From contig JACCVY010000237.1 of NCBI GenBank assembly GCA_013697915.1, positions 1-33,315 of the forward strand: a stretch of DNA of 33,315 nucleotides, read 5' to 3'. Shown here in pieces: positions 1 through 33,315 of the stretch. Made by a program: the position numbers and the translations under genes. The notes beneath the pieces are model-generated. The model worked only from the letters and a program-made list of their open reading frames with translations, was not told where the DNA came from and ran no database searches. The DNA is from Blastocatellia bacterium (GTDB taxonomy: Bacteria; Acidobacteriota; Blastocatellia; Pyrinomonadales; Pyrinomonadaceae). Numbering within the stretch: position 1 is the stretch's first letter; every line of letters begins with the position of its first letter.

Positions 1-385
1 GCACATGTAATTCATTTATCTCGCGCTGGCCGGTCGAGTGCTGGATCTTCCACATCCACTGCTTGCCGACGACGTAAATTTCGTTGGCATTCTTTGGCGG
101 GCGCGAATTCTCGAAATAGATTTGCGCGCCCCAGGCAAACATGCTCATCGCGATGATGAACGGAATAACCGACCACAGCGTCTCGAGTTTATGTGAACCC
201 GCAATCGGCTGCGGAATTTCAAACGGACTACGACGGCGATACTTAATAACGAAAAAGATAATGGTGCCCGAAATAAGCACCGTAAAAAACAGGGTCACGC
301 CGCAAAGATAGAAGTAGAGCGCATCCACCTTGCTGGAAACAGTGGAAGCGCTTTCCGGAATAAATGGAATCCAGGAAGTCTGCAT
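1..385 (-). CDS. coxB: Cytochrome c oxidase subunit II, 5' part (cut by window edge)
   Basis: This is the first 128 codons of subunit II of a heme-copper oxidase, which accepts electrons from cytochrome c at its CuA centre. The ATG at 383-385 starts MQTSWIPFIPESAS. Two membrane helices follow (about residues 24-48 and 67-88), separated by a basic loop containing KYRRRSPFEIP, and then the cupredoxin domain begins with VVGKQWMWKIQH, a typical subunit II stretch. The CuA ligands lie beyond the window. It is downstream of sco in the same direction, as expected because SCO proteins metallate CuA. The identity is seen from sequence; the presence of coxA and coxC further on is inferred. Confidence 0.93.
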   Translation of the reverse strand, partial: MQTSWIPFIPESASTVSSKVDALYFYLCGVTLFFTVLISGTIIFFVIKYRRRSPFEIPQPIAGSHKLETLWSVIPFIIAMSMFAWGAQIYFENSRPPKNANEIYVVGKQWMWKIQHSTGQREINELHV

Positions 386-409
386 GATTCTTCTTCGTTT
401 AGTGCCTGT

Positions 410-475
410 AGTTCAGAGTCCCACCTTCAGGTTGTCGTCCCCCAGCCACGCAAGCTAAAGCTTGTACTCTAAACT
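410..475. repeat. Palindromic element family A, copy 1
   Basis: An outer inverted repeat (AGTTCAGAGT at 410-419 with ACTCTAAACT at 466-475, one G:T-type change) encloses two smaller arms: an imperfect one around CACCTTCAGGTTG and a perfect CAAGCTAAAGCTTG. It could fold as a three-way junction. It lies in the sco-coxB gap. Further copies are at 6250-6316 and 13364-13440. Confidence 0.8.
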
Positions 476-492
476 TCTTGAATCTCTCCCAG

Positions 493-1443
493 CTAAACTC
501 CAGCTTGCCGGGCGCGCCACGCCACCTGCGCGCGGCTGCGACGGCGCAATGCCAACAACATTACGGCCAGGGCAATCAACGTGATGACACCGCCGACTCG
601 CATCATATTCATCACCGCCGCACCATATTTTCCGGTGGCCGGATCGTAGTGATAACAATAGAGCAGCAACTGGTCCACCGGCGATCCGATCTTGTTTTCG
701 GCGGCCTCGATCAATCCCAGACGCAGGTCGCGGGGCGCATATTCAATTCCGTAAAAGTAGCGCGCAATTTTTCCCTGTGGTGTGGCCACGTAGATCGCGC
801 TGGCATGCGCAAACTGGTTCGTCGCATCGTCCCAGTGATAACGAAAACCAACGGCGCTGGTAATCCGAGCGATGCTAGCTTCGTCCGCGGTCAGAAAATG
901 CCAGCCGGCGGCAGCAGACGGGCGTTTGTCTTCGGGCAAATAGTCAACATAAGTCTTCTTCTTGGCGGCAGCGAGCTCCGGCGTTTCGCGCGGATCGAAA
1001 CTGACGGTTACGACTTCAAATTCTTTCCCCGGCGCAAACGACATCACGCGGAAAGCCGTGACCATGCCATTGAGCATTTGATTGCAAAGCATCGGGCACT
1101 GGTAATAAACCAACGAAAGCACTACCGGCTTTTTGCCAAAATAATCGCCGAGTTTCACGCTTTCGCCGTTCTCATTTTGCAAAACCAGATCGAGTGGCAG
1201 TTGTTCATTCAATTTCTGATCGATGCCCACTCCAGTTAACGCCTTCGGCAAACCAACGGGCGCGCGCGGCTGGTAAGGCCGCGAACTGTAGAGCGGCGAA
1301 TTCCCTTGCGTCTGGCTGAACTGAGCCGAGACAGTCGGCAGGAGCAGGAGGCAGTAGCAGGAAGCAGCAAGCACCAAGAACGCCGCTTTATGAAAGCCGC
1401 TCTTCCTGCCGTCTGCCGTCTGCCGTCTGCCGTCTGCTTTCAC
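493..1443 (-). CDS. SCO1/SenC/PrrC-family copper chaperone with C-terminal membrane anchor
   Basis: SCO proteins are thioredoxin-fold copper chaperones that assemble the CuA site of cytochrome oxidase. The copper-binding CPMLC (C116, C120) and a downstream His (H213, in FAHASAIY) are present, as are the typical VTVSFDPRETP strand-turn and a C-terminal helix (about 280-300) ending in an arginine-rich tail. The GTG start at 1443 overlaps the stop of the upstream gene (GTGA) and has a GGAG about 9 nt upstream. No other Met lies before the fold, so the N-terminus is probably genuine. That N-terminus is odd: residues 3-14 come from a perfect CTGCCGT heptamer array, and the signal-peptide core (LAASCYCLLLL) comes from an oppositely oriented array. 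At 316 aa it is longer than minimal SCO proteins because of the anchor. Confidence 0.92.
   Translation of the reverse strand: MKADGRRQTADGRKSGFHKAAFLVLAASCYCLLLLPTVSAQFSQTQGNSPLYSSRPYQPRAPVGLPKALTGVGIDQKLNEQLPLDLVLQNENGESVKLGDYFGKKPVVLSLVYYQCPMLCNQMLNGMVTAFRVMSFAPGKEFEVVTVSFDPRETPELAAAKKKTYVDYLPEDKRPSAAAGWHFLTADEASIARITSAVGFRYHWDDATNQFAHASAIYVATPQGKIARYFYGIEYAPRDLRLGLIEAAENKIGSPVDQLLLYCYHYDPATGKYGAAVMNMMRVGGVITLIALAVMLLALRRRSRAQVAWRARQAGV
1337..1437. repeat. Inverted heptamer arrays inside the sco signal-peptide region
   Basis: Positions 1406-1437 hold 4.6 perfect tandem copies of CTGCCGT. Positions 1337-1372 hold degenerate heptamers of the opposite sense (GGCAGGA, GCAGGAG, GCAGTAG, CAGGAAG). 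Read on the minus strand, the first array gives a basic, Gly/Arg/Gln-rich segment and the second gives a Cys/Leu/Ala-rich hydrophobic segment. Confidence 0.85.
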
Positions 1444-2030
1444 TGTCTTCTCTTCTCCGTCATGCGACCTGAGCTCGCTGCTGTCGGCATATCGATGCCG
1501 TAGTCTTCCGCGGGGCCACCCTGGTTTGTTTCCGCTTGAGGTCGCGAGGGCAGGCCTTTGCCCTCAAGCACTTTCTGCATCGCTTGATCAATCGGCAAGC
1601 CGACGATCTTGCCCGAATGATCGCGGCCACCTTCTTTCAATGTTTGTTCCCACTGCTCAAGCAGCACGCGATATTCAGCCTGTGGCTCACGGTTTTCGAG
1701 CGGCACCCATTGCCCATTCTCGAGTTTCACACCAAACCCCGGCGCGGACTGCAGCTTCGGATCGGGCGGTCGTCGCTCCTGTTCAGTCATCGCCATTGGG
1801 CCGGGAGATGGTTCTTTTCCTTCTTCCTGCGCGTTCAGAAACCTGAACATGCCCCATATCAAAATGTGAACCACGACAGCAAAAATGGTCAGGCCGACAA
1901 CAAACTTCAGTATGCCGCCGACGCTGACGTCGCTCGCTTCATGCGTGACGTCAACGTTCTTGATATGCGACACGTCCGGGGTTTCCGTGACGTGTCCATG
2001 ACCGTTTCCCTGGTGCTCGTTTCTAGTCAT
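1440..2030 (-). CDS. Single-span membrane protein of the ACIII-oxidase cluster, function unknown
   Basis: This 196-aa protein has a His/Asp-rich N-terminus of about 38 residues, one transmembrane helix (about residues 40-60, VGGILKFVVGLTIFAVVVHI) and a soluble C-terminal part. The soluble part contains two Pro-rich stretches and a helix with LPIDQAMQKVLEGKG. I do not recognise a named family. It overlaps actF by 4 nt upstream (ATGA at 2027-2030) and sco by 4 nt downstream, so it is translated as part of the operon. Position and topology suggest an accessory or assembly subunit linking ACIII with the oxidase, but this is inference. No heme or metal motif is visible, apart from histidines in HGHVTE near the N-terminus. 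Confidence 0.8.
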   Translation of the reverse strand: MTRNEHQGNGHGHVTETPDVSHIKNVDVTHEASDVSVGGILKFVVGLTIFAVVVHILIWGMFRFLNAQEEGKEPSPGPMAMTEQERRPPDPKLQSAPGFGVKLENGQWVPLENREPQAEYRVLLEQWEQTLKEGGRDHSGKIVGLPIDQAMQKVLEGKGLPSRPQAETNQGGPAEDYGIDMPTAASSGRMTEKRRQ

Positions 2031-3232
2031 ACAACTGAGTGTGCCGAATGCGAGTGCGCCTGTTGCAGCACGGTTTCAAACTGCGGATCGTTAATTGGAA
2101 TTAGCGCCCGCTTGCTCAACTGCCGGCCAAAAACTGCCAGCCAAAGACCGCCCATCGCCAGCGGCGCGACGATGTCCATCCAACTCACGTGAAAATGGTC
2201 GCCCGTAAAGTTTGGCGTAATCATCCACAACAGATCTAACAAACGCATCACAAGAATTAATCCCGCTACCAGCACCAGCTTGTGCGGGTTGCGCTTCAGC
2301 GAGCGGGACAGCAGGAACAAGAATGGAAACGCAAAGTGGAGTACCACAACCGCCAACGCGATTACGCCCCACGCGCCTTTGGTCCGCGGCAAGTACCAGC
2401 GGATCTCTTCCGGCAAGTTTCCCGACCAGATAATCAGGAATTGCGAAAACGCGAAATAGGACCAAAGCATTACCAGCGCCAGCAGTAGTTTTCCCAAATC
2501 TTGAAAGTGCAGCGGCGCCACCACGGTCTTCAGCGGCTCATATTTTGTCAGCATGGCCAGCGCCGCAATTACAAAGGCGAGCGCGCTCAGCGACCATGAC
2601 GCCACGAAAATGAACCCGTAGATCGTCGAAGACCACTCCGGATCGAGCGACATGAACCAGTCAATCGAAGCAAACGTCACCGTAAAAACAAACAATATGA
2701 AGCCCGGGCCACTGAGCACGCGCATGTTTTTCGTAAACCTTCGCTCGCCGGTCTGATCTTGTAATTTCGACCAGCGATTCAGAAAGAAGGCCAACGTCAA
2801 CCAGACCGCGAAATAGATTGCGGCGCGCACCACAAAAAATTGCAGGTTCAAATACAGTCGCACCTTTTCAACAAGCGCAGGATTTTTGGCAATCTCTTCT
2901 GCATGCGTCCATGGGTAGAGCCAGTGCGCGCCGGCGATTATCGGCAGGAACAAGAGCAGCATCAGCGGCAGCGTTCGCGTGGCTGCCTCGAGCAGTCGTC
3001 GAATTACTAATCCCCAACCGCCACCAGTCAGATGTTGCAGCATCAAGAGCGCCAGCGAGCCGACTGAAATACCCGTCCAAAAACTGAAGGCAAACAAATA
3101 GGAACGGAAAAACTGACCCCGATTCGAGAGAAACCCAAAAACCAAAATCCCAAAAAGAAGGCCTCCAATCGGCAGCGCGCGCTGCTGCAAACGCTTTAAC
3201 TCGGGAGGCGCATTGTAGGAAACGTGCATCAT
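2027..3232 (-). CDS. actF: Alternative complex III membrane subunit ActF
   Basis: ActF is one of two large NrfD-like integral membrane subunits of ACIII, the quinol:cytochrome c oxidoreductase that replaces the bc1 complex in several phyla. The 401-aa product is almost wholly hydrophobic, with about ten predicted helices. It has the recognisable TFASIDWFMSLDPEWSSTIYG stretch (about residues 183-203) and a later FSQFLIIWSGNLPEEI loop, both typical of ActF. The start at 3232 overlaps the actE stop by 4 nt (ATGA), and the stop overlaps the next gene by 4 nt, indicating tight translational coupling. The family assignment rests on motif and on operon order, which matches known ACIII clusters. Confidence 0.92.
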   Translation of the reverse strand: MMHVSYNAPPELKRLQQRALPIGGLLFGILVFGFLSNRGQFFRSYLFAFSFWTGISVGSLALLMLQHLTGGGWGLVIRRLLEAATRTLPLMLLLFLPIIAGAHWLYPWTHAEEIAKNPALVEKVRLYLNLQFFVVRAAIYFAVWLTLAFFLNRWSKLQDQTGERRFTKNMRVLSGPGFILFVFTVTFASIDWFMSLDPEWSSTIYGFIFVASWSLSALAFVIAALAMLTKYEPLKTVVAPLHFQDLGKLLLALVMLWSYFAFSQFLIIWSGNLPEEIRWYLPRTKGAWGVIALAVVVLHFAFPFLFLLSRSLKRNPHKLVLVAGLILVMRLLDLLWMITPNFTGDHFHVSWMDIVAPLAMGGLWLAVFGRQLSKRALIPINDPQFETVLQQAHSHSAHSVV

Positions 3233-4035
3233 TGATGCTGCCCTCCGCTTTGTGTTGCCGGCGTCGCGCTCGCTGCAGCCGCGGCTGGTTGCGCCTGAGG
3301 CTGTTGGCTTTGCTGACTCAATTGCAGCGCGCGAATGTAAGCGATGATGGCCCAGCGATCCTGCGCCGGAATCTGCGGCGCGTATGCGGGCATCGCGCCC
3401 CAGCCATTGGTGATCGCATCAAAGAAATGGCCCACCGGCGCTTGCCGCAGGCGATCGTCATTAAAGGAAGCCGCGCGCCGAAAACCGCGGCGCACGATCA
3501 TGCCGTCACCGTTTCCGGTTGGGCCGTGACAAACCGTGCAGAAAATTTCGTAGCGCTCTTTCCCTCGCTCAACAACTTCCTTCGTCACCGGCAAAGGAAA
3601 TACCTCGACGTCATCAGGATAAGCAGCCGCGCCGCTAACATTCGAGGCGTTGTTCGCGCTAGCCACACCAGGCTGAGGTCCAGCCGGTGGTTGGGGATTG
3701 TTTGCTGGTAAACTTGCCCTGCCGGCCTTCTTGCCGGTGAAAAATTCTGTGTCCGTTTTCAGGAAGCCCCGCGGCACAGTTCCTTCAACCAACTGCCGCG
3801 ATGAAAGTCTGTCCTTAAAGAACACTGTCGAACGATACGGCTTCATCTTTGGCTGGTCCTGCATGTCGCGCCTACACGCCGCGGCGGCGAGTAGGCAGTA
3901 GGCACAAAGCAGCAGGCAGAAAAAAGCGCGCAGTGGGCGGTGGGCCGCGGGCAGCAACGCGCGCGGGCCAGTGCTCGCTGCCTTCTGCTTTCTGCCTTCT
4001 GCCTTCTGTCGTTCAAATTTCCACATCGCTAACAT
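3229..4035 (-). CDS. actE: Alternative complex III monoheme cytochrome c lipoprotein ActE
   Basis: ActE carries one c-type heme that takes electrons from ActA and delivers them towards cytochrome c or the oxidase. The heme motif is CTVCH, with the axial Met in the later GAMPAY, both standard for class I cytochromes. A lipobox-like LLAAAAC ends the signal peptide, so the protein is probably a lipoprotein on the outer face of the membrane. The start is uncertain: ATG at 4035, ATG at 4026 and TTG at 4047 are all in frame, and all overlap the end of actD. The region before the lipobox is unusual. It contains KAEGRKQKA from a CTGCCTT heptamer array and CLLLCAYCLL from inverted heptamers. Residues between lipobox and heme are Pro/Asn/Ala-rich linker. 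Confidence 0.9.
   Translation of the reverse strand: MLAMWKFERQKAEGRKQKAASTGPRALLPAAHRPLRAFFCLLLCAYCLLAAAACRRDMQDQPKMKPYRSTVFFKDRLSSRQLVEGTVPRGFLKTDTEFFTGKKAGRASLPANNPQPPAGPQPGVASANNASNVSGAAAYPDDVEVFPLPVTKEVVERGKERYEIFCTVCHGPTGNGDGMIVRRGFRRAASFNDDRLRQAPVGHFFDAITNGWGAMPAYAPQIPAQDRWAIIAYIRALQLSQQSQQPQAQPAAAAASATPATQSGGQHQ
3891..4005. repeat. Inverted heptamer arrays inside the actE signal-peptide region
   Basis: Positions 3978-4005 hold CTGCCTT, CTGCTTT, CTGCCTT, CTGCCTT in exact 7-bp register. Positions 3891-3918 hold GTAGGCA, GTAGGCA, CAAAGCA, GCAGGCA, the opposite sense of the same theme. The two arms flank about 70 bp and could pair. Confidence 0.85.
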
Positions 4036-4633
4036 TTCTCGCGCCAACTGTGTTCAGGAACTGCGTAGTTTCATCGTGATTAAAACGTGGATCGTTCGCC
4101 TCGATCACCAGGAAGAACCGGTCGCGCGTAGCCAGCGCGAAATTCGGCGCATTGAATACCGGATGATAGGGCTGCGGCAGCTTGTTCAGCACCAGCATGC
4201 CGAGCACAGCCGCAAACGCGGCCACCAGCACCGTGCACTCGAACGTAATCGGAATAAAAGCCGGCCAACTGTTGTACGGCTTGCCGCCAACGTTCAACGG
4301 GTAAGCAATAACCTCCATCCAGTACTGCATGAAAAATCCGCCGAGCCCGCCAATTATCCCGCCAATTAAAACGATCAAGGGCAAACTCGTACGGGTAAAA
4401 CCTATAGCTTCCGAAAGCTCTTCAATCGGATAGGGAGAATAACCGTTGATACGTCGATAGCCGGCTTCATAAGTGCGGCGCGCAGCGGCAACCAGGTCGG
4501 ACGGATTATTGAATTCACCCATGATGCCGTAGAGCGTCGGAGCAACGCGACGCCGGCGCGACACCGACAAGTGCAGGTCGTCCGCCTCGTGCGGCTCAGT
4601 CTCACTAAAGCTTTCGCGTTTCTCGTCCGACAT
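4013..4633 (-). CDS. actD: Alternative complex III membrane subunit ActD (DUF3341)
   Basis: ActD is a small two-helix subunit of ACIII. The 206-aa product has the family's characteristic YGIMGEFNNPSDLVAAARR opening (about residue 35), the GYRRINGYSPYPIEEL segment, two membrane helices (about 80-103 and 129-151) and the LPQPYHPVFNAPNF motif followed by DRFFLVIEANDPRF. Its length is normal for the family apart from an N-terminal tail of about 30 polar residues. It lies 227 bp downstream of actC, a gap filled by repeat element B, and its 3' end overlaps the start of actE. Confidence 0.93.
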   Translation of the reverse strand: MSDEKRESFSETEPHEADDLHLSVSRRRRVAPTLYGIMGEFNNPSDLVAAARRTYEAGYRRINGYSPYPIEELSEAIGFTRTSLPLIVLIGGIIGGLGGFFMQYWMEVIAYPLNVGGKPYNSWPAFIPITFECTVLVAAFAAVLGMLVLNKLPQPYHPVFNAPNFALATRDRFFLVIEANDPRFNHDETTQFLNTVGARNVSDVEI

Positions 4634-4711
4634 GAATCAGTCTCAAAACAAAACTTGACTAAAAAAGCCCTAACTTAAACTGAAAAAACTCAATGCAGCA
4701 GTCTCTCAGGT

Positions 4712-4783
4712 CAGGAAGGCTGGTTTACCCCCGCCGATTGAATGGCATTCAAACCGGGCAGGGGCAAGCCACCCTTCCCAACC
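4712..4783. repeat. Inverted-repeat element family B, copy 1, with CTCTGTG array
   Basis: Left arm GGAAGGCTGGTTTACCCCCG pairs imperfectly with right arm GGGGCAAGCCACCCTTCC around a loop containing AATGGCATTC. From 4807 to about 4850 a tandem array of roughly 8-bp CTCTGTG units follows. The element fills the gap between actC and actD. Other copies: 6371-6443, 18546-18620 and 31910-32046. Confidence 0.82.
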
Positions 4784-4860
4784 ATGAGACTTTGTTTCTT
4801 GAATCATCTCTGTGTCTCTGTGCCCCTGTATCTCTGTGCCTCTGTGGCCAATCTGACTAC

Positions 4861-6240
4861 TTACTCTTCCACTTCTGCTTCCGGCAAGATGGTGCGCATC
4901 TCAAAAATTGAAATCATCGGCAGGAAGCGTATGAACAAAAACAGCAACGTAAAGAAGAACCCAATCGTGCCGATGAACATGGTCCAATCCCAGGTCGAAG
5001 GCTGATACATGCCCCACGAAGACGGCAGAAAGTCGCGATGCAAACTGGTCACTACAATCACAAAGCGCTCCAGCCACATTCCGATGCTGACCACGAGCGA
5101 GATCAACCAAAGTATCAGCAGGTTTGAGCGCAGCCGTTTGATCCAAAGAAACTGCGGCGTGATGATGTTGCAAAGAATCAGCGCCCAGTAGTAACCAGAA
5201 TATGGACCATGCATGCGATTCCAGATCATGAAGCGTTCGTAATGATTGCCGCTGTACCAACCGAAAAATGCTTCCATCACATAGCCATAGCCGACGATTA
5301 AGCCCGTAGCCAGCATCACCTTTGCCATGTTGTGCATGTGGCGCATGGTGATAAAGTTCTCAAGTCCGTAGAGCTTACGCAACGGAATCGTCAGCAACAG
5401 CACCATCGCAAAGCCCGCATAGATCGCGCCTGCTACGAAGTAAGGCGGAAAGATCGTCGCGTGCCAACCGGGAATGATGCCCACCGCAAAATCAAAACTG
5501 ACGATCGTATGCACTGAAAGCACCAGCGGCGTCGCCAGGCCGGCGAGTAACAAATATGCCATCTCATAGCGATGCCAGTGACGCGCGGAACCGCGCCAAC
5601 CCATCGCCAGCAGGCCGTACAAAAGCTGAAAAGGTTTGCTGCGCGCGCGATCGCGCAACGTTGCAAAGTCGGGAATCAAACCGACGAACCAAAACATCGC
5701 CGACACAGTCGCGTAAGTCGAAACCGCAAACACGTCCCACATCAGCGGGCTGCGAAACTGCGGCCAGATGCCCATCGTGTTGGGATAGGGAAACAGCCAA
5801 TAGGCGAGCCACGGCCGGCCCAGGTGCATGATTGGATACATGCCGGCCTGCGCGACGGCGAACAAGGTCATCGCTTCAGCAAAGCGATTGATCGAGGTGC
5901 GCCACTTTTGCCGCAACAGCAAAAGGATTGCGGAGATTAAAGTGCCGGCGTGGCCGATGCCGATCCACCAGACAAAGTTGAGGATGTCCATTCCCCAGGC
6001 AACCGGAACGTTGACGCCCCACAACCCAATGCCCTCGAAGAGGAGCTTGGTAATCGTCAGCAGCAAAAGCTGAAACAAGATGAACGAAATGGCAAAACCC
6101 AGGAACCACCAGAGGGGTGTCTTGCGCTTCAAAACGATCGAGCTGATTTTGTCGGTGACCGAGGCAAAGGTTAGCCCGGGCGCGACAACCGGCACGGTCG
6201 AATGATGAATCGGTCCTAAGTTTTGTGGTTCGTCTGCCAT
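4861..6240 (-). CDS. actC: Alternative complex III membrane subunit ActC (NrfD-like)
   Basis: ActC is the larger NrfD/PsrC-like integral subunit of ACIII and contributes to quinol oxidation at the membrane. The 459-aa product has about ten helices. Recognisable pieces are WWIGIGHAGTLISAILLL (near residue 91), the FAEAMTLFAVAQAGMYPIMHLGRP stretch, WDVFAVSTYATVS and the NRMHGPYSGYYW loop. The ATG at 6240 begins MADEPQNLGP, followed by about 40 soluble residues and the first helix. It is 253 bp downstream of actB. That gap holds copies of repeats A and B, so this operon tolerates repeat insertion between genes. Confidence 0.95.
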   Translation of the reverse strand: MADEPQNLGPIHHSTVPVVAPGLTFASVTDKISSIVLKRKTPLWWFLGFAISFILFQLLLLTITKLLFEGIGLWGVNVPVAWGMDILNFVWWIGIGHAGTLISAILLLLRQKWRTSINRFAEAMTLFAVAQAGMYPIMHLGRPWLAYWLFPYPNTMGIWPQFRSPLMWDVFAVSTYATVSAMFWFVGLIPDFATLRDRARSKPFQLLYGLLAMGWRGSARHWHRYEMAYLLLAGLATPLVLSVHTIVSFDFAVGIIPGWHATIFPPYFVAGAIYAGFAMVLLLTIPLRKLYGLENFITMRHMHNMAKVMLATGLIVGYGYVMEAFFGWYSGNHYERFMIWNRMHGPYSGYYWALILCNIITPQFLWIKRLRSNLLILWLISLVVSIGMWLERFVIVVTSLHRDFLPSSWGMYQPSTWDWTMFIGTIGFFFTLLFLFIRFLPMISIFEMRTILPEAEVEE

Positions 6241-6249
6241 TATTCAACT

Positions 6250-6316
6250 AGTTCAGAGTCCAACCTTTAGGTTGCTTTCTTTCTGAAGCGGCAAGCTAAA
6301 GCTTGTACTCTGAACT
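6250..6316. repeat. Palindromic element family A, copy 2
   Basis: A perfect outer inverted repeat (AGTTCAGAGT at 6250-6259, ACTCTGAACT at 6307-6316) encloses two perfect hairpins, CAACCTTTAGGTTG and CAAGCTAAAGCTTG. This is the cleanest copy of the element. Confidence 0.88.
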
Positions 6317-6370
6317 TCTTGTCCGCTGCTAAAGACTTTTATGAATCACTCAAGCTGAAACACCTCAGGG

Positions 6371-6443
6371 TCCGGAAGGGTGGTTTACCCCCGCTGGTGG
6401 AATGCCATTCAATCCGGGCGGGGGCAAGCCACCCTTCCCAACC
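6371..6443. repeat. Inverted-repeat element family B, copy 2
   Basis: GGAAGGGTGGTTTACCCCCG pairs with GGGGGCAAGCCACCCTTCC around a loop containing AATGCCATTC. It is followed by ACCATGAG and a TTCT-rich stretch similar to the one after copy 1. It lies between actB and actC. Confidence 0.85.
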
Positions 6444-6493
6444 ATGAGATTCTCTTTCTTTAGTCATTCTCTATTGTCTTTGTGCTTCTCTGA

Positions 6494-9400
6494 CTAACTC
6501 TTAATCTCCGGGTTCGGATTGCGCAGCGCCGACAAATAAGTGGTGCGCGGTTTTGTATTCAGCTCGCCCAATAGCGAATAATTGCGCTGCTCAGCTTTCA
6601 GTTTCGAAACCTTGCTGTTCGGATCGTTAATATCACCAAATACAATTGCCTCGGTCGGGCACACTGCCTGACAGGCCGTCACGATCTCACCGTCGCGCAC
6701 TTTTCTTCCCTCAATTTCGCTCGTGATCTTTGCGCTCTGAATCCGCTGCACGCAGTAAGTGCATTTCTCCATCACGCCGCGGCTGCGCACCGAGACATCC
6801 GGGTTGCGCATCAACTGATAAGTCGGCGTCTCCCAATCCTGATAAAGGAAAAAGTTGAAGCGGCGCACCTTGTACGGACAGTTGTTCGAACAGTATTTCG
6901 TGCCGACGCAGCGGTTATAGACCATGTCGTTAAGGCCTTCGGCGCTGTGCACTGTTGCATGGACCGGGCAGACGGGCTCGCAAGGTGCGTTCTCGCAATG
7001 CATACAAGGCACGGGCATGAAGTGAGTGCCTTCAGGATTACTGGCGTCGTCGCCCTCGAAATACGTGTCGAGGCGAATCCAGTGCATCTCGCGGCTTCGC
7101 ACCACCTGCTCCTTACCGACAACCGGAATGTTATTTTCCGACTGGCAGGCGATGGTGCAGCCATTGCAGCCAATGCAGTTGTTCAAATCGATCGCCATGC
7201 CCCAGGCGTAGTTCAAACCATTGCCCTGATTTTGATAGTCGTAAAGCTTGGGATCGTAAAGCGTGTCGTCTTTCGCCGGCTCTTCCGACTCGTGCTCGTT
7301 ATGTTCACCGCGGAGATACTGTTCCAGAGTTTGCTGGCGAAAGATGTCGCGCGGCTCTTTGCTGAAATTCGGGTCCTCCAGGTTGAAGTGTTGTTGAGTT
7401 AGAGCAAGCAGATATGTCGCCGGCCCTTTCTCGACTTGCGCGCCCGCGCCTGACCACGGCGCAGCGGCAGTGCGAATCTCATAAGCATTAAAGCCGTGAT
7501 CGTTGCCGACGCGCCCGGCACGCTTGCGCCCATAACCAAGATGAAGGGTGATGACGCCATCCGGTTGGCCCGGCATGATGTAGGCTGGCACCGCGTTGCT
7601 GATGGTGCGACCCTGATAAGAAATTTTCACCGTATCAACGTAAGCTTCGCGGCCCTTCTTGCCATTGGTTTTTTCCAGACCCAGTTGCTTAGCGGTGTTT
7701 GGACTCACCAGCGCGGCGTTGTCCCACGTTAGTTTCGTCAGCGGCTTGGGAAGTTCCTGCAACCAGCCGTTATTCGCGAAGCGGCCGTCGTAGATTGTTG
7801 GATCGGTGCGAAAGACGAGCTCAAATTGGGTGTTGGTGTTGGCCGCTGGGATCGCGGGCGTCCCGGCCGCATCCGCCTGCGCTATATTTCCTGCGTTCAC
7901 AGAAACTGTTTTAGTTGGCAGCGAGGTGTTTGGAATAAAGCCATCATGAACACACCTGCGCCACCACGATTCGAAATCGGCTGACGGCGATGGACCAGCG
8001 ACAGCTGGAGTTGAAGCACTCGTCGCGTTCGCGGCCGGTGTCGCGCTTGGACTCGGCGTTCTGCTTGCCGCGGAAGCTGAGCGTGGCATCTGCTCGCTAC
8101 CCTGACCAGTTGGCGTTCCGCTTTCTGCCTTCTGCCTACTGCCTACTGCCTTCTGCCCTTCGCCCTGCCAGTACTCCCGAATGATGTCATACGGCTTTTG
8201 GTCATACTTCGCGGTAAACACAGCCAACAACTCGTGCGCGCTCTTATTTTGATAAAGCGGCTCAATCAACGGCTGCACGATTGTGACCGTGCCATCGTAG
8301 GCACGCGTGTCGCTCCATGCTTCCAGGTAGTGCGTTTCCGGAATATTCCAATGACAAAGCTCGGAAGTCTCATCGCGATACTGGCTCAGGTGCACACGCA
8401 GTTTCGTTTTGAACATGCGGTCCTGGTTGAGCTTCAAATCCGCGGGCGTGTTGTAGACCGGATTGCCGCCAACGACAACTAACAAGTCAACTCGACTGGC
8501 ATCGATATCATTAATCAGTTCCTGCAATGATTGACGTTGGTCGACCGGATTGGCTTCTAAAGATTCGGTGTAAAAAACCGTCTTGCCGACATTGCCCAGT
8601 GCGTCATTCATTGCATGGACCAGCGCATGCACCGCGGGCGGCGCTTCGTTGCCGGCAATTACAATACTCGCCCCGCGGTGCTGTTGCAGATCACGCGCGA
8701 TGGTCTGGAGGTCGGGCCAATATAGCGATTTGGAATGATCCTCGCCGGTACCTGCTTCCAGTCGGGTTTCGACGGTGACCGTCTGATTACCGCTGGGTGA
8801 ATTGCCCTGACCCCCGACGACACCCGCAAAAGCCCTTGCGTAGTTTTCAAGGTGGCTCGGCTTCACTGACCAACGATGATCAGCCTTCGCGCCAGTGGTC
8901 GTCGGCGTAGTCTCAATAACGTAAAGCCGGTTGATTTCTTTCTGACCCTCGCTGACGCGTCGCCGCGCCGCAAAGTCACGCGCGTAACGAAGCGTGCCCG
9001 GCATCGCAGCCAGAAAATCGGCGTCGAGCGAAAGAATGCGATCAGCTTTGCTGAAGTCGCAGATCGTGTTAACGGGCTGGCCGAAAGCCATCACAGCGCC
9101 GGCGCGCGCGTTGTCATTGTTCGCCGGTTCGTACTGATGCCACTTCGCTTGTGAGAACTCTGTCAGAATTCCTTTTAACTGCGCGGCGAGGCTGGGCGAC
9201 GTTACGGTTTCAGTGAGAAAACGAATGCCCGCGCCCTGCTTCGGACGTTGTTCATCGAGCGCAGTGCGAATCTCGCCGACAAAGGTGGACCAGGTGCGCG
9301 CTTCGTCGCGGTAGAGTGGCGTCTGCGCGCGGTCAGGATCGTAAAGACTCAGGATTGATGCCTGCGAAAAGATGTCGGTGGCGCTTGAACCGCGATCATG

Positions 9401-9898
9401 CGGGTCGCTGGTGCGGCTGTTTGGATGATCCGGATTTCCCTCGACTTTGGTGGGACGGCCTTCATTACTGCGCGCGAGCAATGGCGTGGCAATTCCGCCG
9501 AGCGACGAAGCGGTCGCGAAAAACAACGCTTTGCCGGGCACCTCTTCTTCCGGCTGCTTGACGTAAGGAACAATTTTTTCGGGCGGCTGAAACGCGCAGC
9601 CGCTGAGACCGGCAAGCGCAAGCGAGGCGCCCATTAACTTCAAAAACGTGCGGCGTTCAAACGGATCGTTCCATTCTTCTGCTGCCTGCGGGAACTCGCG
9701 GGCCACAAGTTCGCGAAACTCAGGCTCGTCTGCCAACTCCTCAAGCGAACGCCAGTACTTTTTGGATTTCTCGGCGCCGGTAGCTAAAGGTTGAATTGAG
9801 TACAGCCCACCCGCTGCCGGTTTCGGCGCGGATCCATCCTGATAGTCCAGAATGTACTGGCGCATCAACTTGAAATTTATGTGTCGATCTTCAGACAT
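6494..9898 (-). CDS. actB: Alternative complex III Fe-S protein ActB (molybdopterin-oxidoreductase-like and ferredoxin-like fusion)
   Basis: ActB is the large peripheral subunit of ACIII, a fusion of a CISM-type molybdoenzyme-like domain and an NrfC-like ferredoxin domain. It has a twin-arginine signal set inside the chain (RRTFLKLMG, residues 82-90) followed by a lipobox-like LSGC (C101), preceded by the usual WRSLEEL segment. The C-terminal part (about residue 890 onward) carries CIGCNGCTIAC, CMHCENAPCEPVCP, CSNNCPY, CTYC and CQAVC, the ligands for several Fe-S clusters. Length is 1134 aa. Family knowledge says ActB binds no molybdenum. A repeat-derived insertion (about residues 580-640, QKAVGSRQKAES followed by a Ser/Ala/Thr/Pro-rich stretch) interrupts the first domain in frame. 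Confidence 0.96.
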   Translation of the reverse strand: MSEDRHINFKLMRQYILDYQDGSAPKPAAGGLYSIQPLATGAEKSKKYWRSLEELADEPEFRELVAREFPQAAEEWNDPFERRTFLKLMGASLALAGLSGCAFQPPEKIVPYVKQPEEEVPGKALFFATASSLGGIATPLLARSNEGRPTKVEGNPDHPNSRTSDPHDRGSSATDIFSQASILSLYDPDRAQTPLYRDEARTWSTFVGEIRTALDEQRPKQGAGIRFLTETVTSPSLAAQLKGILTEFSQAKWHQYEPANNDNARAGAVMAFGQPVNTICDFSKADRILSLDADFLAAMPGTLRYARDFAARRRVSEGQKEINRLYVIETTPTTTGAKADHRWSVKPSHLENYARAFAGVVGGQGNSPSGNQTVTVETRLEAGTGEDHSKSLYWPDLQTIARDLQQHRGASIVIAGNEAPPAVHALVHAMNDALGNVGKTVFYTESLEANPVDQRQSLQELINDIDASRVDLLVVVGGNPVYNTPADLKLNQDRMFKTKLRVHLSQYRDETSELCHWNIPETHYLEAWSDTRAYDGTVTIVQPLIEPLYQNKSAHELLAVFTAKYDQKPYDIIREYWQGEGQKAVGSRQKAESGTPTGQGSEQMPRSASAASRTPSPSATPAANATSASTPAVAGPSPSADFESWWRRCVHDGFIPNTSLPTKTVSVNAGNIAQADAAGTPAIPAANTNTQFELVFRTDPTIYDGRFANNGWLQELPKPLTKLTWDNAALVSPNTAKQLGLEKTNGKKGREAYVDTVKISYQGRTISNAVPAYIMPGQPDGVITLHLGYGRKRAGRVGNDHGFNAYEIRTAAAPWSGAGAQVEKGPATYLLALTQQHFNLEDPNFSKEPRDIFRQQTLEQYLRGEHNEHESEEPAKDDTLYDPKLYDYQNQGNGLNYAWGMAIDLNNCIGCNGCTIACQSENNIPVVGKEQVVRSREMHWIRLDTYFEGDDASNPEGTHFMPVPCMHCENAPCEPVCPVHATVHSAEGLNDMVYNRCVGTKYCSNNCPYKVRRFNFFLYQDWETPTYQLMRNPDVSVRSRGVMEKCTYCVQRIQSAKITSEIEGRKVRDGEIVTACQAVCPTEAIVFGDINDPNSKVSKLKAEQRNYSLLGELNTKPRTTYLSALRNPNPEIKS
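8125..8159. repeat. Heptamer array inside actB
   Basis: Five consecutive 7-bp units: CTGCCTT, CTGCCTA, CTGCCTA, CTGCCTT, CTGCCCT. 35 bp plus flanks keep the actB frame open and encode a basic segment. The downstream coding region (to about 7985) is a low-complexity Ser/Thr/Pro/Ala linker. Confidence 0.88.
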
Positions 9899-9928
9899 TT
9901 AGTTCTGCGGCTCTGCCCCCTTCCGTGC

Positions 9929-10007
9929 GGAAAGGCTTTGCCTTTCCGATAGCTCTCCCAAAATATCGGGCGAGGCTACGCCTCGCCGTTGCGGGCGAGA
10001 CGCCCGC
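9929..10007. repeat. Three perfect hairpins with 3-nt loops between actA and actB
   Basis: GGAAAGGC-ttt-GCCTTTCC (9929-9947), GGCGAGGC-tac-GCCTCGCC (9969-9987) and GCGGGCG-aga-CGCCCGC (9991-10007). Each has a 7-8 bp perfect stem and a 3-nt loop, but the stem sequences differ. They fill the actA-actB gap and may affect mRNA processing or relative expression. No U-tract follows, so they are not classical terminators. Confidence 0.8.
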
Positions 10008-10016
10008 GTCCCAGGT

Positions 10017-10685
10017 TCACCGGTGACACGTCGAACAACTCGTCAGCACATTCGGCGGTTGAATGTGATACTTCGTCACCAACGATCGGCCTTCGGCGAT
10101 CTCTTCCTTAGACTTATTGTCCTGACGCCATTGCATATCGAAAACTTTTTCCTTCGGGCGCACAAAATTTTCGGGATTGCGGTGACAACCCAGACACCAC
10201 TCCATTTGCAGCGTTGATGCCTGATAAGCAATCGGCATTTGATCGACTTGTCCATGACAGGTCGAACAGCCGACACCCTTGTTCACATGAATGCTGTGAT
10301 TGAAATATGCAAAGTCCGGCAGGTCGTGCACTCTAATCCATTCGATCGGCTTGCCCGTGCGAAAGCTCTCGCGAACCGGCTCGAGATAAGGGCTGTCGGC
10401 CCAAATCTGTTTGTGACAGTTCATGCAAGTTGTGGTTGCCGGCAGACCCGCGGACGCAGCCGTTTCGACTGAAGTGTGGCAGTAACGACAGTCGATGCCA
10501 TCGTCGCCGACGTGATGCTTGTGACTAAACTGCACCGGCTGCTGGCGCTCAACCCACTGGCCCGTATTCCAGGACGAGCGATTCAGCTCAGCAGTTACCC
10601 ACAACAGCGCGACGAGAATAAAAACGGCGCCATAAATAGTCAGCTTCGCCAGCGCGTTAGTGCTGTGATGAAAAATCTGCGGCAT
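10017..10685 (-). CDS. actA: Alternative complex III pentaheme cytochrome c ActA
   Basis: ActA is the periplasmic multiheme subunit of ACIII and carries electrons from the Fe-S subunit to ActE or a soluble cytochrome. The 222-aa product has one N-terminal anchor helix (about residues 15-32) and exactly five CxxCH motifs: CRYCH (66-70), CMNCH (87-91), CSTCH (140-144), CLGCH (164-168) and CSTCH (217-221). Other histidines (HKHH, FNHSIH) are well placed as distal ligands. It is the first gene of the operon, and about 310 bp of non-coding DNA separates it from the divergent gene at 10995. The last CxxCH lies at the extreme C-terminus. Confidence 0.96.
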   Translation of the reverse strand: MPQIFHHSTNALAKLTIYGAVFILVALLWVTAELNRSSWNTGQWVERQQPVQFSHKHHVGDDGIDCRYCHTSVETAASAGLPATTTCMNCHKQIWADSPYLEPVRESFRTGKPIEWIRVHDLPDFAYFNHSIHVNKGVGCSTCHGQVDQMPIAYQASTLQMEWCLGCHRNPENFVRPKEKVFDMQWRQDNKSKEEIAEGRSLVTKYHIQPPNVLTSCSTCHR

Positions 10686-10994
10686 CGCGAAATTTTGTCA
10701 GTACTTCATTACTGCTTACAAATCGGCGTGCAGCTAGGACTACAGCAAAGCATAAGCTGCGACGTTTTGCAGATCAGTGCGCACCTACACCTGAAGACAC
10801 GCTGGTCCGCAAAAGATCTGGTCTAAACTATCGTTCCTGCAAAGTTGTCACGTACTTTAGCAGATGGTGAAAATATTTCAACTTCAGTCTCGAATGGAAA
10901 AAGATCAACTGGTTGACGAAGGTGTGGTAGATTTTCCAGCCGTCCCTTGCCACTGGTTAATCTTGGAAGAATTCCTTATCGCGGAGGCACGCGG
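10686..10994. other. Divergent intergenic region upstream of the ACIII operon
   Basis: About 309 bp without a convincing gene, more AT-rich than its surroundings. It must contain the promoter of the act operon (minus strand) and of the plus-strand gene. I see weak candidates only: TTGTCA at 10845-10850 with GAAAAT at 10869-10874 on the plus strand, and GTGACA (reverse of 10847-10852) on the minus strand with a poor -10. No repeat element is present here, in contrast to most gaps in this window. Confidence 0.5.
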
Positions 10995-11645
10995 TTGTTC
11001 ATCGGTCACTACGCAGTTGCTTTGGCATCGAAGCGTTTTGCGCCTCGTACTTCACTGGGCGCGCTAATCGCTGCCGCGTCGCTGCTTGATCTGTTGTGGC
11101 CCATCTTCATTTTGCTGGGTTGGGAACAGGTGCGGATCCAACCCGGCAATACCGCTTTTACTCCACTCGATTTCGTTTCCTACCCAATCTCGCACAGCCT
11201 GGTGGCGGCGATCGGATGGGCCACGCTCTTCGCGCTTCTTTATTACCTGCTCGTTCGTTACGGCAGAGGCGCGATTCTTATCTGGGTGGGCGTAGTGAGT
11301 CACTGGGTGCTTGACTGGATCAGCCATCGGCCGGATATGCCGCTTTATCCGGGTGGCCTGCGTCTGGGGTTGGGCTTATGGAACTCAATTATCGCGACGG
11401 TGATTGTCGAGGGATTGATGTATGCGATTGGGGTCTGGATTTACTTGCGGGTCACGCGGCCCAAGGATGGAGTTGGTAAGTGGGGTTTGCTGTCCTTCGT
11501 GATTGCAGTGGGCGCGTTGTACGTTGCGAACATTTTCAGTCCCCCGCCGCCGAGCGTGCGCATGCTTGGGATTGGAGCGCTGGTGTTGAGTTCGTTTTTG
11601 GTTTTGTGGGCCTGGTGGGCTGATCGGCACCGGGAGGCGCGATAA
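10995..11645 (+). CDS. YdjM-like integral membrane protein (LexA-binding/metal-dependent hydrolase family)
   Basis: The start is chosen as TTG at 10995, because GGAGG at 10983-10987 sits 7 nt before it; an upstream in-frame ATG at 10947 lacks such a site. The 216-aa product opens with LFIGHYAVALASKRFAP, resembling the His-containing opening of the YdjM/DUF457 membrane hydrolase family. Later histidines occur in ISHSLVAA and VVSHWVLDWISHRPDMPL, the conserved H/D pattern of that family. About five to six hydrophobic helices are visible. It is transcribed away from the act operon and faces the ROK kinase gene across a heptamer hairpin. The biochemical role is unknown; the family name comes from sequence resemblance only. 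Confidence 0.8.
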   Translation: MFIGHYAVALASKRFAPRTSLGALIAAASLLDLLWPIFILLGWEQVRIQPGNTAFTPLDFVSYPISHSLVAAIGWATLFALLYYLLVRYGRGAILIWVGVVSHWVLDWISHRPDMPLYPGGLRLGLGLWNSIIATVIVEGLMYAIGVWIYLRVTRPKDGVGKWGLLSFVIAVGALYVANIFSPPPPSVRMLGIGALVLSSFLVLWAWWADRHREAR

Positions 11646-11712
11646 AGTTTCAAGTTTAAAGTTTCAGGTTTCAAATCACTAAGCTTGAAACCTGGAACTT
11701 GAAACTTGAAAC
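11646..11712. repeat. GTTTCAA heptamer hairpin between convergent genes
   Basis: Left arm: GTTTCAA, GTTTAAA, GTTTCAG, GTTTCAA. Right arm: CTTGAAA, CCTGGAA, CTTGAAA, CTTGAAA. Both are in 7-bp register and of opposite sense. The element starts right after the stop of the upstream gene and reaches the stop of the ROK gene, so it may act as a bidirectional terminator. Confidence 0.85.
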
Positions 11713-12669
11713 TTACGTCACCGCCGCATCGCGCGCGAGCATCGCCACGCCGATGGTGGCTGCATCTTCACCCAGCGCCGCCACAACAATCTGCGTGGCT
11801 TCAAAACAAGGCTGGAAAGCGCGCCGTTTTGCTTCCTGAATAATGGGATTGAGAATCAGATCGCCGGCCTGCATCACTCCGCCACCCAGCACAATGCGTT
11901 CAATATTCAGCAGATTGATAACGCTGGCGACTCCGGTGCCGATATATTTTCCAGTGCGTTCGATCATCATCAACGAAAAGTCATCGCCCTCTTTAGCCTC
12001 GCGCGCCATGTCGCTCGCGGTGAAATTTTTATTCATAGCCAATTTGGAAAGCGAGGAAGTCGAATCGCGATTCAAACGCTCGTTGGCGCGGCGCACGATG
12101 TTCGGTGCGGAAGCAACCGTCTCCAGGCAGCCCGTGTTGCCGCAGATGCATTCATCGCCATCCGCATCGATAGTGATGTGCCCTACTTCGCCGGCCAAAC
12201 CAGATGCGCCAATCCAAAGTTTTCCGTCCAGAATTATCGCGCCGCCGATCCCATCGCCGATTGTTATGTAGAAAAGGTCTTTGCTGCCACGGCCGGCGCC
12301 GATCTTATACTCGCCATAAGCCGCAGCGTTGGCATCGTTTTCAAGCTCCACTCGCAGCCCGGTGACCTTCATTGCTTCCTCGTGGAGATTTTCGCGGATC
12401 GGCCCGGGCAGGTAATTCGATGCTATCACTCGATCTGTCTGCCGATTGACCAAACCGGGGATAGCAATACCAACGGCGCCGATATTATTCGCGCCTTGCT
12501 GTAAGCCTTTGACAACTCGGGCTACCTGGGCAATCAGGTTCTCTGCTTCCAGTGGCTCCTCGCTTCGTTCGCGAATGACGCCGTCATTGTCTACGGTTAC
12601 CGCGCGCAGTTTCGCGCCGCAAAGCTCGATCCCGATAAAATTCATGTCTGATTTAGGGGACGTGGTCAT
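11713..12669 (-). CDS. ROK-family sugar kinase (glucokinase-like)
   Basis: ROK kinases phosphorylate glucose or related sugars with ATP. The product has the N-terminal phosphate-binding region (GIELCGAKLRAV, slightly diverged from the usual DxGG form), AIPGLVN, GDGIGGAIILDGKLW, the GEVGHITI sugar-binding motif and the zinc motif CICGNTGCLE, then the late NIERIVLGGGVMQAG. The reading frame is open to 12768, but I choose ATG at 12669 (MTTSPKSD...) because AGGAAG lies about 8 nt upstream; this gives 318 aa, normal for the family. No helix-turn-helix is present, so it is a kinase and not an NagC-type repressor. The substrate is not decided by sequence. The end of the gene touches the heptamer hairpin. 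Confidence 0.9.
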   Translation of the reverse strand: MTTSPKSDMNFIGIELCGAKLRAVTVDNDGVIRERSEEPLEAENLIAQVARVVKGLQQGANNIGAVGIAIPGLVNRQTDRVIASNYLPGPIRENLHEEAMKVTGLRVELENDANAAAYGEYKIGAGRGSKDLFYITIGDGIGGAIILDGKLWIGASGLAGEVGHITIDADGDECICGNTGCLETVASAPNIVRRANERLNRDSTSSLSKLAMNKNFTASDMAREAKEGDDFSLMMIERTGKYIGTGVASVINLLNIERIVLGGGVMQAGDLILNPIIQEAKRRAFQPCFEATQIVVAALGEDAATIGVAMLARDAAVT

Positions 12670-12778
12670 GTGCAAACTTCCTGAGGTCCAATTAGCGAGA
12701 CGGAACGAGCGAAGCATAATCGAGGGTATCGGGGGTGTCAAACGAGTGATTCTGCGTGTTAAAATCAAACTTCAATTT

Positions 12779-12856
12779 GGTCTTTGGCTTTGGGTCTTGG
12801 GTCTTTGAGGAACACTTCGCGGTAGATCAAGGACCCAGGACCTAAGCCCAAAGCCC
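12779..12856. repeat. GGTCTTT/AAAGCCC heptamer hairpin against the usp start codon
   Basis: Left arm units: GGTCTTT, GGCTTTG, GGTCTTG, GGTCTTT. Right arm units: AAGGACC, CAGGACC, TAAGCCC, AAAGCCC. The right arm ends 5 nt before the ATG at 12861, and no Shine-Dalgarno sequence is visible, so the hairpin occupies the ribosome-landing region. Confidence 0.85.
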
Positions 12857-12860
12857 TATT

Positions 12861-13325
12861 ATGAACATCCGCTCAATACTTCTGCCGACGGATTTCAGTG
12901 AATGCGGAAACTATGCGCTGTCTTATGCCGCATCGCTGGCCCGCACGTTTGGCGCTTCGATTCTCTGCGTGCATGTAATTGAGCCGATGGTGCCGACGGT
13001 CGGTTATTCCGGCATGACTGAACCGCTGCCGATCGCCGATATTGCAGATCAGCTCGAAGATTCGGCAGAACGTGAACTGCCGAAATTTGCGGAACGTGAA
13101 GAATGTGCGGGACTGGATGTGGAAGAATTGATTGTGCACGGCGAAGCAGCTTCTGAGATAGTGCGCGTCGCAAAAGAAAGATCTGTTGACTTAATAGTCG
13201 TTTCATCACATGGACGCACGGGCCTGGGACGAATACTTTTTGGCTCAACTGCCGAAGCAATAGTTCGTCATGCGCCGTGTCCCGTACTGGTTGTGAAGCC
13301 GTCTCAGGAAAAAGTCAACGAATGA
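12861..13325 (+). CDS. Universal stress protein (UspA family)
   Basis: UspA-fold proteins bind ATP or AMP and modulate stress survival. The 154-aa product is a single Usp domain: it starts with ILLPTDFSECGNYALSYAASLA, and ends with SSHGRTGLGRILFGSTAEAIVRHAPCPVLVV, containing the G-x2-G-x9-G-S/T nucleotide-binding motif. The ATG is preceded by a heptamer array and has no recognisable ribosome-binding site. It is divergent from the ROK kinase gene (about 190 bp apart). A possible promoter, GTGTCA near 12735 with TAAAAT near 12760, is weak. Confidence 0.93.
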   Translation: MNIRSILLPTDFSECGNYALSYAASLARTFGASILCVHVIEPMVPTVGYSGMTEPLPIADIADQLEDSAERELPKFAEREECAGLDVEELIVHGEAASEIVRVAKERSVDLIVVSSHGRTGLGRILFGSTAEAIVRHAPCPVLVVKPSQEKVNE

Positions 13326-13363
13326 GTCAGTGGGCTGAAAATTAATCCAGGAAACGTCCAAGC

Positions 13364-13440
13364 AGTTTAGAGTACAAGCTTCAGCTTGCGTTCGTGGCAG
13401 CAAAGCAACCTCAAGGTTGTACTCTGAACTGCTTGAGTGG
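13364..13440. repeat. Palindromic element family A, copy 3 (reverse orientation)
   Basis: Outer repeat AGTTTAGAGT (13364-13373) with ACTCTGAACT (13431-13440), inner hairpins CAAGCTTCAGCTTG and CAACCTCAAGGTTG. The order of the inner hairpins is reversed relative to copies 1 and 2, so this copy is inverted. It lies between usp and the DedA gene. Confidence 0.85.
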
Positions 13441-13461
13441 CATTTCGACCTTTACGATTAA

Positions 13462-13482
13462 CTGCTGACCACTGACAACTGT
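13462..13482. repeat. Short heptamer array before the DedA start
   Basis: Three units, CTGCTGA, CCACTGA, CAACTGT, end 4 nt before the ATG at 13487. No Shine-Dalgarno sequence is visible between the array and the start codon. Confidence 0.65.
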
Positions 13483-13486
13483 TCAA

Positions 13487-14224
13487 ATGCATCTCGATTT
13501 TCTTACCGACCTCATCGGTCGTTATGGTCTCTATGCCGTCTTCCTTCTGGTGATGATCGAGGGAGACCTCACGCTGTTGCTTGCCGGCGTTTTGGCCCAC
13601 AGTTACTTTTTCGGCGATCATAGTTTTGCGTGGGTGTTGCTTGCCGGCACACTCGGTGGAGCGGTTAGCGACAACATTGCCTATCTGACCGGTCGCGAGT
13701 TTCGCAAAGGCGTTCGCGACATTCGTTTCTACCGGGCGGCGAAACCGCGCATGGAAAAATTGACGAGCAACTTTGGGCCTCTGTCAATTTTTCTCTCCAA
13801 ATATATTTACGGATTGCGTTGGGCGTCGTGCATATTTCATGGCGTCGGCCGCATGCCCTACTTGCGGTTTGTGCTACTGTCGCTGTGCAGTTGCTTTGCC
13901 TGGGTTTTGATTCTTAGCGGCGCTGGCTATTTTTTTAGTGGCGCAGTAATCGGGGTCATCGGTGATTTTCAACGCCTCGGTAAAGTGTTGCTGGTCATCG
14001 TAGTGGTGGGCATCGCCGGATTTTATCTGGCTGAGCGGTTTTGGTTATCGCCGAAAGTTGAAGAAGCGGATCCCGAACGGCTGCAGGAACTGGAACAAGC
14101 AGCGCAGGAAAAACTGCAAGGCCTGAAGCAGGAATTTCAGGAGCACATTCCCTTTAAGCAGTCGCGGCAGGCTGAAGAAAAAAAGCGGGTGGCGGCAAAG
14201 AACAGTAAGAGTGAACCGAAGTAA
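13487..14224 (+). CDS. DedA/SNARE-associated family membrane protein with charged C-terminal tail
   Basis: DedA (VTT-domain) proteins act as lipid scramblases or transporters of the undecaprenyl-phosphate/phospholipid type. The 245-aa product contains the expected re-entrant pattern: VFLLVMIEGDLTLLLAGVLA (helix plus the acidic GD/E motif), GGAVSDNIAYLTGREF, and SIFLSKYIYGLRWASCIFHGVGRMPYLRF with the conserved basic residue. About five hydrophobic segments end near residue 190. The last 55 residues are unusual: a Glu/Gln/Lys-rich, probably coiled-coil tail (LQELEQAAQEKLQGLKQEF) ending in a lysine-rich stretch. The substrate is unknown. Confidence 0.9.
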   Translation: MHLDFLTDLIGRYGLYAVFLLVMIEGDLTLLLAGVLAHSYFFGDHSFAWVLLAGTLGGAVSDNIAYLTGREFRKGVRDIRFYRAAKPRMEKLTSNFGPLSIFLSKYIYGLRWASCIFHGVGRMPYLRFVLLSLCSCFAWVLILSGAGYFFSGAVIGVIGDFQRLGKVLLVIVVVGIAGFYLAERFWLSPKVEEADPERLQELEQAAQEKLQGLKQEFQEHIPFKQSRQAEEKKRVAAKNSKSEPK

Positions 14225-14246
14225 TTGCGGCTGAGGAAAGATTTAA

Positions 14247-14398
14247 GATTTTCCATTTACCATTTCCCATTTACCATTGGCGGATTCCATTGGAACCCAA
14301 ATTCATTAGAGGTCGCTTGTTTTCTCAACTCGCTTGCGACTAACTGAGCCGCTCGCGAGGGTTGCAATGGCAAATGAGAAATGGAAAATGGTAAATCG
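14247..14398. repeat. CCATTTA/AATGGTA heptamer inverted arrays
   Basis: Left arm 14250-14278: CCATTTA, CCATTTC, CCATTTA, CCATT. Right arm about 14366-14398: AATGGCA, AATGAGA, AATGGAA, AATGGTA. The arms are complementary in sense and separated by about 90 bp. The element fills the gap between the DedA gene and the GHMP kinase gene. Confidence 0.8.
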
Positions 14399-14438
14399 GT
14401 AGTCTTAACAACCTCTTTAAGGACAACTAAGATAAAAC

Positions 14439-15446
14439 GTGCTAATTGAGTCATCCGCCCCAACTCGTGTTGATCTTGCCGGCGGCACCATCGACATCTG
14501 GCCCTTGTATCTCTTCCATCCCGGCGCCGCCACGGTCAACTTCGCCACTTCCCTGCGCGCTCATTGCTCGATAAAGACTCGCGATGACGGTCGCATCGTG
14601 CTGGAATCGCGCGACCGAAAAGTGGCGTTTGAAACTGAGCTGGCCGCAATCGAAGACCTGGCGCGCGAGGAACGATTGGAATTGATTTCCAAGCTGGTCC
14701 ATTTCTTCAAGCCCACCACGGGATTTCATCTCGTCGCCAACAGCGAGGCGCCTGCCGGTGCTGGTCTGGCGGGCTCGTCCGCGCTGGCAATCGCGTGCAT
14801 CGGCGCACTGAACCGGTTGGTGGGAAATCGTTACGAACCGCGCAAGTTCATTTCTATCGCCGCTAATATTGAAACCACAGTGATTCGCGTACCTGCTGGT
14901 TTTCAGGATTACTACTCAGCTCAGTTTGGCTCCACTTCATGCGTGCATTTTCGCGCCGACGGCATTGAACGCGAAAAACTGGAAATTGATGAGACGAAAC
15001 TGCAAGACCGAATTGCCATCTGCTACACCGGTGAGCCGCGACTGTCAGGAACGAACAACTGGAAAATTTTCAAGAAGCATATCGATGGCGATCCGCAACT
15101 CTTCGAAATCTTCGATGGCATACGCGATTCGGCGCTGCGCATGCGCCAGGCGCTGTTGGCTGATGATTGGAACACGGTGCGCGAAACGATGCTCGCTGCT
15201 TATCCCAACCGAAAACGGTTGGCGCCGGGAGTAACCACTCCGCAAATGGACCATCTGGTGGAAACTGCGTTGGCTAACGGCGCCGCAGCCGCGAAAGTTT
15301 GCGGCGCCGGCGGCGGCGGCTGCATCGCATTCCTTTGTGCTGAAGGGCGTAAAGCGGATGTCGAGCGCGCGCTTGCGGCGGAAAAGGGCGCTGAGATTCT
15401 TGACTGGAAATTCTCGCGCGAAGGTTTGGTGGTTAAGGAATCTTAG
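14439..15446 (+). CDS. GHMP-family sugar kinase
   Basis: GHMP kinases phosphorylate small alcohols or sugars (galactose, mevalonate, heptose-7-phosphate, fucose). The 335-aa product has all three family regions: the N-terminal SAPTRVDLAGGTID, the ATP-binding EAPAGAGLAGSSALA (about 103-117) and the C-terminal KVCGAGGGGCIAF. The opening APTRVDLAGGT, rather than the galactokinase signature, suggests the HddA/sugar-1- or 7-phosphate kinase branch, but the substrate cannot be assigned. It starts with GTG at 14439; the nearest purine-rich tract (AAGGA at 14419) is rather far, so the start is moderately certain. No heptose or fucose genes lie nearby to help. Confidence 0.88.
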   Translation: MLIESSAPTRVDLAGGTIDIWPLYLFHPGAATVNFATSLRAHCSIKTRDDGRIVLESRDRKVAFETELAAIEDLAREERLELISKLVHFFKPTTGFHLVANSEAPAGAGLAGSSALAIACIGALNRLVGNRYEPRKFISIAANIETTVIRVPAGFQDYYSAQFGSTSCVHFRADGIEREKLEIDETKLQDRIAICYTGEPRLSGTNNWKIFKKHIDGDPQLFEIFDGIRDSALRMRQALLADDWNTVRETMLAAYPNRKRLAPGVTTPQMDHLVETALANGAAAAKVCGAGGGGCIAFLCAEGRKADVERALAAEKGAEILDWKFSREGLVVKES

Positions 15447-15548
15447 TTCCGAGTTCCGAGTTCCGAGTTTTTGGGCTTTGGGTTCGATTCCGAGATCAAA
15501 ACCGACTGGATTCTCCGAACTCGAAACTCGAAACTCGAAACTAGGAAC
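15447..15548. repeat. TTCCGAG/ACTCGAA heptamer inverted arrays between convergent genes
   Basis: Directly after the GHMP kinase stop come TTCCGAG, TTCCGAG, TTCCGAG. From about 15519 the opposite arm follows: AACTCGA, AACTCGA, AACTCGA, AACTAGG, AACTCG. The element separates two convergent genes, as at 11646 and 29876. Confidence 0.82.
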
Positions 15549-15555
15549 TCGTGCT

Positions 15556-16203
15556 TCAGATCATCCACTGCTTCCGGTTCTCATAATACGACGGCGAACG
15601 ATCCGGATAGCGCAGCTTATACTTCTTGTAGCGCGCCAGCAGTTTCTCGTATCTCGTGTTTGAAGAGCGAAGCCGGTGGTGCGGCAGCTCGCGCAGGTAG
15701 TCCTCGATCTTAGACATGTTCTTCGCCGAAAACCGCCAATCGTAGTTTCCCAAATCGTAAAGATTCGCCAGCCCATAGCCCTTTATGCGGCCCGAGAAAT
15801 CCACGTACGGATCGAAATAACTCCACGTCAGATCGCGCAGCGACCGAAACAACGGCTTGCGCCCGTGCAATCCAATATCGCGTGAACGGCCAATCGATCC
15901 CCACAGCCCGTCTTGCTGGAAAACAAAAATCACGTGGTCTAACAAATCTACTGACTCAATATCGAGCAAGAGCGGCGGATAGCCATGCTGTTCGAGAATC
16001 ACAGCCGCGCCTACCGCTGCCTCCAAACAGTGGGCTTCGTTGCGCTTTACAACTTCGCGAAACGATCGCATCGTGCCGCCGTTTTTTTCCCAGTTATAGG
16101 GCATTGAACTGAAAAAACGCTGCACGCGCGCCGGAGTATTCAGCGACTCGATAAGTTGCTGCTCTTTCCTGGTAAATGATTGCCGTGCGGGCGCTGCTTT
16201 CAT
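15556..16203 (-). CDS. Transglutaminase-like protein, function unknown
   Basis: The 215-aa product contains NEAHCLEAAVGAAVIL (C59), LLDHVIFVF (H90) and SRDIGLHGR (D109). A Cys at the start of a helix, then His and Asp on following strands, is the order of the papain-like transglutaminase fold. The Cys segment and the DHVIFVF strand are the strongest hints. No signal peptide or membrane helix is visible. The C-terminal third is Tyr/Arg/Lys-rich (ARYKKYKLRYPDRSPSYYENR). It is convergent with the GHMP kinase and divergent from the small gene at 16300. Catalytic activity is inferred from three residues only. Confidence 0.72.
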   Translation of the reverse strand: MKAAPARQSFTRKEQQLIESLNTPARVQRFFSSMPYNWEKNGGTMRSFREVVKRNEAHCLEAAVGAAVILEQHGYPPLLLDIESVDLLDHVIFVFQQDGLWGSIGRSRDIGLHGRKPLFRSLRDLTWSYFDPYVDFSGRIKGYGLANLYDLGNYDWRFSAKNMSKIEDYLRELPHHRLRSSNTRYEKLLARYKKYKLRYPDRSPSYYENRKQWMI

Positions 16204-16299
16204 GGACGTTGCGGTAACCTCGGCACACTTGCTTCCAATGGCCTCGTTGTTGTAAGAGTTTAGCTTAACGAATCCAATTAAAGGCCATCTATCTCAAGC

Positions 16300-16536
16300 A
16301 TGGAACCAAAGACTGCGGTTCGCCCGCTGACGCGCGGCGAGCAGGAAACCGAAACAGAAGCAACGCGATTGATTGAACTGATCGAGGATGCGCTCTCCGT
16401 AGTCGCTATCCAATCGAGCGAGGTCGATTCGCTTGAAGCCATCGCCGATCGCATCGAACGCGCCGCTCGTGACCTGTCCGTTGCCCTGCGCGAGTTGGCC
16501 CACGAACGCCGCATTGCGCAAAACGCGGCTGATTAA
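16300..16536 (+). CDS. Small helical hypothetical protein
   Basis: A 78-aa acidic protein, almost entirely helical by composition (TRLIELIEDALSVVAIQ followed by SLEAIADRIERAARDLSVALRELAHERR). It has no cysteines, no membrane segment and no recognisable family. The ATG at 16300 has no good Shine-Dalgarno sequence. It ends 57 bp before PEP carboxykinase and could be cotranscribed with it. The amphipathic heptad-like pattern argues for a real gene, but the opposite strand is also open here, so coding status is uncertain. Confidence 0.5.
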   Translation: MEPKTAVRPLTRGEQETETEATRLIELIEDALSVVAIQSSEVDSLEAIADRIERAARDLSVALRELAHERRIAQNAAD

Positions 16537-16593
16537 ATCGTCCGCTGGCAATGTTCCGTCACCCGATTTACTTTAATTATTTTGGAGATGCCC

Positions 16594-18456
16594 ATGACTT
16601 CAATTCGCACTGCAACAACTGAAAAAAGTGCGGCCTCCAGAAATCGGAACCCGACCGTGCCGTTGAGCACCAACGCTCATCTGCTCAACTGGGTCGATAA
16701 GATGGCCAATCTGACTAAGCCTGACACAATTCACTGGGTGGATGGCTCGCGGGAAGAGGACGAAGCACTCAAAGCACAGATGGTAGCCGGCGGCACGTTC
16801 ATCAAACTCAATGAAGAACTGTGGCCCGGTTGTTATTACGCACGTTCGGACGCAAGCGACGTTGCTCGGGTCGAGGACCGCACCTTCATTTGTTCACTCT
16901 CAAAAGATGCCGCCGGACCGACGAACAATTGGGAAGAGCCGTATCAGATGCGCCGGAAGCTGAAGGAACTTTTCGACGGCTCGATGCGCGGGCGCACCAT
17001 GTACGTGCTGCCATTCAGCATGGGACCAATCGGGTCGCCCATGTCGCAGATTGGAGTTCAGCTTACTGACTCGCCTTATGTTGTCGTCAACATGCGCATC
17101 ATGGCGCGCATTGGTTTGCCGGTTTATGCCGAGATCGACAAGGACTACAAACGCGTCGTGCCGTGCATGCATTCAGTTGGCGCGCCGCTCGCAGCCGAGC
17201 AGGCGGATGTGCCCTGGCCCTGCAATAAAGAAAAGTACATCGTTCACTTTCCGGAGACGCGCGAGATTTGGTCGTACGGTTCCGGCTATGGCGGGAATGC
17301 ATTGCTTGGCAAGAAATGTTTTGCGCTGCGCATCGCTTCCAACATCGCCCGCGATGAAGGCTGGCTGGCCGAACACATGCTGATCGTCGGCGTTGAGAAT
17401 CCGCAAGGCGAAAAGACTTACGTTACGGCTGCTTTTCCCAGCGCTTGCGGCAAGACAAATTTCGCCATGCTGATTCCGCCGCCAGGTTTCGAAGGCTGGA
17501 AAGTCTGGACTGTCGGCGACGACATCGCCTGGATCAAGCCGGATGAGAATGGACGTTTGCGCGCTATCAATCCCGAGGCGGGCTTTTTTGGAGTAGCGCC
17601 GGGCACGTCGGTCAAAACAAATCCCAACGCCATGGCGACGCTGGCGACGAATTCTATCTTCACTAACGTCGCGCTTACGCCGGAAGGCGGTGTCTGGTGG
17701 GAAGGTATGACCGACAAACCGCCAGCTGAATGTCTCGACTGGCGCGGACAAAAGTGGACGCCACAAATCGCTAAAGAGACCGGCGCGAAAGCCGCGCATC
17801 CCAACGCGCGCTTTACTGCTCCTGCTTCGCAGTGTCCAACGATCGATCCGGAATGGGAAAATCCGACTGGCGTGCCAATCAGCGCGATCATTTTCGGCGG
17901 ACGTCGCGCCACCACGATGCCACTCGTCTATCAGTCGTTCAACTGGAGTTCCGGCGTATATATTGGGGCGACCATGGGTTCAGAAATGACCGCCGCCGCC
18001 GCCGGCACAATCGGCAAGGTGCGCCGCGACCCAATGGCCATGCTGCCGTTTTGCGGTTATCACATGGGCGACTATTTTCGACATTGGATCCGCATGCAGC
18101 GCTCATTGAGCGAGACGCCACGGATTTTTCATGTGAACTGGTTCCGCAAAGACAAAGACGGAAACTTTATGTGGCCCGGGTTTAGCGAGAACATGCGCGT
18201 TCTGAAGTGGATCGTCGACCGTGCACGCGGACGCGCGCTGGCCTGTGAAACTCCCATTGGCTGGGTGCCTCATTACGAAGACATCGAGTGGAAAGGGCTG
18301 GAGTTTCCCAAAGAGAAATTTGAAGAGTTGCAGGCATTCGACCGAGCCGCCTGGCGCCAGGAAGTAGTGGGACACGAAGAGCTCTTTATTGAGTTACACG
18401 ATCGACTGCCAGCAGAAACAATCTACGAACGCGAGCTGCTCATCTGCCGGCTGTAA
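16594..18456 (+). CDS. pckG: Phosphoenolpyruvate carboxykinase (GTP)
   Basis: This enzyme converts oxaloacetate and GTP to PEP, CO2 and GDP, the first committed step of gluconeogenesis. The 620-aa product has the GTP-type signature [13 protein letters not shown] (P-loop with the reactive Cys), the metal-binding VGDDIAWI, the [12 protein letters not shown] stretch and the N-terminal [15 protein letters not shown]. The start is ATG at 16594 because GGAG lies 6 nt upstream; in-frame TTG 16582 and ATG 16588 fall on or inside that site. Length is normal for the GTP class. A likely single-gene or two-gene unit, followed by about 390 bp without a gene. Confidence 0.97.
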
Positions 18457-18545
18457 CTTCGGAAGTTGCAGTGCCGCGGGTAGTCTCAGAGACGCAGAGA
18501 AACAACTCAAGGGAAAATGAACCACTCAAGCTAGAAAGTCTCACA

Positions 18546-18620
18546 GGTTGGGAAGGGTGGCTTGCCCCCGCTCTGGTTGTGTGGCATTCGATGAGCGGGG
18601 GTAAACCACCCTTCCCAACC
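18546..18620. repeat. Inverted-repeat element family B, copy 3 (reverse orientation)
   Basis: GGTTGGGAAGGGTGGCTTGC with a following CCCCCGCTC pairs with GAGCGGGGG and TAAACCACCCTTCCCAACC. The loop again contains GGCATTC. The longer GTTTACC arm is now on the right, so this copy is inverted relative to copies 1 and 2. Confidence 0.85.
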
Positions 18621-18710
18621 ATGAGCTCTTGTTTGTTGAATGATACTCTGAGTCTCTGTGCCTCTAGATCGGTCCGTCCTTACCGTCCCTTCTTCAGTGC
18701 TCGCCCGCTC

Positions 18711-18773
18711 CTAAAACCTATACCCAAAACCAATGCTCGCCTGAAAGTGATGTTTCGTTTCAGCCGCAACCAT
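18711..18773 (-). pseudogene. Possible remnant of an outer-membrane beta-barrel C-terminus
   Basis: On the minus strand an open stretch ends ETKHHFQASIGFGYRF followed by TAG at 18711-18713. The alternating hydrophobic residues and the terminal Phe match the last strand of BAM-dependent outer-membrane proteins. The frame remains open upstream towards 18845 but without recognisable barrel sequence. I interpret it as a decayed 3' end; chance is possible because the segment is short. Confidence 0.3.
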
Positions 18774-18844
18774 GGAACAAACCTGGGTGAATCTATATTT
18801 TTGGATTTTTCGATTTATATGAACGGGCGCAGCGTCTTCAGAAA

Positions 18845-19195
18845 CTATCCGGGCGGCCAGCTCAACGGCCGGCCGCCAAGCAAGTGCACATGAAGATGAA
18901 AAACGGATTGCCCAGCGCCCGCGCCCGTGTTGATGACCGTGCGGTAGCCGCTCTCGGCAAGACCCGCGGCGTTGGCAACCTGGGCTGCGACACGCAACAA
19001 ATGACCCAGCAGTGCTTCATCCTTTTGTGAAGCGTCATCAAGCGAGTCGAGGTGCGCGCGCGGAATAACCAGGAAATGAGTCGGCGCCTGCGGATTGATG
19101 TCACTGATAACTACGGAGCGATCATCTTCGCGGACGAAGTCTGTAGGAATCTCACCGTTAATAATGCGGCAGAATAAGCAGTCCGGTTCTGACAT
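18845..19195 (-). CDS. HIT-family nucleotide hydrolase (HinT-like)
   Basis: HIT proteins hydrolyse nucleoside phosphoramidates or dinucleoside polyphosphates. The 116-aa product starts MSEPDCLFCRIINGEIPTDFV, the classic HinT opening with a CxxC. It includes ISDINPQAPTHFLVIPRAHL and ends with the catalytic triad HLHVHLLGG. The reading frame is open to 19273, but that extension is translation of repeat C (two KLTV copies), so I take ATG at 19195 as start; no clear Shine-Dalgarno is present. It lies downstream of murA in the same direction, with repeat C between them. Confidence 0.93.
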   Translation of the reverse strand: MSEPDCLFCRIINGEIPTDFVREDDRSVVISDINPQAPTHFLVIPRAHLDSLDDASQKDEALLGHLLRVAAQVANAAGLAESGYRTVINTGAGAGQSVFHLHVHLLGGRPLSWPPG

Positions 19196-19206
19196 AATAT
19201 TTTTTG

Positions 19207-19350
19207 TAAAGCAAACTGTTAGTTTGCGGCAAACCGTAAAGTAAACTGTTAGTTTGCGGCGGCGCGTTGTCACTCAACTTGAAGGCCAGACAACCAACGC
19301 AAACTAACAGTTTGCTTTACATTTCAATCGCAAACTAACAGTTTGGGTTA
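19207..19350. repeat. Repeat family C: four palindromic CAAACTGTTAGTTTG units
   Basis: Two direct units with core CAAACTGTTAGTTTG or TAAACTGTTAGTTTG (about 19210 and 19240) are followed, about 50 bp on, by two inverted units with core CAAACTAACAGTTTG (about 19300 and 19331). Each core is itself palindromic, so both single hairpins and a large hairpin are possible. The last unit overlaps the murA stop codon. Confidence 0.85.
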
Positions 19351-20670
19351 CGCCTCAGCGGGCAAAGCGGGCGTCGCCGCCTGCGACAACGGCGCCGTCA
19401 CCGACTCGCGAATGCGTTCGATGTCCGCACCCACCGCACGCAGCTTCGCTTCAATTTTTTCATAGCCGCGATCGATGTGATAGACGCGGTCGATCATTGT
19501 CTCACCATTTGCAACCAGGCCCGCCAGCACCAATGAGGCTGAAGCGCGCAGATCGGAAGCTATCAAGGGCGCTCCATTCAACTGTGTCGGGCCTGCGACC
19601 GTGGCGCTGTGCCCGTCAATGAAAATGTTCGCGCCCATGCGCTGCATTTCCGAGGCATGCATAAAGCGATTTTCAAAAATTGTTTCTTCAATAACCGCGC
19701 TGCCGGTCGCCTGTGTCATCAGCGCCATGTACTGCGCCTGCATGTCGGTAGGAAATTTCGGATACGGTTGCGTGGTGACATCTTTCGCGGTTAGGTCGTT
19801 GCGGCCAGAAACGCGCAACGTCGTCGGGTTGTGCTTCTCAATTTCAACGCCGACCTCGCGAAACTTATCGATCACGGCGGCCAGATGATCCGGCCGGCAA
19901 TCCCTTATTTCCAGCTCGCCGCGGGTAACGGCCGCGGCCGCGATAAAGGTGCCTGTCTCAATGCGGTCGGGAATGATCGTGTGTTCGGCTGCGCCAAGCG
20001 CTTCGACGCCTTCAATCTCTATCGTGCTTGTACCGGCTCCGGTGATCTTGGCTCCCATCTTGTTGAGTAGATCCGCCAGATCGCTAATCTCAGGTTCGCA
20101 CGCTGCGTTGTGCATTACAGTCGTGCCGCTGGCCAGTGTTGCTGCCATCAATAAATTTTCCGTGCCGGTTACGGTCACCTTATTAAAGTGAATTTCAGCG
20201 CCGATTAAACGTCCAGCCTTGGGCGCGCGTGCGATTACGTTCCCGGCCTCAAGCCGAACTTCAGCGCCCAATTTCTCAAACGCTCTCAAATGAAGGTCAA
20301 TCGGCCGCGTGCCGATGGCGCAGCCGCCGGGCAACGAAACTTTCGCTTTGCCAAACCGCGCCAGCAATGGACCAAGCGCCAGCACCGAGGCGCGCATGGT
20401 CCTTACAAGTTCATAAGGCGCTTCAAATATTTCTATATGGTTTGCGCTTATCTTGTTAGTTCGAAGTTCCGGTGTCAGCACAGTCGCGCCGAGGTCCTCG
20501 AGCAGTCGACCCTGGGTAATGATGTCGCGGACGTAAGGCAGATTGTGCAGCGTAACAGTCTCAGCGCTCAGCAATGCTGCGGCCATGCAGGGCAGCGCCG
20601 AGTTTTTGGCGCCGCTTATGGAGACACTGCCGTTGAGTGCGCGTCCGCCGCAAATGCGAAATTTATCCAC
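19348..20670 (-). CDS. murA: UDP-N-acetylglucosamine 1-carboxyvinyltransferase
   Basis: MurA transfers enolpyruvate from PEP to UDP-GlcNAc, the first committed step of peptidoglycan synthesis in the cytoplasm. The 440-aa product begins [23 protein letters not shown] (catalytic Lys22 in the GAKN motif) and has the loop [15 protein letters not shown] with Cys117, the residue attacked by fosfomycin. Conserved [12 protein letters not shown] and the [17 protein letters not shown] region follow. Cys rather than Asp at position 117 predicts the usual fosfomycin-sensitive form. The C-terminal tail is Ala/Pro-rich. The start is ATG at 20670. Confidence 0.98.
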
Positions 20671-20817
20671 GCCGACAGATTAGAGTAAAACGGGAAAACC
20701 TGAAAGCGGAAGCACAGCGGGTCCAAGGAAGTAGACAAAACTCGAGAATGATGCACTTGAGCCACACTAGTTCGGTTTTGTTGGACTCACTTAAGCTGTT
20801 GCCTTATCGTAGCGCGC

Positions 20818-22227
20818 ATGGCTACGACTTTGGAAGAACTTGGTGCCTTGATGATTAAGCCGCGGGAGGTCGAGGGCTTAGAGTTCAAAGAGGCGAAGAC
20901 ACAATACGACAGCACGAAGTTGTTTAAGTATTGTGTTGCTATCGCGAATGAAGGCGGTGGCAAACTCATTTTGGGTGTTACCGATGAATTGCCAAGAAAA
21001 GTTGTGGGCACTCAGGCGATAAATGACCCGCCCGGAATGGAAAAGCAGATTTTGGATAAGCTTCGTTTCCGCGTGACTATAGAAGACCTTGACCACCCAG
21101 ATGGCCGTGTCGTGGTTTGCAATATTCCATCACGACCCTTCGGGACCGCTTACGCCTACGAAGGCGCGTACTTAATGCGGCTAGACGAAAACTTAGTGCC
21201 GATGACCGAGGATCGGTTACGGCAGATATTTGACGAAGGAAAACCAGACTGGTTAGAGGTACATTCGAGAACAGGTCTCAACGCTCAAGAGGTCATCGCG
21301 TTATTGGACACCCAGAAATTTTTTGAATTGCTCGGGATTGAGTACCCAAGTGAGAGAGAGGGAGTTATTGGACGCTTAGTGAGTGAGCGCCTTGTAGATG
21401 CTAACGATGATGGTCTAAACATCCGAAGACTTGGAGCACTATTACTCGCAAAGAAATTGCAAGAGTTTCCCGATCTGTCGCGCAAAGCGCCAAGGGTGGT
21501 GGTCTATACAGGCGGATCAAAGGTTGAAACAAAACTAGACCAGCCAGGAACCATGGGATATGCGGTTGGATTTCAGGGCTTAGTAAAATTTGTGATGAGC
21601 CAATTGCCTCAAAACGAAGCCATCAAGGATGCCTTGCGTACAGAGGTGAAGTTGTTGCCGGAGATCGTGATTCGCGAAGTAACGGCAAACGCTTTGATTC
21701 ATCAGGACTTCACTCTAGAAGGCATGGGCGTGATGATCGAGGTCTATAACAATCGCGTGACGTTTTCTAATCCTGGCGAACCGGTAGTGCCTGTTGATCG
21801 ATTCATTGATGGTTATCGTTCACGAAATGAACGTCTAGCGGACTTAATGAGACGTTTCGGAATTTGCGAGGAAAAGAGCAGCGGGATAGATAAAGTTGTT
21901 CACGCGGCTGAGGTTTTTCAACTTCCAGCTCCCGATTTCCAAGCCGGATTCCAAAGAACCGAGGTAGTAATCTACGGACTTAGATCCTTCGAAGAAATGG
22001 ATCGAACTGACCGTATTCGGGCTTGTTATCAGCATGCCGCGCTCAAATTTGTCATGAGAGAACAAATGACAAACCAGAGCCTAAGGGATCGCTTTCACCT
22101 ACCCGAAGCTAAAAGCGCAATTGTTTCTCAAATCATTGCCGCGACTCTGGACGCTGGACTCATCAAAACAGACGAACGGTCTGGCGGCTCTCGAAAATTT
22201 GCCAGATACGTGCCTTTTTGGGCATAA
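20818..22227 (+). CDS. AlbA_2 (Schlafen AAA_4-like) domain regulator with GHKL-type ATPase region
   Basis: The 469-aa product has an N-terminal AlbA_2-like domain (EGLEFKEAKTQYDSTKLFKYCVAIANEGGGKLILGV), a middle region, a HATPase_c_4-like segment (VIREVTANALIHQDF, then YNNRVTFSNPGEP and EEKSSGIDKV) and a C-terminal winged-helix-like part (about residues 400-469). This architecture matches COG2865-type putative transcriptional regulators, some of which occur in defence or mobile contexts. Codon use is visibly more AT-rich than in neighbours, and it stands alone on the plus strand between minus-strand murA and the secreted protein gene. Both points suggest acquisition. The promoter region is short; no clear Shine-Dalgarno precedes ATG 20818. 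Role in this cell is unknown. Confidence 0.85.
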   Translation: MATTLEELGALMIKPREVEGLEFKEAKTQYDSTKLFKYCVAIANEGGGKLILGVTDELPRKVVGTQAINDPPGMEKQILDKLRFRVTIEDLDHPDGRVVVCNIPSRPFGTAYAYEGAYLMRLDENLVPMTEDRLRQIFDEGKPDWLEVHSRTGLNAQEVIALLDTQKFFELLGIEYPSEREGVIGRLVSERLVDANDDGLNIRRLGALLLAKKLQEFPDLSRKAPRVVVYTGGSKVETKLDQPGTMGYAVGFQGLVKFVMSQLPQNEAIKDALRTEVKLLPEIVIREVTANALIHQDFTLEGMGVMIEVYNNRVTFSNPGEPVVPVDRFIDGYRSRNERLADLMRRFGICEEKSSGIDKVVHAAEVFQLPAPDFQAGFQRTEVVIYGLRSFEEMDRTDRIRACYQHAALKFVMREQMTNQSLRDRFHLPEAKSAIVSQIIAATLDAGLIKTDERSGGSRKFARYVPFWA

Positions 22228-22442
22228 GCTTATTTAAGCGAGAGCGGTTGCGAGCGACCGTTACTCAGGGAAGTGCTTAGTACTAAATGACTTGTTTATT
22301 TAAGAGCAATCCTGCGTTATTTCTTAAGTTTGCTGTGAGACCACTTAAAGGTGGGGCGCTTGGCTCGAAACCCTTTGAGAGCAGTTTTTGGTCCGCGGCG
22401 CTCAATGAAGAACGCCGCGTCATGTTTGAAAGTAAATTCAGG
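22228..22442. other. AT-rich gap after the AlbA_2 gene
   Basis: About 215 bp with no supported gene. It contains a small hairpin at the end of the upstream gene (GCTTATTTAAGC, 22227-22238) and a CGCGGCG/CGCCGCG stem with 12-nt loop (22394-22419), either of which could help end transcription from both sides. Confidence 0.45.
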
Positions 22443-23264
22443 TCAGTACTGGCTGCCGCCCCCGCGTTTCACGCGCACCCCACCGTTGGTGGTCATCGCG
22501 CGGACTGTCTGCCCACCAGAGCCAAGATTGACCGCAATCTCGCGCCGGATACTTCCTTGCACGGTAACCGGAAAATCAATGCTCAGATTTCCATTCACAG
22601 TGCCTGTTTCCAGATGCGCCGAATAATTCTCCGGCACTGACATGCTAATGCCGCCGTTGGTTGTTTTCACGTCCATCTCTTCGCCGTCCCAGCGGTCGCC
22701 CGCCAGTTCTATCGATAGCCCGCCGTTGGTCGTACCTCCGTGCACTGTGCCACCCACACGCCTTAGAGCCACGCCGCCATTAACAGCCGTGAACTCAAGC
22801 CGGCCCTGCACATCGCTAATCGAGATGCCGCCATTGTGTGCCACCAGTGAAAGGTCGGAACGCCGCGGGACTAAGACTTCGTAACTTACACTCCAAAAAT
22901 AATCGCGGCGCGTTTCCGGACCACTGGCAAAAATTTTCGCGCCGGCTGTTTCAATTGTAATCCGCTGGGCAAGTGCATCCGCTTCGGCCTGCGTGGGCGC
23001 GGCGGTTTGAATTCGGGCCCGGACCAGGATTTCGTTTCGATCCCAACCCTTAACTGAAACACCACCATTCTGGCGTCCATCAACAGAAACCGCGCCGGTC
23101 GCCGCCAAGGTCTGTTCTTTGATTTCGCAATGACTCAATAGCCGGTCGCTGTGCCAATCATCGCGGCATCCCATTGATGCTTTGTCTTGATCCGCGAACG
23201 CTGTCAACGCGGTCGCAATTGTCAGCATGAAAATGAACGCACTCCGTCTTAGCCACTTATTCAT
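22443..23264 (-). CDS. Secreted DUF4097-like beta-strand-repeat protein
   Basis: The 273-aa product starts MNKWLRRSAF with a cleavable-looking signal peptide (ALTAFADQ) and continues as a beta-helix-like domain with a repeated NGGI/NGGV/NGGL turn (at least six, for example AHNGGISIS, AVNGGVALR, TTNGGLSIE, TTNGGISMS, TTNGGVRVK). This is the pattern of the DUF4097/putative auto-transporter adhesin head family. The start is ATG at 23264, chosen because GAGGAA lies about 8 nt upstream; the frame is open to 23354. Two Cys (CRDDWHSDRLLSHC) near the mature N-terminus may form a disulfide. Function is unknown; it is a surface or periplasmic protein. Confidence 0.82.
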   Translation of the reverse strand: MNKWLRRSAFIFMLTIATALTAFADQDKASMGCRDDWHSDRLLSHCEIKEQTLAATGAVSVDGRQNGGVSVKGWDRNEILVRARIQTAAPTQAEADALAQRITIETAGAKIFASGPETRRDYFWSVSYEVLVPRRSDLSLVAHNGGISISDVQGRLEFTAVNGGVALRRVGGTVHGGTTNGGLSIELAGDRWDGEEMDVKTTNGGISMSVPENYSAHLETGTVNGNLSIDFPVTVQGSIRREIAVNLGSGGQTVRAMTTNGGVRVKRGGGSQY

Positions 23265-23374
23265 GGGTAGTTTCCTCACAGTCATTTGGTTTTCCCAGTT
23301 GTTTGTTCGCGCGGTTCTGACGATTAAACACCGTGGTTTGCGGAATTGTGACAACTTATTGCGGAAGGGATTGG

Positions 23375-24238
23375 CTAACCACGCTTTGCTAAGGCAACAG
23401 TGCGGGGAATGTCCTGAAGATCATCGTAAATCTCCAGCAGTTCCCACGAGTTTTGGTCGATGAGCTGTTTGACAGCATCGTGTTGATCGAATCCCATCTC
23501 AAAAATGAGAAAGCCCCCACTCTTGAGATATTCGCGACTCTCGATCAGCAACCGCCGAATGACCGACAGACCGTCCTCGCCGGCGATAAGAGCAGCGCGC
23601 GGCTCAAAGTCGCGCACTTCTCTTTGCAGACCATCAATCGCGCCTTCAGCAACGTACGGCGGATTCGAAACAATCAAATCGAAACCTGGACCAGACGCTG
23701 GTCCAAGTCCGGCAAAGCAATCCGAAGTGACCAACGAAAGACGATCACCAATGCCGTGACGATTTGCGTTCCGCTCCGCGACTGCCAACGCTGCTGTTGA
23801 AATGTCCAGCGCCACTGCGCGTGCGCTCGGAAGTTTGTGAAGGAGTGTAACGACGATGCAACCGGAACCTGTGCCGACGTCGCAAATGAAGGGTTCTTCG
23901 TTTGCTGAAACGAGCGCCAGCGCCACTTCAATCAGCAATTCCGTTTCGGGCCGCGGGATTAAGACATCACTGTTAACTTCAAACTCGAGTCCAAAAAATT
24001 CCTGGCGCCCGGTGATGTATTGCAATGGCTTGCCTTGGGCGCGCGCGTCGAGCGACTCGCTAAACTTCTCAATTTGTTCATTGGTCAGTTGATCTTCCGC
24101 ATGCGTCAGAATGTAACCACGATCGCGATCCAGGACGTACATTAACAACGACCCAGCCTCCCGCCGCTCGTCAGGCACGCCGGCCTTCCGCAGTTTGTTA
24201 GCGCCTTGTAGTATCGCCTGTGCTATCGATGTGGACAT
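23375..24238 (-). CDS. prmC: Peptide chain release factor N5-glutamine methyltransferase
   Basis: PrmC methylates the Gln of the GGQ motif in release factors RF1 and RF2. The 287-aa product has the N-terminal helical domain, ITGRQEFFGLEFEV, the VLIPRPETELL motif, the SAM-binding CDVGTGSGCI (about 119-128) and the catalytic NPPY (192-195). Length is normal. It is divergent from the DUF5658 gene and lies 110 bp upstream of the DUF4097-like gene on the same strand. In many genomes prmC follows prfA; prfA is not next to it here. Confidence 0.96.
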   Translation of the reverse strand: MSTSIAQAILQGANKLRKAGVPDERREAGSLLMYVLDRDRGYILTHAEDQLTNEQIEKFSESLDARAQGKPLQYITGRQEFFGLEFEVNSDVLIPRPETELLIEVALALVSANEEPFICDVGTGSGCIVVTLLHKLPSARAVALDISTAALAVAERNANRHGIGDRLSLVTSDCFAGLGPASGPGFDLIVSNPPYVAEGAIDGLQREVRDFEPRAALIAGEDGLSVIRRLLIESREYLKSGGFLIFEMGFDQHDAVKQLIDQNSWELLEIYDDLQDIPRTVALAKRG

Positions 24239-24256
24239 TGCATGTGGCGGCCGCTA

Positions 24257-24287
24257 TTGTGTTCTGCGCCCGTCGGCCTTATATAAT
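24257..24287 (+). promoter_or_regulatory. Candidate promoter of the structured leader
   Basis: A perfect -10 TATAAT at 24282-24287 lies 19 bp after TTGTGT (24257-24262). Spacing is slightly long, but this is the best -10 seen in the window. The predicted transcript starts near 24294, giving a leader of about 205 nt. Confidence 0.55.
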
Positions 24288-24316
24288 AAGCGTCAAGTAA
24301 TTAAGGCATTTTTTTC

Positions 24317-24446
24317 GCTCTGTCGCACGTGTTCTCTTCTATTTTGGGGAACAGAAACCTTATTGGAACTTTCTTGTTAGCACCACGGTACGAGTCTCGT
24401 TCCTCCCGTATGCGACAGAGCCTCCCAACCATTTCGGTTGTGGAGG
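24317..24446 (+). ncRNA. Structured 5' leader RNA, family not recognised
   Basis: A closing stem of 11 perfect pairs joins GCTCTGTCGCA (24317-24327) with TGCGACAGAGC (24411-24421) across 83 nt. Inside lie TGTTCTCT/GGGGAACA (24330-24337 with 24346-24353) and GG-ACGA/TCGT-CC around 24387-24403. Immediately after comes a second strong hairpin, CCTCCCAACC (24421-24430) with GGTTGTGGAGG (24436-24446), 10 pairs and one bulge. This multi-branched fold just downstream of a good promoter and upstream of a coding gene looks like a cis-regulatory RNA or a stand-alone small RNA. It matches no riboswitch consensus I know. Confidence 0.55.
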
Positions 24447-24465
24447 TTCTGGCGTAAAAGGAGCA

Positions 24466-24489
24466 GTGAGTTTAACAACGTTTCTCTGA
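24466..24489 (+). CDS. Tiny upstream ORF (7 codons) in the leader
   Basis: GTG at 24466, preceded by AAGGAG with 2-3 nt spacing (close), opens MSLTTFL and stops with TGA at 24487-24489. The stop overlaps the GAGGAG ribosome-binding site of the next gene (24488-24493). If translated, it could act as a leader peptide or couple translation to DUF5658. The close spacing lowers confidence. Confidence 0.3.
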   Translation: MSLTTFL

Positions 24490-24498
24490 GGAGCAAGG

Positions 24499-24867
24499 GT
24501 GGGCGCACTTTCAAAAGCGATTTTGTTATTCTCCCTTAACTGGCTCGACGCTCAGTTGACCATTCTTTGGGTGCGCCTGAACGTGGCCACCGAAGGAAAT
24601 GGGTTCATGGCCCACCTGCTTAACCGCAGCGAAGGTTCGTTTCTCTCAGTCAAACTTGCCATCGGCGCCCTGGCCGCCTACACCCTTTACCGTTGCGCAG
24701 AGATTCCCATCGCCCGCCGTGGGATGAAACTGGTGCTGGGAATTTATTTGCTCCTGATGTTTGTGCATGTCGCCACCGCTTTCTCGGCCCTCGGTTGGCA
24801 TGCCCCGGTTACCGTAATTACATATTTCGTCAGCCTGCCAAAAGCTTTCCTGGCCATGTTTGTGTAG
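24499..24867 (+). CDS. DUF5658-family membrane protein
   Basis: The 122-aa product has about four hydrophobic helices and the family-like opening LNWLDAQLTILWVRLNVATEGNGFMAHLL, followed by SVKLAIGALAAYTLYR. It starts with GTG at 24499, with GAGGAG at 24488-24493 spaced 5 nt. Function of the family is unknown. Its long structured leader suggests post-transcriptional control. It is followed by about 295 bp without a gene before htrA. Confidence 0.8.
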   Translation: MGALSKAILLFSLNWLDAQLTILWVRLNVATEGNGFMAHLLNRSEGSFLSVKLAIGALAAYTLYRCAEIPIARRGMKLVLGIYLLLMFVHVATAFSALGWHAPVTVITYFVSLPKAFLAMFV

Positions 24868-25096
24868 GTTCTCCTTTCGAACGGCGCGACTTTCCTGTTT
24901 GTTTCCCTGCTCGCAAAATCTTCCAATCTAAAAGGAACGCAAACTCTTTCGAAACGTGTGAAGAATGCTTTACTTCGGAAAGCAGGTATTCGTGTTTCTG
25001 CCGCTTGCATACGTTCTGAGATAGGCCTAGATTTGTGGCTGCCGGCAGAGTGCAACCAGCGGGCAACGGTAAACAGCGCAACCTGCCAGCATCGCT

Positions 25097-25125
25097 TTGG
25101 CATCGAAAGAAACACGAGTCATAAC
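25097..25125 (+). promoter_or_regulatory. Candidate promoter of the HtrA-type protease
   Basis: TTGGCA (25097-25102) and CATAAC (25120-25125) are separated by 17 bp, 5 of 6 and 4 of 6 matches to the housekeeping consensus. The predicted start near 25132 leaves a 30-nt leader containing GAGAGAG before ATG 25163. Confidence 0.45.
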
Positions 25126-25162
25126 TAGCGGAACAACCTAATAATTGAGAGAGAATTAAGCC

Positions 25163-26317
25163 ATGTATAGACTTTCAGCACGTCAAATCCTGGTGATAGC
25201 TTTGATTTCAGGACTGTTTGCCGCCGGCGCAATTGCGGTCGTGGATCGGCTATCGAATCGTTTACAGCCGGCTCGGGCGGCATATTCCGAAACGTCGCCA
25301 AGCGGCATTACCGATCCGGCAACCGCCAATGACGAACAAAACAACATCGAAATTTACCGCACCTTGTCGCCGGGCGTTGTTAACGTTCATTCCACTTCCT
25401 ACGCCCGCGATTTCTTTGGCTTCGTTGAGCCGCAGGAAGGCTCCGGGTCGGGTTCGATCATCGATCAGGACGGGAACATTCTTACCAACTACCATGTGAT
25501 TGAAGGCGCGCAGAAACTTGCTGTCAGTTTTGGCGGCCAGAAAAACTACGCTGCGAAAGTAGTCGGCGGCGATCCGGACACAGATCTGGCTGTTATCAAA
25601 TTGATCGAGATGCCAAAAGAGCCGCTAACCATTGTGCCGCTCGGCGATTCGGACAAGCTCGAAGTGGGCCAGAAGGTTTTGGCAATCGGCAATCCTTTTG
25701 GTCTCGACCGAACGTTGACGACCGGCGTAATTAGCGGGTTGCAGCGTCCGATCCGGGCCCGCAATGGACGGCCAATTGAAGGCGCGATTCAGACGGACGC
25801 TTCCATTAATCCGGGAAACTCAGGTGGTCCATTGCTCGATTCCCATGGTCGCATGATTGGCATCAACTCGCAGATTCTTTCGCCTTCAGGCGCCTCGGCG
25901 GGAGTGGGTTTCGCCGTTCCGGTGAACATTGCAAAACGCATCGTGCCGGAGCTCGTGCGCTCCGGTGAAATTCGCCGGCCGAAACTTGGCATCACCACCC
26001 GGGACGTTGAAGCTCTAAAGAGCCAGGTTGAATTGCCCGTATCTGATGGTGTGTTGATTTGGCAGATTGCGCCGGGGGGCCCGGCCGCAAACGCCGGCTT
26101 GCGTGGACTAACGCAAACAGAGAATGGCGACGTTGAAATCGGCGACGTCATTGTCGGCATTGATAACGAGAAGGTGGAAAACACCGACGGCCTTTATCGC
26201 ATACTCAATAAGCACGCAGTGGGTCAACAGGTTCAAGTACAAATTGTGCGCAATGGCCGTCGCACTTCAGTGCCGGTGCGGCTGACAGAAACGCCGGATG
26301 CCAGGCGCCGGCAGTAA
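25163..26317 (+). CDS. HtrA/DegP-type S1C serine protease with PDZ domain
   Basis: HtrA proteases degrade or refold damaged envelope proteins. The 384-aa product has an N-terminal membrane anchor (about residues 8-27), a trypsin-like domain with the triad H111 (TNYHVIEG), D141 (DTDLAVIKL) and S220 (GNSGGP), and one PDZ domain (about 280-375, APGGPAANAGL and IGDVIVGIDNEKV). One PDZ and the N-terminal anchor fit the DegS/HhoA-like architecture. Length is normal. A heptamer hairpin starts right after the stop. Confidence 0.96.
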   Translation: MYRLSARQILVIALISGLFAAGAIAVVDRLSNRLQPARAAYSETSPSGITDPATANDEQNNIEIYRTLSPGVVNVHSTSYARDFFGFVEPQEGSGSGSIIDQDGNILTNYHVIEGAQKLAVSFGGQKNYAAKVVGGDPDTDLAVIKLIEMPKEPLTIVPLGDSDKLEVGQKVLAIGNPFGLDRTLTTGVISGLQRPIRARNGRPIEGAIQTDASINPGNSGGPLLDSHGRMIGINSQILSPSGASAGVGFAVPVNIAKRIVPELVRSGEIRRPKLGITTRDVEALKSQVELPVSDGVLIWQIAPGGPAANAGLRGLTQTENGDVEIGDVIVGIDNEKVENTDGLYRILNKHAVGQQVQVQIVRNGRRTSVPVRLTETPDARRRQ

Positions 26318-26321
26318 AACA

Positions 26322-26416
26322 GGTGTCGGGTGTCAGGTGCCGGGTGTCAGTCAAGCGCAGGCACCTGACACCTGGTACCTGACACCCGATACCCGACACC
26401 TGGTACCTGACACCCG
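26322..26416. repeat. GGTGTCA/CACCTGA heptamer inverted arrays
   Basis: Left arm 26322-26350: GGTGTCG, GGTGTCA, GGTGCCG, GGTGTCA. Right arm 26361-26416: CACCTGA, CACCTGG, TACCTGA, CACCCGA, TACCCGA, CACCTGG, TACCTGA, CACCCG, eight units in strict 7-bp register. It lies between htrA and the small gene at 26422 and ends 5 nt before its ATG. Confidence 0.9.
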
Positions 26417-26421
26417 CCCCG

Positions 26422-26676
26422 ATGGACCAAACCAACCACTTCTTCAACATTGGTTACGGCTGGCTCTGCAAACATTGCAGCGCCGAAGATGCCGAACGCC
26501 AAGTCCACCATGCGCCACGTTCGACCTCGCATTCAGATGGAAAAGTAAATTCCGGTTTGCCGCTCGCTAGCTGGGCCGACTCTTCGCGTCAGGCTTTGAC
26601 TTGTCGGCGCTGTGGAATTGAGGAAACGATTACAGGCGGGGCCGGGCAAATGTCCGATAAATTTAGGAAGATCTGA
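26422..26676 (+). CDS. Small double-CxxC (zinc-ribbon-like) protein
   Basis: The 84-aa product has CKHC (16-19) near the N-terminus after FFNIGYGWL and CRRC (61-64) in ALTCRRCGIEE, the pair needed for one zinc ribbon. The segment between is His/Ser-rich and flexible. The ATG at 26422 directly follows a heptamer array, and no Shine-Dalgarno is visible. No family recognised; coding status rests on the spaced CxxC pairs. Confidence 0.5.
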   Translation: MDQTNHFFNIGYGWLCKHCSAEDAERQVHHAPRSTSHSDGKVNSGLPLASWADSSRQALTCRRCGIEETITGGAGQMSDKFRKI

Positions 26677-26698
26677 AGAAGTCTGAACTTGGGTGTTT

Positions 26699-26793
26699 AT
26701 ACCGCGAAGCGGTTATGTAACTTAGCCCGGGGTTGCCGCGTCGCGCGGCTACCCTGGGATCGAATTGTGGAAGAGGCCCTACCCCGAAGGGGT
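26699..26793. repeat. Cluster of short hairpins
   Basis: ACCGC-gaa-GCGGT (26701-26713); an arm pair CCCGGGGT/ACCCTGGG (26727-26758) enclosing GCCGCG-tcg-CGCGGC (26735-26749); and ACCCC-gaa-GGGGT (26781-26793). Loops are mostly 3 nt, like the hairpins at 9929-10007. The region 26677-26892 has no gene. Confidence 0.7.
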
Positions 26794-26892
26794 TGCGTCT
26801 CCTGCGCCAATCGAAATTGCAACCAATGAATAAGGTTGAACCTGACTGAGCTCACCGCTCCTCGCTTTAGTTTGTGGCGGCGTTACGACAAA

Positions 26893-27558
26893 TTAAAGCT
26901 TATCGGACATCAAAGAATCAGCGAAATTGTTTTTGTAGTCAATCAGGCTGCGACGAATTACGTCGAGCGCCTCTTCACGGTCATACACGTCAACAATCTC
27001 AACTCTCCGCGGCGCATCGCCAGGCAATTGTTTGTAACTAAGGAAGTAATGATTGAGCCGATCAACTAGTGCTTTCGGACATTCACGGATGTCGCGAATA
27101 TGGCCGTAAGCCAGATCCGACTCGAGGATGGAAATGATCTTGTCGTCGGCTTGTTCGCCGTCGATCATGCGCAGCCCCCCGATTGGTTTCGCGCGCAGAA
27201 AGAAGTTGCCTTGCGCAAACGTTTTCTCCGTCAGCACGCAAATGTCCATCGGATCGCCGTCGCCTTTGATATCGGAAGTCCCGGTTCGTTCGGCGCTAAG
27301 CTTCGCTACCTCTTTGCCGCAGAAAGTTTGTGGAATGAAACCATAGAGCGAGGGACACATTGAAGAAAATATTTGCGGACGATCGACGTGCAGATGTCCC
27401 GACCGCTTATCGAGTTCATACTTCACCACGTCGGTCGGAACAATTTCGATGTAAGCGTTGACAGTCTCCGGCGCGTCCTTGCCTGGCGTGAGGCCATGCC
27501 AGGGATGCGCTTGAAACTGCCGCGCTGAAGATCGTTCTCTTTGATCGTTGTCAGACAT
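26893..27558 (-). CDS. ppa: Inorganic pyrophosphatase, family I
   Basis: This enzyme hydrolyses pyrophosphate to phosphate and drives biosynthesis forward; it needs Mg2+ and is inhibited by fluoride. The 221-aa product has the signature DGDPMDICVL (D100, D102, D105), VVKYELDKRSGHLHVDR and PSLYGFIPQTF, and a C-terminal YFLSYKQLPGD. Upstream AAGG precedes ATG 27558. It lies 17 bp after the DUF190 gene in the same direction, so it is probably cotranscribed with crcB. Confidence 0.94.
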   Translation of the reverse strand: MSDNDQRERSSARQFQAHPWHGLTPGKDAPETVNAYIEIVPTDVVKYELDKRSGHLHVDRPQIFSSMCPSLYGFIPQTFCGKEVAKLSAERTGTSDIKGDGDPMDICVLTEKTFAQGNFFLRAKPIGGLRMIDGEQADDKIISILESDLAYGHIRDIRECPKALVDRLNHYFLSYKQLPGDAPRRVEIVDVYDREEALDVIRRSLIDYKNNFADSLMSDKL

Positions 27559-27575
27559 TCGCCTTAGTAAGAATT

Positions 27576-27911
27576 CTATCGCGAGGATTTGTACTGAATA
27601 ACTTTCACTTCTTCCAACGTCACCAAACCGTCCTTGATCATGTCATCCAGCTGCGGCATGAACGCTTTCACTTTTTCGAGACTATCAACAATCTCAATCA
27701 CCATCGGCAAATCCTCCGACAGCCGCAAGATTTTTGCGGTGTGCAGAATGCTATTGCGCCCAAAGCCCATCACTCCACGCAACACAGTCGCACCGGCAAG
27801 TCCGGCTTCGCGGGCTTTCAAAACGATCTCTTCATAAAGGGGCCGGTGGCCGCAACGATCACTTTCGCCGACGAAGATGCGCAGCAGATAACCTTCTTCC
27901 GGAATGTTCAT
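27576..27911 (-). CDS. DUF190 protein linked to CrcB
   Basis: The 111-aa product (MNIPEEGYLLRIFVGESDRCG..., with EIVLKAREAGLAGATVLRGVMGFG and LPMVIEIVDSLEKV) matches DUF190, a small cytosolic family with a ferredoxin-like/PII-like fold that is often encoded next to CrcB. The start is taken as ATG 27911, which overlaps the crcB stop by one base (TGATG); the frame is open to 27944. This overlap predicts translational coupling. Its biochemical role is unknown; a regulatory or accessory role with the fluoride channel is inferred from linkage. Confidence 0.93.
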   Translation of the reverse strand: MNIPEEGYLLRIFVGESDRCGHRPLYEEIVLKAREAGLAGATVLRGVMGFGRNSILHTAKILRLSEDLPMVIEIVDSLEKVKAFMPQLDDMIKDGLVTLEEVKVIQYKSSR

Positions 27912-28285
27912 CAGACCAAACCTGCCAGCCGGTAGCCTGCCCAAACGAGAAACAAGCCGGCAACATTCGACGCCGCGATGTAAGTAAGCGCCAGCAGAAT
28001 CTCGCCGTCGCGCAGCAGCGTAAAAGTTTGCAAGCCGTAAGAAGAGAACGTCGTAAACCCACCCAGGAGCCCAATGAAAACCATGCTTCGCAGAGTCGGG
28101 CTCGCAAGAAAACGTTCAAACATCAAATAGAACAAAGCGCCGGCGAGTAAACAACCCAATGCATTCACGGCAAGCGTGCCGTAAGGAAAAGTTTCGCCAT
28201 AGCGCTTTGCAACCGCACCCGATAACCAGTAGCGCAAGAGTGTTCCGGCGAAGCCTGCCAGCCCAATCCAAATTATTCTCGGCAT
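27911..28285 (-). CDS. crcB: Fluoride-specific ion channel CrcB/Fluc
   Basis: CrcB (Fluc) channels export fluoride as dual-topology dimers. The 124-aa product has four helices, NALGCLLAG and the conserved GGFTTFSSYGLQT, including the Thr/Phe residues lining the pore. The start is ATG at 28285 (MPRIIWIGLAG), more family-like than the open upstream TTG at 28318. I looked for a fluoride riboswitch upstream and did not see one; that region holds GTCCG hairpins instead. Confidence 0.95.
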   Translation of the reverse strand: MPRIIWIGLAGFAGTLLRYWLSGAVAKRYGETFPYGTLAVNALGCLLAGALFYLMFERFLASPTLRSMVFIGLLGGFTTFSSYGLQTFTLLRDGEILLALTYIAASNVAGLFLVWAGYRLAGLV

Positions 28286-28349
28286 GGACGCGTAGTTTAT
28301 CAGATCACGATGCTTCAAGGACTTTGTACAAAAAGGGATCGGCGGCCCA

Positions 28350-28556
28350 GTCCGCGCTTAGCGGACGTCTGACAATAGCTGGAGCGATTTATCGCTGGGA
28401 AAAGAGGCATTCGCGACGGAGTCCGTGAAGCGGACGAGTGAAATAGTCGTGTCGGGCGTCTCCGGTCAGTCGTCCGCTTTACGGACTCAATTTCCTTCGC
28501 CCCTCATCCCAGCAGTGAACTGCTGGGCTATCGTCAGTCGTCCGCTAAGCGCGGAC
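28350..28556. repeat. Cluster of GTCCG...CGGAC hairpins and a CCCAGCAG hairpin
   Basis: GTCCGC/GCGGAC (28350-28366), GTCCG-tgaag-CGGAC (28421-28435), GTCCG-cttta-CGGAC (28472-28486) and GTCCGC/GCGGAC (28540-28556) are four versions of one stem. AGCGATTTATCGCT (28383-28396) and CCCAGCAG-tgaa-CTGCTGGG (28508-28527) are two further stems. The cluster fills most of the 370-bp gap between crcB and the membrane protein gene and contains no coding gene. Confidence 0.8.
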
Positions 28557-28603
28557 TCGTCGAATTACTCTTTGCAAAGACATGTTTTCTACCGCCGGGT
28601 CGG

Positions 28604-28612
28604 TGCTACAAT
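28604..28612 (+). promoter_or_regulatory. Candidate extended -10 promoter
   Basis: TGCTACAAT fits the extended -10 pattern TGN-TATAAT (5 of 6 in the hexamer); no clear -35 is seen. It lies about 42 bp before ATG 28654. Confidence 0.4.
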
Positions 28613-28653
28613 AATCGCGCTCTCGCCGAGTTTCGCTTAAGTGTTGTCAGCCC

Positions 28654-29874
28654 ATGGCCACTGCTGAAGTTTTCCCCCAATCCCGCGCTCAAGTCCTTTC
28701 GCTGCGCTGGATTATCTCTGCGCGCGACGATCTCATCTGGTTCATTGGGTCCGTTGCGTCCAGTTATGCGCTGCTCATTCTGTATGTTGCCGGGGTGCTG
28801 CCTTTGATTCCGATGGTGGCGCTGTGGGCCATCCTGATCGATGCGCCGCACGTCTTTGGAACCTTTTCGCGCACCTATTTTGATCGCGCTGAACGTCACA
28901 GCCGCGGGCGCCTGTTGTGGGGTTCGCTGCTTTTCTTTGTGGTTGGCCCAATCATGGTTTTCGCCGGGTTGGGCCTGGTCTTTTTCTTTCTCGCCGCGCT
29001 CTGGGCTTACTACCATTTGGTCAAGCAGCACTACGGTTTCATGGTGCTGTACAAGAAAAAGAATAACGACCTCGCGCCTTTAGACAACGCGCTCGATCGC
29101 CTGCTGCTGTTGTTTGCTTTCAACTATCCGTTCGTCGCTTTCATTGCTCGCGATCCGGAAGCCATGACGCGCGTCCCTGCGCCTTTGCGTTTCGCCGTGA
29201 ATGGACTGGCAACAATACTATTGGCGGGAACGATAATTCTTTTTGTTGCCTGGCTCATCAGACAAGGACAGCGGTTGTTAACCGGTGAGCCGCTCGACCT
29301 TCCGAAATATCTGCTCCTGGCGGCGGCAATTCCAATGCACTGGATTGTTTTGTTGACACCAATGCCCAACAAGCCGATCGCCATCGTCGCGATACTCACC
29401 ATCTATCACAACCTGCAATACCACCGCCTAATCTGGTTTCATAACAAGAAATACACGAGAAGCTCGGCCGCTCCTACTGGGACCGCGGGCGTCGCGGGGT
29501 CCCCGGCGGGGCAGCCCCGCTGGGGTGCTGTACCGCCCGCTGAGGTCCGGGAAAGGAGACCGACGCTGAACGAAACCTTGTCATCTGACCAAGATCCTCG
29601 TCAACAATTCGGCGCCGCCGAACTGATCAGTCGCCGCCTGCTCTACTACATCGCCTTTGGAATTCTTTTCGGAATCATTTACCAGGGCCCGCGACAATTG
29701 CTCGGCTATGTCGGTTTGAAGAACGGCGCCGGTATGAACAGCGAACAATCGTTTGCCATGCAGCTTGGCATTTCATTTCTCTGGGGCTACGCGTTTATTC
29801 ATTACTACCTCGACTCGAAAATCTGGCGCGTCCGCCGCGATCCTTCAGTCGGCAAAGCGCTGAACATGAGTTAA
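28654..29874 (+). CDS. Histidine-rich polytopic membrane protein, function unknown
   Basis: The 406-aa product has about nine hydrophobic helices and clustered histidines at membrane edges: DAPHVFGTFSRTYFD, YYHLVKQHYGF, YHNLQYHRLIWFHNKKY and FIHYYLDSKIWR. Such His clusters are reminiscent of membrane di-iron or Blh-type oxygenases, but I do not recognise a specific family. Residues about 270-309 form a soluble, Ala/Gly/Pro/Arg-rich insert encoded by GC-rich palindromic DNA. The start is ATG 28654; no strong Shine-Dalgarno. It is convergent with the alpha/beta hydrolase across a heptamer hairpin. Confidence 0.78.
   Translation: MATAEVFPQSRAQVLSLRWIISARDDLIWFIGSVASSYALLILYVAGVLPLIPMVALWAILIDAPHVFGTFSRTYFDRAERHSRGRLLWGSLLFFVVGPIMVFAGLGLVFFFLAALWAYYHLVKQHYGFMVLYKKKNNDLAPLDNALDRLLLLFAFNYPFVAFIARDPEAMTRVPAPLRFAVNGLATILLAGTIILFVAWLIRQGQRLLTGEPLDLPKYLLLAAAIPMHWIVLLTPMPNKPIAIVAILTIYHNLQYHRLIWFHNKKYTRSSAAPTGTAGVAGSPAGQPRWGAVPPAEVRERRPTLNETLSSDQDPRQQFGAAELISRRLLYYIAFGILFGIIYQGPRQLLGYVGLKNGAGMNSEQSFAMQLGISFLWGYAFIHYYLDSKIWRVRRDPSVGKALNMS
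29480..29550. repeat. GC-rich palindromic insert inside the membrane protein gene
   Basis: GCGGGG-cag-CCCCGC (29506-29520) is a perfect 6-bp stem with a 3-nt loop. Flanking GCGGGCG (about 29485) and CGCCCGC (about 29534) may form an outer stem. It encodes a low-complexity insert without breaking the frame. Confidence 0.65.
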
Positions 29875-29875
29875 T

Positions 29876-29972
29876 TTCAAGTTTCATGTTCCAAGTTTCA
29901 GGCTTAGTTTTTAATTAGCCCTTCGCTGTCCTTAACAATCACCGCAACTTGAAAGCTGAAACTTGAAACTTG
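29876..29972. repeat. GTTTCAA heptamer inverted arrays between convergent genes
   Basis: Left arm GTTTCAT, GTTCCAA, GTTTCAG begins right after the upstream stop. Right arm (29947-29970) CTTGAAA, GCTGAAA, CTTGAAA, CTTGTC is coding: it gives the last residues of the hydrolase (KFQVSAFKLR). The theme matches the element at 11646-11712. Confidence 0.82.
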
Positions 29973-30916
29973 TCACGAACAAAACTCTGAACCAGCTCCG
30001 TAAACTCTGCCGGATATTCTTCATGCGGCAGGTGACCGCATTCTCGAAAAACAAATAGACGCGAGTTTGGGATCTCCTGCTGCAGTCGTTCACCATCTGC
30101 CAATGGCACTTCGCGATCTTTATCGCCCCAAAGAATCAGCGTTGGCTGTACCAAGAGATGTGCATCGCGGGAAATTCGTTCCGCATCCCAGCGGCGCACG
30201 GTGCGAATGATCGCGCGATGCGTGCCGCGCGTTGCTAACGGCAGATGGCGCGCCTGCACTCTTTTTTCATCCAGCTCCCAAGCGTGCCGGTCGTAAACGC
30301 GTTTCATACGCATGCGCAGCAAGCGGCGCGACCCAACCACCAACGGCGAAAGAATGTCGCCAATGATTGGCGAGCCAAACAGTCGCATCAACAGGTAACG
30401 CGTCGGTTTGTTATTTGTCACTGCCCCGACTAAAACCAATTTTTCAACCAGCTCCGGATGATCGAGTGCAATCGTTGCCGCTACCGCGCCGCCGTAGGAG
30501 CTTCCGATTAAGCAAACGCGGGTTATGCCCAGTTGCTTTAGCAGACCGATGACCATCTTTGCCTGGGAAGCGATGGTGTAATCCAGTTGACGCGGCTTGC
30601 CGGAATATCCATAGCCTAAAAGATCCGGCGCAATAACTCGAAAGCCGGCTTCCGAAAATTGCAGCAGCACCTTGCTCCAAACCAGATTCGATGAAGCAAA
30701 ACCATGAATCAGCAGCAACGGCGGCGCGCTGCTGTCTCCTGCTTCCTGATAGTGCACCGGCACTCCATCAATATCCGCAAAGCGAGAGTAGTCGGCGTTG
30801 AATACAGCGTCGCGATTCGTGGCCCACTCCACATCGCGCGGACGCAGCCAAAGCTTAGCCGCCACTGCCGCGCCGGCTAACGCTGATACCCCGCCTAACC
30901 AGTAACGCTTTTTCAT
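29939..30916 (-). CDS. Alpha/beta hydrolase
   Basis: The 325-aa product has an N-terminal membrane anchor (residues 5-22), the oxyanion-hole motif LLLIHGFASSN, the nucleophile elbow GSSYGG (Ser140), an acid in LILWGDKDREVPLADG and His in ECGHLPHEEYP. This is a typical lipase/epoxide-hydrolase-like fold; substrate unknown. The start overlaps the truB stop by 4 nt (ATGA at 30913-30916), so it is translated with truB. Its C-terminal ten or so residues are encoded by the heptamer array. Confidence 0.93.
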   Translation of the reverse strand: MKKRYWLGGVSALAGAAVAAKLWLRPRDVEWATNRDAVFNADYSRFADIDGVPVHYQEAGDSSAPPLLLIHGFASSNLVWSKVLLQFSEAGFRVIAPDLLGYGYSGKPRQLDYTIASQAKMVIGLLKQLGITRVCLIGSSYGGAVAATIALDHPELVEKLVLVGAVTNNKPTRYLLMRLFGSPIIGDILSPLVVGSRRLLRMRMKRVYDRHAWELDEKRVQARHLPLATRGTHRAIIRTVRRWDAERISRDAHLLVQPTLILWGDKDREVPLADGERLQQEIPNSRLFVFRECGHLPHEEYPAEFTELVQSFVRDKFQVSAFKLR

Positions 30917-31869
30917 GCTTCGTCGTGGCCCAACACTACGCGTGGACGCAATGAGTTCTTCTCCGCTTCAAATGATGCGACCGCAACGAGGTGGCCATGC
31001 TCGTCACGCAGCCTTACCTGTTCACCGTTGGTCCAGATTGTTTTTTGCATTAAGACATTCACGCCATTACGGGCCTTTCGCACGTCGTCATCTGTTAGAT
31101 CAGCGGCAGGCAAGTGTGCTAGCGCTGAGTCAGGCGTCAGCAGCACGCGTCCCAGCGACTCTTCGGCGACACTTTCTTGCAACTGTTCAAGCGTTATGGC
31201 GCGATCGATTTGAAAGACGCCCACGCTCGTGCGCCGCAGTTCCGCCACGTGCGCGCCGATTCCCAATCGTTTGCCAAAATCTTCAGCCAGCGTACGCACG
31301 TATGTGCCCGCCGAGCATGCGACCAGCACATCAAGGTCATACGTGCCGTCAAGGTTGTCTTTCACCAACCCGCCCTTCGCTCTGTTCGTTTCAAACCTTT
31401 GGATCGTAACGCGCACAGGTTGTCTTTCAACTTCTTCCCCGCGCCGCGCCAGTTCGTAAAGCTTTCGCCCTTGCCGCTTCTTCGCCGAATACATGGGAGG
31501 CACTTGATCGATTTCGCCGCGCAAGCTGGCGAGCGCTGCTTCAATCTCAGACTTGCCGAATTTCACCTCAGATGCTTGCGCGTTGAGCGCTTCCGAATTG
31601 ATTAAGGGTTTACCCGTTACGTCGCCCGTATCAGTCGCGTACCCAAGCCGGATCACCGCCTCGTATTCTTTCTCGAGTCCACTGAGAAACTGGGCCAGCC
31701 GCGTTGCGCGGCCGACAAGCAAAACTAGCACGCCGGTCGCAAATGGATCGAGAGTACCGGTATGGCCCACGCGCCGCTCCTGAAGTAAATGACGCGCGCG
31801 CGCCACCACATCGTGCGAAGTCAAACCAGCCGGCTTGTCGATTATTAACGCGCCATCCATACGGCGCAT
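30913..31869 (-). CDS. truB: tRNA pseudouridine(55) synthase
   Basis: TruB makes pseudouridine 55 in the T-loop of tRNAs. The product has the opening MDGALIIDKPAGLTSHDVV, the catalytic GHTGTLDPFATGVL (Asp41), the SAKKRQGRKLYELARRGEE segment, CSAGTYVRTLAEDFG and a C-terminal PUA-like region. The frame is open to 31935; I choose ATG 31869 (MRRMDG...), though ATG 31860 (MDG...) is equally family-like. No strong Shine-Dalgarno precedes either. The downstream alpha/beta hydrolase overlaps by 4 nt. Confidence 0.96.
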   Translation of the reverse strand: MRRMDGALIIDKPAGLTSHDVVARARHLLQERRVGHTGTLDPFATGVLVLLVGRATRLAQFLSGLEKEYEAVIRLGYATDTGDVTGKPLINSEALNAQASEVKFGKSEIEAALASLRGEIDQVPPMYSAKKRQGRKLYELARRGEEVERQPVRVTIQRFETNRAKGGLVKDNLDGTYDLDVLVACSAGTYVRTLAEDFGKRLGIGAHVAELRRTSVGVFQIDRAITLEQLQESVAEESLGRVLLTPDSALAHLPAADLTDDDVRKARNGVNVLMQKTIWTNGEQVRLRDEHGHLVAVASFEAEKNSLRPRVVLGHDEA

Positions 31870-31909
31870 TGTAGATTGCCGCTGAAAGATTAGCGATGCA
31901 GCGGCGAAA

Positions 31910-32046
31910 GAGCAGGGGTAAACCACTCTTCCCAACCCCGAGACTTCGGACTTGTCCGACCGCGTAACATTGAAAGGCCTGCGAGCACCGCTCTTTCCTT
32001 AAGCTTGAACAGCTCCAGGTCGGGAAGGGTGGTTTACCCCCGCTCT
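31910..32046. repeat. Inverted-repeat element family B, copy 4 (expanded loop)
   Basis: AGAGCAGGGGTAAACCACTC with a following TTCCCAACC (31910-31937) pairs with GGTCGGGAAGG and GTGGTTTACCCCCGCTCT (32019-32046) across about 80 nt. The loop is about three times longer than in other copies. It lies between divergent truB and recX and therefore in or next to both 5' regions. Confidence 0.82.
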
Positions 32047-32069
32047 TTGCTTTGTGATTAAATGCATTT

Positions 32070-32606
32070 GTGCGAGGGCGACGGCTTAAAAAATCTGACG
32101 AAGAGACTGCCAGGACAACCAGTCCCGAACAGATTCGTTCGCGCACCTTTCAACGCGCAGCCAAGTTGCTCGCCGCCAAGCCGCGCTCAATCTCAGAGTT
32201 GCGCGAGCGGCTTTTGGAGCGCCATGGCGTTACGGACAAACTAGTTGAAGAAGTCATTGCCAGACTCAAGGAGTATGGCTATCTCGACGACGAGCGTTAC
32301 GCATTGAGCTATGCGTCGCTGAAGGTAAAGCAGCGGCCAATTGGCCGGCGGCGTTTGCAGCAGGACCTGAAAATGAAACAGGTTCCGGGCGCGGTCGCGG
32401 ACGAAGCACTTAATTTAGTCTATGCGGAAACGCCGGAAGAAGAATTGATTGACCGCGCTATTGAGAAACGCATTCGTTTGCGCGGCCAACCGAAGACTCG
32501 TCTCGAAGCGAAAAGTCTTTTTGATCACTTGCTGCGCCAGGGTTTTGCTTTTGAGTTAGTCAGCGACAAGGTGCGTCGCATTTCAAAGACCGACCTCGAC
32601 GAGTGA
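32070..32606 (+). CDS. recX: Regulatory protein RecX
   Basis: RecX binds RecA filaments and limits recombinase activity. The 178-aa product has the three-helix repeats typical of RecX: TFQRAAKLLAAKPRSISELRERLLERHG, then LKEYGYLDDERYALSYASLKVKQRPIGRRRLQQDL, and C-terminal LLRQGFAFELVSDKV. The start is GTG at 32070; no Shine-Dalgarno is obvious, so an internal start is possible. recA is not in the window. It is followed after about 150 bp by alaS, a common neighbour of recX. Confidence 0.93.
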   Translation: MRGRRLKKSDEETARTTSPEQIRSRTFQRAAKLLAAKPRSISELRERLLERHGVTDKLVEEVIARLKEYGYLDDERYALSYASLKVKQRPIGRRRLQQDLKMKQVPGAVADEALNLVYAETPEEELIDRAIEKRIRLRGQPKTRLEAKSLFDHLLRQGFAFELVSDKVRRISKTDLDE

Positions 32607-32689
32607 TTCCAGGTGCGAGAGCCGCACCACGTTGGATTATTTGGTGTGTTTCGCTCGCTTTGAAACCACATGCTAAACTCACAACTCGT

Positions 32690-32759
32690 CAGTTGTCAGT
32701 GGCTAGTGGTCAGTCGCAAATTTGCTTCTGCCTACTGCCTACTGCCGACTGCCTACTGA
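32690..32759. repeat. Two heptamer arrays directly before alaS
   Basis: CAGTTGT, CAGTGGC, TAGTGGT, CAGTCGC (32690-32717) are followed by CTTCTGC, CTACTGC, CTACTGC, CGACTGC, CTACTGA (32725-32759). The second array ends 3 nt before the alaS ATG. Confidence 0.88.

Positions 32760-33315
<556 letters not shown>

Follow-up and report, generated by a model that had tools for sequence, protein, structure and literature searches.

The DNA analyzed here, a 33,315-nucleotide stretch that we refer to as the window, carries on its minus strand an alternative complex III operon in which the signal peptides of two conserved respiratory-chain proteins are encoded largely by inverted arrays of 7-nucleotide units. 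The locus raises the question of whether such repeats create secretion signals, as the preliminary description proposed, or entered proteins that were already secreted. The operon encodes a cytochrome c7/c3-type protein, an ActB-like Fe-S protein, an NrfD-type ActC, ActD, a cytochrome c at the ActE position, two more proteins, an SCO1/SenC protein (SCO), and the start of a putative oxidase subunit II. The oxidase subunit II-like protein was assigned by reading of the sequence and the remaining operon genes by Pfam matches.

Inverted arrays in the SCO and ActE signal peptides

The SCO1/SenC-family gene (positions 493 to 1443, minus strand; PF02630, E=1.3e-7) begins, when read codon by codon, with (V/M)KADGRRQTADGRKS-GFHKAAFLVLAA-SCYCLLLLPTVSA^Q. 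Its basic arm (1401 to 1437, minus strand), (ACGGCAG)n in the coding sense, encodes ADGRRQTADGR, and its hydrophobic arm (1335 to 1372, minus strand), CTGCTTCCTGCTACTGCCTCCTGCTCCTGCCGA in the coding sense, encodes SCYCLLLLP right before VSA^Q. The spacer GFHKAAFLVLAA between the arms (1373 to 1400, minus strand) is the source of the last, core-nearest Lys and of the first half of the hydrophobic core (about SGFHKAAFLVLA). As a Sec/SPI signal, VSA^Q fits an A-x-A-like site by eye, and a heuristic scan flagged the region but picked an internal Cys.

The gene at the ActE position (3229 to 4035, minus strand; PF13442, E=4.4e-13) encodes a cytochrome c with a lipoprotein-type signal, and its N terminus reads MLAMWKFERQKAEGRKQKAASTGPRALLPAAHRPLRAFFCLLLCAYCLLAAAAC^RRDMQ. 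The basic arm (3976 to 4013, minus strand), (CAGAAGG)n in the coding sense, encodes RQKAEGRKQKA, and the hydrophobic arm (3891 to 3920, minus strand) encodes FCLLLCAYCLL just ahead of the lipobox Cys (codon 3874 to 3876), with 15 to 20 spacer residues (ASTGPRALLPAAHRPLR), ending in Arg, between the two. Basic residues, a hydrophobic core, and a lipobox Cys (LLAAAAC) are all present, as expected of a Sec/SPII signal; the heuristic scan was positive and CRRDMQ is conserved across relatives. The arms fold as long hairpins in both genes (z = -2.2 for SCO and -3.1 for ActE).

Both genes start where another gene ends. The SCO start codon, GTG at 1441 to 1443, overlaps the stop codon of the upstream gene (GTGA), and in relatives the same position is an ATG at the same stop-start overlap. 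ActE starts with ATG at 4035 or 4026, in a context common to the loci L109 and L113, and overlaps the 3' end of ActD (4013 to 4633, minus strand; PF11821, E=4.9e-68), whose stop codon falls within the 5' coding sequence of ActE. Since these starts upstream of the arrays are kept at the overlap in relatives, translation runs through the arrays.

The two arrays and both N termini thus read as first described. The further proposal that one arm supplies the n-region and the other the core was borne out only in part: a basic stretch near the N terminus and the h-region are indeed encoded by the arms, but the basic arm does not adjoin the core and the core-proximal charges come from the spacer in both genes. 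The basic arm is not clearly the functional n-region. Of the two arms, the hydrophobic one is most likely the one that matters.

Related arrays of the CTGCC type also lie elsewhere in the window. One (8113 to 8166, minus strand) is in frame and falls within a linker (GQKAVGSRQKAESG) in the ActB-like iron-sulfur protein, and another, an untranslated example of the same family, is at a non-coding junction (32722 to 32761, plus strand).

Strand hydropathy and heptamers across the genome

Because 7 is coprime to 3, a heptamer array yields the same 7-residue cycle in every reading frame. The hydropathies encoded by complementary codons are anticorrelated, and we found the same for whole heptamers, with r=-0.71 between strands across the 590 stop-free heptamer classes; that one sense of an array is basic and the other hydrophobic, as had been claimed, follows from the inverted heptamers. 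CTGCCTT, for example, encodes LPSAFCL, with a mean hydropathy of 1.76, whereas its complement encodes KAEGRRQ (+2), and more generally the CTGCC arm reads Leu/Cys/Ala-rich and the GGCAG arm basic. The common unit CTGCCTA has a stop codon in its complementary arm, which limits which arrays can be coding.

We scored self-similarity by lag in an 829-kb genome sample taken as stretches. Arrays numbered 112 at lag 7, 70 at lag 14, and 19 at lag 21, compared with 0 to 5 at every other lag tested, an excess well above chance, and 95 of the 112 lag-7 arrays were intergenic. The commonest units included AAACTTG, AAATCGT, AAACTCG, and CTGCCNN, and it is period 7 as such, rather than one particular sequence, that is favored. 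Dozens of unrelated heptamer units form arrays in the sample, AAAGACC and AACTGAC also among them. The CTGC-type pattern CTGCNNNCTGCNNNCTGC matched 99 times in the genome against 3 times for a reversed control, and many genomes of the class, though not every one, have it in abundance.

According to the gene caller, 35 of 46 strict CTGC sites lie in non-coding junctions, several directly at stop codons, although one of the 35 (L062) is actually the signal peptide of L192:14932. Strict sites occur close to stop codons and at tandem or convergent junctions, and others of the 46 make C-terminal tails such as GNRQEAVGSRQ*. At L047, L063, and L071, CTGCC-type arrays give both the tail and the stop codon (KKQKAVGRKQ*, NRQEAVGSRQ*, and KSEGSRQ*). 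When all heptamer families were pooled, proximity to stop codons was modest and proximity to starts similar, and we rejected a strong placement of all families at 3' ends only. The order of the arms is fixed: the GCAG arm precedes the CTGC arm, basic first, in each of the 12 CTGC pairs with opposite arms that we scored, and most of the elements listed for G022 and G135 show the same order. The elements vary in unit number and in sequence, and no fixed termini were seen.

Arrays were not significantly enriched in signal peptides. Among 413 signal peptides predicted heuristically outside SCO and ActE, 9 carry them, against 12 of 1,075 other gene starts (Fisher p=0.14), and the idea of a general route to secretion signals is not supported; an earlier count that looked stronger had taken in some matches upstream of the start codon, and no genome-wide excess was found. 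Scattered further cases exist (L192:14932, MFAQRSLFVILLLSAICLLPAAFSSAQ; L246; L288; L299). Several cases beyond SCO and ActE likewise start at a tandem stop-start junction. Of 10 array-bearing signal peptides, 7 have a stop codon no more than ∼40 nt upstream of their start, compared with 16% of genes, in a comparison that uses few cases and two gene-calling rules. For a predicted secreted protein at L288:5430-5500 (G135), a (GAAGGAT)n/(ATCCTTC)n pair gives a possible ribosome site, the ATG (GAAGGATGAAGGATG), and the n-region.

Turnover of the arrays among relatives

The relatives compared were Pyrinomonadaceae/Blastocatellia metagenome-assembled genomes (Acidobacteriota). In the Blastocatellia set, which was picked by kinship and may include a few loci from other classes, such as L125, the signal-peptide region showed period 7 in 22 of 36 SCO and 13 of 19 ActE genes; in other taxa the counts were 2 of 22 and 0 of 54. 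The mature regions of both proteins lack the period-7 signal, and control lags reach signal in some loci only, several of them with period-8 repeats. Each region was also compared with 12 codon shuffles of itself and scored if its inverted repeat exceeded all 12. This was so for 21 of 35 SCO and 13 of 19 ActE regions in Blastocatellia and, outside, for 1 of 23 and 4 of 54, roughly the rate expected from 12 shuffles, with the SCO of the window itself tallied under "other" through its duplicate L079.

The repeat units differ among members of the class, with peptides of the CLLPSAF, LLTAHCS, FCLLPFSF, and LPTAYCL types and octamers encoding VSPSPRLR. Units differ even between close relatives, and we rejected the inheritance of one ancestral repeat passed down unchanged. 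On the SCO tree, well-supported branches force no fewer than 5 changes of the heptamer label, and parsimony gives 10, in both cases counted without direction. In both genes, n-side arms pair on average better with their own h-side arm than with that of other species (p=0.0005 by a permutation that ignores relatedness). Between this genome and G004, the two ActE arms switched together from the GGCAGAA/CTGCC to the GTGTGCA/TGCTCAC type; the ActE signal peptide is 58% identical between the two and mature ActE 85%, with coding DNA mostly 82 to 92% identical. The comparisons within Blastocatellia show array variants rather than an empty site and its filled counterpart carrying a target duplication.

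The Cys/Leu-rich core goes with the arrays, as had been suggested: array-less relatives mostly have ordinary cores, so that the comparison named in the preliminary description as a possible refutation came out in its favor, and Cys in the core averages 1.91 in heptamer cases versus 0.64 in the others for SCO, and 1.69 versus 0.37 to 0.83 for ActE. In some members the signal peptide is short and ordinary (ActE of L112, MSRFRNTFGIGVLLAVVCFAGAAC; SCO of L092, MRILVRIVVVMACFAVAAPVFA). The repeats do not create secretion: a normal signal peptide is already present in orthologues that lack them, and the repeats appear to replace or lengthen a preexisting one.

Two observations lie beside this pattern. 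The octamer family (GTCTCCGC type, peptide VSPSPRLR) is found in SCO or ActE n-regions of L087, L122, L116, and L115. In L136, an Acidobacteria bacterium outside the Blastocatellia set, period-7 DNA likewise encodes the SCO signal peptide MIRFWALGFGLWVLCL, and the phenomenon may therefore extend beyond Blastocatellia.

Origin of the repeat-derived cores and known counterparts

The explanation that we favor, with a probability of about 70%, is that junction heptamer hairpins, translated where genes overlap, have been tolerated and co-opted as signal-peptide cores and have then kept turning over. Hairpin-type heptamer elements, with the GGCAG arm first and the CTGCC arm second on either strand, would populate Blastocatellia gene junctions. 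Between ActD and ActE and ahead of SCO, where stop and start overlap, the junction doubles as the 5' coding region of the gene that follows, and a new or changing element there would be translated. Given a Leu/Cys/Ala-rich CTGCC arm and a basic GGCAG arm in every frame, an insertion ahead of a secreted protein should be tolerated and could serve as the core, with the array probably driving export in place of the ancestral core that it displaced. The array may thereafter change through unit slippage and the joint replacement or copying of both arms. A bolder form of this explanation, which we find doubtful and advance only tentatively, treats inverted heptamer arrays as portable, strand- and frame-independent signal-peptide cassettes: a stop-free CTGCC insertion at a stop-start junction would bring a basic stretch and a core at once, and Blastocatellia would repeatedly refresh their signals in this way.

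Other explanations were weighed against these data. Selection might act on the hairpin itself, as RNA or DNA, for mRNA structure at operon junctions, translational coupling, or 3'-end protection, with the peptide constrained only to stay a signal peptide. The z values, the covariation of the arms, and the location of most elements at non-coding junctions would all agree with this, but the ActE junction of L112 and the SCO junction of L092 have neither hairpin nor heptamer, and neither a consensus structure nor a position is conserved; we regard it as unlikely. About equally unlikely is the original idea that new secretion signals arise generally from inverted heptamer arrays, with one arm giving the n-region and the other the h-region. 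The basic-then-hydrophobic order of the scored CTGC elements, the anticorrelated hydropathies of the arms, and the scattered further cases are what this idea would predict, whereas the comparison with other gene starts, the conserved genes having been secreted beforehand, and the spacer origin of the core-proximal charges argue against it.

Misplaced starts, with translation beginning past the arrays, might be suspected from the GTG start of SCO and from TTG and GTG codons near the core. In both genes, however, the overlapping starts are conserved, with ATG in relatives at the SCO position; the first arm lies downstream of the start, and the second is the core beside the cleavage site, which makes this explanation very improbable, and we rejected it. 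The least credible explanation is a coincidence of codon usage, in which Leu/Cys/Ala-rich cores written in CTG and TGC mimic CTGCC heptamers. CTG and GCC are indeed common codons, but the excess is present at lags 7 and 14 and absent at control lags, the complementary arm is present, and none of the 54 ActE genes in other taxa shows period 7 despite equally hydrophobic cores. The lag controls and the outgroups led us to reject it.

The closest conceptual precedent is the RU-2/YPAL element in the signal peptide of Yersinia YPO1552 (Delihas 2007, PMC2759123; review PMC2229807). RU-2/YPAL is a 168-bp MITE-like unit in one gene, whereas the arrays described here consist of heptamers in tandem, with many different units; they recur among members of a bacterial class in two genes, and are read independently of frame. 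Rickettsia palindromic elements (RPEs), as summarized in PMC2229807, are palindromic repeats of 105 to 146 bp translated in frame within conserved proteins and tolerated there. The inverted arms and fixed arm order of our arrays match MITE/RPE-like elements; our arrays, however, are heptameric and for the most part non-coding, and those coding arrays with which this work is concerned fall within signal peptides.

In their period of exactly 7, their several units, and their mostly intergenic location, the arrays are STRR-like heptameric simple sequence repeats. In the sections of the reports drawn on here, the heptameric intergenic repeats of Xanthomonas and Nostoc (PMC4692102), cyanobacterial STRR, and the TAACTGA arrays of Beggiatoaceae (PMC4679880) are 7-nt tandem units over-represented in non-coding DNA. 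Like our arrays, some are inverted, they vary between close strains, and they occur occasionally at protein ends (PMC4692102, PMC4679880). In those same sections, they comprise one or few units per genome and signal peptides are not described, whereas here units are many and the CTGCC types encode cores; our units also differ from GGGAATC, GGGGATT, and TAACTGA (PMC4692102, PMC4679880), indicating the same kind of repeat and not the same family. Borg tandem repeats are fast evolving, translated into new protein segments, and enriched in signal-peptide proteins (PMC9879509), but the coding units there have lengths divisible by three, unlike the 7-nt units here, and produce disordered regions. 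A search of the literature on heptamers in Acidobacteriota and on repeat-born signal peptides, with subscription journals mostly outside its scope, did not find the present case.

The arrays are a repeated natural case of non-coding tandem repeats joining conserved proteins free of frame constraint, with the two strands of one repeat supplying opposite hydropathy. Our results from a family of soil bacteria suggest that junk-like intergenic repeats can be co-opted as protein export signals, although elsewhere in the genome this seldom happens. The long-standing view that almost any sequence can give rise to a signal peptide becomes testable in orthologues differing in repeat content, and gene finders and signal-peptide predictors should be applied to these genomes with caution.

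Another repeat, SGGKPPFPT, occurs in window open reading frames at 18471 to 18893 (plus strand) and 31631 to 32146 (minus strand), and it recurs as SGGKPLFLTC in a relative (L089), whose SCO signal peptide contains it together with a strong inverted repeat.

Follow-up and report, generated by a model that had tools for sequence, protein, structure and literature searches.

Translational riboswitches and thermosensors use anti-Shine-Dalgarno expression platforms. The DUF1646 motif is reported as an orphan cis-regulatory motif, of the kind that came from comparative genomics, which was later identified as the Na+ riboswitch (PMC9337991). For the Acidobacteria, a second source lists Acido-1 (RF01686) and Acido-Lenti-1 (RF01687) as structured RNA candidates, and grades both as probably not cis-regulatory (PMC2864571).

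The RNA considered here is in a contig of 33,315 nucleotides from a Blastocatellia bacterium of the family Pyrinomonadaceae (JACCVY010000237.1; this whole stretch is called the window), where it precedes a gene of the DUF5658 family. It resembles the DUF1646 motif in being a covarying structured leader immediately ahead of a gene whose function is unknown, with no ligand known at discovery. It differs in being limited to a single gene family within a single bacterial family. As in anti-Shine-Dalgarno platforms, a GUUCCUC sequence in the window can pair either with AGGAGC, acting as a decoy, or with GAGGAGC, the Shine-Dalgarno region, whereas the off-pairing does not co-evolve and the switching is hypothetical here.

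The window and 20 loci from relatives were scanned with Rfam 15 (4227 models), and gave no match at the gathering score. Acido-1 and Acido-Lenti-1 carry Rfam numbers, and therefore both should have been included in these scans; the DUF5658 leaders are unlike them in that they match neither at the gathering score. At E ≤ 5 the sole match was sub-threshold (16.7 of 50 bits) and on the opposite strand. A known Rfam family is ruled out by the gathering-score scans, and the suggestion in the original prediction that the element is unrecognised was borne out by this covariance-model check. A full-text search, thin on subscription journals, found no mention of DUF5658, and what joins Pyrinomonadaceae with riboswitches in a similarly thin search concerns, from its title, osmoprotectants. 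The DUF5658 leader is a real structured mRNA leader, and apparently an undescribed one.

The DUF5658 locus and its promoter module

The DUF5658 gene (24499-24867, GTG start) codes for 122 amino acids, and its product is a small, helical, probably membrane protein. Its match to PF18902 has an E-value of 3.7e-12 in a protein-family search, and its start is kept among relatives. The predicted structure has five helices (mean pLDDT 79.6, pTM 0.65), and a fold search of the PDB found no solved structure resembling the model (best E-value 2.8). The gene and the features described below are on the plus strand. The divergent gene prmC (23375-24238, minus strand) is separated from the DUF5658 start by a gap of 260 bp, and degP/HtrA is located 3' of DUF5658. 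This last arrangement is common: degP/HtrA is downstream in 40 of the 44 loci examined, usually by 90-460 nt (24499-26317 in the window), while the remaining four have no degP within the stretch examined.

Comparison of sequences indicates that the conserved unit is 24348-24498, with a different fold from that first drawn. A promoter module is followed by hairpin P1 and by P2-P3, a long hairpin with interruptions; after these come a GUUWAAC motif, the Shine-Dalgarno sequence and the start of DUF5658. The promoter module consists of a -35-like GGAAC (24348-24352), an ATT in the spacer (24362-24364) and a -10-like TTTCTT (24370-24375), and the transcript is predicted to start at about 24382.

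The general pattern of the module is (T/G)GAA-N9/10-ATT-N5-T-W-T, which takes the form GGAA-N10-ATT-N5-TTT in the window. The full pattern was found before 42 of 44 DUF5658 genes, mostly 140-174 nt upstream, compared with 3 of 880 shuffles; it was missed in a truncated contig (L055) and in what by eye is a spacing variant (L091). It was absent before degP (0/40), prmC (0/30) and DUF4097 (0/11). In a set of 100 leaders, GGAA or GAAA at the correct spacing before ATT occurs in 84, against 19 of 500 shuffled sequences. In one group of genera the module reads as TTGAAA-17-TATATT, which we take from the usual consensus to be a good sigma-70 promoter, and in the group containing the window GGAAC and TTTCTT are presumably nearer to the ECF type. 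The ATT is at a fixed distance from both boxes across most of Pyrinomonadaceae, although its occurrence of 100% is by construction, since the pattern searched for contained ATT. To our knowledge, ATT in the spacer is not a requirement of ordinary sigma-70 or ECF promoters, and it may be a regulator site.

A different promoter was originally proposed, with TATAAT as an excellent -10. The letters are indeed present at 24282-24287, and recur by eye in several members of the genus, but a -35 partner was not found in a consensus scan and the site is outside the family-wide unit. It is a possible second, distal promoter.

Helices of the leader

The stretch 24294-24498 is more stable than all of 200 dinucleotide shuffles (z -3.0), and 24382-24498 alone has a z of -3.5, with one of 200 shuffles equally good. 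P1 (24387-24403) is the hairpin GGUACGA-GUC-UCGUUCC, with a single U-U mismatch. Its 3' arm and the 5' arm of P2 overlap, so that the two helices have nucleotides 24399-24403 in common. A permutation test of P1 on 23 group-A leaders gave 13 of 20,000. The stability of the P1 region is no better than that of shuffled sequence, the probability of P1 in the window is 0.12-0.15, and by eye P1 is apparently missing in group B.

The 5' arm of P2 is the pyrimidine-rich GUUCCUC (24399-24405), which is also complementary to the Shine-Dalgarno sequence, and its 3' arm is AGGAGC (24459-24464), placed by the permutation test, covariation and the fold. P3 (24409-24456) is predicted by the fold and by covariation in relatives; it consists of a lower stem (24409-24413 with 24452-24456) and a main stem (24416-24425 with 24442-24451, and 24426-24430 with 24436-24440). 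Among 52 cluster representatives, P2 arms pair with their own partner at -10.82 kcal/mol and with swapped partners at -8.52 kcal/mol (sd 0.33), a difference attained in none of 20,000 permutations. When the groups were taken separately with full arms, the result was 5 of 20,000 for group A (24 representatives) and 0 of 20,000 for group B (28), and arms of 26 or 32 nt gave 0 and 0 of 20,000 in groups A and B. Shuffled arms had little effect, and composition therefore does not explain the P2 signal. The energy model gives P2 a probability of about 0.17 in the window.

Covariation was counted in an alignment, A6, of 34 leaders. Of the 100 leaders, 68 passed a filter requiring a strong apical hairpin and a GUUWAACAA-like motif, and 32 failed. 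A low motif score or an unusual structure led to the removal of 13 of the 52 cluster representatives, leaving 39, and five more were taken out to give A6; the covariation count therefore rests on the better-behaved leaders. Not among the 100 are a truncated leader (L055), L070 and L199, the duplicates L148, L193 and L195-L198, and also L103 and L105. An earlier-numbered alignment, A5, holds opposite-strand rows and was excluded from the counts.

In A6 the covariation score is 0.383 vs 0.247 in shuffles, and is attained by none of 500 shuffles. Paired cells amount to 80.9% compared with 72.4% in shuffles, with the register maximum at a slide of 0, and mean column identity is 52%. In P3, 91.2% of cells are paired and 7 of the 10 pairs have two-sided changes; for P2 the figures are 66.2% and 7 of 7. 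In this alignment P2 and P3 carry the compensatory changes that would be expected of a conserved structured RNA leader. A test of whether the 5' end of the transcript pairs with the GUUWAAC motif showed no signal (6148 and 7666 of 10,000), and pairing of that end with the 3' segment of P2 gave nothing in group A (4561 of 10,000) and a weak signal in group B (526 of 10,000).

The general claim of the original prediction, a structured leader RNA before DUF5658, is thus backed by family-wide conservation and covariation, with different helices and a different promoter from those it named. Its central feature was an 11-bp stem in which GCTCTGTCGCA (24317-24327) pairs with 24411-24421. The two segments are exact reverse complements, but the stem has a pair probability of at most 0.10 and is missing from the minimum-energy fold, because a local hairpin occupies its 3' arm. 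The conserved promoter module is downstream of its 5' arm. An upstream helix reaches 11 bp in 2 of 13 genus leaders, namely those of the window and its nearest relative, and in the other 11 it is of 5-9 bp and mostly at the level of shuffles. When homologous leaders were checked for compensatory changes, this stem was itself not conserved and the covariation was in P2 and P3. On fold, pair probability and recurrence it is rejected as the core of the element.

Two smaller features were also named. The 10-bp hairpin at 24421-24446 is a real, strong hairpin, of which this span is the upper part, the actual extent being 24416-24451. The 7-codon ORF is present, as GTG...TGA at 24466-24489 by the ribosome-binding site (AGGAG, 24489-24493), but it is found in 2 of 37 leaders and stands outside the element. 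This rules out a conserved leader peptide, and a leader-peptide attenuator is rejected for the same reason and by a search that found no terminator-like site.

The sequence GTTTAACAACGTT (24470-24482) is the window's copy of the GUUWAAC motif, whose family form is GUUWAACNNNGUU or GUUWAACAANNUUUUGC. In this motif, and on the 3' side of the lower stem, the sequence is kept as well as the pairing. The motif is followed by the Shine-Dalgarno region GAGGAGC of DUF5658 (24488-24494), located from the letters and the fold. A sub-clade of one genus (L160, L161, L163, L164, L170 and L171) has a rearranged leader, seemingly with an extra small hairpin between GTTTAAC (or GTTTGAC) and a T-rich stretch.

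Distribution in Pyrinomonadaceae

A DNA search of 59 genomes, comprising the window's own and those of relatives, gave a match in 12, all of them within the genus and focused on 24390-24483. A covariance model, R1, was made from 12 genus sequences; at E ≤ 1 it had matches in 14 of the 16 genomes of the genus, one of which (G002) is probably false. Three genus genomes (G001, G002 and G010) have neither a credible leader match nor a detectable DUF5658, and all 13 genomes of the genus that have DUF5658 therefore have the leader. At E ≤ 0.1, R1 had matches in 41 of the 119 genomes of the family, and in a search of 162 genomes of the class all 38 genomes matched at E ≤ 0.01 belong to Pyrinomonadaceae. 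The good matches immediately precede DUF5658, even at loci where no neighbouring prmC was found. The element is present as a single copy in the genome, the second R1 match being the same place on the opposite strand, which rules out a repeated regulon. The sequence GTTTAACAACGTTT has one exact and one single-mismatch place in the genome, and the latter has no leader recognisable by eye.

The second model, R2, was built from A6, and its 34 model sequences match by construction. At E ≤ 0.1 it had matches in 69 of the 119 genomes of the family, and in 67 of these the match is on the same strand and just upstream of DUF5658 (coordinates compared by eye). The two exceptions are G020, where the match is before a disrupted DUF5658 gene, and G066, a chance match. 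For comparison, PF18902 itself was found in 100 of the 119 genomes. Among 396 genomes of the phylum, R2 matched 14 family members and four others. These four matches have E-values of 0.004-0.08 and are below the chance expectation for the threshold; two were inspected, and neither is near DUF5658. Family matches rejected as false are L100 (by a tRNA-like sequence, by eye) and those in G086:C39, in G066 and in G002, the last being a genome with no DUF5658 hit. DUF5658 leaders from other families of the phylum showed no resemblance by eye in the 13 compared (of 16, L121, L125 and L131 had a wrong offset and were left out), and no similar DNA was found on plasmids. Across the genomes searched, the element is confined to a single gene family and to a single family of bacteria, Pyrinomonadaceae (Acidobacteriota).

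Several individual loci are worth recording. Pyrinomonas methylaliphatogenes K22, whose record is a non-metagenome assembly, has a version of the leader (L090). L214 (G020:C50:120900-122400) has a clear leader before a DUF5658 gene missed by the protein search; tblastn found only a 36-residue piece, and the gene there is therefore disrupted or mis-assembled. In L070 and L199 the 3' half of the leader and the start codon are missing, and the 5' arm of P3 is joined straight to DUF5658 coding sequence, perhaps through an assembly collapse. L055 is on a contig titled Deltaproteobacteria, where a DUF5658 about 70% identical to that of the window has a GTT-AAC motif ahead of it; this contig is probably assigned to the wrong taxon.

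Proposed function of the leader

It is proposed that 24348-24498 provides the DUF5658 mRNA with its promoter and 5' leader, and that the leader acts in cis as a regulatory RNA, which would switch by alternative pairing of its pyrimidine arm. We put the probability of this reading at roughly 0.45: the structure and its association with DUF5658 are well supported, and the switch serves as a working hypothesis. GUUCCUC could pair with P1, with the AGGAGC of P2 or with the Shine-Dalgarno GAGGAGC. When P2-P3 is formed, the ribosome-binding site would be free and DUF5658 would be translated, and when the arm is on the Shine-Dalgarno region translation would be off. P2 would then hold a decoy of the Shine-Dalgarno sequence, as an anti-Shine-Dalgarno switch. 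A binder of the internal loop or of the GUUWAAC motif may tip the balance, and a protein is likelier in this role than a small ligand.

Such a switch is suggested by the competing folds in the window: the minimum-energy fold of 24382-24498 has GUUCCUC on GAGGAGC, and a slightly longer stretch favours P2. The pairing of the arm with the Shine-Dalgarno region has no species specificity (4448 and 9220 of 10,000), and it is better than 95% of shuffles in none of 23 leaders, compared with 11 of 23 for P2. The ribosome-binding site is more open in native leaders than in shuffled ones (0.52 vs 0.39, mean of 37 leaders), a result which also fits a plain structural leader. In such a leader, a stable P2-P3 would shield the mRNA at its 5' end while leaving the ribosome-binding site free for steady expression, with no switching. 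The lack of co-evolution in the off-pairing is in keeping with this, but the GUUWAAC motif and the lower-stem 3' strand are more conserved in sequence than a simple protective hairpin would require, and we regard such a leader as a genuine but lesser possibility. A bolder form of the switching proposal, which we consider doubtful, is a new cis-regulatory RNA class confined to Pyrinomonadaceae, in which the pyrimidine arm would pick among its three partners upon a signal linked to DUF5658.

A small-molecule riboswitch controlling translation of DUF5658 would account for the conserved unpaired positions, the overlap of P1 and P2 and the occurrence of an orphan leader at a single gene. It is unlikely, given that the carriers are one gene family in one bacterial family and that the conservation is modest for an aptamer. 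It is also improbable, to a greater degree, that the conservation is partly at the level of DNA and reflects transcription-factor sites controlling the promoter (the palindromic P1, GTTWAAC and the spacer ATT). Both ACGAGTCTCGT and GTTWAAC are palindromic and the ATT is at fixed spacing, but this gives no account of the way P2 and P3 change in sequence while pairing is kept. The original prediction left open whether the element was riboswitch-like or a small RNA, and the first of these survives at the low probability just given. The second, a free small RNA from the prmC-DUF5658 intergenic region, would explain a compact structure with its own promoter module, but the lack of a terminator-like site and the fixed place by the DUF5658 start in nearly all matches make it very improbable. 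We give least credence to a leader built on the 11-bp stem and the 7-codon ORF and transcribed from TATAAT at 24282, in which the letters are exact but the stem and the ORF fail in pair probability and recurrence, as described above.

A poorly studied family of soil bacteria thus gains a well-supported RNA element without an Rfam entry, together with a conserved promoter architecture. The leader is a first functional handle on DUF5658. It is an orphan leader tied to one gene of unknown function, and this opens the signal of that gene to testing.
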